Assembly (NCBI GenBank): GCA_016195985.1
Contig: JACPYP010000011.1
Span: 248,001 to 312,000, forward strand
DNA length: 64,000 bases
Origin: Acidobacteriota bacterium
GTDB taxonomy: Bacteria > Acidobacteriota > Holophagae > Holophagales > Holophagaceae
Direction: 5' to 3'
This document shows, piece by piece, positions 1 to 64,000 of the stretch; position 1 is the stretch's first letter, and every line of letters starts with the position of its first letter. The position numbers and the translations under genes are program-made. The notes beneath the pieces are model-generated. The model was not told where the DNA came from. It saw only the letters and a program-made list of their open reading frames with translations, and did not search any database.

Positions 1-1
1 G

Positions 2-1072
2 TTCAAGGCCCGCTACACGGGCACGCCCGAAGCCATCAAGCGCATGTTGATCCATCTGGCCGAGGACGTGCGGCGACACCTGGCCCGTCTGGGGCTGAGC
101 AGCATGGCGGAACTGCGGGACCGCACGGACCTCCTGACGATCTCGCCCGAGCATGCGACCTTCGTCCAGGACCGGAAACTGGACTTGTCGGCCTTTCTGG
201 CCGCCCCCCCGGAACCCGAAGCCGGAGAGCTGCCTGCCCTCCAGCCGGAAGGCGTGGGGCCGCTGAATCGCCAGATCCTCGAAGCCGCCGGGGCTTTCCT
301 GGGTCAGGCTGGAGAGGGCCTGCTGGCCTTCCCCATCGGCACCGAGGACCGCGGCGTCCTCGCTACCCTGGCGGGAGAGATCGCCCAGGGCATCCGCGAA
401 CGCCGCCGCGCGGGTGAGGATCCCGCCGTGCCGGGCCTGCTCCGGGTCACCTTTACCGGCAGCGCCGGCCAGGGTTTCGGCGCCTTCCTTACCGAGGGCC
501 TGGAGGTGAGGCTCCTGGGCGAAGCCAACGATTCCGTGGCCAAATCCATGTCCGGCGGCACGCTGAGTCTGCAGCCGGGACCCGCCGCCACCTTCACGCC
601 TGAAGAAAACGCCATTCTGGGCAACGGCGCCCTCTACGGCGCCACTGGGGGCCGGTTTTTCGCGCGGGGCCTCGCGGGGGACCGCTTCGCCGTGCGCAAC
701 AGCGGCGCCAGCGCCGTGGTCGAAGGGGCCGGCCACCATGCCTGCGAGTACATGACCCGGGGCGCCGTGGCCATCCTGGGCCAGGTGCTCACCAATGCGG
801 GCGCGGGCATGACGGGGGGCTGCCTCTTCCTGCGCCGGGAACACATGCACCGGGTCAACAGCGACTACCTGTCTCCCGTGGCCTGGCGTCCGGAGGAAGA
901 AGGCCTCTTCCACAGCCTGCTGGAGGCCCACCTGGCGAATACGGGCAGCGCCACCGCCGAAGCGCTGCTGGCGGACTGGGCCGGAACCGTGAACGCCTTC
1001 CTGCCCTTCCTGCCCGTCGCCGTGGCCGCCGGCCTCCCGGCCCATCCTGCCAAACCCACCGCCAAGGCCTGA
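2..1072 (+). CDS. gltB: Glutamate synthase large subunit, C-terminal part (5' truncated)
   Basis: The reading frame is open from base 2, before the first ATG at 44, so the gene enters from outside the window and only about 356 C-terminal residues are seen. The first residues, FKARYTGTPEAIKRM, match the end of the FMN/synthase domain of NADPH-glutamate synthase. The rest is the GXGXG beta-helix domain: GSAGQGFGAFL, then LGEANDSVAKSMSGG, then GATGG and NSGASAVVEGAGHHACEYM. The enzyme makes two glutamates from glutamine and 2-oxoglutarate. The C-terminal extension after VNSDYLSPVAW matches the usual end of the large subunit. No gltD follows; the next gene is on the other strand. Confidence 0.93.
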   Translation, partial: FKARYTGTPEAIKRMLIHLAEDVRRHLARLGLSSMAELRDRTDLLTISPEHATFVQDRKLDLSAFLAAPPEPEAGELPALQPEGVGPLNRQILEAAGAFLGQAGEGLLAFPIGTEDRGVLATLAGEIAQGIRERRRAGEDPAVPGLLRVTFTGSAGQGFGAFLTEGLEVRLLGEANDSVAKSMSGGTLSLQPGPAATFTPEENAILGNGALYGATGGRFFARGLAGDRFAVRNSGASAVVEGAGHHACEYMTRGAVAILGQVLTNAGAGMTGGCLFLRREHMHRVNSDYLSPVAWRPEEEGLFHSLLEAHLANTGSATAEALLADWAGTVNAFLPFLPVAVAAGLPAHPAKPTAKA

Positions 1073-1096
1073 GGCGCGGCCCGCATCCACGATCGA

Positions 1097-1153
1097 GATC
1101 CACCACGGAGACACGGAGGGCACGGAGGTCTCCGAGAGACTCCCTGGTGGATC
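1097..1153. terminator. Inverted repeat between convergent genes
   Basis: Nine-base arms GATCCACCA (1097-1105) and TGGTGGATC (1145-1153) enclose a smaller imperfect hairpin around GGAGGTCTCC/GAGACTCC and a short tandem phrase with CACGGAG repeated three times. It lies between the ends of gltB (+) and the radical SAM gene (-), so it could terminate both transcripts. There is no clear T tract, and the outer loop is long. Confidence 0.35.
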
Positions 1154-1167
1154 CTTCCCGCTTGACC

Positions 1168-2067
1168 TCAGCCCACCCGGTCGAACAGCCCTGGCAGGCC
1201 CGGCTGCGGGGTGGGAACGGCCACGGCGGCCGGGGAGGACCTGGGCCTGGCTTCCCGCATCCGCTTCTTCGCAGGGAAGGTCTCCTGGAAGGCCTCGCGG
1301 ATGCCCTCCTTGTAGTCGGGGTTCAGGATCTTCAGCCAGCCGTGATCGGCGAGCACCTTGTAGAAGGGATCCTCCTTGAGCAGACGCAGGCCGCCCACCC
1401 AAGCGTTAGCGGCTCCGCTGGCCTTGGCGCGGCGGGCGAAGGCCTTGGCATCATGCACCGCCAGCAGGGGCGCCACCGCGATGGTGACGGAAATGCCGCC
1501 GGCCGCGAGGCGCTCCGCGGCGGCCCATCGGCTGGGAATGGCTGGGGCGTGGGGCTCCACGACCTGCCTTACGGTGTCATCGTCCGTGGGAATGGACAGG
1601 CCCACCGCGAGCCGGTCCCCGAAGGCCCGCAGGAGATCCAGATCCTGCAGCACCAGCGGTGAACGGGTGTGGACGATGACTTCGGTGGTGGGGCAAAGCA
1701 GCAGCACTTCCAGACAGCGGCGAGTCAGGCGGTACTGGCGCTCCAGGGGCTGGTAGGGGTCCGTGGCCGAGGCCATGAACACCCGGGCATCGTGCAGCTT
1801 GTGCCGCTGGGACCAGAGCAGCTCGGGCGCGTTCATCTTGGGCGCCACCCACTGCCCCCACTCCCCGGGTTTGTGGAGGGCGTTGGGGTACTCCCGCACA
1901 TAGCAGTAGCGGCAGCCGTGGCCGCAACCCCGGTAGGGGCTCAGGGCGAACCCGAAGCCGTACCGCTCGTCCTTTTGAGGGCGGAGAATGGAGCGGGCCT
2001 CCTCGGGTTCCACGAGAAGGTCCTTGAAGAGGGAGGGAGGCGCCAGGGTGGACGGAAGAAACGTCAT
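1168..2067 (-). CDS. SPL-family radical SAM protein
   Basis: A 299-residue protein with the CX3CX2C iron-sulfur motif CGHGCRYCYVREYP near residue 48, in the variant typical of spore-photoproduct-lyase-like radical SAM proteins (Rv2578c/COG1533 group). Downstream blocks VFMASATDPYQPLERQYRLT and VIVHTRSPLVLQDLDLL are characteristic of that group, which is widespread in non-sporulating bacteria and whose substrate is unknown. A role in DNA or nucleotide photoproduct repair is suggested only by family name. It starts 30 bases after the DUF421 gene on the same strand and may be the last gene of that run. Confidence 0.85.
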   Translation of the reverse strand: MTFLPSTLAPPSLFKDLLVEPEEARSILRPQKDERYGFGFALSPYRGCGHGCRYCYVREYPNALHKPGEWGQWVAPKMNAPELLWSQRHKLHDARVFMASATDPYQPLERQYRLTRRCLEVLLLCPTTEVIVHTRSPLVLQDLDLLRAFGDRLAVGLSIPTDDDTVRQVVEPHAPAIPSRWAAAERLAAGGISVTIAVAPLLAVHDAKAFARRAKASGAANAWVGGLRLLKEDPFYKVLADHGWLKILNPDYKEGIREAFQETFPAKKRMREARPRSSPAAVAVPTPQPGLPGLFDRVG

Positions 2068-2097
2068 GCCCCAAGTCTTCGCTTTTTATTCGTTTCG

Positions 2098-2622
2098 TCA
2101 AGCCCTCTCGGGAACCTTGGCGACCACATTGATGCGGCCGTTGGTTTCTAGGATGGCCACCCGCACTTCCGCGAGATCCGACATGCCCGCCTGGCGGACG
2201 GCGGCCATGAGCTCGTGGCGTGTGATGCGCTCCGTGGCCAGCATGGCTTCGTCGACCTGGCCGTTGTGGACGAGGATCTGCGGCCTTCCCTCCAGGAGGG
2301 TTTCGGCCTTCTTGCTGCGCCAGGTGATCCAGGACAGCACCCCGTTGGCGGCCAGCAGGGTGGCCACCAGAATGAAACCCGCCGCCACGGTGTTGTCGCC
2401 GGCGTTCATGCTGTTTTGCACCGCGTTGCTCAGCACCAGCAGCAGCACCAGGTCGAAGGGCGCCAGCTGCCCCACCTGCCGCTTGCCCGTCAAGCGCAGG
2501 GTGATGAGCAGGAAGCCGTAGACCAGCAGGCCCCGGAGAACGAATTCCCACCAGGGCTGGGCCATCTTCCACATGGAGGCCCCCACGGGCAGGACGCCGT
2601 CAAGGCAGGCCAGCAAGGACAT
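2098..2622 (-). CDS. DUF421 (YetF-like) membrane protein
   Basis: A 174-residue protein with hydrophobic segments around residues 24-45, 58-75 and 80-98. It has the DUF421 signature LRLTGKRQVGQLAPFDLVLLL followed by NAVQNSMN, then a small soluble C-terminal domain (ILVHNGQVDEAMLATERITRHEL...). The family belongs to YetF/YrbG-like membrane proteins of unknown function, some linked to spore or stress physiology in Bacillus. GGGAG sits 5 bases before the ATG. It lies 13 bases after the DUF481 gene, so the DUF2914-DUF481-DUF421 genes look like one operon. Confidence 0.85.
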   Translation of the reverse strand: MSLLACLDGVLPVGASMWKMAQPWWEFVLRGLLVYGFLLITLRLTGKRQVGQLAPFDLVLLLVLSNAVQNSMNAGDNTVAAGFILVATLLAANGVLSWITWRSKKAETLLEGRPQILVHNGQVDEAMLATERITRHELMAAVRQAGMSDLAEVRVAILETNGRINVVAKVPERA

Positions 2623-2635
2623 GAAGACTCCCGTT

Positions 2636-3496
2636 TCAGAAGGTGATCACCAGGGAGGTCGTGAACACGGTGTCTGTCTTCTTCAGCTGGAAGGGGACCT
2701 GGCCCAGCACCACGGGAGGCGTGGCCACGGGCGTCTGCACCACGTCCACGCCCACGAAGGCGGGCTTGTTCTTGTAGGTCACGTCATACCCCACCTTCAG
2801 GGCCAGGCGGGTCGAAAGGTTCGTGGTGAAGGCGCTGCGCCAGACCGCCAGGTAGTTCTGACTGTCCTTGAAGCTGTCCGAGACGGAGAGTTCCGAAGTG
2901 ACCACTGAAGCATCGAAGAGTTTCTGTTCCACCTTGGCGCCGAAGCGGAACGTGGCGAAGGAATTATCGGCGCCGGCGGTGGTGAGCACGGGCGTTTCCC
3001 TCGTATAGCCAGCGCCGGCATCGGTGAGGACCTTGGTGCGGTCGTCCTTGATCCACCAGTGGCTCAGGCCGGCGATCCCCGTGTACCGGGCCTCCAGGCC
3101 CGCAGGAATGTTCCGCTCCCAACTCCCAGCGCCGAACCATTCCAGCCACTCGGACAGGTGGTGGTTGTATCGCAGGTTCGCGAAATAGGACTCCGTGCTG
3201 GTCTTGGTGGTGCGGACCTCCGTCACCGTGGCGGAGGCCAAGTCGGGCCCCAAGGCCGTCCGGTCCACCGTGGTCGCCGCGGCCCGCACGCCGCCCAGGC
3301 CGAAGACGATGGTGGCCTTGCTCCAGGTGTACTTGTAGTCATTGGAGAAGCCCAGGCTCTGGCTGGTGGCGTTGCCGCCCACGGCGACATAGCCCAGTGC
3401 GGCCTTGTCGGACCAGGGCGATTTCGGGGGTTCCGGGGTTTGGGCGACGAGAGTTGGGGCCGCCAGGGCGGCGGCCAGAACGGGAATCAGACGCAT
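2636..3496 (-). CDS. DUF481 outer-membrane protein (YdiY-like)
   Basis: A 286-residue protein with an N-terminal signal peptide (MRLIPVLAAALAAPTLVAQ, cleavage after VAQ likely). The body is made of alternating beta strands ending in the aromatic TSLVITF, as expected of an outer-membrane beta-barrel. The motif WSDKAALGYVAVGGNATSQS is typical of DUF481 (YdiY-type salt-induced outer-membrane protein). The substrate is unknown. The start codon is 4 bases past the stop of the upstream DUF2914 gene, and a GGAGG lies inside that gene's last codons, suggesting translational coupling. Confidence 0.8.
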   Translation of the reverse strand: MRLIPVLAAALAAPTLVAQTPEPPKSPWSDKAALGYVAVGGNATSQSLGFSNDYKYTWSKATIVFGLGGVRAAATTVDRTALGPDLASATVTEVRTTKTSTESYFANLRYNHHLSEWLEWFGAGSWERNIPAGLEARYTGIAGLSHWWIKDDRTKVLTDAGAGYTRETPVLTTAGADNSFATFRFGAKVEQKLFDASVVTSELSVSDSFKDSQNYLAVWRSAFTTNLSTRLALKVGYDVTYKNKPAFVGVDVVQTPVATPPVVLGQVPFQLKKTDTVFTTSLVITF

Positions 3497-3500
3497 GGGA

Positions 3501-3878
3501 CTACTGGACCTCCACCTTGAAGGTGGCCGATCCCAGCTCGGCGTTCTGGTCGTTCAGGAGCTTCACGGTCCACTCGCCGTCATCGCCCTGGCGGAAGGTG
3601 CGGTAGGCGTGCGTGCGGTAGGGCGAACGGGGCACCTTGAGCTCCTGCTTTGAGTTCTTGTCTCCCTTGCTGAACACCACGGTGACGGTGCTGTCGGCAG
3701 CGCCGGTGACCTTGGCCCACACGAAGATGCGCGTGCCGGCGGGCACCTTGAAGTCGGTGGACTCGCCCACGACTTCCATCTTTTCCACGGCGGTGCCTGT
3801 CTTCAGCTCCGCGTGGGGCTTGTCCTGGGCCAGGAGCAGGGAGGGCAGGAGAAGGGCGGCGAACAGGGTGCGGCGCAT
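3501..3878 (-). CDS. DUF2914 domain protein, exported
   Basis: A 125-residue protein with a signal peptide (MRRTLFAALLLPSLLLAQ) and a single C-terminal DUF2914-type beta domain containing GTRIFVWAKVTGA and RTFRQGDDGEWTVKLLNDQ, the family's usual W-x-V motif region. A longer frame extends upstream to 3932, but AAGGAG lies 5 bases before the ATG at 3878 and the signal peptide begins there, so this start is preferred. Function is unknown; an envelope location is inferred from the signal peptide and the DUF481 neighbour. Confidence 0.8.
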   Translation of the reverse strand: MRRTLFAALLLPSLLLAQDKPHAELKTGTAVEKMEVVGESTDFKVPAGTRIFVWAKVTGAADSTVTVVFSKGDKNSKQELKVPRSPYRTHAYRTFRQGDDGEWTVKLLNDQNAELGSATFKVEVQ

Positions 3879-3963
3879 GGGAACTCCTTGGGATGCACGC
3901 CCCATTCTGGGAGCGAACATCCTTCCTGTCATCCAACCGGAAAAAACAGCCTCGGCGCCTGGT

Positions 3964-5220
3964 TCAGTTCCAAGCCTCCAGGCCTTCCAGAATGTCGCGC
4001 ACCCCGGGGCCGAAACGCGCGTTACTCAGCCAGTCGACGCCGCCGGGCAGGCCCTCAAGAGCCGCTTTTACGCGGCCGCGGTGGCCCAGCTCCGGACGCG
4101 GAATGGCCCGCTCGGCGCGTTCGTGGCGCACGGCGGACGCTTCGCTGAGGGAGGGAATCCAGTGCTTCAGGCGGGCGGAGACGCCTTCCCACTGGTCCAG
4201 ATCCACGGGTTTCCCGAAAGCGCCGCCGATGAAGCTGCGCAGTTGCATGAGATCTTCCGGCGCGCTCTGGGGATCCATCCAGGAAGGCACCAGCGAACCC
4301 AGATAGCCCCGGCCTTCGGGCGGATGGATGAGGAAGCCGAAACTGTCCTTGAGAGCGGGCAGCGGCGTGTGGCGGCTGTGCCAGAGATCCACCGAAGTGT
4401 AGGGAATGGCCGCCAGGGCCCCGGCGCTTTGCGGCGCCACTGGGCCCAACAGGGCCGCGGCCTCGAAGGCGGGCAGTGCCAGCACCACCCGGTCAGCTTC
4501 CCGCGCCTCGCCGCCGCCGCTCACGCGCCAGCGGCCGTCGGCCAGGCGCACCAGGCGCTCAGCCCGCAGGCCCGTGCGAACCGCGGGCAGTTTCGAGGCC
4601 AGCCGGATGGGCAGCTGCCCCATGCCACCCTCGGGCACCACCATGTGGCTGACGCCGCTCTTGCGGATGCCGTTCACCAGGCTGCCGGTGGCTTCCCACT
4701 GCTTGAGCTTGGGGATGGCATCCACCGAAAGGATTTCCGGGGGCGCGGCGAGGATGCCCGCCACCATGGCCGGCAGCAGCTCCGTGGCCACGCCCTTGCC
4801 GAGGCGGCGCGTGATGAACGCCGAGAGGCCCTCTTCCGGCTCGGGATCGCGCACGCTGATGAAGGGTTCCAGCGCCATGCGCAGCTTGGCGCCCACGGAC
4901 ATGAGGGGCGAGAACATCAGCGCCGGGGGCGAGGCTGGCACGGGAACGAGCCGCCCGCCCTTCCCCACCCAGCGGGCGCCGGTGCCCGGAGACCGGAATG
5001 GCAAGCCGATGGCGCTGAAGAGGCGATCCACCGCCGTGCCCTTCTGCCACAGCACGCCCTGGGGGCCCGTCTCGAAGTGGCCGCCCTCCCAGGGCAGGGT
5101 CTTCATCCAGCCACCCACGCTGGCCCCGGCTTCCCACACTTCCACGGCCTCCCCGCGGCGGTGCAGATGCCACGCCGCCGCGAGTCCCGTGACACCGCCG
5201 CCGAGGATGAGGGTGCTCAT
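3964..5220 (-). CDS. hemY: Protoporphyrinogen/coproporphyrinogen oxidase, HemY type
   Basis: A 418-residue FAD enzyme. The N-terminus MSTLILGGGVTGLAAAWHLHR is a dinucleotide-binding GxGxxG fold, followed by the E...GG motif (WEAGASVGGWMKT) and the family block HFETGPQGVLW. Later blocks are MVAGILAAPPEILSVDA, VPEGGMGQLP and a C-terminal GPGVRDILEGLEAW that would contact FAD. It oxidises protoporphyrinogen IX, or coproporphyrinogen in the coproheme branch, in late heme synthesis. Its ATG (5220) overlaps the TGA of hemH as ATGA, so the two are translationally coupled. The upstream extension of the frame to 5451 is discarded because it lies inside hemH. Confidence 0.92.
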   Translation of the reverse strand: MSTLILGGGVTGLAAAWHLHRRGEAVEVWEAGASVGGWMKTLPWEGGHFETGPQGVLWQKGTAVDRLFSAIGLPFRSPGTGARWVGKGGRLVPVPASPPALMFSPLMSVGAKLRMALEPFISVRDPEPEEGLSAFITRRLGKGVATELLPAMVAGILAAPPEILSVDAIPKLKQWEATGSLVNGIRKSGVSHMVVPEGGMGQLPIRLASKLPAVRTGLRAERLVRLADGRWRVSGGGEAREADRVVLALPAFEAAALLGPVAPQSAGALAAIPYTSVDLWHSRHTPLPALKDSFGFLIHPPEGRGYLGSLVPSWMDPQSAPEDLMQLRSFIGGAFGKPVDLDQWEGVSARLKHWIPSLSEASAVRHERAERAIPRPELGHRGRVKAALEGLPGGVDWLSNARFGPGVRDILEGLEAWN

Positions 5221-6164
5221 GGGAGGACCTCCAGGACGCGCCGAGCGAGGCAACGGATGTAGGCGGGATCTATGCCCGGAGCGGCCACGCGGCGGTAGGT
5301 GCGGATGCCCGCGGCGCGGGCCACATGCCGGTACTCGATATCGAGCTCGTGCAGGGTTTCGATATGCTCGCTGACGAAGCTCATGGGCACCACGATGACA
5401 TCCTTGCCACCCATGGCTTTCAGCACCGTCTTCAACGGCGGCTCCAGCCATTTCACCGGGCCGGTGCGGCTCTGGTAGGCCAGCAGGTAGCCCCCGGGAA
5501 TCTCGCCGATGCGCGCCATGATGGCATCGCGGGTGGCGTGGATCTCCTTCTCGTAGGGATCGCCCGCCTCGATCTGGCGCAGAGGCAGGCTGTGGGCGCT
5601 GAAAATCACGGTGGCGTGGGGCAGTTCCTGCAATGCCGCGCGCAACGGCGCTTCCAGCGAATCCAGGTAATCGGGGTCGGTGGCGTAGTGATCAACCCCA
5701 GGCAGAACCTCCAGGCCCGCTTTGGCCGCCTCCAGGGCCAGCTCGCGCAGGCTGGAACCGGTGGTGGCACGGCAATCGTGGGGGTAGAGGGTGACGGGCA
5801 CCAGTTTCCGGATGCCATCCCGCTTCAGGGCCCTGAGCAGTCCGGAGGCCCGCGGCGCGGCGTAGCGGAAGCAGAGCTTCACGGGCTCGTGGCGCCCCTG
5901 GGCGCGCAGCGCGGCCCGCAATGCCGAGGCCTGGAAGGCGCTTTCCCGCAGCAGAGGGGAGCCGCCGCCGATCTCCGCATAGCGTCCCCTGGCGCCGGGA
6001 GCGCGCAGCTTGGCGATGAGTGTCGAGAAAGGCCCCTGCAGCCAGGCGGGGCCCGGCAGCTTGATCAGGTCCCGGTCCCCGAAGAGCGCGGCCAGAAAGG
6101 GTTCCACCTGATCCAGGTTCACCGGACCGCCCAGGTTCAGGAGAAGGATCGCCGTGTCTCGCAT
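5217..6164 (-). CDS. hemH: Ferrochelatase
   Basis: A 315-residue protein, the usual length for soluble bacterial ferrochelatase. It contains LLNLGGP at the N-terminus, IGGGSPLL, the metal-binding histidine block VIFSAHSLPLRQIEAGDPY and the C-terminal VPMSFVSEHIETLHELDIEY with the conserved His and Glu. It inserts Fe(II) into the porphyrin ring. It is the first gene of a two-gene heme operon with hemY and overlaps it by 4 bases. The start at 6164 aligns with the family N-terminus; no strong Shine-Dalgarno sequence is visible. Confidence 0.95.
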   Translation of the reverse strand: MRDTAILLLNLGGPVNLDQVEPFLAALFGDRDLIKLPGPAWLQGPFSTLIAKLRAPGARGRYAEIGGGSPLLRESAFQASALRAALRAQGRHEPVKLCFRYAAPRASGLLRALKRDGIRKLVPVTLYPHDCRATTGSSLRELALEAAKAGLEVLPGVDHYATDPDYLDSLEAPLRAALQELPHATVIFSAHSLPLRQIEAGDPYEKEIHATRDAIMARIGEIPGGYLLAYQSRTGPVKWLEPPLKTVLKAMGGKDVIVVPMSFVSEHIETLHELDIEYRHVARAAGIRTYRRVAAPGIDPAYIRCLARRVLEVLP

Positions 6165-6291
6165 CGTCTTACACCTTAGCGAGAAGTGCCCTGTTCAATC
6201 GTCACGGAAGCCTGGATGGCATCTGTTCCCACATGAGATGGACCGCTTGCCGCCGGCATCCCATAGACTGTCTCAACCGATTGGAGCGCCC

Positions 6292-6819
6292 ATGTCCCTG
6301 TCCGCCTTCGCCGCCCTGCCCGCCTTCTCCGCTCTTCCTGATGGCGCGCGCCTCTGGCTTCTGGCCCTGGTCCAGCCCACGGATGCTGCCGTCCTGGCGC
6401 CGGAGATGGAGGCTCTGATGGCGCGGTGGCGGCACAAGGGCGTGCAGTACCAGGGCGCCTGGACCCTGCTGGAGAACCGCATCCTGGCCGTGGTCGAACC
6501 CACCCTCGCCGCCACCCCCTCGGGATGCGCCATCGACGGCATGCTGCGCGGCGTGAACCAGTTGGCCTCCCGCCTGGGACTCGCGCTGGAGGACCCCCAG
6601 GCAGTGCTCGTGCGCTTGAAGGATGACATCCGAGCCATTCCCCGCGCGGACCTGGAGGCACGCCTCGCCGAGGGAACCCTGGACGGGGCCACGCCCGTGC
6701 TGGACCTGGCCCTGCTTACGCTGGGCGATCTCCGCGAGGGCCGGCTGGAACGCCCCCTTGCCTCCACCTGGATCGGACGGAAGTACAAGATTCAGGCCCC
6801 GGCGATGACCGGGGCCTGA
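6292..6819 (+). CDS. Conserved protein of unknown function (SGC-ID motif family)
   Basis: A 175-residue soluble protein. The central motif ATPSGCAIDGMLRGVNQL and the end STWIGRKYKI resemble a group of roughly 160-residue proteins common in Bacteroidetes, often mislabelled ABC transporter ATPase, which share the SGCSID block and have no known function. No Walker motif is present. The frame is open from 6154, but the longer start would overlap hemH's beginning and lacks family similarity, so the ATG at 6292 is chosen. It is divergent from hemH. Confidence 0.7.
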   Translation: MSLSAFAALPAFSALPDGARLWLLALVQPTDAAVLAPEMEALMARWRHKGVQYQGAWTLLENRILAVVEPTLAATPSGCAIDGMLRGVNQLASRLGLALEDPQAVLVRLKDDIRAIPRADLEARLAEGTLDGATPVLDLALLTLGDLREGRLERPLASTWIGRKYKIQAPAMTGA

Positions 6820-6820
6820 A
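6791..6820. terminator. Strong hairpin at convergent gene ends
   Basis: TTCAGGCCCCGG (6791-6802) pairs perfectly over 12 bases with CCGGGGCCTGAA (6809-6820), with a 6-base loop. It covers the last codons and stop of the upstream plus-strand gene and lies just before the end of the minus-strand gene at 6838. It lacks a T tract, so termination in either direction is an inference. Confidence 0.5.
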
Positions 6821-6837
6821 CCAGGATTCCACTTGAA

Positions 6838-7239
6838 CTAGAAGATCGATTCGCCAGGCTTGCGGCGCCAGGCTTCGGAACGCTTCTGGCCCTCGGCCTT
6901 GGGCTTGGCGTCCTTGGCGGCGGCGAGGGTTTGCAGCAGCGAGCCACCCAGCTTGGAGGCCACGTTCTTGGCCAGGGCTGGAGCGGCGGGAACCGCGGGG
7001 GCGCTGACGGGACCCGAGGCGGAAACCTCCGACGCCAAGCTCTTCGCAGTAACTTCCTTCAGGCGCTTCTCGTACCAAACCTTCCGCTTGGGATCGACCA
7101 CCCGGATGTTTCCGGCCTTCTCCCCTTTTTTCAGAACCTTGGGCTTGGGCTTTTCACGGTCTTCCCGCAACACTGAATCGGGCTTTGCTGCTTCTTCAAG
7201 GATCTTCGCAAGGTTTCCCAGGCCACGCAGGTTCATCAT
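6838..7239 (-). CDS. Hypothetical basic protein
   Basis: A 133-residue protein rich in Lys, Ala and Pro, beginning MMNLRGLGNLAKILEEAAK. The middle part DPKRKVWYEKRLKEV is highly charged, followed by an Ala/Pro/Val-rich linker and a C-terminal GQKRSEAWRRKPGESIF. I recognise no domain. The open frame continues upstream to 7761, but there it runs antisense to the TIGR02757 gene and has shadow composition, so I start at the ATG at 7239; GGAG lies 12 bases upstream. The N-terminal GLGNL is faintly like YbaB-type nucleoid proteins, but too weakly to assign. Confidence 0.5.
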   Translation of the reverse strand: MMNLRGLGNLAKILEEAAKPDSVLREDREKPKPKVLKKGEKAGNIRVVDPKRKVWYEKRLKEVTAKSLASEVSASGPVSAPAVPAAPALAKNVASKLGGSLLQTLAAAKDAKPKAEGQKRSEAWRRKPGESIF

Positions 7240-7374
7240 GTGCGGTAGTTTCTCCAAAAGGGGCCACAGGCCACCACGGACCAGATTAGCGGCAAATCCT
7301 TCATTCACATAGTGATTTAAAGCACGAGTGGCTTGTTTTTCGCAGCGTCTGGCCGCGCCTGGGACACTGGAGGC

Positions 7375-8223
7375 ATGGGAACCCCGACCAAGACCTTGAA
7401 GGCCCGGCTGGATGGCCTCTGCGATCGGTACGACACCAAGGGGGCCCTGGACAAGGATCCGCTCAGCGTGGTCCTCGCCTACGAAGCGCCCATGGACCGG
7501 GAAGTCGGGGCCTTTGTGGCCGCCCACCTGGCCTACGGGCGGGTCGATCCCATGATCCGGGCCGTGCGGGGCGGACTGGCGCCGCTGGGAGCCAAGCCCG
7601 CGAGCTGGTTGAGGAACCGATCCGAAGGGGACATCCGGCGGGAGCTGGAGCTCACCTTGAAGGATTGGGCTTGGCGCTTCCACACCGGGCCGGACCTGGC
7701 CGCCTGGCTGTTGGCCTGGAAGCGGCTCGACGCGGAAAGCGGACAGGGCCTGGAACCCCATCTGCTGCCGGGGACGGAAAGAGGAACCGAGGAAGCCCTG
7801 TCAAGGCTGGTGCAGCGCCTCCGGCTGGAATTGCCGCCGACCTACGGCGCGCGTTTTTCCCTTCCGGATCCCTTGGAAGGTGCCGCCTGCAAACGCTGGC
7901 GCATGTTCCTCCGCTGGATGGCGCGACCCGGCTGGCCGGATCTTGGCCTATGGACCCGATACCCCGTGGAAAGCCTCATCATCCCCCTCGATACCCACGT
8001 GGCGCGGGTTTCCCGCTTCATCGGCCTCAGCGGCCGCCGCACCGCCGACGGGAAGATGGCCATCGAGATCACCGCCTCCCTGCGCCGCCTGGATCCCGAA
8101 GACCCCCTCCGCTACGACTTCGCCCTCAGCCACCTGGGCATTCTTGGAGACTGCCCCGGAGTGCGCAAACGCAGCACCTGCGCGGTGTGTCCCCTGTACT
8201 CCGTGTGTCGGGCGGGCTGTTAA
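7375..8223 (+). CDS. TIGR02757 family protein (HhH-like, Fe-S loop)
   Basis: A 282-residue protein of the TIGR02757/DUF2400 family. Visible motifs are ALDKDPLSVVLAYE near the N-terminus, RWMARPGWPDLGLW, and SLIIPLDTHVARVSRFIGL, where the PLDTHV block mirrors the catalytic loop of helix-hairpin-helix DNA glycosylases. The C-terminus has four cysteines spaced CX8CX2CX5C (ending CAVCPLYSVC), resembling the [4Fe-4S] loop of endonuclease III/MutY. A DNA-repair role is plausible but unproven for this family. The start at 7375 has GGAG just upstream; the alternative at 7333 has none. Confidence 0.82.
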   Translation: MGTPTKTLKARLDGLCDRYDTKGALDKDPLSVVLAYEAPMDREVGAFVAAHLAYGRVDPMIRAVRGGLAPLGAKPASWLRNRSEGDIRRELELTLKDWAWRFHTGPDLAAWLLAWKRLDAESGQGLEPHLLPGTERGTEEALSRLVQRLRLELPPTYGARFSLPDPLEGAACKRWRMFLRWMARPGWPDLGLWTRYPVESLIIPLDTHVARVSRFIGLSGRRTADGKMAIEITASLRRLDPEDPLRYDFALSHLGILGDCPGVRKRSTCAVCPLYSVCRAGC

Positions 8224-8278
8224 TCCGCCGCGCGGCTTCACGGGCTTGCCACGTGGGTGACCGCCGGGTGATGAAGTA

Positions 8279-8293
8279 GGCTCCTGCGGAGCC
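8279..8293. other. Short perfect hairpin in the intergenic region
   Basis: GGCTCC-TGC-GGAGCC lies about 110 bases beyond the 3' end of the SRP RNA on its minus-strand path. No T tract follows on either strand. The rest of 8224-8404 shows no gene; it does contain a 13-base direct copy of part of the SRP RNA 3' arm at 8241-8253. Confidence 0.3.
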
Positions 8294-8404
8294 TGCGGAA
8301 TCGGGCCCCGGCGAGGATCCCATGCCAGTGCCGATTCGCAAGGCCAAGCCGAAGGCGCAGGCTGCGCGATGGCAGGCCTGGACCCGTCGCGCCGCAGGCG
8401 CAAA

Positions 8405-8500
8405 GGGGCCGGGCTTGCCACGGCACTCGGGGGAACGACTTAGGGCTGCTTCTTCCGATCTGACCCGGTTCATCGCACCCCGATGCATGGGGCCCGGCTT
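8405..8500 (-). ncRNA. ffs: Signal recognition particle RNA (small bacterial type)
   Basis: On the minus strand the sequence contains GGGTCAG-ATC-GGAA-GA-AGCAGCC, the conserved helix 8 of SRP RNA with its GGAA tetraloop and the symmetric and asymmetric internal loops that bind Ffh. The ends pair: GCCGGGC near 8498 with GCCCGGC near 8408. An inner helix GCATCGGGG pairs with CCCCCGAGTGC with one bulged A. The size of about 96 nt fits the 4.5S class lacking the Alu domain. It guides ribosomes making membrane proteins to FtsY. The exact ends are estimated from the terminal helix. Confidence 0.88.
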
Positions 8501-8627
8501 GAATCCAGCCTATCCGCGATCCGGGTCGGCACGCCAGTGCATGAGACCTCCGCAAGCTGGCGCCGCCACTGAAAGTGGCTGATTTGCGAGACATTTTTAT
8601 GCCTCTGAAAAATACGCCGCTCGCCCC

Positions 8628-8656
8628 TTGACACCCCTACATCTTGGGGCCATCCT
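8628..8656 (+). promoter_or_regulatory. nrdJ promoter with NrdR-like palindrome
   Basis: TTGACA at 8628-8633 is followed 17 bases later by a weak -10 (CATCCT, 8651-8656). The spacer contains the palindrome CCCCTACATCTTGGGG (8634-8649). Its core CTACATCTTG matches the NrdR-box core CWATATATWG at 8 of 10 positions. An operator between -35 and -10 upstream of a ribonucleotide reductase fits NrdR repression. No nrdR gene is in the window, so the regulator is inferred. Confidence 0.5.
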
Positions 8657-8787
8657 TTTCTCCCGGCACAACCCCTAGAGGTCGACTTAAGACCCTTCCC
8701 TATCCTGGGAGGGCTTTGCGCGCCTCACGGGGGATCCGCGTCTCCACTCCCCCGCCTTCTCCAACCCCATCACGCCAGGACCACCCG

Positions 8788-11700
8788 ATGAAGATCGCCC
8801 GCCATTTCACCAAGGCAGGTCACGACCCCTTGGAAGGCATCCCCTTCGTCCCCCGCACCAGCCGCATTTCCAAGCTCGACGGCACCGTGGTGTTCGAGGC
8901 CAAGGACGTGATGGTGCCGGAAACCTGGTCCCAGGTGGCCGTGGACATCCTGGCGCAGAAATACTTCCGCCGGAAGGGCATCGACGCCCAGAACGGCGGC
9001 GAGAAGGACGCGCGGCAGGTCTTCCACCGCCTGGCCGGCTGCTGGCGGCATTGGGGCGAGACGCACCAGTACTTCGACAGCGCCGAGGATGCCCAGGCCT
9101 TCTACGACGAGCTCACCTACATGCTCGCCAACCAGATGTGCGCCCCCAACTCGCCCCAGTGGTTCAACACGGGCCTGCACTTCGCCTACGGGATTTCGGG
9201 CCCGGCCCAGGGCCACAGCTTCGTCAACCCCCTGACCGGCGAAATGGAGAAATCCACCTCCGCCTACGAGCGCCCTCAGCCCCACGCCTGCTTCATCCAG
9301 AGTGTGGCCGACGACCTCGTCAACGAGGGCGGCATCATGGATCTGTGGACCCGCGAGGCCCGCATCTTCAAGTACGGTTCCGGCACCGGCACCAACTTCT
9401 CCAAGGTGCGCGGCTCCGAGGAGCCCCTCTCCGGCGGCGGGCGCAGCTCGGGCCTGATGAGTTTCCTGGCCGTGGGCGACCGCGCCGCCGGCGCCATCAA
9501 GAGCGGCGGCACCACCCGCCGCGCCGCCAAGATGGTCTGCCTCGACCTCGACCATCCCGACATCGAGGCCTTCATCGACTGGAAGGTCACCGAAGAGCGC
9601 AAGGTGGCCATGCTGGCCGCAGGCAGCGCCGTGGTGCGCCGCCACTGGGACGCCATCTGCAAATCCGTGGAGGGCTCCACCACCAAGGATGCCGATCCCG
9701 CGACCAATGAGGCTCTGCGGAAGGCCCTGGCCCGCGCCAAGCGCGAGGGTGTGCCCGCGGCCTTCCTTACCCAGTGCCTGGGCCGCCTGGCCGAAGGGGA
9801 TTTCTCCCGCGATCTGCAGGGCTACGACACGTCCTGGGACGGCGAAGGTTACCTCACCGTGGGCGGCATGAACTCCAACAACTCCGTGCGCGTGCCCGAC
9901 GCCTTCATGCGCGCCCTGGAGATGGACGGCGACTGGGAGCTCAAGCGCCGCATCGACGGCAAGGCCAGCAAGAAGCTCCGCGCCAAGGACCTGTGGGGGA
10001 AGGTGAACCGCGCCGCCTGGGCCTGCGCCGACCCCGGCATCCAGTTCAACACCACCATCAACGATTGGCATACCTGCCCCGAAGACGGCCCGATCAACGC
10101 GAGCAACCCCTGCTCCGAATACATGTTCCTGGATGACACGGCCTGCAACCTGGCCTCGTTGAACCTCTGCACCTTCCTCACGGAGGATGGCGGCTTTGAC
10201 CTGACGGGCTACCGCCACGCCATCCGCCTCTGGACCGTGGTGCTGGAAATCAGCGTGCTCATGGCCCAGTTCCCCAGCGACGCCATCGCCAAGCTCAGCT
10301 ACGAGTTCCGCACCCTGGGCCTGGGCTACGCCAACCTCGGCGCCATGCTCATGCGCATGGGCATCCCCTACGACAGCGTGGAGGGCACCCAGTGGTGCGC
10401 CGCCCTGACCGCCATCCTCACGGGCGATGCTTATGCCGCCAGCGCCGAGATGGCGCGGGAGCTGGGCCCCTTCCCCGGCTACCAGAAGAACGCCCAGCAC
10501 ATGCTGCGGGTCATCCGCAACCACCGCCGCGCCGCCTACAACGCGCCTGCCTCCGAGTACGAGCAGCTCTCCATTCGTCCCCAGGGCCTCCATGGCGCGG
10601 GCGTGCCCAAGCGCATCACCGATGCTTCCCGCGAAAGCTGGGACACGGCGCTCACCTACGGCGAGCAGTGGGGCTACCGCAACGCCCAGGTCAGCGTGCT
10701 GGCCCCCACGGGCACCATCGGCCTGCTCATGGACTGCGACACCACCGGTGTCGAGCCTGATTTCGCCCTCGTGAAATTCAAGAAACTGGCGGGTGGCGGC
10801 TACTTCAAGCTGGTCAACCGCGCCATTCCCGAAGCCTTGGCCCGCCTGGGCTACAGCCCCGCGCAGATCCACGACATCGAGCGCCACGTGGTGGGCTGGC
10901 TGCAGATCACTGAGGAGACCCCCGGCATCACCCGTAGCATGCTCCGGGGCACGGGTTGGGCCGAGGAAGAGATCGCCTTGGCCGAGCAGAAGCTCCCCAC
11001 GGCCTTCGATCCAGCCTTCGCCATCGACACCGAACGCCTGAAGAAGGATTTCAGCGCCGAGCAGGTGGAGACCTTCCTCCTGGCCCTCAGCGGCACCATG
11101 ACGGTGGAAGGCGCGCCGCACCTGAAGGATGAGCATCTGCCCATCTTCGACTGCGCGAACCGCTGCGGCCGCACGGGCAGGCGCTACATCGCCCCCATGG
11201 GGCACCTCCGCATGATGGGCGCCGCCCAGCCCTTCCTCAGCGGTGCCATCAGCAAGACCATCAACCTGCCGGCCGAAGCCACCGTGCCCGAGATCGGCGG
11301 CATCTATGAAGCCAGCTGGCAGCTCATGCTGAAGGCTGTCGCCCTCTACCGCGACGGGTCCAAGATGAGCCAGGCCATGGCCACCAACCTGGACCTGCTC
11401 GAGGGCGCGGACACCCTCCTGGACGAACAGGCCACCTCCGCGGAGAAGACCCCCGCCGTGGCCCAGGCAATGGCGCAGCAGCTGGTGCGCACCTACCGGC
11501 GCCGCATGCCCAACCGCCGCGGCGGCTATACCCAGAGCGCCACCATCGGCGGCACCAAGCTCTACCTCCGCACCGGGGAATACGAGGACGGCAGCCTCGG
11601 CGAGATCTTCCTGGACATCCACCGCGAAGGCGCCGCCCTGCGCGCCATCCTCAACTGCTTCGCCATCGCCGTAAGCATGGGCCTGCAGCATGGCGTGCCC

Positions 11701-12210
11701 CTCGAGGAGTTCTGCGACGCCTTCCTGTTCACACGCTTCGAGCCCGGCGGCATGGTAGCCGGCAGCGACACCATCAAGCTGAGCACCAGCCTCATCGACT
11801 TCGTCTTCCGCGAACTGGCCATCAGCTACCTGGGCCGCTACGATCTGGCCCACGTCGATCCGGAACAGCTCATCAACGCCACCACGGGCCTGCGGCCCGG
11901 CAGCCAGGCACCCAACCTCGTGGCCGCCATGCCCGTCCTGCCCACGGGCACGCCCCTGCCCTTCCCCGAGAACCCTGTGGCTGGCGTTTCCGCCGCCCCT
12001 GCGCCCGAACCCGTCCTTGTGGGAACCTCGGGTGGCCGAGCCACCGTCAGCGCCGCGTCGGCCTCTAACGCGGCTGTTTCCGCCGCGAAGGCCGCCCGCG
12101 AGAAAGGCTACACCGGGGACCCCTGCCCCGAGTGCGGCCACCTCACCCTGGTGCGCAACGGCGCCTGCATGAAGTGCCAGACCTGCGGCGCTACGACGGG
12201 CTGCAGCTAA
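8788..12210 (+). CDS. nrdJ: Vitamin B12-dependent ribonucleotide reductase, class II
   Basis: A 1140-residue enzyme reducing ribonucleotides to deoxyribonucleotides with adenosylcobalamin as radical source. Motifs include [14 protein letters not shown] and [15 protein letters not shown] in the N-terminal half, [20 protein letters not shown] carrying the active-site cysteine and glutamate, and [23 protein letters not shown]-terminal zinc-ribbon-like tail has CPECGH and [13 protein letters not shown], the CxxC pairs thought to re-reduce the active site. The frame is open to 8644, but the family N-terminus [15 protein letters not shown] starts at 8788 with AGGA upstream. Length and tail match the TIGR02504 form. 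It appears to be transcribed alone. Confidence 0.96.
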
Positions 12211-12238
12211 AGCGATTCACCTCAGAGAACGATTCATC

Positions 12239-12264
12239 GGGCGGGAGCGATCCCGCCCTTTTTT
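12239..12264 (+). terminator. Rho-independent terminator of nrdJ
   Basis: GGGCGGGA-GCGA-TCCCGCCC hairpin (12239-12258) followed by TTTTTT, 29 bases after the nrdJ stop codon. Confidence 0.9.
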
Positions 12265-12314
12265 AATCCGCGTTAATCCGTGGCCGATCCTTCTTTTCAT
12301 CGGAAGATGGAGCC

Positions 12315-13088
12315 ATGCCCGACCCCCTGGACCCCACTGCCCTCGACCTCGGCTCTGATCCGGAGCTGGGCCGGTTGCTGGCGGCCCATCCGGACATCGA
12401 GCCCCTGCGCTTCCGCGACGGGGAGCGGCTGGTGGTGGAGGGGGAGGATTCCCAGGATCTCTACATCCTGCTGAAGGGCGCCCTGGTGGTGGAGAAGGCC
12501 CTGCCCGACGGCACCCAGCGCCCCCTGGCCCACTTGGAATGCCGGCCCCAGGCCCCGGTCATCGTCGGCGAGATGGCTTATTTCGGGACCCAGCGCCGCA
12601 CGGCCACGGTGCGCGCCGTAGGCAGCTGCCAGGCCCTGCACCTGAAGCCCAGCCACCTGGATGCCATCATGGCCGGGTTCCCGGGCCTCACCCGCATCCT
12701 TTGCCGCCAGTTCACCACCCGGCTGTCCGAGGCCAACCAGGAACTGCGCGATCTGAGGGCCCGCTTCGATCTGGCCGCCAGCCTCCGCATGGTCCAGCCT
12801 GGCGAGGTGCTTCTGCGCTCCGGCGAACCCGCCCACACCCTGTTCCAGCTCACCCTGGGCGCCATCCGGGTGGATGCGGGCGGGACGAGCCGCCTCCTCC
12901 ATGCGGAGGACCTGCCCGACGGCTTCCTCGGCCTGGAGGCCTTCCTGCGCGGCACCCCGCATCCCTTCACCGCCACAGTCGAAGAGCCCAGCTTCCTGGC
13001 CGTCATCGAGGCCGGGCGGCGCGAGGCCTTTCTGCGCAGCTACCCGGCCCTGGTGCTCGGAGTCCTCCAATCCCGAACCAGAACCTGA
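12315..13088 (+). CDS. Cyclic nucleotide-binding-domain protein
   Basis: A 257-residue protein with an N-terminal cNMP-binding (CAP-like) domain at about residues 15-125. It shows FRDGERLVVEGEDSQDLYILLKG, VGEMAYFGTQRRTATVRA and the arginine of the phosphate-binding cassette. A short helical linker follows (LSEANQELRDLRARFD), then a second, degenerate beta-roll at about 150-245 (VQPGEVLLRSGEPAHTLFQLTLG). There is no helix-turn-helix, so this is probably a c-di-GMP- or cAMP-type sensory or scaffold protein rather than a Crp regulator. The partner is unknown. Confidence 0.82.
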   Translation: MPDPLDPTALDLGSDPELGRLLAAHPDIEPLRFRDGERLVVEGEDSQDLYILLKGALVVEKALPDGTQRPLAHLECRPQAPVIVGEMAYFGTQRRTATVRAVGSCQALHLKPSHLDAIMAGFPGLTRILCRQFTTRLSEANQELRDLRARFDLAASLRMVQPGEVLLRSGEPAHTLFQLTLGAIRVDAGGTSRLLHAEDLPDGFLGLEAFLRGTPHPFTATVEEPSFLAVIEAGRREAFLRSYPALVLGVLQSRTRT

Positions 13089-13138
13089 GGCCCAAGCTGG
13101 AGCCTAAGGAATTGGTCACAATTCGGGCCGCCCTAGGC

Positions 13139-13157
13139 CCGGGGTCCACCCCGGTTT
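13139..13157 (+). terminator. Possible terminator hairpin
   Basis: CCGGGG-TCCA-CCCCGG followed by TTT, about 50 bases after the cNMP-binding gene's stop. The T tract is short. Confidence 0.4.
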
Positions 13158-13296
13158 CACTGCGTCAGTCCTGACCCGGCTCAAGAAAAATCATGCAAAA
13201 GTGCTTCGCGCCGATAGGGATGTAAACCCTTTCAGCTTTCCCTTCCCTTCCAGGCCGCAATACTCAGCCCAGGCCGTCGAGGCCGAGGTGGTGCTC

Positions 13297-13599
13297 ATGG
13301 ATTTCATCCAGGTCAAGGATCCTTCAGGGGTGGGGAGCTGGCTTCTCATCCTGGGGTGTCCCCGGGAGGCCTCCCACCAGCTGAAGGACGAGGCCCGCCA
13401 CCTTTCGGGCCCCACCTTCGCCGCCTGCGCCGAGTGCGCCTACCAGGTGGGATCCCACTTCGAAAACCGCGATCCGGATTTGGACTGGAGCCTCGGCGCT
13501 TTCCCTGAGCAGCTGCAGTGTGGATATGGCGAAGGGGCCAGAGAAAGCCAGGAGATCGAGGACTCGCCGAGCGTTCAAAGCAGCTGGAAAGCGGGCTAA
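13297..13599 (+). CDS. Possible small protein, unknown
   Basis: A 100-residue frame beginning MDFIQVKDPSGVGSWLLILG. Third codon positions are strongly G/C through about residue 67, as in neighbouring genes, and the frame includes a CAEC pair. After DWSLGAF the composition becomes less gene-like, so the true end may differ. No domain is recognised, and the Shine-Dalgarno sequence is weak (GGTGG). It is convergent with nudC, ending 8 bases before it. The opposite-strand frame at 13324-13629 is judged a shadow. Confidence 0.35.
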   Translation: MDFIQVKDPSGVGSWLLILGCPREASHQLKDEARHLSGPTFAACAECAYQVGSHFENRDPDLDWSLGAFPEQLQCGYGEGARESQEIEDSPSVQSSWKAG

Positions 13600-13606
13600 C
13601 AGCCCT

Positions 13607-14341
13607 TCACCGAACGTCCAAAGCCGCATCGATCATCCAGCGGGCGATGCTGATGGGGCTGGGCAGCGGGGGCATGTCATCTCTCCCGAACCAGCGGGCG
13701 TCTTCCAGCTCGGAAGGGTCGGCCTGCAACTCGCCATCCAGGTATTCGGCCGTGAAGCCCACCATGAGGCCGTTGGGGAAGGGCCAGGGCTGGCTGCCGA
13801 AGTAGCTCAGGCGCTGGATGCGGATGCCCAGCTCCTCCGCCACCTCCCGGTGCACGCATTCCTCCAGCGATTCGCCGGGCTCTGTGAACCCCGCGACGGC
13901 GCTGTAGACGCCGGGCTTGAAGTGCGGCGACCGCGCCAGGGCCCACTGGCGCCGCCCGCCCTCGCCCCGGTGGATGAGCACGATGATGGCGGTGGCATTC
14001 GAAGGGAAGACCGTGCGGCCGCAGGCCGGGCAGCGCCGCCCTTGTCCCTCGCCGGGTTTGAGCGCCGAGGCGCAGCCGCCGCAGAACCGGTGGCCGCCTT
14101 CCCATTCCAGCCACTGGTAGGCGCGCCCGGCCTGAAGCCAATCCTCCTGAGCCATCCTGGGATGGGCATCGCGCAGGCCGAGGGCTTCCACCCCCAGCGG
14201 GACGGCCTGCCCGGGGGAGACCCGCTGGGCCAGCCATCCCTCCGGAAGCCGGAGGCTGGCCTCCACCGGAAGGTTCGCAGGCAGAGCCTCGAAGGGCAAC
14301 CAGAGCCGGTTTTCCTGGAACACCATGCGCCTGTCGCTCAT
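13607..14341 (-). CDS. nudC: NAD(+) diphosphatase / NAD-capped RNA hydrolase
   Basis: A 244-residue Nudix enzyme with the three NudC hallmarks. There is a zinc ribbon with cysteine pairs CGGC and CPAC around residues 90-110. The Nudix box runs from GFTEPGESLEECVHREV into AEELGI. The signature SQPWPFP follows it and distinguishes NADH/NAD-cap hydrolases from other Nudix proteins. It cleaves NAD(H) to NMN(H) and AMP and removes NAD caps from RNA. A GTG exists at 14347, but the ATG at 14341 has GAGG 5 bases upstream. Confidence 0.92.
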   Translation of the reverse strand: MSDRRMVFQENRLWLPFEALPANLPVEASLRLPEGWLAQRVSPGQAVPLGVEALGLRDAHPRMAQEDWLQAGRAYQWLEWEGGHRFCGGCASALKPGEGQGRRCPACGRTVFPSNATAIIVLIHRGEGGRRQWALARSPHFKPGVYSAVAGFTEPGESLEECVHREVAEELGIRIQRLSYFGSQPWPFPNGLMVGFTAEYLDGELQADPSELEDARWFGRDDMPPLPSPISIARWMIDAALDVR

Positions 14342-14445
14342 CCCCACCTCGGCCCTTCCAGCCTAGCCAGGGTTGGGCTCCGCCGGCATCCTCCTGCCTC
14401 ATAAACCGCAGCATCTCCATCGCGTAGGTTGGGAAGGAGTTCCCC

Positions 14446-15135
14446 ATGCCATCAAACAAGCGTCACGCCAGGCTCGCCGGTCTGCTGTACCTGGTGGTAG
14501 TCGTGACGGGATTCTTCAGCCTCGCCTACGTCCCCGCGCAAACCCTGGTGTCCGGCGATGCTGCCGCGACCCTGAGCCGGATCACGGCCTCGGAATTCCT
14601 GTTCCGGCTGGGCATCGCCGCGGGCTTCCTTTGCTACGCGGCCTTCCTGCTGTTGCCCTTCCCGCTCTACAGGCTGCTCAGTCCGGTCCACAGGGGCGCC
14701 GCGCTGCTCATGGCGGCCTTCGTGCTGGCGAGCGTTCCCATCTCCCTGATCGCCTTGACCCACAAGCTCGACATCCTGTCGATTCTGCAGGAGGGCGGGC
14801 GCCTGCGGGCCCTCGGCGGAGACCAGGTGCAGGCCCAGGTGATGCTTTCGCTGGAGGCCTACCGCAACGGCGTGCTTGTTTCCTAGATCTTCTGGGGCCT
14901 GTGGCTGCTGCCTTTCGGCTACCTCGTCTACAAGTCCCGCCTCCTCCCGAGGGCCCTGGGGCTGCTGCTCATGGCGGGATGTTTCGGCTACCTGACCGAC
15001 GTCTTCGCCCGGGTGCTGATGCACGGGTACGCCGAAAGCCGCCTGGCTAGCTTCATCCTGATGCCCGGCGCCCTCGGCGAAATCGGCATCTGCTTGTGGC
15101 TTCTGATTGCCGGCGCCCGGGAAACCCCGGCCTGA
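14446..15135 (+). pseudogene. DUF4386 membrane protein interrupted by an amber codon
   Basis: The frame starts at the ATG at 14446 (AAGGAG upstream) and encodes a membrane protein with segments near residues 10-28, 45-70 and 82-105. It stops at TAG 14884-14886 after EAYRNGVLVS. The same frame continues without other stops to 15135, starting IFWGLWLLPFGYLVYKS and containing two more hydrophobic segments. Read through, the product is about 229 residues, the normal size for DUF4386, and the join falls inside the conserved block where the family usually has Gln before IFWGLWLLP. A single CAG-to-TAG change explains it. It is either a recent pseudogene, a sequencing error or a suppressed stop. Confidence 0.8.
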
Positions 15136-16257
15136 TCACACGAACAGCACGGCGTGCACCGGCGGAAGATGTTCGGCGAGCGCGAGCCAGTCATCGCCGC
15201 CGTTCTCGCTGAGCCACACGGAGCCCGTGGTGGAGCCGAAGGCCAGGCGCTCGCCGCTGGCATCCAGGTCGAGGGCGTGGCGGTAGACCAGATCGTAGGC
15301 CCAGGCCTGGGGCAGCCCCCGGCGCAGCGTTTCGAAGCTCCGCCCGCCATCGCGGGTGCGGTTCACCACCACCTTGCCCTCGGCGGGGACGCGACGTTCG
15401 TCCTTGATGGCCGGCACGAACCAGGCCGTGTCCGGATCCTTCGGATGCACCACCACGGGAAACCCGAAGACCGACGGCTTCACGTCCGTGATCTCGACCC
15501 AGCTCCGGGCGTCGTCCGTGCTGCGGAAGATGCCGTTGTGGTGCTGCAGCCACCAGACCTCGGGCGCCGAGGGGCACTGCACCATCCGGTGGGGATCCTG
15601 CGATTCCGGGGCCTCCACCAGTTCCGGCGGCGCGTAGTCCGCCCGCATGCCCTTGGTGTGGGCGCTCCAGGTGAGGCCGCGGTCCTGGGTGATCCACACG
15701 CCGCCGCTGGAGACGGCCACCGCCACCCGGTCGCCGTTCCGCGGATCCACGCAGACCGAGTGGATGCCGGGCGCATCCGCCCCGCCCCCGGCCCACTTGC
15801 GGCGTTCGGGCATGTGCCACAGGGATTCCACCAGGTGCCAGGTATCACCGCTGTCCTCGCTCCAGAACAGCCCGCCCGGCAGGGTGCCCGCCCAGAGCAG
15901 GCCCGGCTGCGAAACCAGCCCCGGCGCCAGGCACCAGAAGCGGATGAGGCGCCAGGGGATTTCCCTGCCCAGGAAATCCTTCTCCACCTGACCCTCGGGC
16001 GGCGCGGGATAGGCCGGCACGCTGATCTCCTCCCAGGTGGCGCCCTGGTCCCGCGAGCGGTGCAGTTTCGCGCCGAAATGGCCGTGATCCAGAGCCGCGT
16101 ACCAGGCGCCGTCGCGGGGATCGCGCATGGCCAGGGACACGTTGTCTCCCAGGAAGGAGACGCCCTCCAGGGCCCAGGTGCCCTTCCCCTGACGTTGGCC
16201 CTGGCGCCGGGCGGAGAACAGCCCCTTGCGGGTGGAAACCAGCAGCTGATCGGACAT
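15136..16257 (-). CDS. BNR-repeat / YCF48-like beta-propeller protein
   Basis: A 373-residue protein built of repeated Asp-box-like units: HRSRDQGATWEEI, FWSEDSGDTWHLV, WITQDRGLTWSAH, FRSTDDARSWVEI, NRTRDGGRSFETL and WLSENGGDDWLAL. It belongs to the WD40/YVTN/BNR-like group often annotated as exo-alpha-sialidase or glycosyl hydrolase; no signal peptide is visible, so a cytoplasmic location is likely. Its ATG is 1 base past the stop of the MoaD-like gene, with GGAGG inside that gene's last codons, so the two are made together. The same pairing is common across bacteria, but the function is not established. Confidence 0.82.
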   Translation of the reverse strand: MSDQLLVSTRKGLFSARRQGQRQGKGTWALEGVSFLGDNVSLAMRDPRDGAWYAALDHGHFGAKLHRSRDQGATWEEISVPAYPAPPEGQVEKDFLGREIPWRLIRFWCLAPGLVSQPGLLWAGTLPGGLFWSEDSGDTWHLVESLWHMPERRKWAGGGADAPGIHSVCVDPRNGDRVAVAVSSGGVWITQDRGLTWSAHTKGMRADYAPPELVEAPESQDPHRMVQCPSAPEVWWLQHHNGIFRSTDDARSWVEITDVKPSVFGFPVVVHPKDPDTAWFVPAIKDERRVPAEGKVVVNRTRDGGRSFETLRRGLPQAWAYDLVYRHALDLDASGERLAFGSTTGSVWLSENGGDDWLALAEHLPPVHAVLFV

Positions 16258-16258
16258 C

Positions 16259-16528
16259 TCAACCTCCTGACAGGGCCTGCATGACAAAAATCTCGCCCGT
16301 GGGGGGCACGGGATCGCTGAGCCCCTGCCGGTCCGCGATGGGCACGCCGTTGACATAGACCGCCATGTGGAACCGCAGGGCGCCGTGCTCGTCCAGCACG
16401 TAGCCCCGGAGCTTCGGGTAGCGCGCGAAAGCGGATTCCAGGCTCTCCCGCACCGTGCCGCCCGCCACCACGCAGGGGGGGCAGGCCACATGGCGCTGGA
16501 GGTTGCGGGTGAAGGCGACACTGGGCAT
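16259..16528 (-). CDS. MoaD/ThiS-like ubiquitin-fold protein
   Basis: An 89-residue protein whose C-terminus is ALSGG, the diglycine tail needed for adenylation or thiocarboxylation in MoaD/ThiS proteins. The body follows the MoaD fold: TVRESLESAF, GYVLDEHGALRFHMAVYVNG and DPVPPTGEIFVMQALSGG. It is the first gene of a two-gene unit with the BNR propeller protein. No MoaE, ThiG or E1-like partner is nearby, so the acceptor is unknown; cofactor synthesis and sulfur delivery are both possible. Confidence 0.82.
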   Translation of the reverse strand: MPSVAFTRNLQRHVACPPCVVAGGTVRESLESAFARYPKLRGYVLDEHGALRFHMAVYVNGVPIADRQGLSDPVPPTGEIFVMQALSGG

Positions 16529-16716
16529 GAAGATCCGGGAGACCGGACACTCTCCGACGGCTCCGGCTGCTTGTCAAGACAGCCAAATTTCATGGCCCCC
16601 GCTGTCCCCAAAAAGTGTTTCCAGGAGGCTTAGCTAAAACCCGGCCCTGGGCGGCGCCAGGACGGAAAAGGCCTATATTTGGGCGTGAAGTCCGTCTCCC
16701 CTTCCAGGAGGCAACC

Positions 16717-17004
16717 ATGCAGGTGGGAAGCATCCAGAGCGCGCTGCATTCAGGGCTTTCGCCCGTGAACGGTTCTGCCAGGAGCGCCACCCGAATCTAC
16801 ACGGAGCCCCAGGACACGAACCAGGACAGCATCATTTCCCCTGTCGAGGTCCAGGCCTATGCGCTGAAGCACCTGACCCTGAACCTGACTCTGAATCAGG
16901 CCGCGACGGACAGCCACCTTCCCACCTTCGCTGACTACACGCACAAGGGATTGAGGAATCAGGTTCCCGAGGCTATCCCCGGCCTCCTGGACCTGAGGGC
17001 CTGA
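16717..17004 (+). CDS. Small protein with one EF-hand-like loop
   Basis: A 95-residue protein with AGGAGG 6 bases before the ATG. Residues DTNQDSIISPVE fit the calcium loop DxNxDxxIxxxE of a single EF-hand or dockerin-like repeat. The rest (LTLNLTLNQAATDSHLPTFADY) is not recognised. There is no signal peptide. A TATATT box lies about 45 bases upstream. Confidence 0.6.
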   Translation: MQVGSIQSALHSGLSPVNGSARSATRIYTEPQDTNQDSIISPVEVQAYALKHLTLNLTLNQAATDSHLPTFADYTHKGLRNQVPEAIPGLLDLRA

Positions 17005-17057
17005 GGAAAGCCGGGGCTGTGGCATGGGCTGCAGCCCCGGCGGAAGGGCGCTCTTGC

Positions 17058-17273
17058 CTACTCGAAGCGGGTGGGATCGTTCCAGTCGTCCAGATGGACC
17101 ACGGGCCGGGGCTTGCCCTGATCCAGCGGGAGGCTGGCTTTCAGGAATTCTTCGTCTTCCAGTCGCGTGGGATCCGGAAGGGGCCGTCCTCCCAGATCGT
17201 GGATGGGCGCAGCGCGGCGTTCCACGCCAATGATCCGGTTCCAGGTCTGCCGCCGTTCCAAGGGACTCATCAT
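17058..17273 (-). CDS. Small hypothetical protein
   Basis: A 71-residue charged protein (MMSPLERRQTWNRIIG...). GGAGGT lies 5 bases before the ATG at 17273, which decides the start against the longer frame to 17312. It ends HLDDWNDPTRFE. No domain is recognised. It follows mdh on the same strand but is separated from it by a terminator, so it probably has its own promoter or is read by leak-through. Confidence 0.55.
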   Translation of the reverse strand: MMSPLERRQTWNRIIGVERRAAPIHDLGGRPLPDPTRLEDEEFLKASLPLDQGKPRPVVHLDDWNDPTRFE

Positions 17274-17328
17274 GGTCCACCTCCGGCTGTGACCCAGCAT
17301 AGGTCCGCCCATGCTGGATGCCAGGCGG

Positions 17329-17361
17329 AAAAAAAGAGGCGGGGATCCAGCCCCGCCCCTC
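17329..17361 (-). terminator. Terminator downstream of mdh
   Basis: On the minus strand a GAGGGGCGGGG/CCCCGCCTC stem with a 2-base bulge is followed by a run of seven T residues, about 20 bases past the mdh stop. Confidence 0.85.
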
Positions 17362-17378
17362 TCAGAACCTGCGGCCTT

Positions 17379-18365
<987 letters not shown>

Positions 18366-18498
18366 GCTGGATCCTCCTAAGGGTCCGCTCATTCTATACT
18401 GGCGCCACCACTTGGTCACCAGATGGTCCGGAATCGGCGCTCACTCTTTTTGACAACACCGGACCAAAGGTATTCCACGGCCGCACCGATGGGATGGG

Positions 18499-21400
18499 AT
18501 GCTTTTCTCCATGTCCCGAATCGCCCTCCGGCCCACCGCGTTTCTTCTTTCACTCCTAGCCGCCGCCACGGCCTTCGCGGCGGGCATTCCCGCGTCGGGA
18601 CGCATGGTGTTCCGCGCCTACGGCGCTCCGGAGGGACTGGAGCACATGAGCCTCACCTGCCTGGCGCAGGACCGGTCCGGCTTCCTGTGGGTGGGCACCG
18701 AGGGCGGCGCCTACCGCTACGACGGCACCGGGTTCCGCCTGTGGAGCCTGCCGGAGGGTCTGCCCTCGGCCTGGGTGCGCGCCTTCGCCGCGGCCTCCGA
18801 CGGCACCCTCTGGATCGGCACCCGCGCGGGCCTGTGCTGTTTCAAGGATGGCCAGGTGCATCGGGTCGATCCCCGGGATCCTCTGGCCCACGCCTTCGTT
18901 TCGCAGATCGCGGAGGACAGCCGCGGCCGGATCTGGGTGGCCTCCCAGCAGGGCCTTTTCCGCAACGAAGGCGCCGCCAGCGGCTTCAGCCGCGTTCCGG
19001 GCTGGCCGGAGGGCCCCGCCTTCTCGCTGGCGCGGAGCGGATCCGCCATGTGGGCCGGAGGCTCTTCGATGCTGCGCAGGCTGGAGGAGGATGGCGCCGT
19101 CAGCACCTGGAACGCCTCGAAAGGCCTGCCCGACGAGCCAGTGAAGGCGCTGTTGCTGAGCGGTTCCGGCGACCTGTGGATCCGCACGCCGGGCCAGCTC
19201 CGTCTCCTCCGGCGGGGGTCGGATAGCGCCACCCTGCCCGCCGCGGGACTGCCGCCGCTGGCGGTGAGTTTCTACGAAGAGAGCCTGGCCTCCGATGGCA
19301 GCGGCGGCCTCTTCGTTCCCACCGCCAAAGGACTGCTGCACTTTCCCGCGGCGGGCGGCTGGCGGCTGATGGGCGGAGAGCGCGGCATTCCCCACGGATG
19401 GGCCAACCAGTCCCTGGTCGATCAGCGGGGCAACCTCTGGCTGGCGAGCCTGGGCCTGCACCTGTTGCAGGGCAACGGCTCCTGGCAGAACTACACCCAC
19501 ATGGACGGCCTGCCGGGCGACACCACCTGGGGCCTGCTCCGCGACCGCCAGGGCACCCTCTGGATCAGCACCAGCAACGGCCTGGCCCGCATGGACGCCA
19601 AGGGCATCAGCACCTTTCCCCCGGGGGCGGGCCTGGTGCTCTACACCATGGTCGAGGCCGCCGACGGAAGCATCTGGGGGGCCGGAGAACATCCTTTTCT
19701 CGTGCGCATCGCCCCGGACAGGCAGAGCCTGGTCCGCATTCCCCTGCCCTCGTCGCCCGGCTTGGCCATTCCCGTCGCGCTCGCCTTCGGGGAAGAAGGC
19801 TCCCTGTGGATCGCCACCTCCAACGATGGGCTCTGGCAATTGCAGGATCCCCTGGGCGGTCGGCGCTACCAGCGGGCGGATCTTCCCGGCCGGGGCGAGC
19901 TTGGCCAGGTCACGGCACTGCACGTGGATGCCCGGAAACGGCTCTGGGCCTGCACGGGCCGCGGCCTGGCGCGGCTCGACCAGCAGGGCTGGAAGATGTT
20001 CAGCACGGAATCGGGCTTGCACGAGGCGCCGCTTTGGGCCCTGGCTCCCCTGCCCGATGGCACCGTATGGCTGGGTTACCTCGAGCCCTTCGGGCTCACC
20101 CATCTGGATCTGTCGGGCGCGGCGCCCAGGCTGCTGGAGCATCGCAACCGCAGGAACGGCCTGGCCAGCGATTCGGTCTACAGCCTCGTGACAGATTCAG
20201 CCGGCGCCCTCTGGGTGGGCGGCCCCCGCGGCGTGCAGCGGCTCCAGGGCGGCACCCAGCGGCTGTTCCGTCGAGAGGATGGCCTCGTCGGCACGGACTG
20301 CAATCCCTTCTCCACCTGGGCGGACGCGGACGGCAGCCTTTGGTTCGGGTCCACCACGGGGCTGTTGCGGCACCTGCCCGAACCCGCGGCCAGCGCCACC
20401 CCCTCTCCGGGCACGGTGCTCATGGGCCTGGCCCTCGGCCGCCGCGTCTGGGATCTCCCCTTCATGGGCTCTCTGGATCTGGGCAGCGTTCCCTACGCGG
20501 ACCGCACCCTCTCGGCCCGCTGCACCTCTCTCGATTTCCAGCAGGAAGACCGCCTGCAGTTCCAGGCCCGGCTGCTGGGCCTGGAGGAGGAATGGGTCAG
20601 CCTCCGGAACCGGGACCTGCGCTACGCCGCCCTGCCTCCGGGCCGCTACGAACTCCAGGTGCGCACCCTCATCGAGGGAGGCCAGCCTGGTCCCATGGCC
20701 GCGGCCCGCTTCCAGATCCTTTCGCCTTGGTGGACCCGATGGTGGATGTGGATCATCGGCCTGGGGCTGGGCCACGCGGCGGGCCGGGCCGGCTTCCGGT
20801 GGCGCACCCGCCGGTTGCAACGGAGGAACGAGGAACTCCAGATCCTGGTGCAGCAGCGCACCCAGGCCCTGGAACTCAGCAACCTGGCTTTGGAAACCAT
20901 ATCCACCACGGATCCGCTCACCTCGCTGCGGAACCGGCGCTACCTGAGCCAGGAACTGCCTGCCTCGCTGGCCTTGGTGCTGCGCAACCAACGGGCCGCC
21001 GCAGGAGCCGGCGCCACGGGACCGGACGCCGTGGTGGTGTTCGCCCTGCTCGACATCGACCACTTCAAACGGATCAACGACACCTGGAGCCACGAGACCG
21101 GGGATCGCGCCCTGAAGCAGATCACCGACATCCTCCGCCGGGAGGCCCGCGAATCCGATTTCCTGATCCGCTGGGGCGGCGAGGAGATCCTCTTCGTGGG
21201 CCGCACCGCGGATCTGGACCGCGCGGCCGCCGTGGTGGACCGCCTCCACCAGGCCATCCGGGAGCACCCCTTCGACCTGGGCGTCGGGCACCCCGTGCCG
21301 CTCACCTGCTCCATCGGCTTCTCTGTCTATCCCTTCCAGTCCGATCACCTGGAGGCCGCCACCTGGGAGGACCAGGTCCGGCTGGCGGACCGCTGTCTCT

Positions 21401-21579
21401 ACGCCGTGAAACGGTCCGGCCGCGACGGCTGGCTGGGCGTGGCGGGAAGGCCCGGCGCCGGGGCCGGATTGGCCCAGGCCTTCGAGGCCAATCCAGCGGA
21501 GACGGCCGCCCATGGCTCTGTGTCCCTGCGTGCGCGGGATGAGCGTCCCCTCCACTGGGAGTCCTATGGCCAGGCCTGA
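18499..21579 (+). CDS. Two-component-type propeller sensor diguanylate cyclase
   Basis: A 1026-residue membrane protein. A signal peptide (residues 1-29) precedes about 600 residues of periplasmic propeller repeats of the LWVGTEGGAYRYDG / LWIGTRAGLCCF type. Next come a Y_Y_Y domain (about 640-735), one membrane segment (about 742-765), a short coiled coil and a GGDEF domain from about 810 to 990. The cyclase has DIDHFKRINDTW and a GGEEI active loop, with RESD five residues before it fitting the RxxD inhibitory site. It should make c-di-GMP in response to an external ligand. An in-frame ATG at 18511 is an equally plausible start. Confidence 0.9.
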   Translation: MLFSMSRIALRPTAFLLSLLAAATAFAAGIPASGRMVFRAYGAPEGLEHMSLTCLAQDRSGFLWVGTEGGAYRYDGTGFRLWSLPEGLPSAWVRAFAAASDGTLWIGTRAGLCCFKDGQVHRVDPRDPLAHAFVSQIAEDSRGRIWVASQQGLFRNEGAASGFSRVPGWPEGPAFSLARSGSAMWAGGSSMLRRLEEDGAVSTWNASKGLPDEPVKALLLSGSGDLWIRTPGQLRLLRRGSDSATLPAAGLPPLAVSFYEESLASDGSGGLFVPTAKGLLHFPAAGGWRLMGGERGIPHGWANQSLVDQRGNLWLASLGLHLLQGNGSWQNYTHMDGLPGDTTWGLLRDRQGTLWISTSNGLARMDAKGISTFPPGAGLVLYTMVEAADGSIWGAGEHPFLVRIAPDRQSLVRIPLPSSPGLAIPVALAFGEEGSLWIATSNDGLWQLQDPLGGRRYQRADLPGRGELGQVTALHVDARKRLWACTGRGLARLDQQGWKMFSTESGLHEAPLWALAPLPDGTVWLGYLEPFGLTHLDLSGAAPRLLEHRNRRNGLASDSVYSLVTDSAGALWVGGPRGVQRLQGGTQRLFRREDGLVGTDCNPFSTWADADGSLWFGSTTGLLRHLPEPAASATPSPGTVLMGLALGRRVWDLPFMGSLDLGSVPYADRTLSARCTSLDFQQEDRLQFQARLLGLEEEWVSLRNRDLRYAALPPGRYELQVRTLIEGGQPGPMAAARFQILSPWWTRWWMWIIGLGLGHAAGRAGFRWRTRRLQRRNEELQILVQQRTQALELSNLALETISTTDPLTSLRNRRYLSQELPASLALVLRNQRAAAGAGATGPDAVVVFALLDIDHFKRINDTWSHETGDRALKQITDILRREARESDFLIRWGGEEILFVGRTADLDRAAAVVDRLHQAIREHPFDLGVGHPVPLTCSIGFSVYPFQSDHLEAATWEDQVRLADRCLYAVKRSGRDGWLGVAGRPGAGAGLAQAFEANPAETAAHGSVSLRARDERPLHWESYGQA

Positions 21580-21587
21580 GGTGGGAG

Positions 21588-22298
21588 CTACAGCGCCTTG
21601 ACCACCTGTTCGCCGCCCAGCTGGCGCATCTGGTTCAGGATCCAGGCCTGCCTTCCACGGATGTACTCGCTGGGGGCGCTGGCATGGAATTTATGCGGGT
21701 TGGGCAGCACCGCGGCCAGCAGGGCCGCCTCTGAAGGCGAGAGCCGCTTGGCGGGCTTGCCGAAGTAGGCTCGCGCGGCGGCCTCGGCCCCGTAGACGCC
21801 ATCACCGAATTCCACGATGTTCAAGTAGACCTCGAGGATGCGGCGCTTCGACCAGCCCGTTTCGATGAGCAGCGTGAACCAGGCCTCGAAGCCCTTGCGC
21901 ACCCAGGAGCGGCTGCTCCACAGAAAAAGGTTCTTGGCCGTCTGCTGGGAGACCGTGGAGGCGCCGCGCTTTCTGCGGCTGCTCTCGTTGTGCTGGATGG
22001 CCTTCTCGATGGCCTGCCAGTCGAAGCCGAAGTGGTCGGCGAAGTTCTGATCCTCCGCGGCGATGACGGCCAAGCCCAGGCTGGGAGAGATCTCCTCAAG
22101 GGGCACCCACTGGTGGCGCGAAACGTAGGGCTTGTCCGAGGACCAGGATTCCACCCGCCTCTGCAGCATGAGGCCCGAGGCAGGCACCGGTGCGAAGCGG
22201 AAGGCCAGCACCAGAATGATGTTCAATGCAAGAAAGCTTCCCAGGACCCAAGCTAAGCCCAGCAGAATCCGCCTTCCCCAACCCCTTTTTTTCGCCAT
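21588..22298 (-). CDS. mtgA: Monofunctional peptidoglycan glycosyltransferase
   Basis: A 236-residue family 51 glycosyltransferase. One N-terminal membrane segment ([22 protein letters not shown]) precedes the catalytic domain with [18 protein letters not shown] (catalytic Glu), [39 protein letters not shown] and [16 protein letters not shown]. It polymerises lipid II glycan strands without a transpeptidase domain. The frame is open upstream to 22385, but the family start [12 protein letters not shown] at 22298 is preferred. It is convergent with the diguanylate cyclase gene, 8 bases apart. Confidence 0.95.
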
Positions 22299-22391
22299 CG
22301 TCCCGCACCCGCCGAAACATTCAGTCTGCCAGGGGCCGCGCCGATGAGTGGAGATCCGTTTCCGCCAAGCGGCAAAAGGGAGCACTTCCGG

Positions 22392-22766
22392 ATGTCAAGC
22401 CAGCAAGAGAAAAGGAAGTATCCCCGCCTGAGCATTAGCGACAGGGAGTACGGCATCCGGTTGAGGGTGAATGGATCACTGGTCCAGGATCCGCGCCTGG
22501 TCAACCTCAGCGCCGGGGGCTGCGGGCTGGAGATCCAGATGGCCGAAGCGCGGCATCTGGAGGTGGGCGACCTTCTGGAGTCCGTGTTCCTGGACCACTC
22601 GGACCTGCCCTTTCTCCCTCTAAGCGCCACCGTGGTCCGCCTGCTCGGAAAGGTGGCCGGCAAAACCGGCGGGTACGTTCTGTTGGGCCTGGAATTCCAG
22701 GAAATCACCCCCTTCGTCCGGGAACTCATCGCCGACCACGTGGCTGAAAGACTGAGGCAGGAATGA
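22392..22766 (+). CDS. PilZ domain protein
   Basis: A 124-residue single-domain protein with both c-di-GMP-binding motifs of PilZ: RKYPR (RxxxR) near residue 9 and NLSAGG ((D/N)xSxxG) near residue 38. GGGAG lies 9 bases before the ATG at 22392; an alternative ATG at 22344 adds 16 residues but lacks a good ribosome site. It is likely a c-di-GMP effector and sits close to a diguanylate cyclase. It is followed after 37 bases by the HEAT protein, with which it may be co-transcribed. Confidence 0.85.
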
Positions 22767-22803
22767 CTCCCCAGGCGATGGCGGACACGCCAGCAAACAC
22801 CCC

Positions 22804-24744
22804 ATGAAACAAACCCCCTTCGAGATCTTCCTGGACCGCCTCGACCCCACCTGGCGCGGCGATCAGCTGGCCTTCTTCAGGACCGTGGCCGGCCTGGGCA
22901 TCGAGGCCGTGGAGGAACTGGCGGGCCGGGTCTCCCGGGTGTCCTGCCCCGTGGGCCTGCGGCAGCTCACCCTCGAGTTCAGCTACTACTTCCCCTGGTC
23001 GGAGTGGATTCCGGCGGTGGACCGCGTCCTCCGGCACGAGAAGGATCTGCGCCTGTTCGAAACGGGCGTGCGCGCCCTGGGCCGCATGGAAACGGCACAG
23101 GCCCTGGAGTGCCTCCGCGCCCTCTCGCTCAGCAGGGCCACGCCGGGCTTCCAGCAGATCGTCAATCAAGTGCTTCAGGAATCCGATCCCGCGGGGGCCT
23201 TCAACCACCACTTCGCCCGTCTCCTGCAGGGCAGCGCCCAGCCCGCCGATGCCAACGAGGGCGCCCACCAGCTGGCCAAGCTCGTTTGCGCCGACAGCTT
23301 CGGCCCCCTGAAGACCGCCGTGGGCCACCCGGATCCCCTGGTGTTCAGGCATGCCCTGAGGCTCATGGGCACGGTGCCTTCGACGGAAGCCGCCGACTTC
23401 CTCCTGGCGTTCCTGAAGGAGACGCACCTTGATTCCCTCCAGGATCGGGAGGTCCGTTCGCTGCTGACGGAATTCCGCGTCCTGCCCCACCCGGAGGTGA
23501 AGGCAAAGGCGCTCCAGGCCCTGTCCTCCCGCCTGGAGGCGAGCCCTGCCCCCCCTCTGGCAGAAATCGCCGGCCTGGCCTCGGAAGACCCCGCCACCAT
23601 CCTGGCCGCGGCCTCCCAGTTGAAGACCATGGAGCTGGGCCTCCTGGCCAGCTTCCTCTCGGAGACGCTGGCGGACGCGCTGGTGGACAAGCCGGCCCAT
23701 CTGGCCAAGAGCCTGGGACAGGCCAGCGAGGCGGCTCAGCGCCGGACCCGGCGCATCGAATTCGCTCTGGATTCCGCCGCGCAGTCCCTGGCCACCATGG
23801 CGGAAGAAGGCCTCATCGAGCCCGCTCCAGTCATGGAGGCCCTGGCCGAATCCCTCCGTCTGGGCACGGGCTATGTGGGCGTGGCCAGCGCCCTGGCGCG
23901 GCTGGTGCGGCCGGAGGAGGAGGCGCTTACGGACCTGATGCTGGGCCAGGCCGACGGCGCCATCCGCGGGGCGGCCCTGGAAGTGCTGGGCGGCCGCTTC
24001 GAACCGGGGTTCCGCGCAGCCTTCATGAAGCTCCGCAGGGACGCCATCACGGACATCGCCGAACGCAGCCTCTGGCATCTGGGCAAGCTGCCGGGCCCGG
24101 TGGAGACCGCGCGCGACTTCCTGGCCAACGGCGACCCGGAGGAGGTCCTCGTGGGCCTCCGGTTCATCGCCATGCATCAGATGGAGGAACTGGTTCCGGA
24201 TCTGGTCGAGCGGGTGGCCCAGGAAACCCGCGAAACCCTTTTGATCGCCGCGCTGCGCACCCTGGGCGCCATCGGGTCGCCCCAGGCCGTGGAACCCCTT
24301 CTGGCGCTCATGCACTCCGGACAAGGGCCCAGGATCCTCCTCGCCCTCGCGGAATCCCTGCGGGACCTCGGGAATGCCGAAGGCGCCCTCGCCCTCTGCG
24401 GAAAGGCCGAGGAGCTCAACAGCCCCCTGTTGCGGGCCGTGGCGGTGGAGGCCCTCGCCAAAGCCCACAGCACCGAAGAGGAGCCTCTGCCTGCCAACCG
24501 TTCCTACGTGCTCATCAAAGCGGTGCGCGGGGGCTGGAACGACCGCCAGCCCTGGCCCCTGCGCCGACGCATCGCGGATGCTCTGGTGGGCATCCGCCCT
24601 GAGAACTCGGGAATCTGGGTGGAGCTTTCAGGCCTTTTCCAGACCACCCTCGATGAAAAAAGGCCGCCGGGGGCCGTATCCACGGAGGACCTCACCCGGG
24701 TGCAGGCCTGCGCGCGCGTCCTGGCCCAATGGGCAGCGCTCTGA
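22804..24744 (+). CDS. HEAT-repeat protein
   Basis: A 646-residue all-helical protein made of HEAT/PBS-lyase-like repeats, for example GVRALGRMETAQALECLRAL, ALRLMGTVPSTEAADFLLAF, ALEVLGGRFEPGFRAAFMKL and ALRTLGAIGSPQAVEPLLAL. There is no signal peptide or membrane segment. Such solenoids act as protein-binding scaffolds; the partner is unknown. It lies 37 bases downstream of the PilZ gene, suggesting a c-di-GMP-linked scaffold, which is an inference. Confidence 0.75.
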   Translation: MKQTPFEIFLDRLDPTWRGDQLAFFRTVAGLGIEAVEELAGRVSRVSCPVGLRQLTLEFSYYFPWSEWIPAVDRVLRHEKDLRLFETGVRALGRMETAQALECLRALSLSRATPGFQQIVNQVLQESDPAGAFNHHFARLLQGSAQPADANEGAHQLAKLVCADSFGPLKTAVGHPDPLVFRHALRLMGTVPSTEAADFLLAFLKETHLDSLQDREVRSLLTEFRVLPHPEVKAKALQALSSRLEASPAPPLAEIAGLASEDPATILAAASQLKTMELGLLASFLSETLADALVDKPAHLAKSLGQASEAAQRRTRRIEFALDSAAQSLATMAEEGLIEPAPVMEALAESLRLGTGYVGVASALARLVRPEEEALTDLMLGQADGAIRGAALEVLGGRFEPGFRAAFMKLRRDAITDIAERSLWHLGKLPGPVETARDFLANGDPEEVLVGLRFIAMHQMEELVPDLVERVAQETRETLLIAALRTLGAIGSPQAVEPLLALMHSGQGPRILLALAESLRDLGNAEGALALCGKAEELNSPLLRAVAVEALAKAHSTEEEPLPANRSYVLIKAVRGGWNDRQPWPLRRRIADALVGIRPENSGIWVELSGLFQTTLDEKRPPGAVSTEDLTRVQACARVLAQWAAL

Positions 24745-24835
24745 GCCGGAGGGACACGAAAGAAGAAAGCGGCGCGGCGGCCATTCCAGGTCGACAGCCC
24801 TCGCCCTGTCGGGCATGCTCCCAAGGGAGGACGGC

Positions 24836-25993
24836 ATGAGCCAAAACCTGGATGCATTGACGGGCGCGGAACTGGTGGCCCTGGTACGGCGGGTGTTCCA
24901 GCCCCAGCCCGAGGAGAAGGCCCTGGCCATCCTGGTGGACCTGCCCGACGCCAAGGTGCTGGACGACTCGAACTGGGCGGCCCGCCGGGACATGGCCCAG
25001 GCCTGGGTGGCCGAATTGTCGGCGCGCCGAGAAGACCTGGGCATGGACACGCATCTGGTCGTGTACCCCAATGTGCACACCAACAACGGCGATCTGCCTG
25101 AGCGGGCCTGGCTCCACACCGGCGGCCCCCTGCCAGAGGCGGCCTCCCTGGATCCTTCCACCTCCGTCCCCCTGGCCGAACTCTATGCCACCCATCCCAT
25201 CCTCATCGCCCTCACCAAGTTCTCTGCCACGGCTCCCCTGAAGATGGCCGCGAAGAAACATCCCATCCGCGCCGCCACCATGCCGGGCTTCCGGGCGGAC
25301 ATGATCCCCGCCCTGCGCCTGGATTACACCGAGGTGAACCGCCGCGTCGAACTTCTGAAGGGGCTGCTGGACCGGGCCGAGGGCGCGGATTTCCGCTTCG
25401 ATACGCCCGCGGGTCCCTGCGACCTGCACCTGGACCTGCGCCACCGCCAGGGCCACGCCTCCGGCGGCCTGCTGCCCCGCCCCGGCGTCGCGGGCAACCT
25501 TCCCTCCGGCGAAGCCTACATCGTGCCCTACGAGGGCGAGCGAGAAGGCGATCCCAGCCGCACGGCGGGCGTGATGCCTGTGCAGTTCGGCCCGGAGATC
25601 GTGCGCTACCGCATCGAGGGAAACCAGGCGCGGGAAGTGCTCAGCCAGGGCCCCAAGTCCGAGGAAGAGGCCGCGCTGCTCAGGAAAGAGCCAGCCTACG
25701 GCAACCTCGCGGAGCTGGGCCTGGGGGTGCTGGCCGCTTTCGGCATCAAACCCATCGGCGAGATCCTCCTGGACGAGAAGCTGGGCCTGCATCTGGCCTT
25801 CGGCCGCAGCGACCATTTCGGCGGCCAGGTGGGCCCCGCCCAATTCTCAGGCCCCGAGGCCGTCATCCACATCGACCGTGTCTACGTTCCAGAGACCCAG
25901 CCGGAGGTGAAGGTGGTGGCGGTGGATCTGCAGATGCCGGGCGCCGCTGCCGTGCCCTTGATGAGGAATGGGGAGTACTCCGTGGGGTTCTGA
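24836..25993 (+). CDS. M29-like (AmpS/aminopeptidase T-like) metallopeptidase
   Basis: A 385-residue cytoplasmic protein resembling COG2309 leucyl aminopeptidases. It shows NLPSGEAYIVPYEGE (metal-ligand Glu region), LLDEKLGLHLAFGRSDHFGG and AVIHIDRVYVPETQ, in the order expected for M29. The N-terminal half is poorly conserved, so the substrate is uncertain. AAGGGAGG lies just before the ATG at 24836; the frame upstream to 24374 overlaps the HEAT gene and is a shadow. It is convergent with the kinase gene. Confidence 0.7.
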   Translation: MSQNLDALTGAELVALVRRVFQPQPEEKALAILVDLPDAKVLDDSNWAARRDMAQAWVAELSARREDLGMDTHLVVYPNVHTNNGDLPERAWLHTGGPLPEAASLDPSTSVPLAELYATHPILIALTKFSATAPLKMAAKKHPIRAATMPGFRADMIPALRLDYTEVNRRVELLKGLLDRAEGADFRFDTPAGPCDLHLDLRHRQGHASGGLLPRPGVAGNLPSGEAYIVPYEGEREGDPSRTAGVMPVQFGPEIVRYRIEGNQAREVLSQGPKSEEEAALLRKEPAYGNLAELGLGVLAAFGIKPIGEILLDEKLGLHLAFGRSDHFGGQVGPAQFSGPEAVIHIDRVYVPETQPEVKVVAVDLQMPGAAAVPLMRNGEYSVGF

Positions 25994-26004
25994 CCTGCGG
26001 GGAA

Positions 26005-28638
26005 TCAGCCGGTTCCCATCAGGGCATCGATGGTCCGCGCCTCGGCAGGCGCCTTGGTCCTGATCCGGCCGGGGCGGACCTTCCGCTCGCGGGAGGCGGG
26101 TCGCTCCCGGCGGTTCTGCCCCGAATCCCAAGCCTCAAGAGCCTGGGCCCGGTTCTGGTGCCTCCGCAGTTCCAGCTTCAGAGGATTGTCTGGCTGAACG
26201 CCCCGGAGGAGTGTTCCCACCTCGGCGGCCAGTTCTTCCGGGGGCGTCGAGAAGGGGCTGTGGCAGAGCGCCTCCCATTCGGCGCAGTCCAGCTTCCGCG
26301 ACAGGGACAGAATCTCCCGCGACAGGTTGCCGGGCTCAAAGGCCTGGCCGAGGCGGGACCACTGAACGGCCTGCCGGGCCCAAGGAAGGGGACCCTCCCC
26401 TGACGCGTAGGCCTGGCGGGCCCGGCCCGCGTAGGCATTGGCCAAATGGTAATGGGCCTCCCCGCCCGGCAGCCCTTCCTTGACGACTTGCTGCAGGGCC
26501 AGGATGGCCTGGTCGAAGTCATCGCCGGGATCCAGTTTCCGGTCCAGGCGGGCCTCGCCCCGCCGGACCAGCGCCAGGCCCAGTCCCAGGACCGCCCGGC
26601 CGCCCCGCTGCCGCGTGTGGCCCAGCCGGGCGAATTCGAGGCTGCGATCCAGCAGGGGTAGCGGGTCCCGTCCGCGCTGTTCCCGCGCCAGCACGCCATA
26701 GATGTCGCTGAGCTCCCGGTAGCCGTCCGGCAGATCGGGATCCATCTCGATGCAAGTCTCGAAATCCGCCTTGGCCCGCCCCAGCCAGGAGTCATCGGTT
26801 CCCCGGCGGGCGTAGAACTGGAACAGGTCGACCCAGCCCTTCCGCAGCCAGTTCTTGGGATCGCTGGGCGCCACGTCCAGCAGGCGGCCGAGGATCAGCG
26901 CCTGGGCGTCAAAGAGAACTCCCGCCTCACGGTCCCTCCCGGCCATGAAGAGCGCGCGTCCCTGGCTCCGCAGGATGTCGCAGCGCAGGCCATCCGCCTC
27001 GTAGAGCCAGGGGGATTGCCGGCCGGCCTCCTCCGCGAGGGCCATGGCTCGGGCCTCATCGCCTTTCAGATAGGCCGCCATGGCCCCCAGGTAGGGCGTA
27101 TGCAACCCGCCTTTCTCCGCAAGGGAGAAGCATTCCAAGGCCGGGTCCCGGTAACGCGTCTGGAGGCCGGCCAGAGCCTGGCGCCGGGCCTGTGCGTCCA
27201 TGACACAGATACTCATGACGGCCTCGTGGAACAGCGCTGCGAGGGTTTCGCCTCGCGCCCGGGCGCAGGCCGGTGTGCGGAAGCCGAGGCTCCAAGCGCG
27301 ATCCAGCTGGAGGCGGGCCTCTTCCCACTCCTCGAGCGAGGCGTGGCCCCGCCCCAGGGCGAAGGCGCCCGGCCCCGCGGCGCTGCCTCCCAGGATCCGC
27401 ATCTCCTCCTCGATGGCCTTCATGGTCCGCCTCAGCAGCGCCACCGCGGGTCTGCGGTCATGCCGCCGGGCCAGATGCGCCAGCCTCAGCAGATGCTCCA
27501 TTTCCTGGACTTCGCGCCCGAAGCGCTCCGCAAGGCGGGCCTGGACCGTCCTGCGGTGGAGCGCAGCCAGGCTCCAGCCTCCCAGACCGGCCAGAAGCAG
27601 TCCGGTGGCGATGGCCGCGACAGCCAACCGGCGGTTGCGGCCAACCCATTTCTCAAGCCGGTAGCGGAGGGTGCGTTTCCGGGCCTCCACCGGCGCGCCG
27701 TCGAGGTAGCGCCGCAAATCATCGGCCATGGCCTTGGCGGAGGGGTAGCGGTCCCGGGGATCCCTCTTCATGCACCGCTCCGTGATCGCCTGGAGATCCC
27801 GGGGCATCAGGCTGTCCCGCTGCCCGAGAGGGATGGGCTCGTCCACGGGGCAGCCCTGCGGCGCGAGCCCATCCAAAGGAGAGCGGCCCGAAAGCGCGAA
27901 ATAGAGGGTGGCGCCCAGCGAATAGATGTCGCTGCGCCGGTCCAGCAGCGCGCCGCCACCGGCCTTTTGTTCAGGGCTGGCGTAGTTCGGGGTGCCGAAG
28001 GCTCTCCGCCGGAGGTTCGGCGCTTCCGGCCGGACCAGACCGAAATCCGTGAGGTAGGGCCAGGGTTCATCCTGCTCAGTGGTCTCCACCAGGATGTTGT
28101 CGGGCTTGATGTCCAGGTGCAGCAATCCCATCCTGTGGGCCGCCTGAAGCCCCGCGGCCACTCGCATCACCAGGCGCACGCGCTGCTCCAGGGTGAACAA
28201 CAGCAGCATCTGCCGCAGGGTCCCCCCTTCCACCAACTGCATGGCGATGAAAGGCTGGCCATCGTGTTCGCCCACCTCGTACACCTTGAGCACGTGGGGA
28301 TGGTCCACCTTGGCCTGGGCACGCGCCTCCCGCAACAGGCGGGAAATGCTGGGGGCCCGCCCCTGATTCAGGAATTTGAGGGCGACCCACCGCTTCAGCT
28401 GCAGATCCTTGGCCTTGTAGATCGTGCCCGTGCCCCCCTTGGCGATGAGCTGGAAGGCGGAATACCCCTTCCATGCCAGCCTGCAGGGGAGGTCGGATAG
28501 CGCCGGGTCCGTGACCGATTCCGATTGCAGGTCGCGGGCGGCCAGCGCGGACAGGCTGAATTCCAGGTCGGGCGGCATCGCGGGCGACTCTGGCAAAGGT
28601 CGCCTCGGATCACGGGAGGATGGCAAGGCCCGCCGCAT
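26005..28638 (-). CDS. Ser/Thr protein kinase with C-terminal helical repeats
   Basis: An 877-residue Hanks-type kinase. The kinase domain (about residues 60-320) has a glycine loop IAKGGTGTIYKA, the ATP lysine in WVALKFL, the catalytic loop HLDIKPDNILV, the DFG motif LTDFGLV and the APE-equivalent YASPEQ. HLD replaces the usual HRD. A membrane segment (LAVAAIATGLLLAGLGGWSLAAL, about 355-378) separates it from about 480 residues of TPR-like helices (SLEEWEEARLQLDRAW; EARAMALAEEAGRQSP). The ATG at 28638 is 10 bases past the stop of the MocR gene; an alternative ATG at 28578 lacks a ribosome site. Confidence 0.88.
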   Translation of the reverse strand: MRRALPSSRDPRRPLPESPAMPPDLEFSLSALAARDLQSESVTDPALSDLPCRLAWKGYSAFQLIAKGGTGTIYKAKDLQLKRWVALKFLNQGRAPSISRLLREARAQAKVDHPHVLKVYEVGEHDGQPFIAMQLVEGGTLRQMLLLFTLEQRVRLVMRVAAGLQAAHRMGLLHLDIKPDNILVETTEQDEPWPYLTDFGLVRPEAPNLRRRAFGTPNYASPEQKAGGGALLDRRSDIYSLGATLYFALSGRSPLDGLAPQGCPVDEPIPLGQRDSLMPRDLQAITERCMKRDPRDRYPSAKAMADDLRRYLDGAPVEARKRTLRYRLEKWVGRNRRLAVAAIATGLLLAGLGGWSLAALHRRTVQARLAERFGREVQEMEHLLRLAHLARRHDRRPAVALLRRTMKAIEEEMRILGGSAAGPGAFALGRGHASLEEWEEARLQLDRAWSLGFRTPACARARGETLAALFHEAVMSICVMDAQARRQALAGLQTRYRDPALECFSLAEKGGLHTPYLGAMAAYLKGDEARAMALAEEAGRQSPWLYEADGLRCDILRSQGRALFMAGRDREAGVLFDAQALILGRLLDVAPSDPKNWLRKGWVDLFQFYARRGTDDSWLGRAKADFETCIEMDPDLPDGYRELSDIYGVLAREQRGRDPLPLLDRSLEFARLGHTRQRGGRAVLGLGLALVRRGEARLDRKLDPGDDFDQAILALQQVVKEGLPGGEAHYHLANAYAGRARQAYASGEGPLPWARQAVQWSRLGQAFEPGNLSREILSLSRKLDCAEWEALCHSPFSTPPEELAAEVGTLLRGVQPDNPLKLELRRHQNRAQALEAWDSGQNRRERPASRERKVRPGRIRTKAPAEARTIDALMGTG

Positions 28639-28647
28639 GTCCCGCGC

Positions 28648-30099
28648 TCAGCCGGGCCAGGGGAGGCATTCGAGCATCGCGTCCAGGCTTTGCGCCATTT
28701 CCTCCGGTTCCAGGGCCGCGAATCCCAGGGAAAAGGCCGGAAGTCCTTCCTGGTTCATGGAGAAGAAGCGTCCCAGGGACAGGCACACGGCCCGCTCGGC
28801 GCAGGCCCTCGACCAGGCTTCCAGATCCAGGGAGGGGTTGGCGCGGATCCACACCGAAAGGCCCCCGCCTGGGGTTTCACAGGAGAACACGGCGGCAAAG
28901 CGGGCCCGGAGGCCGGCCAACAGGAAGTCGCGCCGTTCGCGGTAGACCTTGCGCACCCGGTGGATGTGGCGGTGGATGTCGCCGGTGGCCAGCATGTCCG
29001 CCATGGCCCGCTCCAGCACCATGTCCCGGGGCAGCGCCATGGCCTGGAGGACCCTGGCCATGCGTTCCACTGCAGGCCGGGGAGCGGCGATGCAGCCCAA
29101 TCCGATGCCCGGCGCGAGCAGGCGCGAGAAGCTGTTCAAGTAGATGACCGAACCTCCGCCCGAACCCCCTGCCAGCGGGAGATCGGGCGTTCCTTCGTAG
29201 GTGTACTCGGCCTCCGAGTCATCCTCGATGATGGCGAAGCGGTGCTCCTTGGCCAGGGCCAGCAACCGCTGCCGCCGGATGGCAGAAAGCGAGACCCGGG
29301 TGGGGATCTGAAAGCGGGGGCTGATGTAGAGAAGGCGGATGGGGCCCTCGGAGAGCAGCCTCTCCACGTCGTCCACCAGGAGTCCTTGATGGTCCACCGC
29401 TACCCCATGAAGCTGGGCCCCGGCCTGGTGGAAGGCGTCCCAGGCGGTGGGGTTGCCCGGATTTTCCGCCACCACGCGGTCCCCGGACTTGAGCAGAGCC
29501 TTGGCGATCAGGTTCAGCCCCATGTGGTTGCCCTGCGTCACCAGAAGGGTGTCAGAGTCCGCGCGGATGCCCCGGCGTTGCCCCAGGTAGGTTGCCAACT
29601 CCTTCCGGAGTTCCGGCTGGCCCAATTGATCGCTCTGCCCCAGCAGCTCCCCGGGCCTTCGACTGAGCGCCCGGTGGTAGGCGCGGCGCAGATCCTCCAG
29701 CGCCAACAGGCGAGGGTCCGGCAGGGCGATGAAAGGGGGCGGGAGCCAGGTGGCCCGTCCCGTGGCCAGATCGGGACGCGTCGGCAGACTGAAGGCCCTT
29801 GAGGTTTCGTCATCTCCTTCCCGGGGGCCCAGGTCCCCGGCCGGAACCGGATCAGACACGAAACTGCCGCTCCGCACATTGGCGCCGATCCAGCCCCTGG
29901 CCTGCAGTTCGAGAAACGCTGCGATCACCGTGTTGCGGCTGACGCCCAGATGATCGGCCAAGGGCCGGGTCCCGGGCAGGGGCGAGCCCGGAAGCAGGAT
30001 GCCATCCTGGATGACCCGGATCATGCCATCCACGATCTGCCGGACCAGCGGCGTTGGAGCGTTCGCATCGACAGAGAGGGGCAGTTCTTTGATCCGCAT
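28648..30099 (-). CDS. MocR/PdxR-type regulator with degenerate aminotransferase domain
   Basis: A 483-residue protein. The N-terminal GntR winged helix (about 1-75) has TPLVRQIVDGMIRVIQDG and LADHLGVSRNTVIAAFLEL; a class I aminotransferase-like domain follows. The position normally holding the PLP lysine (SFSK-x-LAPG) reads NSFSRLLAPG, codon CGC, so no internal aldimine can form. The usual PTG after SP..Q is PTR, and the EDDY block is EDDSEAEY. It may bind another ligand or act constitutively. The ATG at 30099 is chosen because the frame to 30237 is not family-like. A long palindrome lies 110 bases upstream, and the kinase gene follows directly. Confidence 0.87.
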   Translation of the reverse strand: MRIKELPLSVDANAPTPLVRQIVDGMIRVIQDGILLPGSPLPGTRPLADHLGVSRNTVIAAFLELQARGWIGANVRSGSFVSDPVPAGDLGPREGDDETSRAFSLPTRPDLATGRATWLPPPFIALPDPRLLALEDLRRAYHRALSRRPGELLGQSDQLGQPELRKELATYLGQRRGIRADSDTLLVTQGNHMGLNLIAKALLKSGDRVVAENPGNPTAWDAFHQAGAQLHGVAVDHQGLLVDDVERLLSEGPIRLLYISPRFQIPTRVSLSAIRRQRLLALAKEHRFAIIEDDSEAEYTYEGTPDLPLAGGSGGGSVIYLNSFSRLLAPGIGLGCIAAPRPAVERMARVLQAMALPRDMVLERAMADMLATGDIHRHIHRVRKVYRERRDFLLAGLRARFAAVFSCETPGGGLSVWIRANPSLDLEAWSRACAERAVCLSLGRFFSMNQEGLPAFSLGFAALEPEEMAQSLDAMLECLPWPG

Positions 30100-30208
30100 G
30101 GCCCGGTGCCTCGCTACAGAAGGAGGGGAGGCGGCAAGGAGCCTCCTCGGCGAGAAGCGTCGCCGGTTTCCGCGAGGAGGGAATCCATCGTTCGTCGGAG
30201 GATAAACA

Positions 30209-30248
30209 ATTGGGTATGCCTGGTGGGGGATCACCAAGCATACCCAAT
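30209..30248. promoter_or_regulatory. Long palindrome upstream of the MocR gene
   Basis: ATTGGGTATGC (30209-30219) and GCATACCCAAT (30238-30248) are perfect 11-base inverted arms. Inside them TGGTG and CACCA extend the symmetry with one C/A mismatch, leaving the 6-base loop GGGGAT. It lies between the end of the tricorn-like gene and the MocR start. It may be the MocR operator or a terminator; the minus-strand sequence after it has only TTGTTT. Confidence 0.5.
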
Positions 30249-30282
30249 CTGAGTGGTTCTGTGAGGCCCTTCGGGGTGGAAA

Positions 30283-33200
30283 TCAGCGCTTAGGGTAGGC
30301 CGGCAGCGCCGGGAAAGCGGGGGTTGGGTTCTCCCTGAGTTGCTTCAGTAGGGTTTGGATGCCCGTTTCAAGCTGGGGATCCCGGCCCTGCATCAGGCTG
30401 GCCGGGTCGTTCTCCACCGTGAGGTCAGGCTCGGCACCATGGTTCTCCACCCACCACTGCCCTTCCTTGCCGTAGAAGGCATTGTTGCTCTGCTCCACAC
30501 GGCCGCCGTCCAGAGTGAACTGGGTGTTGATGATGCCCACCAGGCCGCCCCAGCTGGGCTTGCCGATGATGGTGCCCAGGTTGCGAGCCTTCACGTGGGC
30601 CAGGAAGGCCTCTCCATCGCTGCCGTTCTGTTCGTTGGTGAGGAAGACGTAGCGGCCATCGGAAGCGGTGCCGGGGTAGCGGAAGGGCCCCATGCCGCGC
30701 AACACGTTGAAGCCCACCTGCTTGCGCTCCAGCTTGTCGATCATGAAGTACTCGGTCCAGCCGCCGCCGTTGCCGCGCACGTCGATGACGATGCCCTTCT
30801 TGTAGCGGAAGGCCCGCCAGTACTTGTCGAACTGGCCGATGTTCTGATCCGCCATGGCCGTGATGTGCATGTAGCCCAGCTGGCCGTTGGAAGCCTTGTC
30901 CACGGCGGCGATGTTGCCCGCGATCCAGTGCTCGTAGCGCAGGTCCCAATCGCTGGGAACGGGCTCCACCTCGAAGGTGCGGGCCCCTTCCAGCGTGGGC
31001 TTGGCGTTCACGGTGAGCGTCACTTTCTGGCCCCGGATGACCTGCAGCCGGGATTGGATGGCTTCGGGCGCGCGCAGGGGTTTGCCGTCGATGGCCAGCA
31101 GGTACTCGCCAGCCTTGACCCGGGGGGCGGGATCCGCCAGGGGAGCCTTGAGCCCCTGGGCATAGGGCGTGGGCCCGTAGACCGTGGCGAACTTATAGAC
31201 CCCGTTTTCCGCCGTGAAATCGGCGCCCAGGAGGCCCGAAAAGACGGGACTGGGCAGAGACCGCGCCGGACCGAAATCCCCGCCGCTCACATAGGTGTGG
31301 CTGGCGCTCAGCTCGCCCACCATCTGGCTCAGCAGGCCGTTCAGCTCCTGACGGGAATTCAGCTCGGGCACCAGGGCCCGGAACTTGGCCCCGATGGCAT
31401 TCCAATCGTTGCCGTTCATGTTCACGTCGTAGAAGAAATCCCGGTACCAGCGCCAGGTGTCCTCGAAGACCTGCTTCCATTCTTCGCGGGGGACCACGGT
31501 CATCACCATGCGCTCCAGATCCAGCCGCTCCGGCAGGGCCTTGGAGGCGAATACGGCGGCGGCATCCCCCGTGTGGAAATTCGGCCCCTTGCGGATGAGC
31601 AGCCGCTTGCCCTCAGCATCGAAGGTCCAGTCGCTGACGGTCTCCGCCAGCACCGCCTCCTTGTCCTTTTTCCCGCTGGGATCGTAGAGGTGCACTTTCC
31701 ACTTGTCGGCGCCGCGGGCCGAGTAGAGTTCTTCCGCCACACTGTCATCCCAGCCCTCCGCCTCGCCCCAGCCCACCAGCCCCTTGCCGGCCTTCAGGTG
31801 GAAGAGGTTGCCCGGCTTTACGGGCAGGGGCGCGATGCGATCCGCCAGGCCCGCCGCATCGATCCGGAAGGCGCCCTTGTCGTCGCCGGCCTTCAGCTTC
31901 ACGGACATCACCTGCACGGGCGAGGACTGGATGTGGTTGTCCTGGCTGGGATCGAGCCGGGTGCGGAAATTGTTGTAGCTGAGGAAATAGAGGGTGCTGC
32001 CGTCCAGATCGAAGGTGGGGTTCAGGCAGTCGTAGAATCCGTCCGTCAGCGTGACCTTCTGCTTGGTGGCCAGGTTGAAGAGGTGGATGCGGCTGTTGCG
32101 GCTCGGCTCCACGAAGCTGTAGGCGATCCACTGGGAATCCGGCGACCAGGTGTAGTCGCTCACCTCCCAAGTGAACTGGTCGTTCTTCAGCTCATGGGAT
32201 TCGTCGATCTTGGCGAGCTTCTTCGTGGCCACGTCCATGACATAGATGGCGAAGCTCTTGTCCCCGAATAGGACCTTCGTGCCGTCGGGACTCCACTCCA
32301 GGTGGTAGAGGGCGGTCTTCAGGCCCGTGGGGATGCGTTCGGCGGCGCCGTCCACGGCCTGCACGTACAGATCGTAGTCGCCGCTGGCGTCGCTGAAGTA
32401 GGCCACCCGCTTGCCATCCGGCGAGAGGCGCGGCATGCGCTCGCGCACCCCCGGCGTCTTCGTGAGGTTCTTGGCCGGCTTGGCGGCATCCGTGGGCAGC
32501 AGGAAGACTTCGCCCCGAGCCTCGAAGACAGCGTTGCCGGCCGTGAGGCTCATGGCCTGGATCCAGTCCTTGGGGTTCACGGGACGCGGCGCGACCCTCC
32601 AGCCATCGCTGCTGGTGGTCACGGGGACGGGGCGCACCGTCTTGCTGCCCAGATCGAGGGCCTGCAACTGCCCCGCCTGCACGAAGACCACGGTGCGGCC
32701 GTCGGTGCTGGGCTGCTGGGCGTCGAAATCCTTCAGATCCGTCAGGGGCTCCACGGCCTTGGTGGCGGGATCCACCGCGTAGAGGTTGGTGATGCCGCTG
32801 GCGCCGCGGTCCGATTCGAAGACCACCTTGCCGCCGGCCCAGATGGGGGCTCCGTTGCGGCCCACGAAATCCGTGAGTTTCTCGAAGCGGCCCGACTTCA
32901 GATCCGCCAGCCAGAGATCCTGGTGGTCTCCGCCCTTGTAGCGCTTCCAGTAGTACTCGACCTTGCCCTTGCTGTTGTAGGCCAGCCGCTGGCCATCCGG
33001 CGAAAGGGAGCCCTGGACGCCCCGCGGCACGGGCAGGACATCGGGCTGATGGCCCTCCAGATCCACCGTGAAGAAGCGCTCCACCGGCCGGCGGTCGAAA
33101 CCCGCGACGGACTTGAAGAGCACCTGCTTGCTGTCCGGCGTCCAGCCCTGCACGGTACCGCCGCTCCAGGTGAGGCGCTTGGGCGCGCCCCCCTCGGCGG

Positions 33201-33474
33201 GCATCACGTAGACCTGGAAGCCGCCGTCGTACTGGCCGCTGAAGGCGATCCACTTGCCGTCCGGACTGAAGCGGGCCGAGGTTTCCAGCCCCGGGTGGGT
33301 GGTGAGGCGCCGCGCCGCGCCGCCCTTCAATGAGCCCAACCAGAGATCGTCCTCCCAGGTGAACACCACGCGATCGCCGTTCACATCAGGCGAACTGACG
33401 AAGCGCGGAGAGCGCTCCTGCGCCACCAGGGCGCAAGTCACGAGAAGCACGGCGGAAGCACGGACGCTCAGCAT
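30283..33474 (-). CDS. Tricorn-like S41 protease, exported
   Basis: A 1063-residue protein. A signal peptide (MLSVRASAVLLVTCALVAQ) precedes beta-propeller repeats with DPP-like/TolB-like motifs (ARFSPDGKWIAFSG, RLSPDGKRVAYFSD, TWSPDSQWIAYSFV). A PDZ domain lies at about 770-850 (GEYLLAIDGKPLRAPEAIQ), and the C-terminal S41 core has GIVIDVRGNGGGW and the nucleophile block NEQNGSDGEAFLAH followed by IGKPSWGGLVGI. It should degrade peptides in the periplasm. A TTG start at 33492 is possible, but AGGAG lies 7 bases before the ATG at 33474 and the signal peptide begins there. Confidence 0.93.
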   Translation of the reverse strand: MLSVRASAVLLVTCALVAQERSPRFVSSPDVNGDRVVFTWEDDLWLGSLKGGAARRLTTHPGLETSARFSPDGKWIAFSGQYDGGFQVYVMPAEGGAPKRLTWSGGTVQGWTPDSKQVLFKSVAGFDRRPVERFFTVDLEGHQPDVLPVPRGVQGSLSPDGQRLAYNSKGKVEYYWKRYKGGDHQDLWLADLKSGRFEKLTDFVGRNGAPIWAGGKVVFESDRGASGITNLYAVDPATKAVEPLTDLKDFDAQQPSTDGRTVVFVQAGQLQALDLGSKTVRPVPVTTSSDGWRVAPRPVNPKDWIQAMSLTAGNAVFEARGEVFLLPTDAAKPAKNLTKTPGVRERMPRLSPDGKRVAYFSDASGDYDLYVQAVDGAAERIPTGLKTALYHLEWSPDGTKVLFGDKSFAIYVMDVATKKLAKIDESHELKNDQFTWEVSDYTWSPDSQWIAYSFVEPSRNSRIHLFNLATKQKVTLTDGFYDCLNPTFDLDGSTLYFLSYNNFRTRLDPSQDNHIQSSPVQVMSVKLKAGDDKGAFRIDAAGLADRIAPLPVKPGNLFHLKAGKGLVGWGEAEGWDDSVAEELYSARGADKWKVHLYDPSGKKDKEAVLAETVSDWTFDAEGKRLLIRKGPNFHTGDAAAVFASKALPERLDLERMVMTVVPREEWKQVFEDTWRWYRDFFYDVNMNGNDWNAIGAKFRALVPELNSRQELNGLLSQMVGELSASHTYVSGGDFGPARSLPSPVFSGLLGADFTAENGVYKFATVYGPTPYAQGLKAPLADPAPRVKAGEYLLAIDGKPLRAPEAIQSRLQVIRGQKVTLTVNAKPTLEGARTFEVEPVPSDWDLRYEHWIAGNIAAVDKASNGQLGYMHITAMADQNIGQFDKYWRAFRYKKGIVIDVRGNGGGWTEYFMIDKLERKQVGFNVLRGMGPFRYPGTASDGRYVFLTNEQNGSDGEAFLAHVKARNLGTIIGKPSWGGLVGIINTQFTLDGGRVEQSNNAFYGKEGQWWVENHGAEPDLTVENDPASLMQGRDPQLETGIQTLLKQLRENPTPAFPALPAYPKR

Positions 33475-33500
33475 CAAAGACTCCTGGTTCAAGTGCCACC

Positions 33501-33527
33501 ACTATACATCGCTTAACGAGGAATCAA
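33501..33527 (-). promoter_or_regulatory. Possible promoter of the tricorn-like gene
   Basis: On the minus strand TTGATT (33527-33522) and TATAGT (33506-33501) are separated by 15 bases, slightly short of the 16-18 optimum, and lie about 30 bases before the ATG. Confidence 0.35.
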
Positions 33528-33547
33528 GGATCCCTCACCATGCTGCC

Positions 33548-33576
33548 TTGTGCATCCTGAGACCCAGTGTTAGCTT
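33548..33576 (+). promoter_or_regulatory. Possible promoter of the ilvA leader
   Basis: TTGTGC (33548-33553), a 17-base spacer and TAGCTT (33571-33576), ending 21 bases before the leader-peptide ATG. Both boxes are imperfect. Confidence 0.35.
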
Positions 33577-33597
33577 GACCCTTCAAACCACACGCCC

Positions 33598-33666
33598 ATG
33601 ACCCCTTCCCGCCTGCCCCTCATTCCCGCCGCCATCGCGATCATTACGTCGCGCGAGGGGGCATAG
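33598..33666 (+). CDS. ilvA leader peptide
   Basis: A 22-residue open frame, ATG at 33598 and TAG at 33664. The sequence contains LIPAAIAIITS with four isoleucine codons (ATT, ATC, ATC, ATT), three of them within 12 bases at 33634-33645, plus two leucines and two threonines. It directly precedes a terminator hairpin and then ilvA, whose product makes the isoleucine precursor. This is the layout of a classical attenuation leader that senses charged tRNA-Ile. It has no visible Shine-Dalgarno sequence. Confidence 0.7.
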   Translation: MTPSRLPLIPAAIAIITSREGA

Positions 33667-33688
33667 GCCGGATCCGATCCCGATTCCA

Positions 33689-33724
33689 AGCCCCCCGCAC
33701 CGCAAGGTCGGGGGGCTCTTCTTT
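33689..33724 (+). terminator. Attenuator terminator upstream of ilvA
   Basis: AGCCCCCC (33689-33696) pairs with GGGGGGCT (33710-33717), followed by CTTCTTT. The 5' arm GCCCCC can instead pair with GGGGGC at 33657-33662, at the end of the leader-peptide frame. A ribosome stalled at the Ile codons would leave that segment free and favour antitermination, while one reaching the stop codon would cover it. Confidence 0.75.
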
Positions 33725-33726
33725 GG

Positions 33727-35280
33727 ATGGAGCCACCCTTGAATCCAGACATCACCCAGCCATTCCCCCAGGACCTGCTGGAGCGCATCCTCACCGCCCA
33801 GGTCTATGACGTGGCCATCGAATCCCCCCTGGAAGCCGCTCCCAGGCTCTCCCGCCGCATCGGCACCCAGGTGTGGTTCAAGCGGGAGGACCTGCAGCCC
33901 GTCTTCTCCTTCAAACTGCGGGGCGCCTACAACCGGATCGCCCACCTGGAGCCCGCCGAGCGGGACCGGGGCGTCATCGCCGCTTCCGCCGGCAACCATG
34001 CCCAGGGGGTCGCCCTGGCGTCCCAAAGGCTGGGCTGCCGCGCCGTCATCGTCATGCCCGTCACCACCCCCCACATCAAGGTGGAGGCCGTGCGCACCCT
34101 GGGCGCCCAGGTGGTGCTCCACGGCGATTCCTTCGAGGAGGCCTACGCCCATTCCCAGGCCCTGGGCGCCGCCGAAGGCCGGGTCTACATCCATCCCTAC
34201 GACGATCTGGATGTCATCGCCGGCCAGGGCACCATCGGCATGGAGCTGCTGCGGCAGATGCCCAGGGGCATGAAGGCAGTCTTCGTGCCCGTGGGCGGAG
34301 GCGGCCTCATCGCGGGCATCGCCGCCTACCTCAAGCGCCTGCAACCCGGCATCCGCATCATCGGCGTGGAACCCGTGGATGCGGACGCCATGAGCCGGTC
34401 CCTGGCCGAGGGCCGCCGCGTGCGATTGGAGCGCGTGGGCCTCTTCGCCGACGGCGTGGCCGTGAGCCAGGTGGGCGAGCAGACCTTCGAGCTGTGCCGG
34501 AAGCATGTGGACGAGATGGTGCTGGTGAACACCGATGAAATGTGCGCGGCCATCAAGGATGTCTTCGAGGAGACCCGCTCCGTGCTGGAGCCCGCAGGGG
34601 CCCTGGCGGTGGCGGGCCTCAAGGCCTGGGCCGCCCGGGAAGGCGCGCCGGCCGCCTCCGGCAACCTGGTGGCCCTCCTTTCCGGCGCCAACGCCAACTT
34701 CGACCGCCTTCGCTTCGTGGCGGAGCGGGCGGAGCTGGGCGAGCGGCGCGAGGCCATCCTGGCCGTCACCATCCCCGAGCGGCCGGGCAGTTTCAAGGCC
34801 TTCTGCGAGCTCATCGGCCAGCGCTCCATCACCGAGTTCAACTACCGCCTGGCCGATCCCGAGCGGGCCCACATCTTCGTGGGGCTGCAGATGGCGAACC
34901 GCGCCGAGGTCGAGCCCCTCCTCGCCCTCCTGCAGGCCCGGGGGCTGGAGGCCCAGGATCTCAGCGACAACGAGATGGCCAAGCTCCACGTGCGCCACAT
35001 GGTGGGTGGAAGGGCGCCGCGGGCGACGAACGAGCGGGTCTACCGCTTCGAGTTCCCCGAGCGCCCGGGGGCCCTGCTCCGCTTCCTGGACCGCATGAGC
35101 CGCGGCTGGAACATCTCGCTCTTCCATTACCGCAACCACGGGGCCGACTACGGCCGCGTGCTGGCGGGCATCCAGGTACCGCCGGAAGACCAGGGGGCCT
35201 TCCAGGCCTTCCTGGACGGCCTGGGCTACCGCTTCGTGGATGAAGGCGCCAACCCGGCCTATGGCTTGTTCCTGGCCTAG
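33727..35280 (+). CDS. ilvA: Threonine ammonia-lyase, biosynthetic
   Basis: A 517-residue PLP enzyme converting threonine to 2-oxobutyrate, the first step of isoleucine synthesis. The catalytic domain has the PLP lysine in PVFSFKLRGAYNR, SAGNHAQGVA, the phosphate-binding VPVGGGGLIAGIA and LSGANANF. Two ACT-like regulatory domains follow (AILAVTIPERPGSFKAFCEL and YRFEFPERPGALLRFLDRM), as in the isoleucine-inhibited E. coli enzyme. The ATG at 33727 lacks a ribosome site; a TTG at 33739 has GGAG 5 bases upstream and may be the real start. The stop TAG overlaps the stop of rsmE within CTAG. Confidence 0.96.
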   Translation: MEPPLNPDITQPFPQDLLERILTAQVYDVAIESPLEAAPRLSRRIGTQVWFKREDLQPVFSFKLRGAYNRIAHLEPAERDRGVIAASAGNHAQGVALASQRLGCRAVIVMPVTTPHIKVEAVRTLGAQVVLHGDSFEEAYAHSQALGAAEGRVYIHPYDDLDVIAGQGTIGMELLRQMPRGMKAVFVPVGGGGLIAGIAAYLKRLQPGIRIIGVEPVDADAMSRSLAEGRRVRLERVGLFADGVAVSQVGEQTFELCRKHVDEMVLVNTDEMCAAIKDVFEETRSVLEPAGALAVAGLKAWAAREGAPAASGNLVALLSGANANFDRLRFVAERAELGERREAILAVTIPERPGSFKAFCELIGQRSITEFNYRLADPERAHIFVGLQMANRAEVEPLLALLQARGLEAQDLSDNEMAKLHVRHMVGGRAPRATNERVYRFEFPERPGALLRFLDRMSRGWNISLFHYRNHGADYGRVLAGIQVPPEDQGAFQAFLDGLGYRFVDEGANPAYGLFLA

Positions 35281-35984
35281 AAGATCCGGCCCACCAGGGC
35301 GGCCAGGGCCGTTTCCGTCCGCAGGATGCGCGGACCCAGATCCAGTGGTTTCAGTCCGGCCCCCAGCAGGCTTCGCACCTCGGCCTCGATCCAGCCGCCT
35401 TCGGGGCCGATGGCCAGCGTGACGGGAGCGGCCAGCGCCTTCGGGCTGGTTCCACCGCTTCCAGGATGGGCCAGAAATCCCGTGCCGCCTTCCAGCAAGG
35501 TGGGCAGGTCGCCCTCCACGAAAGGGCGGAAGAGTCGGGCCAGACTCAGTTCAGGCATTACCGTATCCTTCGCCTGCTCCAGGCCGAGCAGCATCTGTTC
35601 CCGAAGGCTTTCCGGCTTCATCTTCGGACTGGACCAGTAGGCCTTCTCCACCTTCCAGGCATTCAGCAGGACGAGGCGGGCTGCCCCCAGGCTGGTGGCC
35701 GCGGCCACGACGCGGTTCAGCGCCTTGGGCCGGGGAAGGGCGATCACCAGGGTCAGGGGCAGTTTCGGCGGCGGTTCCTGATCCAGGAGCAGCTCCAGTT
35801 CCAGGGATTCATCGTCGAGGCGCACCACCCTTCCCCGCCCCATGAGGCCACCCAGCAGGCCCACCGCCAGTTCATCTCCCGCTTCGGCGCGATGCACCTC
35901 GCGGACGTGCCGCAAACGGCGCCCGCTCAGGCAGGCGCGGCCGGGAGCGGTGAGATCCTCCGGAAACAGCAGCACCAGATTCAC
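35277..35984 (-). CDS. rsmE: 16S rRNA m3U1498 methyltransferase
   Basis: A 235-residue SPOUT methyltransferase. The N-terminal PUA-like part has GRRLRHVREVHRAEAGDEL. The knotted domain has VIALPRPKALNRVVAAATSLG, LLLGLEQAK-type spacing, LAIGPEGGWIEAEV and LGPRILRTETALAAL, the SAM-binding trefoil knot. The start is GTG at 35984, overlapping the TGA of the acetyltransferase gene as GTGA. It is the third gene of tfoX-like, GNAT, rsmE. It converges on ilvA with a shared CTAG stop. Confidence 0.94.
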   Translation of the reverse strand: MNLVLLFPEDLTAPGRACLSGRRLRHVREVHRAEAGDELAVGLLGGLMGRGRVVRLDDESLELELLLDQEPPPKLPLTLVIALPRPKALNRVVAAATSLGAARLVLLNAWKVEKAYWSSPKMKPESLREQMLLGLEQAKDTVMPELSLARLFRPFVEGDLPTLLEGGTGFLAHPGSGGTSPKALAAPVTLAIGPEGGWIEAEVRSLLGAGLKPLDLGPRILRTETALAALVGRIF

Positions 35985-36502
35985 GGCAAGGGCCTCGCCA
36001 GGATCAGATCCCGGTCCACCTGCTCGCCAATCTTGAACACGTGCTCGCCCACCTCCGCGAAACCCCAGCGGCGGTAGAACGCCAGGGCCCGGTGGTTGTT
36101 CTCCCAGACGCCCAGCCATATGGCGTCCGCGCCCCAGGCCTCCGTCACCGCCAGGGCCTCGCTCATCAGCACGGCACCGCAGCCCAGGCCGTGGCAGGAT
36201 CTCAGCAGGTAGATGCGCTGCAACTCCACGGGACGCGCGCCTGCCACGCCCGGTTCCCGGTGGCCCAGACGAAGTTGGATGAAACCGGATGGCTCGCCGT
36301 CGATCTCCAGAAGCCGGGCCGGCCGGGAGGGGTCCTCCAGTTCGGCCCGCTGCTGGGACAGGCCGTAGGTGCGGAGAAGAAAGGCCTCCATATCCCCGGG
36401 GGAACAGATGCGCTCGAAGGTTTCGCGGAAGGTGCGGGCCCCGAGGTCGGCGAGGATCGCCGCATCTTGGGGAAGGGCCGGTCGAAGGTGAATGATGGCC
36501 AC
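35981..36502 (-). CDS. GNAT family N-acetyltransferase
   Basis: A 173-residue protein of the GNAT fold. It has RPALPQDAAILADLGARTF at the N-terminus, the acetyl-CoA pyrophosphate loop around LLRSCHGLGCGAVLMSEAL, and the C-terminal block IWLGVWENNHRALAFYRRWGFAEVGEHVFKIG. The acceptor cannot be predicted; the pattern resembles small-molecule or peptide acetyltransferases. Its ATG is 4 bases past the TfoX-like gene's stop, and its stop overlaps the rsmE start. Confidence 0.88.
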   Translation of the reverse strand: MAIIHLRPALPQDAAILADLGARTFRETFERICSPGDMEAFLLRTYGLSQQRAELEDPSRPARLLEIDGEPSGFIQLRLGHREPGVAGARPVELQRIYLLRSCHGLGCGAVLMSEALAVTEAWGADAIWLGVWENNHRALAFYRRWGFAEVGEHVFKIGEQVDRDLILARPLP

Positions 36503-36505
36503 GGT

Positions 36506-36892
36506 CTACTTCCGCTTGGCCGCAGGTTTGGCCGGAATCTTGGTCTTGGCGGCCTTGCTTTTGGCCCGGGCGGCGACTGCGATGGCCTTGCCCATCCATT
36601 CCGCCAGCTGATCCGTGTCCTCCAGAACCTCCTCGGGCAGCTGGTAGTACTGCATCGGCTTCGCGGGATCGCCGAAGGGTAGGAAGGGGCCCATGCCCGC
36701 GGCCACGAAGTCGGGGCGGTTGCTGTCGTCCACCTTGAAGTAGAGGGTCTCCTCCGCCACCAGGGCGAAGGCGCGTCCATCCACAAAGAAGGTCAGACCG
36801 CCAAACATGGGCCGGGTGGTCACGGGGCGGATCCGCCCCAGTTGTTCGAGGAGGTATGTGCGGAAGCTCACTGAGACGGCCATGGCGACCAT
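36506..36892 (-). CDS. TfoX/Sxy N-terminal domain protein
   Basis: A 128-residue protein with the TfoX_N signature VTTRPMFGGLTFFVDGRAFALV, then LYFKVDDSNRPDF and a lysine/alanine-rich tail (RAKSKAAKTKIPAKPAAKRK) that may contact nucleic acid. The C-terminal TfoX domain is absent, as in many short homologues, so a competence role is not implied. The ATG at 36892 has GAAGG 4 bases upstream; an ATG at 36883 is an alternative. Confidence 0.82.
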   Translation of the reverse strand: MVAMAVSVSFRTYLLEQLGRIRPVTTRPMFGGLTFFVDGRAFALVAEETLYFKVDDSNRPDFVAAGMGPFLPFGDPAKPMQYYQLPEEVLEDTDQLAEWMGKAIAVAARAKSKAAKTKIPAKPAAKRK

Positions 36893-36955
36893 GCTACCTT
36901 CCCAGAAGCCGGGCTGTCCCGGTGTCTTTCGCCAGATGACCAGGAGCTCTAAGCC

Positions 36956-37858
36956 ATGCGGATCAACACCCTCGATGAACTCCTCCGCGCCGTCAAGGAC
37001 CGCCCCCGCAAGCGTCTGGCGGTGGCCTGGGCCAACGATGCCCACACCCTGGAAGCCGTGAATGCCGCCGTGGAAGCGGGTCTGGTCGAAGCCATCCTGG
37101 TGGGTGACGAGGCCGCCATCCTGAAGGTCCTGGCCGAGCTGGGCCTCCCCAAGGACCGCTTCCGGATCGTCCACACAGCCACGGACACGGAGGCCGCTTC
37201 CAAGGCCGTAGGCATGGTGCGCTCCGGCGAGGCCGACCTGCTCATGAAGGGCCTCCTCAGCACCGACAAATACATGCGGGCCATCCTGAACAAGGAGCAG
37301 GGCCTGATGGACCCCGGCGCCATCCTCAGCCACGTGACCGTCATGGAGCACCCCGGCCATTCCAAGCTCATGATCGCCAGCGACGTGGCGGTGATTCCCG
37401 AGCCGGAGTTTAAGGAGAAGCTGGCCATCCTGAACTACCTGGTGAGAACCGCCAAGGCCCTGGGCATCGAGACGCCCAAGGTGGCGGTGCTGGCGGCCTC
37501 CGAGCAGGTGCTGCCCAAGATGAGTTCGAGCTCCGACGCGGCCATGCTGTCGAAGATGGCCGATCGCGGCCAGATCAAGGGCGCCCTGGTGGACGGCCCC
37601 CTGGCCCTGGACGGCGCCCTGGACCCTGAATCGGCGAAGATCAAGGGCCTGGGCGGCCCCGTGGCCGGCGACGCCGACTGCCTGCTCTTCCCCAACATCG
37701 AGGCGGGCAACGTGTTCTACAAGGCCGGCACCAAGCTGGGCGGCGCTGAAATCGCAGCCGTGGTGGCCGGGGCCCGCGTTCCCTGCGTCCTCAGCAGCCG
37801 CGGCGACAGCGCCAAGACCAAGCTCAGCTCCATTGCGTTGGCGGCGCTGCTGGCCTGA
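36956..37858 (+). CDS. ptb: Phosphate butyryltransferase / acyltransferase
   Basis: A 300-residue protein of the phosphate acetyl/butyryltransferase family. It shows KRLAVAWANDAHTLEAV, GEADLLMKGLLSTDKYMRAILN, HVTVMEHPGHSKLMIASDVAV, GALVDGPLALDGALDPESA and NIEAGNVFYKAGTKLGGA in the usual order. It would exchange CoA and phosphate on a short acyl group. A separate PTA-like domain is fused to butyrate kinase only about 0.7 kb away on the other strand, so acyl-phosphate chemistry is duplicated here. Confidence 0.9.
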   Translation: MRINTLDELLRAVKDRPRKRLAVAWANDAHTLEAVNAAVEAGLVEAILVGDEAAILKVLAELGLPKDRFRIVHTATDTEAASKAVGMVRSGEADLLMKGLLSTDKYMRAILNKEQGLMDPGAILSHVTVMEHPGHSKLMIASDVAVIPEPEFKEKLAILNYLVRTAKALGIETPKVAVLAASEQVLPKMSSSSDAAMLSKMADRGQIKGALVDGPLALDGALDPESAKIKGLGGPVAGDADCLLFPNIEAGNVFYKAGTKLGGAEIAAVVAGARVPCVLSSRGDSAKTKLSSIALAALLA

Positions 37859-37882
37859 GAAACCGACAAACACAAAGAACGT

Positions 37883-37916
37883 AAAAGGCGCAGAAGGAGT
37901 TCCCTCTGCGCCTTTT
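37883..37916. terminator. Bidirectional terminator
   Basis: AAAAGGCGCAGA (37883-37894) and TCTGCGCCTTTT (37905-37916) form a 12-base perfect stem with A and T runs on the outside. It can serve both ptb (+) and the peptide gene (-) that end on either side. Confidence 0.88.
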
Positions 37917-37931
37917 GGTGTTCGTTCCGGG

Positions 37932-38099
37932 TTAGTTCTGCCAGCAGATGTGGCGGTTGACGGTGTAGCACTCATTGAAGTGGCAAGTCTGGCGGCTCGC
38001 CGTCTTGCCGCCGCCAGCGACTTCGTCGACAGCCTCGACCGTGAGAGCCTTCAGCGTCTCCTTATTCAGGTTCAACTTCTTTTCGGTTCGCTTCGCCAT
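37932..38099 (-). CDS. Lanthipeptide-type RiPP precursor peptide
   Basis: A 55-residue peptide. The leader has KKLNLNKETLKALT and then VDEVAGGG, matching the KLxLxKETLxxL...VAGG leader of class I lanthipeptide and GG-type natural product precursors best known from Bacteroidetes. The core after the glycines has three cysteines (CHFNECYTVNRHIC) plus two Thr and one Ser that could be dehydrated. AAGGAGG lies 5 bases before the ATG at 38099, deciding against the longer frame to 38138. No LanB, LanC, protease or transporter is in the window, so maturation would rely on enzymes elsewhere. Confidence 0.8.
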   Translation of the reverse strand: MAKRTEKKLNLNKETLKALTVEAVDEVAGGGKTASRQTCHFNECYTVNRHICWQN

Positions 38100-38516
38100 G
38101 GAAGCCTCCTTGGATGGGTGAATCCCGCATGGATCCATTGTTTTTGGGGTGCGTGAAGGATCCTAACCCCCGACCCGACGACGGATCTGCAGCGAAATCA
38201 AAAGGTGCATGCCAGTGCGGCCAACCAACACTCCGAACCCGTTGACTGACATCTTCAGCCTGATGAGCAAAACCTTCGCGGAGGACGAGACAACCCGTTT
38301 CAGGTTCCCCTGATGGAACGGCTCCACTGGGCAACCGAGGATGAGAAACCAGCAGCATCCGGCCCGACTCGGACCGCAAGCGCGAGCATCACAGCAGAGC
38401 TGTCCGAGACGGGAACGACTCCGGTGGGCACCTGGAGCCGATTGGCGTGGATTTGGAAGGGCATGAATGCCCATCCCGGCGCTTCACCCCTGGATGCCTC
38501 CTGCGGTGGATCTCTT
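38100..38516. other. Intergenic region without a convincing gene
   Basis: The 417 bases between the peptide gene and the fused kinase gene. Frames on both strands have mixed codon composition and no recognisable product. A small hairpin GGGCAT-GA-ATGCCC at 38459-38472 lies 45 bases past the kinase stop. The promoter of the peptide gene should lie here, but I cannot place clear boxes. Confidence 0.5.
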
Positions 38517-40727
38517 TCAATTCGCGGGCAGATAATCCTTCGCCACTTCGCGCCCGGCCAGCACGCGGAGGGCGCCCTTGGCCAGGGCGGCCATCTCGTT
38601 CTCGCCGGGATAGACCTTCACGGGGCAACCCAGGGACACGGTGTAGCGCGTGAGATCGGCCACCAGTTTCTTGGAGCGGGCCATGCCGCCCGTGAGGAGG
38701 ATGGCGTCGATGGGCTCGCCCTCGAAGGCCGGCGCCAGGGCCGTGATGTTCTTGGCGATCTGGTAGACCATGGCCGAGTAGACAAGCCCCGCCTCGGCAT
38801 CGCCTTCGTCCACGCGCCGTTCGACTTCGCGCATGTCGGCGGTGCCCAGAAGGTCGATGAGGCCGCCGCGGCCCTTGTTCAGGAGCTTCATCTCCGTCTT
38901 GGTGTACTTGCCGGAGAAACAGAGGTCGATGAGCTGTCCCGGCGGCAGGCTGCCCGAACGCTGGGGAGAGAAGGGCCCTTCTCCGTCGAGGCCGTTGTTC
39001 ACATCCAGGTAGTGGCCCTTGCGGTGGGCGCCGACCGTGATGCCGCCGCCCATGTGGGCCACGATGACGTTGATGCGCTCGTAGAAGGTCTCCCGTTCTT
39101 CCGCGAAGCGGCGGGCCGTCGCGATCTGATTCAGGGCGTGGCTCACCACGCGGCGGGGCAGTTCCTTCACGCCGGTGATCTTCACCTTCTCTTCGACCTC
39201 GTCCACCACCACCGGATCGACGATGAAGGCGGGCTTGCCGGTTCCCGCCACCAGCTCGGCGGCGATGAGGGCGCCCAGGTTGGAGGCGTGTTCGCCGCGC
39301 TTGCCTTCGCGCAGATCTTTCAGCATGGCCTCGCCCACGTTCCAGGTGCCGTGGGGGATGGGACGCAACAGGCCGCCGCGCCCGGCCACCGCATCCAGAT
39401 CCGCCAGGGAAAGGCCTTGATCCGCCAGGAAGCGCAGAACGGCGTCTTTGCGGAAGCTGAACTGATCGGTGATGGGCTTGCCCTCGAAACCCTTCAAGGC
39501 TTCGGAGGCATGCTGGATCTCTTCGGTGCACCGCTCCTCGTCGCCCTCGTACACGGAGGTCTTGGTGGAAGTGGAGCCTGGGTTGAGCACCAGCACGCGG
39601 TGGCGCCGGAAGAAAGTGTCCTTGGGCGTGCGGTCCCATTCGCCGTAGGCATGCAGACGCATGACGGAGGCCTTCACAGCCAGGCGGATGTCCTCGGGCG
39701 TGCAGTCCATGGCCAGATCGACGCCCTGGAACCGGAGGCCGAACATCACCGGGAATTTGCGAGCATCCGGGAAGCGGGTTCCGTAGAGGTGGTAGAGCAG
39801 GTTGCCCATGTCGAGGTTGGGGCAGACGATGACACTGGGCCCGCCCTCCCAGGGCAGCCCGTCCGCATCGTAGAGCCCAGCGGAGCGGCGCGAGAGCGCC
39901 ACGCTGACCTTCACTTCGCTGCGGATGTGAATGGTCCCGTACCTGGGAGAGTGGGCCACGCGCTCGGCGAGGATGGCGGGCACCAGGTCCGCGGCCTGGC
40001 GCACCAGCTCCGGAGAAGGCCCTTCGTCGCTGCCGCGGTTGGAGTAGGACACCATGGCGCAGCGGATCTCCGGCAGCACCTCCTCGGGGATGAGGTCGCG
40101 GGCCACGGCGCAGGTGCCCACAGCCACCTCCGCGAGGATGCGCGGCGACATGCTGGCATTCACTCCCACATCGCCGAACACCACGATGTTGTGGGGATAG
40201 ACGTCCTCCGGGTGTTCGTCCGGAAGCACGAAGATGCCAGCTTCGCAGGTGACATCGCGGTGGGCCAGGAGGTCCACCATGGGCCTGAAGAAAGCCTTGG
40301 GCTCGTGGATGGCACCGCCCACCACCGTGTCCGCGTGGCCCAGCTTCACGGCCCAGATGCCGAAGTGGCCGGGCTCGGAGACCTGGATGCGCGCCTCGTC
40401 CAGGGTGAGCGCCCTGCCCTGGCTGCGGTTCCACGCCACGCAGGCCGCGGCGAAGGCCTCGACGAGGTCGGGGCGGGAGGCCGGATCGAGAAAGGCGCTT
40501 TCGGAAAAGGTGTAGGCGACGCGGTCCTCGCCGAGGTGGCTTAGATCCCGGGCGGCCATGGCCCGCACGGCGGATTCCGGGGCGAGGAAAACGGGCCGGA
40601 TGAACCGGCCGAGGAAGCAGGCGGCTTCGATGGTGCGGGCATCCAGCGCCTCCGGGAACACCACCGTGGGGCGGTTCCGGGGCACGGCCAAGAGACGGCT
40701 GTCGAGGGAAGCTTCGATGTCAAACAT
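38517..40727 (-). CDS. buk: Fused phosphate acyltransferase-butyrate kinase
   Basis: A 736-residue fusion. Residues 1-350 resemble the phosphate acetyl/butyryltransferase fold (RPTVVFPEALDARTIEAACFL, GHADTVVGGAIHEPKAFFRP, VFGDVGVNASMSPRILAEVA, CPNLDMGNLLYHLYGT). Residues 375-736 are an acetokinase-family butyrate kinase: VLVLNPGSTSTKTSVYEGDE, VAHMGGGITVGAHRKG, the sugar-kinase-type ILLTGGMARSK and VYPGENEMAALAKGALRVL. Together the two halves would convert an acyl-CoA to acyl phosphate and then to the acid plus ATP in one polypeptide. In most organisms these are separate genes. A stand-alone ptb lies nearby. The start at 40727 is the first ATG and gives a normal PTA-like N-terminus. Confidence 0.88.
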   Translation of the reverse strand: MFDIEASLDSRLLAVPRNRPTVVFPEALDARTIEAACFLGRFIRPVFLAPESAVRAMAARDLSHLGEDRVAYTFSESAFLDPASRPDLVEAFAAACVAWNRSQGRALTLDEARIQVSEPGHFGIWAVKLGHADTVVGGAIHEPKAFFRPMVDLLAHRDVTCEAGIFVLPDEHPEDVYPHNIVVFGDVGVNASMSPRILAEVAVGTCAVARDLIPEEVLPEIRCAMVSYSNRGSDEGPSPELVRQAADLVPAILAERVAHSPRYGTIHIRSEVKVSVALSRRSAGLYDADGLPWEGGPSVIVCPNLDMGNLLYHLYGTRFPDARKFPVMFGLRFQGVDLAMDCTPEDIRLAVKASVMRLHAYGEWDRTPKDTFFRRHRVLVLNPGSTSTKTSVYEGDEERCTEEIQHASEALKGFEGKPITDQFSFRKDAVLRFLADQGLSLADLDAVAGRGGLLRPIPHGTWNVGEAMLKDLREGKRGEHASNLGALIAAELVAGTGKPAFIVDPVVVDEVEEKVKITGVKELPRRVVSHALNQIATARRFAEERETFYERINVIVAHMGGGITVGAHRKGHYLDVNNGLDGEGPFSPQRSGSLPPGQLIDLCFSGKYTKTEMKLLNKGRGGLIDLLGTADMREVERRVDEGDAEAGLVYSAMVYQIAKNITALAPAFEGEPIDAILLTGGMARSKKLVADLTRYTVSLGCPVKVYPGENEMAALAKGALRVLAGREVAKDYLPAN

Positions 40728-40814
40728 GGGGCTCCAAGGCCATGAAGGGCCTTCGTGGGGCGAGTCTATCAGGGGTCTCTGCAGCGACTTCCCGCCCCGC
40801 GACGAGATGTGATC

Positions 40815-41438
40815 TCAGCGGTCTGCGACGTTCACAGAATCCACCCAGATCACCTCGCAGGAGCCGTCCCCGGTATCTGTCCGGGAAAGGCTGCTCACCC
40901 AATGCCAGCCATCCGTCCCATCGACCCGGACCAGTTGGCCCCGCAGCGCGATGACCTGGCCGACACGGATGGAAAACAGCCGCTTCCGCACCGCGTCGGT
41001 GGCCGGGATCATGTGCATGTTCGCGCTGTGGGCGCTTACCTCGGAGGCGCTGATGGGCAGATGCCCCGCGCTCCAGAAATACCAGCGGTCCCGCTGTTGG
41101 ATGGTGAAGGCCTCCAGCACATGGGAATCGGACATCGCCCCCCAGCCCAATGCGAAATCCACCGGCGACAGTTCTGAAGCCCGGTCAAAGCGGTACCGCT
41201 CGATGCTGAGCACTCGGGCGCGGATCCCGAACTGCGCCAGGGGCGTGATCCGGTGCCCCTTGAAGGTCCAGGGAGTCCGGGTCTCAAGATCGGATTGGAC
41301 CGGCTCCTCGGGTGCCAGGACGCCCGGCGCATGGGAGAGCGGTCGACCCTGCCACCACCAAAGACCCAGAAGGAGGGCCACCCCTCCCATCGCCAGCAGA
41401 CTCCATCTCTCCCGCGCCCAATCCAAGAACTCGTCCAT
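40815..41438 (-). CDS. Membrane-anchored protein of unknown function
   Basis: A 207-residue protein with a single N-terminal membrane segment (LLAMGGVALLLGLWWWQG, about 14-31) and a periplasmic or cytoplasmic domain rich in aromatic residues. It contains FALGWGAMSDSHVLEAFTIQ, RWYFWSAGHLPIS and the ending SLSRTDTGDGSCEVIWVDSV. I recall similar DTG-G-CE-V endings in uncharacterised bacterial proteins but cannot assign a function. It is apparently monocistronic. Confidence 0.65.
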   Translation of the reverse strand: MDEFLDWARERWSLLAMGGVALLLGLWWWQGRPLSHAPGVLAPEEPVQSDLETRTPWTFKGHRITPLAQFGIRARVLSIERYRFDRASELSPVDFALGWGAMSDSHVLEAFTIQQRDRWYFWSAGHLPISASEVSAHSANMHMIPATDAVRKRLFSIRVGQVIALRGQLVRVDGTDGWHWVSSLSRTDTGDGSCEVIWVDSVNVADR

Positions 41439-41666
41439 CCTGGAAGCATAGCGGACACCGGGATAAACCTGATTTGGTGACCGCCATCACGGCGGAGAGA
41501 GGGGATCGGCCTATGCTATTCGCCCTCATATGGTTCTTTCCCCGTTGGATCCCAGCCGCCCGCTTCACCAAGAGCCGGGGCGCCAGACCACGGAAAGACC
41601 TCGGATTCCAGGCGGGACGGCGCCCTGGTCCGATACACTCCCCGAAACCCGCCCCCTGGAGTCCTC

Positions 41667-43703
41667 ATGGACCTCACCTGGTTCTCTGTCCACCCCGGCC
41701 TGACGCTTCTGGCCCTTCTCGGCACCATCTTCGCGCTGGTGCTCCTGAGCAAGTGGATCCGCTACATCCCCAACAACCGCGTGGGCATCGTCGAGAAGCT
41801 CATCAGCGGCAAGGGCTCGGTCAGAACCGGCCTCATCGCCCTGGGCGGCGAGGCGGGCTTCCAGCCCCAGCTGCTGCGCGGCGGCTGGCACTTCCTCACG
41901 CCATTCCAGTACCGCATCCACAAGATGCCCCTGGTGACCATTCCCCAAGGCAAGATCGGCTACATCTTCGCCCGCGACGGCAAGGATCTCCCCCCCACCC
42001 AGGCCCTGGCCAGCAACCAACGCGGCTCGGACTTCCAGGATCTGATCGCCTTCCTGCAGAACGGCGGCCAGAAAGGCCCCCAGCGCCAGATCCTCCGCGA
42101 AGGCATCTATGCCATCAACCTGGCCCAGTTCGTGGTGCTGACGGAAGACCAGCTCTACTACCTGCCCCTCGACAAGAGCGAGCTGGAGACCTTCCAGAAG
42201 ATGAGCGCCATCATCGCCGAGCGCGCGGGCTGGCGCCCCGTCATCATCCGCGGCGCCGATGACGCCGTAGGCATCGTGACCGTGCATGACGGCCCCAGCC
42301 TGGCCAGCGGCGAGATCATCGCCCCCACCGTGGGCGAAGATCCCCACCAGGCTGCCTCCTACCACAACAACTTCCAGGACGCCGACAAGTTCCTGGTGGC
42401 CGGGGGCCAGCGGGGCCGCCAGTACCAGGTGCTGGTGGAAGGCACCTACTACATCAACCGCCTCTTCGCGACCATCGAACTGATTCCCAAAACCGTGGTG
42501 GAAGTCGGCACCGTGGGCGTGGTGGTGAGCTACACGGGCGCCGTGGGAGCCGACATCAGCGGCCAGGAATACCGCCATGGCGAGCTGGTCACCAAGGGCA
42601 CCCGGGGCGTGTGGAGCGAGCCCCTCCTGCCCGGCAAATACGCCTTCAATACCTATGCGGGCAAGGTTCTCATGGTCCCCACCACCAACTTCATCCTCAA
42701 GTGGAACAAGAGTGAAGTGGGCAGCCACAAGTTCGACGAGAACCTGGCCGAGGTGAGCCTCATCACCAAGGACGCCTTCGAGCCCAGCCTGCCGCTCAGC
42801 GTCGTGGTGCACATCGACTACCGCAAGGCGCCCCTGGTCATCCAACGCTTCGGCGACATCAAGAAGCTGGTGGAGCAGACCCTCGACCCCATGGTCAGCG
42901 CCTACTTCAAGAACATCGGCCAGACGCGCACCCTCATCCAGCTCATCCAGGACCGCAGCGCCATCCAGGAGCAGAGCGGCGTGCAGATGAAGGAGAAGTT
43001 CGCCCAGTACAACCTGGAGCTTCAGGAGGTGCTCATCGGCACCCCCAGCAGCGGCGCCCAGGGCGGCCAGATTGAACAGATCCTCATCCAGCTGCGCAGC
43101 CGCCAGATCGCCGACGAGCAGGTGGAGACCTACGGCCGCCAGCAGAACGCCGCCGCCAAGGAACGGGAACTGCGCGAAGCGGAGGCCAAGGCCAAGCAGC
43201 AGACCGCCCTCACGGAATCGGCCATCAGCATCGAGGTGCAGAGCAACCAGGGCAAGGCCGACTACGCCAAGGCCCAGCAGCAGGCCGCCCAGATCCAGAC
43301 CCTGGCCGGCGCCGAGGCCGAGAAGGTGCGCCTCATGGGCGAAGGCGAGGCCAAGCGCATCAAGGTCATGGCCGAAGCCCAGGCCGAGCAGGCTGCCCGC
43401 GTGGGCATCGCCCAGGCCATGGCCATCGAGGAACAGGTCCGCGCCTACGGCGGCCCTCAGTTCCAGCTGGTGCAGCAGGTCATGAGCCGCTTCGCCGAAG
43501 CCATTGAGAAGTCCCAGGTGGACGTGGTCCCCAAGATCCATATGGGCGGGGGCGACAAGGGCGGCGGCAGCCTCATCGAGAGTTTGCTGGGCCTCCTTCT
43601 CAGCGAGAAGGCCGGACAACTGGCGGGCGTGACCACCGGCACTCCAGCCAACCCTGAAGCCGAGGCCCTCAAGGCCGCCCTGCGCCAGAACATGACCAAG
43701 TAA
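41667..43703 (+). CDS. Flotillin-like SPFH/band 7 protein
   Basis: A 678-residue protein with one N-terminal membrane segment (LTLLALLGTIFALVLLSKW) followed at once by YIPNNRVGIVEKLISGKGS, the start of the SPFH domain. The middle has DIDYRKAP-type and VTKDAFEPSLPLSVVV strands. From about residue 460 a long Ala/Glu/Gln coiled coil (ERELREAEAKAKQQTALTES, AGAEAEKVRLMGEGEAKRI) typical of flotillins leads to a Gly-rich C-terminus. It should oligomerise on the inner membrane in ordered microdomains. No NfeD partner is adjacent. Confidence 0.88.
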   Translation: MDLTWFSVHPGLTLLALLGTIFALVLLSKWIRYIPNNRVGIVEKLISGKGSVRTGLIALGGEAGFQPQLLRGGWHFLTPFQYRIHKMPLVTIPQGKIGYIFARDGKDLPPTQALASNQRGSDFQDLIAFLQNGGQKGPQRQILREGIYAINLAQFVVLTEDQLYYLPLDKSELETFQKMSAIIAERAGWRPVIIRGADDAVGIVTVHDGPSLASGEIIAPTVGEDPHQAASYHNNFQDADKFLVAGGQRGRQYQVLVEGTYYINRLFATIELIPKTVVEVGTVGVVVSYTGAVGADISGQEYRHGELVTKGTRGVWSEPLLPGKYAFNTYAGKVLMVPTTNFILKWNKSEVGSHKFDENLAEVSLITKDAFEPSLPLSVVVHIDYRKAPLVIQRFGDIKKLVEQTLDPMVSAYFKNIGQTRTLIQLIQDRSAIQEQSGVQMKEKFAQYNLELQEVLIGTPSSGAQGGQIEQILIQLRSRQIADEQVETYGRQQNAAAKERELREAEAKAKQQTALTESAISIEVQSNQGKADYAKAQQQAAQIQTLAGAEAEKVRLMGEGEAKRIKVMAEAQAEQAARVGIAQAMAIEEQVRAYGGPQFQLVQQVMSRFAEAIEKSQVDVVPKIHMGGGDKGGGSLIESLLGLLLSEKAGQLAGVTTGTPANPEAEALKAALRQNMTK

Positions 43704-43717
43704 TCCGGGGCGCCATA

Positions 43718-43755
43718 CGCCGCGGAGAACGCAGAGGATCGCGTTCTCCGCGGCG
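43718..43755. terminator. Strong hairpin between convergent genes
   Basis: CGCCGCGGAGAACGC (43718-43732) and GCGTTCTCCGCGGCG (43741-43755) form a perfect 15-base stem with an 8-base loop between the ends of the flotillin and thioredoxin genes. T tracts are absent or short. Confidence 0.6.
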
Positions 43756-43778
43756 GATTTCCAGAACGGATGGACCGG

Positions 43779-44327
43779 TTAGGGTTGTTCCACCAGCAGG
43801 GCCTCGATCACCTTCTCCACGTAATCCGGCTTAAGCCCGATGGCGCGAAGCGTGCCCTTCCGGTCGATGACGGCATAGGTCGGCCACCATTGCACGTTCC
43901 AGGCAGTGGTGCTGGCCTTTGCCACGCGGGCGGTGGGATAGGCCAGGCCCGTGGCTTTGGCGACCTCTTCCATCTTCTCTTCGCCCCGTCCGCTGCCGCA
44001 GGCGCCGAAAAGCACCACGCCTTTCGCCGCATACTTCCTGACCAACTCATTGTTGTGCGGCACCGAGGCCCGGCAAGGCCCGCACCAGGTGGCCCAGAAA
44101 TCCACCACCACGATCTTTCCGGCCATGGCCGCGGGTTTCACCTCTCCATTGAGCCAGCCCGTCAATTCCAGTCCAGGTGACTTCTTCCCCAGCATGGGCT
44201 CGTGGGCCGCCCAGCCCGTTTCCAGCCAATGCCCTTCCTTGGCGAGGACAGCCACCGCCGGGCTTTCCGAAGCCATGGCCCAGCTGGAGGCCAGGAGGAC
44301 AAAGAACCATTTGCGCGCGTTGTTCAT
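43779..44327 (-). CDS. TlpA-like periplasmic thioredoxin
   Basis: A 182-residue protein with a signal peptide (MNNARKWFFVLLASSWAMA) and a thioredoxin/AhpC-like domain: KIVVVDFWATWCGPCRASVP with the redox WCGPC, then VQWWPTYAVIDRKGTLRAIG carrying the cis-proline. It probably reduces periplasmic disulfides, possibly for cytochrome c maturation given the cytochromes about 1.5 kb away. GGAGG lies 8 bases before the ATG at 44327; the longer frame is discarded. Confidence 0.88.
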   Translation of the reverse strand: MNNARKWFFVLLASSWAMASESPAVAVLAKEGHWLETGWAAHEPMLGKKSPGLELTGWLNGEVKPAAMAGKIVVVDFWATWCGPCRASVPHNNELVRKYAAKGVVLFGACGSGRGEEKMEEVAKATGLAYPTARVAKASTTAWNVQWWPTYAVIDRKGTLRAIGLKPDYVEKVIEALLVEQP

Positions 44328-44486
44328 CACGAGAACCTCCGGAGCGGCCCCAGGATACCAAGGCGCGCATGAGCGTGGCTCTTTGCGCCGGACCGATGGA
44401 CACAGGTGGAATGGTAACCTGGCCCTCCCCGCACTCCCGGCAACGCGCCGGGTGCCTGTCGATTCAATCCAAACCTGGATATCCCA

Positions 44487-45347
44487 ATGATCGCCCTCCT
44501 GCTGTTTCAGGCCCCTCCCCAGCAGCCCCTGGTCCAGGCTCAAACCTGGGATGTCACCGTCGGTGAGGCAATGCCCCCCCGGCTGGAGGCGCTCCTGAAA
44601 GCCAAGGACTGGGCTGGATTGGTGGACTGGTTCGACGCGGCCGCTCCGGTGACCCGGGGGAAGTATTTCGAATTTTGGATGCAGAGCCTCAACCGCGCCC
44701 AGAAGTGGGACCGTCTGCTCGCCGCTTGCGAAGCCCTCCAACCTCAACTTGAAGCCAAGACCGGCCCGCGTCTCGGAACCTACCGCCTCTACCGGGCCCA
44801 GGCCCTCAGCCAGCTGGGCCAGCATGATCAAGCCGCCGGAGCGCATGCCGAAAACGGCCGCCTCGGCTTTCCGGATGGCTTTCCAAATGCCTGCGCGGAA
44901 GCCCGGCTGGCGGCCAACTGGCCTGCCCTCCAAACCTATTCGGAAGCGCTTCTGGTCAAGCGGCCGGGAAACGCGCAGGGCCTCGCCGGCAAGGGAGAAG
45001 CCCTGACCCATTTGAAGCATTTCGAGGAGGCGGAGCCCATCCTCCGGGAAGCCCTGGAAAAGGATTCGAAAATCGCCTACGCCTGGAACAACCTGGGACG
45101 CTGCCTCAATGAAAAGAAAGCCTGGGCCGAGGCCTGCGAATGCTTCGACAAGGCGCTCGCCCTCGAACCCAATCAACTGGAAGCCCTCTACAACCGTGGC
45201 CGCGCCCTGTTCGAATTGAAACAGTACGTGAAAAGCCGGAACGATTTCCGTTCCGCCCTTCTGCTTCTTCCGGGAGATCCGGTGCTCACCGAGAACCTCC
45301 GCCAAGCGGAACGCCACGCGACCCTGCCCGCGCCCAGGCAGCGGTAG
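44487..45347 (+). CDS. TPR-repeat protein
   Basis: A 286-residue protein. The N-terminus is hydrophobic (MIALLLFQAPPQQP) but weak as a signal peptide. From about residue 60 it has helical repeats, the clearest being canonical TPRs near 170-270: GKGEALTHLKHFEEAEPILREAL, AWNNLGRCLNEKKAWAEACE and ALYNRGRALFELKQYVKSRN. It is a probable scaffold of unknown partner. The start at 44487 lacks a good ribosome site. It converges on the cytochrome gene. Confidence 0.78.
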   Translation: MIALLLFQAPPQQPLVQAQTWDVTVGEAMPPRLEALLKAKDWAGLVDWFDAAAPVTRGKYFEFWMQSLNRAQKWDRLLAACEALQPQLEAKTGPRLGTYRLYRAQALSQLGQHDQAAGAHAENGRLGFPDGFPNACAEARLAANWPALQTYSEALLVKRPGNAQGLAGKGEALTHLKHFEEAEPILREALEKDSKIAYAWNNLGRCLNEKKAWAEACECFDKALALEPNQLEALYNRGRALFELKQYVKSRNDFRSALLLLPGDPVLTENLRQAERHATLPAPRQR

Positions 45348-45368
45348 TTCCTCCCCCTTCAAGTTCCG

Positions 45369-45674
45369 TCAGCCGGGTTTCCTGGGCTCGGCGGCGCCGC
45401 GCGTCTGGGCGAGGTAGTCGAGCAACTGCTTCAGCTTCTCTTTCGATGGGACCGGATCCATGAACCCGGATTCCACCATGCGGTCGATCACCTCTTTCCA
45501 CTTCTCCCGCGTCAGGCGGACCTGATCGATGGACTGCTGGCCCTTGTGGCAATCCAGGCAGGAATCCTGAAAGACCTTCAGGCCGGGGTCCGGCGGCTTT
45601 TCTTCGGGGCCATGAGCTGGGCCCGCGACGGCGAGGATGGTGCAGAAGAGCGGGACGAGAGGCGTCCATCGCAT
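45369..45674 (-). CDS. Small monoheme cytochrome c
   Basis: A 101-residue protein with an N-terminal signal peptide (MRWTPLVPLFCTILAVAGPAHG) and one CLDCH heme-binding site in VFQDSCLDCHKGQQ. The helix KWKEVIDRMVESGFMDPVPS supplies a likely distal Met ligand, before KLKQLLDYLAQTR. It resembles small periplasmic electron carriers. It lies 22 bases after the CxxCH outer-membrane protein gene, in the same direction, so both are probably expressed together. Confidence 0.87.
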   Translation of the reverse strand: MRWTPLVPLFCTILAVAGPAHGPEEKPPDPGLKVFQDSCLDCHKGQQSIDQVRLTREKWKEVIDRMVESGFMDPVPSKEKLKQLLDYLAQTRGAAEPRKPG

Positions 45675-45696
45675 GATGGCTCCCTCCAGTGGGCGG

Positions 45697-47229
45697 TCAG
45701 AACCCGAACATGAACCTCAGGGTGAAGCCGTCATCCGTCAACCGGGCGGGGCGCGTGGCCGCACCCAGGGCCGGAATAAGCGGGCCCGACGCAAGATCAT
45801 CGAACTGGTGGCGGCGGTACTCGAATACTCCCTTGATGTGTTCCTGGATCATGCGCTGATAGCCGAAGATCCAATCCTCCTCCTTGGGCGTCGAGCGGGT
45901 AATGCCCGTTCTTCCGTTGAGGGTGACCGTGGTGTCGTCGTAGGCCTCGCCCCGAATGTAGTCGTAGCGCAGGTACAGGGCCTGGGCATTCGTCGGGCGG
46001 TAGTTGATCTGATGGAAGCCGCCCTTCCAGGCCAGTTCCTTGCCGAAGCCCGTGGGATTGCTTTCCCGGTTGGCCATGAACTGGTTTTCCATGTTCACGG
46101 GAATGCCCCAGGGCGCGAGGCTCAGGGTCATGTCCGGACCGAAGCGATTCACTTCATTGGCGGCGTTCAGGCCCGACATGATCCCGTTGGGATTGGCCAG
46201 GGCGCCCGTGGCACGGATCGCGTCGCTGTAGGAGTCTGAAGACTTCCAGCCGAAGAGGCCGAAGGATTGGCCGTAGTAACGCAGAACGAACCGGCCGTAG
46301 AGGCTCGGGGTGGCATGGTTCGCGCTCTTGCCGTTGGCGCCGTTCGAAAGGCCCAGATGGTACTCGGCCCAAAGGGTGTCCTTCCTGGCCACATCAGCGA
46401 CCGGTTTTCCGAAGGTCAGCATGCCGAAGGCTTCGGCCAGCACCTGAGGCTCGCTCAGACGGAAGATGAAATCGTCGGGGTCGCCGCCCACCACATCATC
46501 CACCTTCCTCGGGCTGATCAGGTCCAGGCCCGTCCGCTCGTACACCAGGTACTGGTTGACGGAGAGCCGGACCTTGCCGGGAGAGTAGGCGAGGGGCGGA
46601 TGGGTGATCCCGGCCAGCAGGTTCACGCTGTCCCTCGGAGTGCTCCCGCCGAACACGTCATTCCAGAAAAATTTCGCAACCTCGAAGCTGGGAATCTCGG
46701 AGGCGAACTTGATCTGGCGCGGTGGGCTGGTGTTGTAGCGGGCCTCGTAGTTGCCCGTGGGCGTGAACTCCCAGGCCTTGGTTTCGTACATGGGGAATTC
46801 GATGAAGTAGGCGAAGTGCTTGCCCATGGATGAAGTGAGGAAGATGCTCGCGTCCTCCAGCGCGAGGGAGGTTCCCCTGGAACGGACCTGGGGGCCCGTC
46901 CCCGCGGAGGCGGTCCGCGTCTCGCTGCGGTGCTCCAATCCCACGCCCGTGATGAAGGAAAGCGGAAGGGATCCCGGCAGGCTGAGATCCTTGCTGACCT
47001 CGATCTCCGGACTCAGGGGCCTGAGGTCCTTCCCGTTCATGGCACGGTACCCGCTGAGCTTGAAGGTCAAGCCCGGAGGCGTGAGGCCGCCCCAGGGATT
47101 GTGGCAGGCCGAGCATTTCTGCCCGTACTGGCGGGAGTACGAGGGAACGGCCCGCGCCTCTGGCATGACATGCAGCCCAAGGCCGATCAAGACAACCAAG
47201 GTCAACCGTGAACGTGTGAGTGCTCGCAT
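45697..47229 (-). CDS. Outer-membrane beta-barrel with N-terminal CxxCH heme site
   Basis: A 510-residue protein. A signal peptide (to about residue 27) is followed by YSRQYGQKCSACHNPWGG with one c-type heme motif. About 440 residues of alternating amphipathic strands (FAYFIEFPMYETKAWEF, LYGRFVLRYYGQSFGLFGW, ALYLRYDYIRGEAYDD) end in LRFMFGF, with a C-terminal Phe typical of outer-membrane insertion. The combination suggests a heme-bearing porin-like protein involved in moving electrons across the outer membrane, but this is inference. It is followed by the small cytochrome and preceded by the Cache-HAMP sensor. Confidence 0.8.
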   Translation of the reverse strand: MRALTRSRLTLVVLIGLGLHVMPEARAVPSYSRQYGQKCSACHNPWGGLTPPGLTFKLSGYRAMNGKDLRPLSPEIEVSKDLSLPGSLPLSFITGVGLEHRSETRTASAGTGPQVRSRGTSLALEDASIFLTSSMGKHFAYFIEFPMYETKAWEFTPTGNYEARYNTSPPRQIKFASEIPSFEVAKFFWNDVFGGSTPRDSVNLLAGITHPPLAYSPGKVRLSVNQYLVYERTGLDLISPRKVDDVVGGDPDDFIFRLSEPQVLAEAFGMLTFGKPVADVARKDTLWAEYHLGLSNGANGKSANHATPSLYGRFVLRYYGQSFGLFGWKSSDSYSDAIRATGALANPNGIMSGLNAANEVNRFGPDMTLSLAPWGIPVNMENQFMANRESNPTGFGKELAWKGGFHQINYRPTNAQALYLRYDYIRGEAYDDTTVTLNGRTGITRSTPKEEDWIFGYQRMIQEHIKGVFEYRRHQFDDLASGPLIPALGAATRPARLTDDGFTLRFMFGF

Positions 47230-47257
47230 GGTCTTCCTCCTGTGGCGTGGGGCGCTC

Positions 47258-48433
47258 CTATTCCCGCTTCGTGAGCATCGACATGGATTTCTTCAGGCTC
47301 ACCCGCATGCGTTCGAAGGCGTGGATGAGGAGGCCGATTTCATCGTTCCGGTGGGTTTCGAGTTTCATCTCCACTTTGCCCATGCTGATCTCGTTGGCCT
47401 GGTCCGCCAGGCGGACCAGGGGACCGATCACTTCCACCCGGAGATACAAGGCCACGGCCGCAAAGCTGATCACGAAGACGATGGCCGTGATGCCGATCAG
47501 GAGCAGGAGGGCGGACCGCTCGGACTGGAGCTGGTCGGTGATGTCGTTGAGGGCGAGCACCACGCCTACCTGCTTGCCGGAGGCATCCTTCAGGGGAAAG
47601 GCGCCCTTGGACAGGGTTTTCGGGCCGTTGGCGACCGTGCCCAGGTACATGGAGGTTTTGACGGCCCGGAGCTTGTCCTCCGAAGCGTCGTCGGCCACCA
47701 GGCCCTGATTCTCCAGGGTGCTGCTCACCAGGGTGTAGCCCTTCATGGCGGCCCAGTTGTCGGGCTTGCCCTGGGCCTTCCGCGTCGCCCGGTACTCGCT
47801 TTCCACGAGAAAGGCCTTGTCGACCAACACGGCCACATCCACCCCGGTTTGCCGTTTCACCAGCTGATCGAAGTGGTCGATTTCCTCGCCGAACTCGATG
47901 TAGCCGATCAGATCCCCGTTATGGATGTAGGGCGAGACCACGCGAAGGGCGAAGGCTGTCTTGCCCAGCTCGATGCCGCTGACGGCTTTGCCGGCGGCCC
48001 GGGCCTGACGGAAGGTTTCGCGCGCGACGGTGTCCCCGTAATTGCCGGGATCGTGCACCCGCAGGTAGCAGGCCCCTTCCTTGTCGATGAAATAGAAGTG
48101 GGTGATGCCGTAGCGGGCCCGGTTGCTACGGAAGAGATCCTGCACGGAAGCCAGCAACTTCTGGCGGTCCTGATGGTCGGCGTAGATCTGCCGCGCTGCC
48201 GCATTGGTGGCGAAGGAATCCATGGCCACACCCAGCATCTTCGTATCGCCTTGCAGGATGAGGTCGTAGACGCCCTGGGAGCGCTCCACAGCCTTCTGGG
48301 CGCCGGCGGCCAGATCCGCCCTGGCCGAATGGTAGAACACCCCGACATAACCGAGGGTCATGAGGATCTCGAGGGCCAGAACGCCGCCGAGCATTTTGAA
48401 CCGGATGCTTCCCTTGACCTTTCCGAAGTCCAT
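47258..48433 (-). CDS. Cache-HAMP sensor without an output domain
   Basis: A 391-residue membrane protein. The first membrane segment (MLGGVLALEILMTLGYVGVFY) is followed by a periplasmic Cache-type domain at about 40-300 (HFYFIDKEGACYLRVHDPGNYGD, FALRVVSPYIHNGDLIGYIEFGEEID). A second segment (ALLLLIGITAIVFVISFAAVALYL) leads to a HAMP domain (VIGPLVRLADQANEISMGKVEMKLETHRNDEI). The protein ends just after HAMP at TKRE, so signal output must go to a partner, plausibly the roadblock proteins encoded directly upstream. It starts 13 bases past the stop of the roadblock gene. Confidence 0.85.
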   Translation of the reverse strand: MDFGKVKGSIRFKMLGGVLALEILMTLGYVGVFYHSARADLAAGAQKAVERSQGVYDLILQGDTKMLGVAMDSFATNAAARQIYADHQDRQKLLASVQDLFRSNRARYGITHFYFIDKEGACYLRVHDPGNYGDTVARETFRQARAAGKAVSGIELGKTAFALRVVSPYIHNGDLIGYIEFGEEIDHFDQLVKRQTGVDVAVLVDKAFLVESEYRATRKAQGKPDNWAAMKGYTLVSSTLENQGLVADDASEDKLRAVKTSMYLGTVANGPKTLSKGAFPLKDASGKQVGVVLALNDITDQLQSERSALLLLIGITAIVFVISFAAVALYLRVEVIGPLVRLADQANEISMGKVEMKLETHRNDEIGLLIHAFERMRVSLKKSMSMLTKRE

Positions 48434-48446
48434 GGCTGGCTCCTTT

Positions 48447-49079
48447 CTAGGTGAGGCTGGCTAGAGCCTCCTTCCGGAACTCCTGCTGATCCGCCCGGTC
48501 TTCGATTTCCCGGGCGAGCTGGGCCACCAGTCCCTCCAGGCCCGTGGCGGGAACCGTGACGGCCCAATCCGCGTAGATCTGGGCAAAAAGCATGGCTCCG
48601 ATGGGCCCCACCCGCACCGTGAAGGCCTGCTTCACCGGCTCTAGGGAGGCAGGCGCCACGGCCGGAGAGGCCTTGGGCGCCTTTGTCGCTTGCGGAGCCG
48701 GAGGAGGGGCGGCGGGCGGGGCGGCCGGCGGTTCCTGGATCGTCTTCTCAAGCCGCCGGGTGGCCTGGGTGAGCGCCATGTTCAACAGCTGCGAATTGAT
48801 GAGGGCGGTACACAGGACGAGAATCGATCCGCCCGCACAGGGCTTCACGATGACGCGGCCCCCGGCGAATTTCAGGTCCATGATGCCGGACTCGCCCACC
48901 ATGTCCTGCAGGATGATCACGTCTTCCGACAGGAGGGACACCACCTGTTGAAGCGTGGATGGCTCATAGATGCCCGGGAATTCCGAAACCAGGATCTCCC
49001 CTGAACGGGCGTAGATGAGGGCGCCGGCGATGCCCGGAAGGGAGGAGAGCTGGTGAAGGATGTCGCGCATGTCAGTCAC
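48447..49079 (-). CDS. Roadblock/LC7 domain protein
   Basis: A 210-residue protein with an N-terminal roadblock/LC7 fold (about 1-120: ILHQLSSLPGIAGALIYARSGEILVSEF, GRVIVKPCAGGSILVLCTAL). A Pro/Ala-rich linker (about 122-150) precedes a C-terminal helical region (MLFAQIYADWAVTV, LAREIEDRADQQEFRKEAL). Roadblock proteins are often regulators of small MglA-type GTPases, but none is nearby. The start is a GTG at 49079 overlapping the previous gene's TGA as GTGA; the ATG at 49070 is an alternative. Confidence 0.82.
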   Translation of the reverse strand: MTDMRDILHQLSSLPGIAGALIYARSGEILVSEFPGIYEPSTLQQVVSLLSEDVIILQDMVGESGIMDLKFAGGRVIVKPCAGGSILVLCTALINSQLLNMALTQATRRLEKTIQEPPAAPPAAPPPAPQATKAPKASPAVAPASLEPVKQAFTVRVGPIGAMLFAQIYADWAVTVPATGLEGLVAQLAREIEDRADQQEFRKEALASLT

Positions 49080-49876
49080 GGCGCCGTCGGGCGGGCCGCC
49101 AGAACCTTGCGGATATTCGTTTCAACGGCCCCCAAGGAAGCGCTCCCCTCCACCGACACGCACAGGCTCTTGTCCTTGGAATGGAAGATCAGGAGCTGGT
49201 CCCGGCTGGAATAGACGCTGGCCACCTGCAGGTCGCCGAGGTTGAAGGCCTCCCCGAGGGGCTTGGTGATCATGGAGGTGAGGTAGATGGATTTGGCCGC
49301 GAGCGCATCGCTGGAACGGCCCTCTTCGGTGAACACGGTGCCCTCCTGATCCATCAGCAAGGCATCCGACACCCCGGGAATGGCACGGACTTTCTGGGCG
49401 ATGGTCATCCTTCCGACCTCCTTCGCAGTGGGGCTGGGGACGTCAAGTTGAAGCCCTTCGGGGCTCGATGCGCGACGGGATTCATCCAGCCACTGGTGGG
49501 CATCCAGAAGCAGGTGGTCCAGGCGCTTGTGGATGGTGCGGCCCAGACTCCTCACATTGGGCTGGATGGTGAAGCTGCCGCCGGGCCAGGCCATGATCTG
49601 CCGGATGGCGTCCTCTCCGCCGCGGCCGCCCCCCTCCGCATGGACGATCTCTCCGTCCTGGAAGAAAAGATGCCCTTCCTGATCCAGATAAGAAATGGCG
49701 ATGGAGCCTGAGAAGCGGTTCTGGCCTTCCAACTGGATGACATCGGGAAGACGCAGATTCGAGATCGAGCCTTCGAATCCTTCCTTTCCGAACGCCGGAT
49801 CCAGGGATCGACGGAGGAGAGATTCCGCCATGGCCGTCTCGGGGCTTGAAGGTAATTGATGCGCCAATTGAGACAT
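49076..49876 (-). CDS. DUF4388 plus roadblock/LC7 protein
   Basis: A 266-residue protein. Residues about 32-125 match a DUF4388 (PATAN-like) domain: FEGSISNLRLPDVIQLEGQN, GHLFFQDGEIVHAEGG, EDAIRQIMAWPGGSFTI. The C-terminal 100 residues form a roadblock/LC7 domain (KVRAIPGVSDALLMDQEGTVF, DQLLIFHSKDKSLCVSVE). DUF4388 is common in social and gliding bacteria next to response regulators and small GTPases. It is the first gene of the block DUF4388-roadblock, roadblock, Cache-HAMP, barrel, cytochrome, and overlaps the next gene. Confidence 0.82.
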   Translation of the reverse strand: MSQLAHQLPSSPETAMAESLLRRSLDPAFGKEGFEGSISNLRLPDVIQLEGQNRFSGSIAISYLDQEGHLFFQDGEIVHAEGGGRGGEDAIRQIMAWPGGSFTIQPNVRSLGRTIHKRLDHLLLDAHQWLDESRRASSPEGLQLDVPSPTAKEVGRMTIAQKVRAIPGVSDALLMDQEGTVFTEEGRSSDALAAKSIYLTSMITKPLGEAFNLGDLQVASVYSSRDQLLIFHSKDKSLCVSVEGSASLGAVETNIRKVLAARPTAP

Positions 49877-50072
49877 GGGTTCAATCCGAGAAGCATCCTT
49901 CCGGATGATTGAAAAGGCATGATGGCGTTAGGTGGAAAACGGCCAAACCGCTACCACACCATTCGGTCTCATATGCTCGGGGCTAAAGGAAAAATCATCC
50001 GATTCATCCCACAATTTGAAGCCCTTCATGCAAGCCTTCCGGATTCTTCAAAATGTGAGGGAAGATACCCTC

Positions 50073-50723
50073 ATGTCCGCCGAAGCCCTGCTGGAAAACC
50101 TCCTCGACGCCTGTCGCCGCCTTCAGGCGGGGGGCCTGTTGGCTGCATCGGACGGTAACCTCTCCGTACGCCTGCCAGATGGCCGCATAGCGATCACTCC
50201 CAGCGGCGTGCCCAAGGCCAAACTGGTTCTTAGCGATTTGGCCTATCTGGATCTGGATGGCACGCTGCTCTCGGGCCATCCGAGCAGCGAACGCGCCATG
50301 CATCTCGCCGTTTACCGCGCCGCCCCCGAAGCCAAGGCCATCGTGCATGCCCATCCGCCCACGGCCATCGCTTGGTCCCTGGCCAGACCCGAGCTGGAGG
50401 AGCTGCCCTCAGAGGGACTCCCCGAGGTGATCCTCGCGGCCGGCCGCATCCCCATCGTGCCCATGGCCATTCCCGGCACCGAAGCCATGGGCGGCCATCT
50501 GCTGCCCTACCTGCCCGCCCACCGCCTCATGATCCTCGCCCGCCATGGTGGCCTCTGCTGGGGCGAACACATGAATGAAGCCGCTGGCGGCATGGAGCGT
50601 CTGGAACAGGTCGCCAGCATCCTTCTGAAGGCCGAGATGCTGGGTGGCGCGAAGCCTCTATCCAAATCTGAACTCGCCGAATTGAGGGCCCTCCGCGCCA
50701 AGCTGGGTCCGCGGATCATCTGA
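50073..50723 (+). CDS. Class II aldolase (FucA/MtnB/Ald2-like)
   Basis: A 216-residue zinc-dependent aldolase of the class II aldolase/adducin family. It shows LLAASDGNLSVRL (phosphate-binding), PSGVPKAKL, the Glu in SSERAMHLAVYR, the metal pair VHAHPPTAIAW, and a third His in ILARHGGLCWG. The neighbour mtnA starts 43 bases later and makes methylthioribulose- or 5-deoxyribulose-1-phosphate, so this enzyme may be MtnB (dehydratase) or Ald2 (aldolase of the dihydroxyacetone-phosphate shunt). The ATG at 50073 aligns with the family and has AGGGAAG upstream; the frame to 49932 is not family-like. Confidence 0.85.
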   Translation: MSAEALLENLLDACRRLQAGGLLAASDGNLSVRLPDGRIAITPSGVPKAKLVLSDLAYLDLDGTLLSGHPSSERAMHLAVYRAAPEAKAIVHAHPPTAIAWSLARPELEELPSEGLPEVILAAGRIPIVPMAIPGTEAMGGHLLPYLPAHRLMILARHGGLCWGEHMNEAAGGMERLEQVASILLKAEMLGGAKPLSKSELAELRALRAKLGPRII

Positions 50724-50766
50724 GCGGAATCCGGCCACAGTGAATGCCTGGAAAAGAAGGTTCTTC

Positions 50767-51768
50767 ATGACCCCCTTTGAATCTCTCGGTTTGAAACACG
50801 ATGGCCGCACCCTTTGGGTGCTGGATCAGACGCAGCTCCCGGACACGGAGACATGGCTGGACGGCAGCGAACCCGCGGCCATGATCGCGCTCATCAAGCG
50901 GCTGGCCGTGCGCGGGGCCCCCCTCATCGGCGTGGCGGCGGCGGCGAGTCTGGCCACCTTCGCCCAGCGGGGCGCTTCCGCCACCGAATACACGGCGGCC
51001 TGCGCGGCCCTGCGCGCGGCGCGGCCCACGGCCGTGAACCTCATGTGGGCCATGGACCGGATGAAGGACGCCGCGGATCCCATGCTCGAAGCCCAGGCCA
51101 TCTTCGAGGAGGACGTGCGCCTCTGCGAAGGCATGGCGCTGCACGGCGCGGCCCTCATCCAGGATGGCGAGGGGATCCTGACCCACTGCAACACCGGCGG
51201 CCTCGCCACCGCGGGCATCGGCACCGCCCTGGGCGTGATCCGCCGCGCGCACGAACAGGGCAAGCGCCTCCGCGTGTACGCCGACGAGACCCGGCCCCTG
51301 CTCCAGGGCGGCCGCCTCACGGCCTGGGAGCTGCGGCGCCTGGGCATCCCCGCGACGCTGATCACCGACAGCATGGCCGCTCTCCTGCTGCGCGACGGGA
51401 AGGTCCAGCGGGTGCTGGTGGGCTCGGACCGCGTGGCCGCCAACGGCGATTTCGCCAACAAGGTGGGCACCTACGGCGTGGCCGTGCAGGCCCATTTCCA
51501 CGGCGTCCCCTTCCACCCCGTGGCTCCCTTCTCCACCGTGGATCTGGCTTGCCCCAACGGCGCTGCCATTCCCATTGAGGAGCGGGACTCATCCGAAGTC
51601 CGCGGGTTCGGCGCCCTCCGCTGGGCTCCGGCGGACATTCCCGCCTGGAACCCCAGTTTCGATGTCACTCCGGTGGATCTGGTCACCAGCCTCGTGCTGG
51701 ACCGCGGGGTGTATTCGGCTCGTGAACTCAAGGCCGGGGCGCTCCTAGCACCTCCTCCATCATCCTGA
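50767..51768 (+). CDS. mtnA: S-methyl-5-thioribose-1-phosphate isomerase
   Basis: A 333-residue isomerase of the eIF2B-like family. It has KRLAVRGAPLIGVAAA, the catalytic cysteine in ILTHCNTGGLAT, RVYADETRPLLQG and the catalytic aspartate in VGSDRVAANGDFANKVGTY. It interconverts 5-methylthioribose-1-phosphate (or 5-deoxyribose-1-phosphate) and the 1-phospho-ketose. AGAAGG lies 6 bases before the ATG at 50767; the ATG at 50740 is less likely. Its 3' end overlaps the convergent RNA methyltransferase gene by 41 bases. Together with the preceding aldolase it forms a two-gene salvage unit. Confidence 0.95.
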   Translation: MTPFESLGLKHDGRTLWVLDQTQLPDTETWLDGSEPAAMIALIKRLAVRGAPLIGVAAAASLATFAQRGASATEYTAACAALRAARPTAVNLMWAMDRMKDAADPMLEAQAIFEEDVRLCEGMALHGAALIQDGEGILTHCNTGGLATAGIGTALGVIRRAHEQGKRLRVYADETRPLLQGGRLTAWELRRLGIPATLITDSMAALLLRDGKVQRVLVGSDRVAANGDFANKVGTYGVAVQAHFHGVPFHPVAPFSTVDLACPNGAAIPIEERDSSEVRGFGALRWAPADIPAWNPSFDVTPVDLVTSLVLDRGVYSARELKAGALLAPPPSS

Positions 51769-52531
51769 ACATCAGGATGGCCCCGGCGGCGGCCACGTTG
51801 AGGCTGTCCATGCCCGAGGCCATGGGGATGGCCACCGCCCGGTCGCAGCAGGCGATTTGACCGGCATCCAGGCCCCGGTCTTCAGGGCCCATGACCAGTG
51901 CGCAGCGGGAGGCCGGCCGCCAGACGCGGGCATCCTCCGCGCCGGCATCCAAGGCGGCGGCGATGACTTCCGAGCCCTCTTCCGCGGCCTTCCAAGCCGC
52001 GAGCAGCGCCCAGGGATCCTCCGCCCTCCAGACCGGAATGCGCCAGGCGGCCCCCATGGACACGCGCACCGTGCGGCGGGTCCACTGGCCCGGCCCCGGG
52101 CCTGCCAGGACGCCCTCCAGACCCAGCGCCGCCGCGCTCCGGAGAAGCAGCCCCAGGTTTTCGCTGTCGTAAAGCCTGGGCAGCACCAGGAGCCGGCGGA
52201 CCTCCAGGAGCTTGGATTCAGGAGCGGGCGGAGGCACCTGGGCGCAGGCCATGAGCCCCCGGTGGAAAGGAAATCCCGCCAATTCGGAAAGGGCCCCGGG
52301 CTCCGCCGCCAGAAGCTCCACCCCAGCCGGCAGGCGGCCCTGCAGTTCCGCGGCAGCGGCCGTGGTGGCCGCCACCGAAATGATCCGTACGTCTCCCTTG
52401 CGCGCCGCGTCCAGAAGATCCTCGACCAGGATCCGCCCTTCGGCGATGAAACAGGCGCCGTGTTCGGGATGCTGCCTGGTGCCGGCGAAACGGAGGTCGC
52501 GATAGGGATCCCAGGGGTCAAAGGCGCTCAT
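51728..52531 (-). CDS. SpoU/TrmH-type RNA 2'-O-methyltransferase
   Basis: A 267-residue protein. The N-terminal substrate-binding part (about 1-110: GACFIAEGRILVEDLL) precedes the SPOUT domain with the three SpoU motifs: SENLGLLLRSAAALGLEG, CALVMGPEDRGLD and IPMASGMDSLNVAAAGAILM. It would methylate a ribose in tRNA or 23S rRNA; the exact site cannot be told. The frame to 52612 is open, but the start at 52531 fits the family. Confidence 0.88.
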   Translation of the reverse strand: MSAFDPWDPYRDLRFAGTRQHPEHGACFIAEGRILVEDLLDAARKGDVRIISVAATTAAAAELQGRLPAGVELLAAEPGALSELAGFPFHRGLMACAQVPPPAPESKLLEVRRLLVLPRLYDSENLGLLLRSAAALGLEGVLAGPGPGQWTRRTVRVSMGAAWRIPVWRAEDPWALLAAWKAAEEGSEVIAAALDAGAEDARVWRPASRCALVMGPEDRGLDAGQIACCDRAVAIPMASGMDSLNVAAAGAILMFRMMEEVLGAPRP

Positions 52532-52595
52532 GAATCCAGGGTAGCCCCCGGGCCTCCGGCGACACCGCCAGGTTTCGTCCGCATGCCGGCCGCGT

Positions 52596-52661
52596 ATTAA
52601 TTCCGTTAACAATGAAAGAAAGGTTTGTACCAGTATTTAACACATTAATTTTACTAACATT
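52596..52661. repeat. AT-rich repeated element upstream of the polysaccharide locus
   Basis: ATTAATTCCGTTAACAAT (52596-52613) and ATTAATTTTACTAACATT (52644-52661) are two related copies 48 bases apart in an otherwise GC-rich window. A third copy, ATTAACTTGCGTTAACAAT, lies at 62333-62351 upstream of the wza-like gene, and the 9-mer TTACTAACA recurs near 54914 upstream of the carrier protein. A TTGACA at 52664-52669 follows the second copy. They look like binding sites for a shared regulator. Confidence 0.5.
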
Positions 52662-52747
52662 TCTTGACACCATGGGCACCCATATCAATCTGTTATTTCC
52701 ACCCAGCACCCCCTGCTCCGTTGAAATCCTGCCTTCTGGAGCCATGC

Positions 52748-54826
52748 ATGCCTCTCGAATCCGAATCCGCCCTCCAGCGAGCGAAGGCCATTGCGCTTCA
52801 GGCCTGCTCAAAACCAGCGGTCCGCCAAACCGTCAAATTCACCCTGGACGCCAGTCTCGCCAGCCTCGCCTGGGTGGCTGCCTCCAGCCTGGTGCGCTTC
52901 GAGTCCCCCCGCCCCCTGCCCCTCTTGGCCTGGGTGGCCTTCGCCATGGCGGTGAATCTCGCCTTCCAGCACACGCGCCAGCATTACCGGCTGCTGGGGT
53001 TCGTGGAGCTCCGCTCCCTGCTGACGAGCATGCTGGCGCTGGCCGCCTCGGCCGCCGCCTGCTACGCGCTCTCCGGCTATTTCCGGGCCGGCGCCATCCA
53101 GCCCAAGGCTGTCCTGGCGGCCAGTCTGCTCACGACCCTGACCTGGGTCATGCTGCGGGCGGCGGCGGCGGAATGGTTCAAGCGCCGCTTCGAGAAACAG
53201 AATCCCCACCGCCCCACGGAGGACAGGCGGAAAACGCCCCGCAGCGGGCAGTCCACCTCCGATGATCTGGCCCTGCGCACCCTCATCGTGGGGGCCGGCC
53301 AGGCCGGCTCCCGGCTGTGCCAGGAACTCCAGGCGAACCCCAAGCTGAAAAGCCAGGTGGTCGGCTTCCTGGACGATGCCCTCGAGAAGCAGGGAGTCCG
53401 CATCCATGGCGTGCCGGTCCTGGGCCCCTGCCGGCTCCTTCCCACTTTCATCAAGGAGGCCAAGGCCGGCCAGGTGATCCTGGCCATCCCCAGCGCTCCC
53501 GGCTCGCGGATCCGCGAATTGGCCAAGGTGCTCCAAGGAGAAGGCGTCCGGGTGAAGACGCTCCCCAACATGCAGGATCTCCTGGGCAAGGAAACCTGGA
53601 AACCCGAGCTCAGGGACATCGCCATCGAGGACCTCCTCCGCCGGGAACCCATCCAACTGGACCTCGGTTCCATCCAGCAGGCCCTGTCGGATTCGGTGGT
53701 GCTCATCACCGGCGCCGGAGGCTCCATCGGCAGCGAGCTGGCGCGCCAGGTGGCCCGTTTCGGTCCCTCCCGCCTCATCCTCCTGGGCCGGGGCGAGAAC
53801 AGCCTTTGGGGCGTGGAACGGGACATCCGGCGGCTCCATCCCGATCTGAGGCTGGAGGTCGAACTCTGCGATATCCGGAACGCCCTCCGCCTGCAGCAGG
53901 TGTTCGAGGCCTGGCGTCCCGCTTTCGTATTCCACGCCGCCGCGCACAAGCATGTGCCCTATCTGGAAAACCACCCCGAAGAAGGCATCGAGAACAACAT
54001 CTTCGGCACCTTGAACGTGCTGAACGCGGCCAAATCCGCTGGCACCCGCAAGTTCGTGAACATCTCCACGGACAAGGCCGTGAATCCCACCAGTGTGCTG
54101 GGCGCCACCAAGCGCATCGCCGAATTCCTGGTCCTCCGGGCGGCGGAAAGCGAACTGGGGGACAGCCGTTACATGAGCGTCCGCTTCGGAAACGTGCTGG
54201 GCAGCCGGGGGAGCGTGATTCCGCTGTTCCAGGAGCAGATCCGCCGGGGGGGCCCCATCACGGTCACCCACCCGGAGATGACCCGGTATTTCATGACCAT
54301 TCCCGAGGCCAGCCAATTGGTGCTTCAGGCCGGCATGCTGGGCCGCACCGGCCAGGTCTTCGTGCTGGACATGGGCCAGCCCGTCCGCATCGTGGATCTG
54401 GCGGCGGACATGGCGCGCCTCTCGGGGCTGACCCCGGGCTTCGACATCGACATCCAGTTCTCCGGCATCCGGCCGGGGGAGAAGCTGTTCGAGGAGCTCT
54501 TCACCGACAAGGAGCATCGCAAGTCGGAAGTGCATTCCAAGGTCTTCGAGGCCTCGCCCGAACCCGGGAACCGGGCGCTTCTCGACCGGACCCTCCGCGC
54601 CCTGAAGGAAGCCCTGGATCTCCCGGACGGCCTGCGCCAGGCCGCCATCGTCCAGACCTTCATGGAGCTGGTGCCCAGCTACCTCCCCTCCCCCAACGGC
54701 TTGGGCAGGTTCCTGCCCGCTGTCCTGCCCGGCCAGCCCGCCTCCGCGCCGGTGCCCGCCCCGGCGCCTGCGCCGAAGATCGTCGTGCTGCGGCCTTCCA
54801 TTCCGCTGGCCCAGGCTCAATCCTGA
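52748..54826 (+). CDS. FlaA1/CapD/WbpM-type nucleotide-sugar 4,6-dehydratase
   Basis: A 692-residue membrane protein. Four N-terminal hydrophobic segments lie at about 30-160. Next comes a Rossmann-like CoA-binding region (LRTLIVGAGQAGSRLCQEL). The C-terminal SDR domain has the NAD loop LITGAGGSIGSELARQV, FHAAAHKHVPYLE, NISTDKAVNPTSVLGATKR, with the catalytic Lys, and MSVRFGNVLGSRGSVIPLF. Members remove water from UDP-GlcNAc-type sugars to start synthesis of di-deoxy amino sugars. GGAG lies 6 bases before the ATG at 52748. A Pro/Ala-rich tail follows (APVPAPAPAPKIV). Confidence 0.92.
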   Translation: MPLESESALQRAKAIALQACSKPAVRQTVKFTLDASLASLAWVAASSLVRFESPRPLPLLAWVAFAMAVNLAFQHTRQHYRLLGFVELRSLLTSMLALAASAAACYALSGYFRAGAIQPKAVLAASLLTTLTWVMLRAAAAEWFKRRFEKQNPHRPTEDRRKTPRSGQSTSDDLALRTLIVGAGQAGSRLCQELQANPKLKSQVVGFLDDALEKQGVRIHGVPVLGPCRLLPTFIKEAKAGQVILAIPSAPGSRIRELAKVLQGEGVRVKTLPNMQDLLGKETWKPELRDIAIEDLLRREPIQLDLGSIQQALSDSVVLITGAGGSIGSELARQVARFGPSRLILLGRGENSLWGVERDIRRLHPDLRLEVELCDIRNALRLQQVFEAWRPAFVFHAAAHKHVPYLENHPEEGIENNIFGTLNVLNAAKSAGTRKFVNISTDKAVNPTSVLGATKRIAEFLVLRAAESELGDSRYMSVRFGNVLGSRGSVIPLFQEQIRRGGPITVTHPEMTRYFMTIPEASQLVLQAGMLGRTGQVFVLDMGQPVRIVDLAADMARLSGLTPGFDIDIQFSGIRPGEKLFEELFTDKEHRKSEVHSKVFEASPEPGNRALLDRTLRALKEALDLPDGLRQAAIVQTFMELVPSYLPSPNGLGRFLPAVLPGQPASAPVPAPAPAPKIVVLRPSIPLAQAQS

Positions 54827-54980
54827 GCCGGAATTTTCTGGGGATCGCTCCGTCGCAATCTGGTAGCATCAACTGTTTTATCCAGCTCCAGACAACAGCA
54901 ATTCGCCGGTATATTACTAACAGCCCCGTCCCCGTCCAGGGTTTCCCCCCCACCCACCGAATCACACCGAGGTGATCCAA

Positions 54981-55250
54981 ATGGCTTTGGATGTCCATTC
55001 CATTACCCCTGAGATCCAAGACTACATCGCGAAGAACTTCCTCTTCAGCGACCAGGGGTTCCAGTACGGCGATGACGCGTCCTTCCTGGAAGAAGGCATC
55101 ATCGATTCGCTGGGGATCATCGAGCTGGTCTCCTTCGTGGAAAAGAAGTTCGGCGTCTCTGTGGCCGACCACGAATTGCTGCCCACCAATTTCGACTCCG
55201 TGGCCAAGCTGAGCGCCTTCATCACCCGCAAGCTGGCCGAAGCTTCCTGA
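54981..55250 (+). CDS. Acyl carrier protein
   Basis: An 89-residue acidic helical protein with the phosphopantetheine attachment site EEGIIDSLGIIELVSFVE. The preceding FLFSDQGFQYGDDASF and following EKKFGVSVADHELLPTNFDSV match stand-alone carrier proteins of NRPS-like and exopolysaccharide clusters rather than fatty-acid AcpP. GAGGTGATCC precedes the ATG at 54981; an in-frame GTG at 54972 is possible. It lies 12 bases before the AMP-forming ligase gene, which probably loads it. Confidence 0.9.
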   Translation: MALDVHSITPEIQDYIAKNFLFSDQGFQYGDDASFLEEGIIDSLGIIELVSFVEKKFGVSVADHELLPTNFDSVAKLSAFITRKLAEAS

Positions 55251-55262
55251 CGGGGCGCCTGG

Positions 55263-56780
55263 ATGCTCGTCCACGAATTCCTGATCCGCTCGGCCAGCCA
55301 GTTTCCCCAGAAGACGGCGCTGGTGTGCGGAGAAAAGCGCTTCACCTACGCGGAGCTGGACGCCATGTCCAACCGCCTGGGACGGGCCCTGGCCCAGGGC
55401 GGCGTCCAGCGGGGCGACCGCGTGGCCATCCACCTGCACAACTCGGTGGAAGCGGTGGCTGGAATCTTCGCCATTCTCAAAGCCGGCGCCGCCTTCGTCT
55501 TCATCAACGCCTCCACCAAACCCGACAAGCTGACCTACATCCTGAACAACTGCCGCGCCAAGGCCCTGCTCATGGACGGCCGTCTGGGAAACGCGGAGGA
55601 CTTGCTGAGCGCGGTCCCCTCCCTCGGCCAGGTGGTCGTGAGCGGACCGAAGCCGGCCCCGGCGGATTCCCGGATCCGGCCCTACGCGGACATCCAGGCC
55701 CAGTCGCCGGCGGCGCCTCTGCCCACCGTCAACATCGACCTGGACCTGGCCTGCCTGATCTACACCTCCGGCAGCACCGGCGAACCCAAAGGCGTCATGA
55801 GCGACCACAGCAACGTGGATTTCGCCAGCAGCTCCATCATGACCTACCTGGAAAACCGCCCCGACGACATCATCCTCAGCGTCCTGCCGCTCTCCTTCGA
55901 CTATGGGCTGTACCAGCTCCTGATGGCCTTCAAGGCCGGAGCGACCCTGGTGCTGGAGCGCACCTTCATGTACCCGGCGGCCATCCTCCAGCGCATCCAG
56001 GAAGAGCGGCCCACGGGCTTCCCCGGCGTGCCCACGGTGTTCGCCATGCTGCTCCAGCTGGACCTGAGCGCCTTCGACCTCTCCAGCCTGCGCTACATCA
56101 CCAACACCGCCGCGGCCCTGTCTCCGGACAAGATCCTCGAACTGCAGGCGGCCTTTCCGGGGGTGACTCTCTACTCGATGTACGGCCTCACGGAAACCAA
56201 GCGGACGCTCTACCTTCCGCCGGACCAGCTGAGGATCCGCCCTGGTTCCGTGGGCATCCCCATCCCTGGCACCGAGGCCTGGGTCGAGGACGAATCGGGA
56301 CGCCGATTGGGCCCTGGCGAAACCGGCGAACTGGTGGTGCGGGGCCGCCACGTCATGCGCGGCTACTGGGAAGCCCCCGAAGCCACCGCCAAGCGCTACC
56401 GCCCTGGCCCCCTGCCCGGCGAACGGCTCTGCTATTCCGGCGATCTGTTCCGCCAGGATGAGGAAGGCTATTTCTACTTCATCAGCCGCAAGGACGACAT
56501 CATCAAGTGCCGGGGCGAGAAGGTGGCCCCCAAGGAAGTGGAGAACGTGCTTCACCAGCTGCCGGGCGTGACGGCCGTGGTGATCGGCGTTCCCGATGCC
56601 ACTGCGGGCGAAGTGGTGAAGGCCTTCATCGTCGCCAACGGCCATCCGCTGACCGAAGCCGAAGTGATCGCCCATTGCCGGGCCCGGCTGGAGGATTTCA
56701 TGGTGCCCAAATACGTCGAGTTCCGCACGGAGCTGCCTATGACTTCTTCGGGGAAGATCAGCAAGCTTGGTCTGACTTAG
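55263..56780 (+). CDS. AMP-forming acyl/aminoacyl ligase
   Basis: A 505-residue member of the ANL adenylating family. It has the P-loop-like LIYTSGSTGEPKGVM, the A5-like YSMYGLTETKRTLYLPP, the A7 motif LCYSGDLFRQDEEGYFYFI, the hinge SRKDDIIKCRGEKVAPKEVE and the A10 lysine in MTSSGKISKLGL. It resembles the ligases of exosortase-associated polysaccharide clusters and NRPS-like A domains. It probably activates a carboxylic acid and transfers it to the adjacent carrier protein. Its stop TAG is followed immediately by the ATG of asnB. Confidence 0.9.
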   Translation: MLVHEFLIRSASQFPQKTALVCGEKRFTYAELDAMSNRLGRALAQGGVQRGDRVAIHLHNSVEAVAGIFAILKAGAAFVFINASTKPDKLTYILNNCRAKALLMDGRLGNAEDLLSAVPSLGQVVVSGPKPAPADSRIRPYADIQAQSPAAPLPTVNIDLDLACLIYTSGSTGEPKGVMSDHSNVDFASSSIMTYLENRPDDIILSVLPLSFDYGLYQLLMAFKAGATLVLERTFMYPAAILQRIQEERPTGFPGVPTVFAMLLQLDLSAFDLSSLRYITNTAAALSPDKILELQAAFPGVTLYSMYGLTETKRTLYLPPDQLRIRPGSVGIPIPGTEAWVEDESGRRLGPGETGELVVRGRHVMRGYWEAPEATAKRYRPGPLPGERLCYSGDLFRQDEEGYFYFISRKDDIIKCRGEKVAPKEVENVLHQLPGVTAVVIGVPDATAGEVVKAFIVANGHPLTEAEVIAHCRARLEDFMVPKYVEFRTELPMTSSGKISKLGLT

Positions 56781-58769
56781 ATGTGCGGCATCGTTGGCAT
56801 CTGCGACCTGGGCGGCGCGAGGCGGGCGGAAGAGGCCACCCTCCGCCAGATGCTCGGCATGATCCGGCACCGGGGGCCCGAACAGTTCGGCATCTACCTG
56901 GACGACTCGGTGGGCCTGGGCAATGCCCGGCTCAGCATCGTCGACCTGAGCACCGGCCAGCAGCCCATCTCCAACGAGGACGGCACCCTCTGGATCGTCT
57001 TCAACGGCGAGATCTTCAACCACCCCGAGTTGCGGGAGGAACTGGAGCGCCGGGGGCACCGCTATGCCACCAACTGCGACACGGAAACGGTCCTCCACGC
57101 CTACGAGGAATACGGACCGGACTGCCTCTCCCGCTTCAACGGGCAGTTCGCCATCGCCATCTGGGACACGCGCAACCGCAGCCTCTTCATGGCCCGGGAC
57201 CGGCTCGGCGTCCGCCCCATCTTCTACACCATCAGGGACGGCGCCCTGATCTTCGGCTCGGAGATCAAGGCCATCCTCGCAGCCCCCGGAGTCGGCGCCG
57301 CCGCGGATCCCGTGGCCCTCGACCAGATCTTCACGGTCTGGAGCCCGCTTTCCCCCCGCTCCTTCTTCCGGGGCATCAAGGAAGTCCCGGCCGGCCATTG
57401 GATGCTCGTCAAGGAAGGCCGCATCACCGTGAAGCCCTACTGGGAGCTCCGCTTCCCGGACGAGGGCTGCTTCGCGCCGCGCTCCCGCCAGTCCTACGCC
57501 GAGGAATTCCGCGAGCTTCTCATCGACGCCACGCGGCTCCGCCTGCGGGCCGACGTGCCCGTGGGCGCCTACCTCAGCGGGGGCCTCGATTCCTCCACCA
57601 TCACCGCCATCATCCGCAACTTCACATCCAATCCCCTGGAGACCTTCTCCATCTCCTTCGCCGATCCCGCCTTCGACGAAAGCGGCTACCAGAGCCGCAT
57701 GGCCCAGGCACTGGGCACGGACCACCACGTGGTGCACGCCACCCACGCGGACATCGGCCGGGTGTTCCCCGAGGTGGTCTGGCACACGGAAACGCCCATC
57801 ATGCGGACTTCGCCGGCGCCCATGTTCCTGCTGTCGGGCCTGGTGCGGGAAAAGGGCTTCAAGGTGGTCCTCACGGGCGAGGGCGCCGATGAGTTCCTGG
57901 CCGGATACGACATCTTCAAGGAGGCGAAGATCCGCCGGTTATGGGCGGCGCGGCCCGATTCGGAAGTCCGACCCGGCCTCTTCAACAAGATCTACCCCTG
58001 GCTGGCGGATCTCTCCCGCGGCAACTACGTGAAGTCCTTCTTCGGCATGGGGCTCGCCGAAACCGACGCGCCGGACTACTCGCACCAGATCCGCTGGCGC
58101 ACCACCGCCCGGGCGAAGCGCTTCTTCAGCGACGAGCTGCAGCAGACCCTCCGCGAAGGCCAGCAGCATCTGATGCCCGGCCTGCCGGGCGGCTTCGCGG
58201 GCTGGGACCCTCTGCACCAGGCTCAGTATCTGGAAATCAGCGTCTTCCTGTCCCAGTACCTGCTCTCCTCCCAAAGCGACCGAGTGGCCATGGGCCATTC
58301 CGTGGAGGGGCGGTTCCCCTTCCTCGATTACCGGGTGGTGGAGTTCTGCAACCACCTGCCCCCGGCCCTCAAGCTGAGAGGGCTGACGGAGAAACACCTG
58401 CTGAAGGAAGTCAGCCGGGAATGGCTTCCGGCCGACATCACCGATCGGCCCAAGCAGCCCTTCCGGGCCCCCATCCACCGGGCCTTTTTCAACGACACGC
58501 CGGCGGACTACCTCGAGGAGCTCCTTTCGCCCGCGGCCCTCAAGGCTTCCGGCTTCTTCAAGCCCCAGGCCGTGGGCCAGCTGGTGGCCAAGCTGAAACA
58601 GGGCCTGGCCCTGAGCGAGACCGACGACATGGCCCTGGCCGGCATCATCTCGACCCAGCTGGTGGACCGGCAGTTCATCTCCTCCTTCAAGCTTTCGCCC
58701 CCCCTCGGCGGCACCGATCCTGTGAAGGTCGTCCGCGGCCATGAGACTTCCCACGGAGTGCTGGCATGA
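56781..58769 (+). CDS. asnB: Asparagine synthase-like amidotransferase
   Basis: A 662-residue glutamine-dependent amidotransferase. The N-terminal glutaminase domain starts MCGIVGICDLGG with the Cys2 nucleophile and has MLGMIRHRGPEQF, NARLSIVDLSTGQQPI and NGEIFNH. The C-terminal synthetase domain has AYLSGGLDSSTITAI (PP-loop), SFADPAFDESGYQ, LTGEGADEFLAGYD and SVEGRFPFLDYRVVEF. In this cluster it more likely amidates a cluster intermediate than free aspartate, which is an inference. Its stop overlaps the next start as ATGA. Confidence 0.92.
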   Translation: MCGIVGICDLGGARRAEEATLRQMLGMIRHRGPEQFGIYLDDSVGLGNARLSIVDLSTGQQPISNEDGTLWIVFNGEIFNHPELREELERRGHRYATNCDTETVLHAYEEYGPDCLSRFNGQFAIAIWDTRNRSLFMARDRLGVRPIFYTIRDGALIFGSEIKAILAAPGVGAAADPVALDQIFTVWSPLSPRSFFRGIKEVPAGHWMLVKEGRITVKPYWELRFPDEGCFAPRSRQSYAEEFRELLIDATRLRLRADVPVGAYLSGGLDSSTITAIIRNFTSNPLETFSISFADPAFDESGYQSRMAQALGTDHHVVHATHADIGRVFPEVVWHTETPIMRTSPAPMFLLSGLVREKGFKVVLTGEGADEFLAGYDIFKEAKIRRLWAARPDSEVRPGLFNKIYPWLADLSRGNYVKSFFGMGLAETDAPDYSHQIRWRTTARAKRFFSDELQQTLREGQQHLMPGLPGGFAGWDPLHQAQYLEISVFLSQYLLSSQSDRVAMGHSVEGRFPFLDYRVVEFCNHLPPALKLRGLTEKHLLKEVSREWLPADITDRPKQPFRAPIHRAFFNDTPADYLEELLSPAALKASGFFKPQAVGQLVAKLKQGLALSETDDMALAGIISTQLVDRQFISSFKLSPPLGGTDPVKVVRGHETSHGVLA

Positions 58770-59764
58770 CCTTGACCAAGCGCGTGCTCGACATCGACGC
58801 GGCAGCGGAAACCGATCGCATCGTGAAGTGGATGCGGGAGAACATGCGGGGCCTCCACCGCACAGGGGCCGTGCTGGGCATCAGCGGAGGCATCGATTCC
58901 TCCGTGTGCCTGGCCCTCTGCGTCAAGGCCTTCGGCCCGGACCGGGTGGTGCCCCTGCTGCTGCCGGAAAAGGACTCCGATCCCGCCTCGGAAGAACTGG
59001 CGCGCATGCTGGCCGCCCACTACGGCACCACCCCCATCCTGGAAGTCATCACCGGGGCCCTGGACGGATACCGCTGCTACGAGCGCCGGGACGAGGCCAT
59101 CGCCCGTATCTTCCCGGAGTACGACCCCAAGAAGGGCTACCTCGCGAAGATCGTCCTGCCGCCGGGCCTCCTGGACGAGGGCACGCTGAACGTCTACTCC
59201 CTCACCATCGTGACGCCCGAAGGCCAGGAAAAGAGCCTGCGCCTGCCGCCCGCCGAATTCGCCCAGATCGTGGCCGCCTCCAACTTCAAGCAGCGCACCC
59301 GCACGGCGATGCTCTACTACCACGCGGAACTGCGGAACTTCGCGGTCATCGGCACGCCCAACAAGAACGAGCACGACCAGGGCTTCTTCGTGAAGTACGG
59401 CGACGGGGGCGTGGACCTGAAGCCCATCGTCCACTTGTACAAGACGCAGGTGTACCAGCTGGCCCGGCACCTGGACGTGCCCGAGGTCATCCAGAAGCGC
59501 ACGCCCACCTCGGACACCTACAGCGCCCCGGCCACGCAGGAGGAATTCTTCTTCCGCCTGCCCTTCGACGTCATGGACATGCTCTGGTACGCCCAGGAAA
59601 ACCAGATCTCTCCCGAGGAGACCGCCGCAGCCCTGGACATGACGCCGGCCCAGGTGCGCAACGCCTTCGAGGATTTCACCCGCAAGACCAGGACCACCCA
59701 CTACCTGCGCACCGCGCCCCTGGACATGACCGCGCTCGGCCACCCCGTTCCAGCGCCCCGCTGA
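58766..59764 (+). CDS. nadE: NadE-like NAD(+) synthase / amidating synthetase
   Basis: A 332-residue ammonia-dependent NAD synthetase homologue. It has the PP-loop GAVLGISGGIDSSVCLAL, LLLPEKDSDPASEEL, NFKQRTRTAMLYYHAE, GTPNKNEHDQGFFVKYGDGG and the C-terminal KTRTTHYLRTAP. It lacks the glutaminase domain and is longer than typical ammonia-dependent NadE because of an insertion around 125-165 (GLLDEGTLNVYSLTIVTPEG). Being coupled to asnB inside a polysaccharide locus suggests it may use adenylation and ammonia to amidate another acid. True NAD synthesis cannot be excluded. Confidence 0.82.
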   Translation: MTLTKRVLDIDAAAETDRIVKWMRENMRGLHRTGAVLGISGGIDSSVCLALCVKAFGPDRVVPLLLPEKDSDPASEELARMLAAHYGTTPILEVITGALDGYRCYERRDEAIARIFPEYDPKKGYLAKIVLPPGLLDEGTLNVYSLTIVTPEGQEKSLRLPPAEFAQIVAASNFKQRTRTAMLYYHAELRNFAVIGTPNKNEHDQGFFVKYGDGGVDLKPIVHLYKTQVYQLARHLDVPEVIQKRTPTSDTYSAPATQEEFFFRLPFDVMDMLWYAQENQISPEETAAALDMTPAQVRNAFEDFTRKTRTTHYLRTAPLDMTALGHPVPAPR

Positions 59765-59819
59765 AGCCAGCCCCGAACGCCAGCTATGAACGCCAACCAT
59801 GAACGAAGGAGCAGCCCAG

Positions 59820-60749
59820 ATGCCATCGGATTCCCGGCCCCGCCGCAAGCCCTTCCTGGGCCCGGCGCTGGCCCTGGCGGGCCTCCTGGCTTCGGCCATC
59901 GCCTTTATCGCTTGTTCGCGGAACGCCTCACCGGTTTCCCCGGCTCCCAAGGAGCACGCCATGCAGCCTCCCTCCGGCACCGTGCGCATCGCCTTCCTGC
60001 ACCACAGCACCGGGGGCATCGTGTGGGAGAACGGCCTGCCTCAGTTCATCCAGTCCTGGAACGCGGCCCACAGCACCGACTACCGCATCACCGAACTGCC
60101 CTATCCCAGCGCCACCGGAGGCCACGGCACCCTGCGGAAGCTGCTGCCTGCCCGGGCCTTCAATCTCCTGATCCGGAACCACTACCCCTGGGACAACCAG
60201 CCCTACGACTACTGGAATCTCTGGGTGGCCCACCAGGGTGAAAGCCGCGACCGGTCGGAGCTGAACCTCGATGACCTGGCCCGCGCCTACGATGTGATCG
60301 TTTTCAAGCACTGCTTCCCCATCAGCCGCATCGAGCCGGAGGATGGAAACCCGGACGTCGCGTCGCCCAAACAGACCTTGGCCAACTACAAGCTGCAGTA
60401 CGAAGCGCTCAGGGCCCGGATCCGCCAGTTCCCCCGGACGCGCTTCATCCTATGGACCGGACCGGCGCTGACGGAATCGGGCACCAATCCGGCGGAGGCC
60501 GATCGCGCCAGGCAATTCGCCGCCTGGGTGAAGGAAACCTGGGACGAGAAGGGCGACAACCTCTTCATCTGGGACTTCCGGGAACTGGAAACCCAGGGGG
60601 GACTCTTCCTCCGCCCGGAGAACGCCCACGGTCCAAACAACGCCCATCCGGCCAAAGCCTTCGCCGCCAAGGCCGCCCCCCTGCTCGGCCAACGCATCGT
60701 GGACGTGATCGAAGGACGCGGCGACCGTTCCAGTCTCACGGGCCAATGA
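59820..60749 (+). CDS. Exported SGNH-like protein, possible lipoprotein
   Basis: A 309-residue protein with an N-terminal hydrophobic segment (FLGPALALAGLLASAIAFIAC) ending in a possible lipobox cysteine. The mature part begins RIAFLHHSTGGIVWENGLPQ, resembling block I of SGNH-type hydrolases, and later has FILWTGPALTESGTNPAEAD and GPNNAHPAKAFA, where an N-A-H could supply the catalytic His. It may be an esterase or acyltransferase acting on the exported glycan. AAGGAG precedes the ATG at 59820, preferred over 59799. Confidence 0.65.
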   Translation: MPSDSRPRRKPFLGPALALAGLLASAIAFIACSRNASPVSPAPKEHAMQPPSGTVRIAFLHHSTGGIVWENGLPQFIQSWNAAHSTDYRITELPYPSATGGHGTLRKLLPARAFNLLIRNHYPWDNQPYDYWNLWVAHQGESRDRSELNLDDLARAYDVIVFKHCFPISRIEPEDGNPDVASPKQTLANYKLQYEALRARIRQFPRTRFILWTGPALTESGTNPAEADRARQFAAWVKETWDEKGDNLFIWDFRELETQGGLFLRPENAHGPNNAHPAKAFAAKAAPLLGQRIVDVIEGRGDRSSLTGQ

Positions 60750-60787
60750 GGTCTCATTATTCCGCCATCAAACCACAGGGAGAACAC

Positions 60788-61636
60788 ATGGAGCCAGCGG
60801 CCCACCAGGAGCTGAAGGTCCGCTTGGCGGCCATCCTTGCCGAGGCGGCCGGTTCCGCCGCCGGGACCGAGGCCTCCGCCATCCTGGACGCCGCCTTGGC
60901 GGTCCGGCCGGAGGCCCCGGCGGAGCTGGCTCTGGAACTGGCCGGGAAGCGTGCCGCCGGAGCGCCCTTGGGGCTGGTCACCGGCCGTCAGCGCTTCCTG
61001 GGCGTGGAGCTGCTGGCCAAGGACGATGTGCTGGCTCCCCGGGAAGAGACGGAGATCCTCGGCAACGAAGTCCTTTCCATCCTCCGCGCGCGGGCCCAGG
61101 AGGAACCCGCCCGGGAGCTGCGGATGATCGACATGGGCTGCGGGTCGGGAAACCTCGCCTGCGCCGCGGCCGTGGCGGTGCCCCGGGCGCGGATCTGGGC
61201 CTCGGACATCACCGCTTCCTGCGCCGAGCTGACGCGGGCCAACGCCGCCCGCCTTTCCCTCCTGGACCGCATCGAGGTTTCCCAGGGCGACCTTTTCGCG
61301 CCCCTGAGCGGAAGGGGGCTCGAGGGGACCATGGACTTGGTCGTGATGAACCCGCCCTACATCCCCTCGACCTCCCTGGCGAACTCCCACGCTGCCCTGC
61401 TGCAGCACGAGCCGCGGGAGGCCTTCGACGGCGGCCCCTACGGCATCTCCATCCTCTCCCGCCTGCTGCAGGACGCGCCGCCCTTCCTCAAGCCGGGCGG
61501 GCACCTGCTCTTCGAGTTCGGATTGGGTCAGGCTCGAATGATCCAGTCCCTGGTCGAAAAGAAGGGCCTGTACGCTTCGCTCCGCTTCGCCTCGGACGCC
61601 GGGGGCCAGCCCCGTGCGGCCATCGCCAGCAAGTAA
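60788..61636 (+). CDS. HemK/PrmC-like methyltransferase
   Basis: A 282-residue SAM-dependent methyltransferase. The N-terminal helical part ends in GLVTGRQRFLGVELLAKDDVL, matching the PrmC linker. The catalytic domain has MIDMGCGSGNLACAAAVAVP (motif I) and the amide-methylating signature VVMNPPYIPS. PrmC methylates the release-factor glutamine amide; a second, divergent copy inside a polysaccharide locus next to two amidating enzymes may methylate an amide nitrogen of the cluster product. GGGAG precedes the ATG at 60788. Confidence 0.82.
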   Translation: MEPAAHQELKVRLAAILAEAAGSAAGTEASAILDAALAVRPEAPAELALELAGKRAAGAPLGLVTGRQRFLGVELLAKDDVLAPREETEILGNEVLSILRARAQEEPARELRMIDMGCGSGNLACAAAVAVPRARIWASDITASCAELTRANAARLSLLDRIEVSQGDLFAPLSGRGLEGTMDLVVMNPPYIPSTSLANSHAALLQHEPREAFDGGPYGISILSRLLQDAPPFLKPGGHLLFEFGLGQARMIQSLVEKKGLYASLRFASDAGGQPRAAIASK

Positions 61637-61686
61637 GGAAAGCGCGGGCATTCCCCGCTGAAACCGATTGATCAAAGGAAGAGTCC

Positions 61687-62247
61687 ATGTCCATCGTCGG
61701 CACTTTGAAGTCTTTCTACCGCAATTACAGGCTCTGGCGGCTACGCAGGGCTGGATTGACGATCCCCGACGATTGCAGCCTCACGAGGCCCTTTCCGAAA
61801 TTCGGCGACGAACCCTACCTGATCACCATCGGGCACCGCGTCGGTTTCGCGGCGGAGGTCCTCTTCATCACGCATGACGGTGGAACGAAGGTCTTCAACC
61901 GCGAAGAACGCTACAAGAAAGTGCTCAAGTACGGCCGCATCACCATCCACGACAACTGCGTGATCGGACAGCGGGTGATCATCCTGCCCGGAGTGACCAT
62001 CGGTCCCAATTCAGTGGTGGCTGCCGGCTCCGTGGTCTCCAGGAACGTGCCGCCGGGCGTGCTCGCGGCGGGCAATCCAGCCAAGCCCGTCATGACCATC
62101 CACCAGTACGCGGAGTGGTCCCTGGCCGCCACACCGGATTACGACGAGAAGGAATACCGGAAGGACAAGCGGGCCTTCCTCATGAAGTTCCATATGCGCG
62201 GCCGTTCGTCCAACCGGATCAAGCCCCTCCCGGAGGACCCAGCCTAG
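61687..62247 (+). CDS. Hexapeptide-repeat acyltransferase
   Basis: A 186-residue left-handed beta-helix acyltransferase. It has ITIHDNCVIGQRVIILPGVTIGPNSVVAAGSVVSRNVPPGVLAAGNPAK, read as hexapeptide repeats with the usual end motif of the maltose/galactoside acetyltransferase group. It would transfer an acetyl or other acyl group to a sugar hydroxyl or amine. It lies 50 bases downstream of the methyltransferase and is likely part of the polysaccharide operon. Confidence 0.88.
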   Translation: MSIVGTLKSFYRNYRLWRLRRAGLTIPDDCSLTRPFPKFGDEPYLITIGHRVGFAAEVLFITHDGGTKVFNREERYKKVLKYGRITIHDNCVIGQRVIILPGVTIGPNSVVAAGSVVSRNVPPGVLAAGNPAKPVMTIHQYAEWSLAATPDYDEKEYRKDKRAFLMKFHMRGRSSNRIKPLPEDPA

Positions 62248-62332
62248 GTGGCCCAGTCCGGCCGGTCTTTTCGGAACCACACAAAGACCGGTAGGTCGCT
62301 TTCAGCTCATAAACACGACTTCCAGCATGGAA

Positions 62333-62351
62333 ATTAACTTGCGTTAACAAT
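62333..62351. repeat. Third copy of the AT-rich element
   Basis: ATTAACTTGCGTTAACAAT shares the exact 10-mer CGTTAACAAT and the flanking ATTAA with the copy at 52596-52613. It lies about 80 bases before the wza-like start, suggesting a second promoter inside the locus. Confidence 0.5.
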
Positions 62352-62414
62352 CGATTTAGCGATAACGTAATACCACTCCTTTCCTTCGGTCATGGTGCTT
62401 CGGGAGCCCCCCTC

Positions 62415-63620
62415 ATGGAGATCGGCATGTCCCAGTCCCTGAACCTCACATCCTCCTGCGCATCCGTTCCCACCCCTGCGCGCCGACACGCCGGTGCCGG
62501 GCGCCTCGGCCTGAGTGCCGCCCTGGGCCCCATCCTGGGATCGGTCCTGCTGCTCGCCGCCTGCACCTCGCCCGGCATGAAGCTGAACATGAAGCCCGGT
62601 TCCCGGCCCACCACCACCAGCGTCAACGGGCTGAACCTCACCCTCCAGCCGCTGGACCCCCAGGCGGCGCCCTTCCGCGCTCCCCGCGCCACGGACCCCG
62701 CCACCCTCAGCGCCCTCCTGGTGGACAAGGTGCCGCCCTACCGCGTGGGCCCCCAGGATGTCCTTCTGATCACGGTCTGGGACCACCCCGAGATCACCCT
62801 GCCCCTGGGGCAGTTCCGCACGGATGCTGCCACCGGCATGGTGATCGACGAGGAAGGTTTCCTCTACTTCCCCTACATCGGCAAAATCAAGATCAGCGGA
62901 CAAACCATTTCCCAGGTGCGCGAGACCCTCACGACCCAGCTCGCCAAGGTGTTGCAGAAGCCCCAGGTGGACGTGAAGGTGGTGGCCTACCGTTCCCAAA
63001 AGGTCTACGTGGGCGGCGAGGTCAAGAATCCGGCCGTCTACAACGTGACGGACGTGCCCTTCACCTTGGCCGAGGCCGTGAACCGGGCCGGCGGCTTCCT
63101 CGCCAGCGCCGACGACAGCCGTCTGGTCCTCACCCGCGGCGACAAGTCCTGGCGCCTGGATTTCCAGTCCCTCCTCGGAGGCGGCAACCGCATCGGGCAG
63201 ATCCTCCTGAAGGATGGAGATTCCCTGCACGTGCCGAACAGCCTGGAAGAGCCCATCTACCTGATGGGCGAGCTGGTGAAGCCCGGAACCCTGCCCATGG
63301 TCCACGGGAATCTGTCCTTGGCCAAGGCCATTTCCGACGCGGGCGGCATCCTGGGCACCAGCGCCGACGCCCGTTCCATCTACGTCATCCGCCAGGGCGG
63401 CGCCGCCAATGCCGTCGACGTCTTCCACCTGGACGCCCGCAACCCGACCGCCATGGTGCTGGCCGACCATTTCGCCCTGAACCCCAGGGACATTGTCTAC
63501 GTCGACGCGGGCACCCTCGTCCGGTTCAACCGAGTCATGAACCTGCTGGCGCCCTCGATCACGGCGGTCACCTCCACCGCGCTCACGGCGGCCGAAGTCC
63601 GCTACTCCTTCAAAAAATAA
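62415..63620 (+). CDS. Wza-like polysaccharide export lipoprotein
   Basis: A 401-residue outer-membrane export protein. A signal sequence ends in the lipobox LLLAAC at about residue 51. A poly_export domain follows (YRVGPQDVLLITVWDHPEITLP, FLYFPYIGKIKISGQTISQVRETL), then SLBB domains (KVYVGGEVKNPAVYNVTDVP; PIYLMGELVKPGTLPMVHGN). It should form the outer-membrane channel for the glycan made by this locus. Two starts are possible, 62415 and 62427; both have a Shine-Dalgarno-like sequence. Confidence 0.92.
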   Translation: MEIGMSQSLNLTSSCASVPTPARRHAGAGRLGLSAALGPILGSVLLLAACTSPGMKLNMKPGSRPTTTSVNGLNLTLQPLDPQAAPFRAPRATDPATLSALLVDKVPPYRVGPQDVLLITVWDHPEITLPLGQFRTDAATGMVIDEEGFLYFPYIGKIKISGQTISQVRETLTTQLAKVLQKPQVDVKVVAYRSQKVYVGGEVKNPAVYNVTDVPFTLAEAVNRAGGFLASADDSRLVLTRGDKSWRLDFQSLLGGGNRIGQILLKDGDSLHVPNSLEEPIYLMGELVKPGTLPMVHGNLSLAKAISDAGGILGTSADARSIYVIRQGGAANAVDVFHLDARNPTAMVLADHFALNPRDIVYVDAGTLVRFNRVMNLLAPSITAVTSTALTAAEVRYSFKK

Positions 63621-63695
63621 TGCTAGGATCCGAGAAGCCAGGGGGCAGCCGACCCTCGGTGGTTCTCCATCCGTGAGCCGAGACACTTGAAAACC

Positions 63696-64000
63696 ATGCC
63701 GATGTTCAAGTCCATCCTGGTCCTTTGCGAGGGCAACCACTGCCGCAGCCCCATCGCGGAGGCTCTGTTCCGGGAATCCCTCCCCCCAGGCATCAGGGTC
63801 GAATCCGCCGGCCTCCGGGCCATGGTGGGCGCCCATCCCCATCCGGAAGTCCTGCATCTGATGGCCGCCGTGGGAATCAACATCTCCGGCCACCGGGGCC
63901 GGCAGCTCACGAAATCCATGGGATTGGCCGCCGACCTCATTCTGGTCATGGATCAGGAACAGAAGGAACACTGCAGCAGGATGGTTCCCGGCACCCGGGG
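63696..64000 (+). CDS. Low-molecular-weight protein tyrosine phosphatase, Wzb-like (3' truncated)
   Basis: The frame runs off the window after about 101 residues. Near the N-terminus it has the CX5R active-site loop CEGNHCRSPIAEAL, followed by VESAGLRAMVGAHPHPEV and ILVMDQEQKEH, matching low-molecular-weight phosphatases. Next to a Wza-like gene it is most likely the Wzb partner that dephosphorylates a Wzc-type tyrosine kinase controlling polymer length. The ATG at 63702 is an alternative start. The missing C-terminal part should contain the catalytic Asp. Confidence 0.88.
   Translation, partial: MPMFKSILVLCEGNHCRSPIAEALFRESLPPGIRVESAGLRAMVGAHPHPEVLHLMAAVGINISGHRGRQLTKSMGLAADLILVMDQEQKEHCSRMVPGTR

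Follow-up and report, generated by a model that had tools for sequence, protein, structure and literature searches.

The window analyzed here is a stretch of 64,000 nucleotides (positions 248001-312000 of contig C18) from a genome of 4.26 Mb in 33 contigs (hereinafter G000). Between two genes related to butyrate metabolism, it contains a small gene on the minus strand (38099..37932) that encodes a peptide of 55 amino acids, MAKRTEKKLNLNKETLKALTVEAVDEVAGGGKTASRQTCHFNECYTVNRHICWQN, followed by a stop codon. The coordinates and the length of the peptide are those of the original prediction, which left the strand unstated; the plus-strand translation of 37932-38099 is unrelated to the precursor peptide. 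The ribosome-binding site is strong, as predicted, with the Shine-Dalgarno sequence AAGGAGG and the ATG codon five bases further on. In the alignments, residues 1-31 (38007..38099, minus strand) form a leader that displays the LxLxKx5L motif (L9, L11, K13 and L19; motif as in PMC7268733) and ends in GGG, the double-glycine site being AGGG at positions 28-31. The remaining part, the core KTASRQTCHFNECYTVNRHICWQN (37935..38006, minus strand), delineated by translation and by alignment with the copy from a sister species, fits the predicted pattern of three cysteines accompanied by dehydratable residues: the cysteines are located in positions 39, 44 and 52, and four serines and threonines (Thr33, Ser35, Thr38 and Thr46) lie beyond the GGG.

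The proposed affiliation of the leader with class I lanthipeptides is borne out by the NCBIfam model NF038153 (class I lanthipeptide leader), which matches the precursor with 25.1 bits against a curated cut-off of 22, as well as by the LxLxKx5L...GG signature itself. A Pfam search of the precursor peptide returned no match, and the model TIGR04149, which describes leaders of radical-SAM-modified RiPPs, did not match the window peptide either, while giving the paralog on contig C30 17.4 bits against a cut-off of 25. When the window was Markov-shuffled 60 times, none of the resulting small ORFs, 34,851 in total, displayed the leader-plus-GG pattern, which is found once in the real window, so its occurrence is not due to chance. 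Together with the low dN/dS value reported below, these results confirm that the peptide is encoded by a real gene with a class I lanthipeptide leader, one that is easily overlooked. All testable defining features of the class I LxLxK/GG precursors were detected, with the exception of the gene neighborhood. The presence of the modification enzymes beside the precursor is usual for class I but is not obligatory.

The gene is flanked by a phosphate butyryltransferase-like gene (36956..37858, plus strand) and by a gene for a 736-amino-acid protein (38517..40727, minus strand) in which a phosphotransacylase-like domain is fused to butyrate kinase, so that the fusion and the separate phosphate butyryltransferase-like gene are close neighbors; both genes are part of the context and lie outside the system discussed here. 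In five other species, nothing but 4-105 bp separates the two butyrate genes (here 37858 to 38517), and in many more the gap is occupied by other genes, so that the precursor gene is an insertion at this site, with no evident link to butyrate metabolism. Across the genus, this gap is a variable site (L118-L140), with a nitroreductase-like or another gene in some of the species. Downstream of the precursor, there is a candidate intrinsic terminator with a 15-pair stem (37883..37916, minus strand), although such structures are expected nearly as often by chance (0.9 in shuffled sequences, against one in the real sequence). An Rfam search of the surroundings of the precursor gave no match, and a hairpin in the 5' UTR that could be formed by a pair of GGATCC sequences was rejected, its folding being no better than that of shuffled sequences.

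A copy of the precursor gene that is 69-70% identical occupies the same place in the genome of a sister species (G020), the one clear copy among the relatives searched, where the flanking DNA is 85-92% identical and its order is conserved. All three cysteines and much of the NEC.T.NRHICW segment of the core are conserved in this copy. Comparison of the two genes by the Nei-Gojobori method yielded pS of 0.70, pN of 0.17 and dN/dS of 0.09, an approximate value given that dS is close to saturation and that there are only 34 synonymous sites. With dN/dS low and similar in the leader (0.075) and in the core (0.098), both parts are subject to strong purifying selection. As a proportion, the synonymous divergence of this pair (window 37932-38099 vs L056:8437-8610) is roughly double the values for the genes on either side (0.33 and 0.36), which suggests that the precursor copies predate the split of the flanks or that one of the copies has been replaced.

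As anticipated in the original prediction, no LanB or LanC is encoded near the precursor: none was detected in the window, and the only matches in the genome are at C18:138785-142151 and C18:584776-586728. A search of the entire genome for LanB, LanC and a C39 peptidase-transporter recovered all three in one operon, LanC-LanB-HlyD-C39/ABC-ABC, that is located on the same contig, 145 kb from the precursor. The LanB gene of this operon (C18:138785-140737) encodes both the Lant_dehydr_N and the Lant_dehydr_C domains, the LanC gene (C18:141006-142151) encodes a LANC_like domain, and the remaining genes encode HlyD, a fusion of Peptidase_C39 with an ABC domain and a second ABC protein; according to the Pfam assignments, a histidine kinase and a LytTR response regulator (PF04397) adjoin the operon. 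The LanC protein contains the AHG, WCYG and CHG motifs, and the C39 domain contains the cysteine motif ECGAAC. This is the sole LanC of the genome and also the sole LanC-like match, a stand-alone protein with a 464-amino-acid open frame, whereas the bifunctional LanM is not represented. Contig C18 carries both the precursor and the operon, and therefore contamination does not explain their pairing.

The peptide had been described as an orphan, but the genome encodes at least three scattered precursors, this one among them, that apparently share one operon. The search for paralogs with the same leader identified two, on other contigs, namely C30:103017 (63 amino acids) and C9:49059 (52 amino acids), making three such precursors in G000; G020 also has three. 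The alignments show a common leader joined to variable cores. The matches of these precursors to the leader profile all have E-values below 1e-14, compared with 0.0014 for the next best match in any of 60 genomes, a separation that is partly built in, as the matched precursors contributed to the profile. Within 20 kb around each of the G000 LanB genes, neither the motif nor the leader HMM detected a same-leader peptide, and the idea of a concealed precursor next to one of these enzyme genes was rejected. One of the G020 precursors is flanked by the LytTR gene and the transporter gene; in G000, the response regulator and transporter genes are only 21 bp apart, so that the cis precursor is missing there. 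Among the 47 genomes of the genus, both LanC and relatives of the leader family (P0002; E <0.001) are confined to G000 and G020, a co-occurrence that, given the close relationship of these two genomes, counts for little more than one evolutionary event.

Because the genome encodes the enzymes and same-leader paralogs, and because a sister species has the precursor gene at the equivalent locus, maturation in trans, the interpretation originally offered, is the best reading; RiPP modification enzymes are present in the genome, and the leader is conserved in the sister species. Specifically, we consider it likely, with a probability of roughly 0.8, that the peptide is a class I lanthipeptide precursor undergoing maturation in trans and that it is a member of a small group of dispersed precursors that depend on a single remote operon. 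In this scheme, the LxLxKx5L leader would be bound by the remote LanB (C18:138.8-140.7 kb), which would use Glu-tRNA to dehydrate serines and threonines of the core. Cys39, Cys44 and Cys52 would be joined into thioether rings by LanC (C18:141.0-142.2 kb), and the C39-peptidase ABC transporter would remove the leader by cleavage behind the double glycine and, together with its HlyD partner, export the mature peptide. Each of these steps, modification, ring formation, cleavage and export, is predicted from the known functions of the respective families. A single operon would serve at least three scattered genes that have a common leader and different cores, and the product may have an antibacterial or a signaling role, or both.

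The precursors also share elements upstream of the coding region. The ribosome-binding and start block GGAGGCTTCCATGG (38096..38109, minus strand) is identical in five precursors, and a longer pattern, GGAGGCTTCCATGGNNAARC, has exact matches only at these five genes in the two genomes (8.5 Mb), with 0 matches for the reversed-pattern control. Alignment of the five upstream regions further delineates a conserved element, TAGGATCC (38158..38165, minus strand), that is perhaps the promoter -10 region; a simple sigma-70 promoter scan gave no match. About 133-141 bp 5' of the ATG, three of the five precursors (those on C30 and C9, and the one near LanB in G020) have the direct repeat GYCACTnnn-N12-GYCACTnnn, a 9-12-9 pattern that occurs nowhere else in 80 genomes and that resembles the published LytTR sites, ACCACTTAC-12 bp-ACCACTTAC (PMC6193735). 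At a position similar to that of the sister repeats, the window gene has a candidate LytTR-type repeat, GTCAGTCAA-N12-GTTGGTTGG (38221..38250, minus strand), which is degenerate and weak, with a chance of ~0.07 of an equal score in the upstream 200 bp. The LytTR response regulator that adjoins the operon probably controls the expression of these precursors in concert, although the contrast between the clear repeats of the sister precursors and the degenerate one of the window gene counts against the main reading.

The clustering of the C39 exporter, the histidine kinase and the LytTR regulator, along with the LytTR-like repeat found only before three precursors, would also accommodate a scheme in which the processed peptide is mainly an autoinducer that is exported by the C39 transporter, is sensed by the kinase and feeds back, via LytTR, on the scattered precursor genes. 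However, the repeat of the window precursor is degenerate, and no strong copy could be detected 5' of lanC or of the kinase gene. A predominantly autoinducing function is possible, even if we are inclined to doubt it, and could be compatible with maturation in trans by the remote operon.

A different enzyme could, in principle, act on the peptide, and this too counts against the main reading. The second LanB of the genome (C18:584776-586728) has no LanC but encodes a complete dehydratase, with both the N and the C domains, and is accompanied by a histidine kinase/LytTR pair of its own; should it dehydrate the peptide, the product would be linear and dehydrated, or otherwise altered, and would lack rings. 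In line with such an activity, G043, a genome with a LanB but no LanC, encodes a peptide with a weakly similar leader, MAKKLHLTKETLRIL...GGGGG, at a contig end (L060:3163-3340). In a phylogenetic tree of 30 LanBs, however, the second LanB groups with LanBs that are widespread in the genus, and the LanC-linked LanB groups only with the LanB of G020 (support 100/100), the leader family being found only alongside this LanC-linked LanB; in addition, the conserved cysteines of the core suggest ring formation. We therefore consider modification by the second LanB to be unlikely. The clade of this second LanB (L040:7787-10939; G000, C18:584-587 kb) is spread over a genus in which only G000 and G020 possess LanC.

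The direct repeat itself invites yet another explanation, in which it is the remnant of a transposon end without a regulatory role and the precursors spread through the genome in the form of mobile cassettes. Some IS21-type elements have GTGTCACT-like repeated ends, and the gap between the ptb and buk genes is a variable insertion site among the relatives. Against this, the repeat is confined to the precursors in the 80 genomes, and inspection by eye of the ORFs listed near the three precursors with the repeat revealed no evident transposase. We disfavor the IS21-end interpretation because the repeat is found only before precursors, and take an origin of this kind to be quite unlikely. That the gene is a decaying leftover which has lost expression or processing, as the absence of processing genes nearby and the degenerate promoter repeat might imply, is highly improbable in view of the open frame, the intact start block, the dN/dS of 0.09, low in leader and core alike, and the retention of all three cysteines.

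The scattered set that is apparently matured in trans combines features of several known systems. It resembles the class I LxLxKx5L...GG systems (NF038153; PMC7268733) in the leader motif, the double glycine and the core with cysteines and serines or threonines, and in that LanB, LanC and the C39 transporter are all encoded in the G000 genome. Such leaders have been described for class I precursors of Bacteroidetes, frequently in association with a C39 protease (PMC7268733), whereas here the host, which judging from the composition of its relatives may be a Geothrix-like member of the Acidobacteriota, appears to lie outside Bacteroidetes, the precursor is 145 kb away from the enzymes and the operon has no precursor of the family nearby. 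The prochlorosins and synechococsins, which are modified by the class II enzymes ProcM and SyncM, likewise comprise genome-scattered precursors with a common leader, variable cores and a central enzyme (PMC10783134), the same arrangement as in the present system. Nevertheless, the window peptide does not belong to the prochlorosins: the system is of class I, with LanB and a separate LanC, an LxLxK leader and no LanM, and it has a handful of precursors rather than dozens. With the LytTR bacteriocin regulons (HdrR/BrsR and PlnC; PMC6193735, PMC2714321), the system shares 9-bp direct repeats 12 bp apart before peptide genes, a LytTR regulator beside an exporter, and GG-leader peptides; the difference is that here three sister precursors have a clear repeat but that of the window gene is degenerate, and binding is putative.

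A limited, non-exhaustive survey of the open-access literature yielded no report of scattered class I precursors and no paper on a Geothrix lanthipeptide. Protein queries of the genome_contigs collection with the precursor and with LanB likewise returned no relatives. Large-scale mining of lanthipeptides has sought precursors at most seven genes from a LanC (PMC7268733), a radius that would miss the window peptide and would present the operon as apparently lacking a substrate. Conceivably, a class I LanB/LanC/C39 operon devoid of a precursor of its own is maintained for scattered, diversifying precursors, which a quorum-type LytTR regulator would induce jointly by way of the repeats that their promoters share. 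Such a system would parallel that of the prochlorosins, but in class I and under one control circuit; we put this forward tentatively, at slightly less than even odds. If class I systems do serve scattered precursors, "precursor-less" LanB/LanC loci and "enzyme-less" peptides may pair up in many cases, and the start block and promoter repeat that the precursors have in common would, if this is true, offer a route to such precursor sets that relies on DNA patterns only.

Two minor observations concern the other members of the leader family. The third peptide of this family in G020 (L057:6858-7061) is A+T-rich, lacks the shared start block and the repeat, and is close to an apparent transposase fragment; perhaps, it is a recent arrival. 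The ORF located 5' of the C30 precursor (L007:4721-5899) resembles, by eye, a free-standing catalytic part of threonyl-tRNA synthetase.
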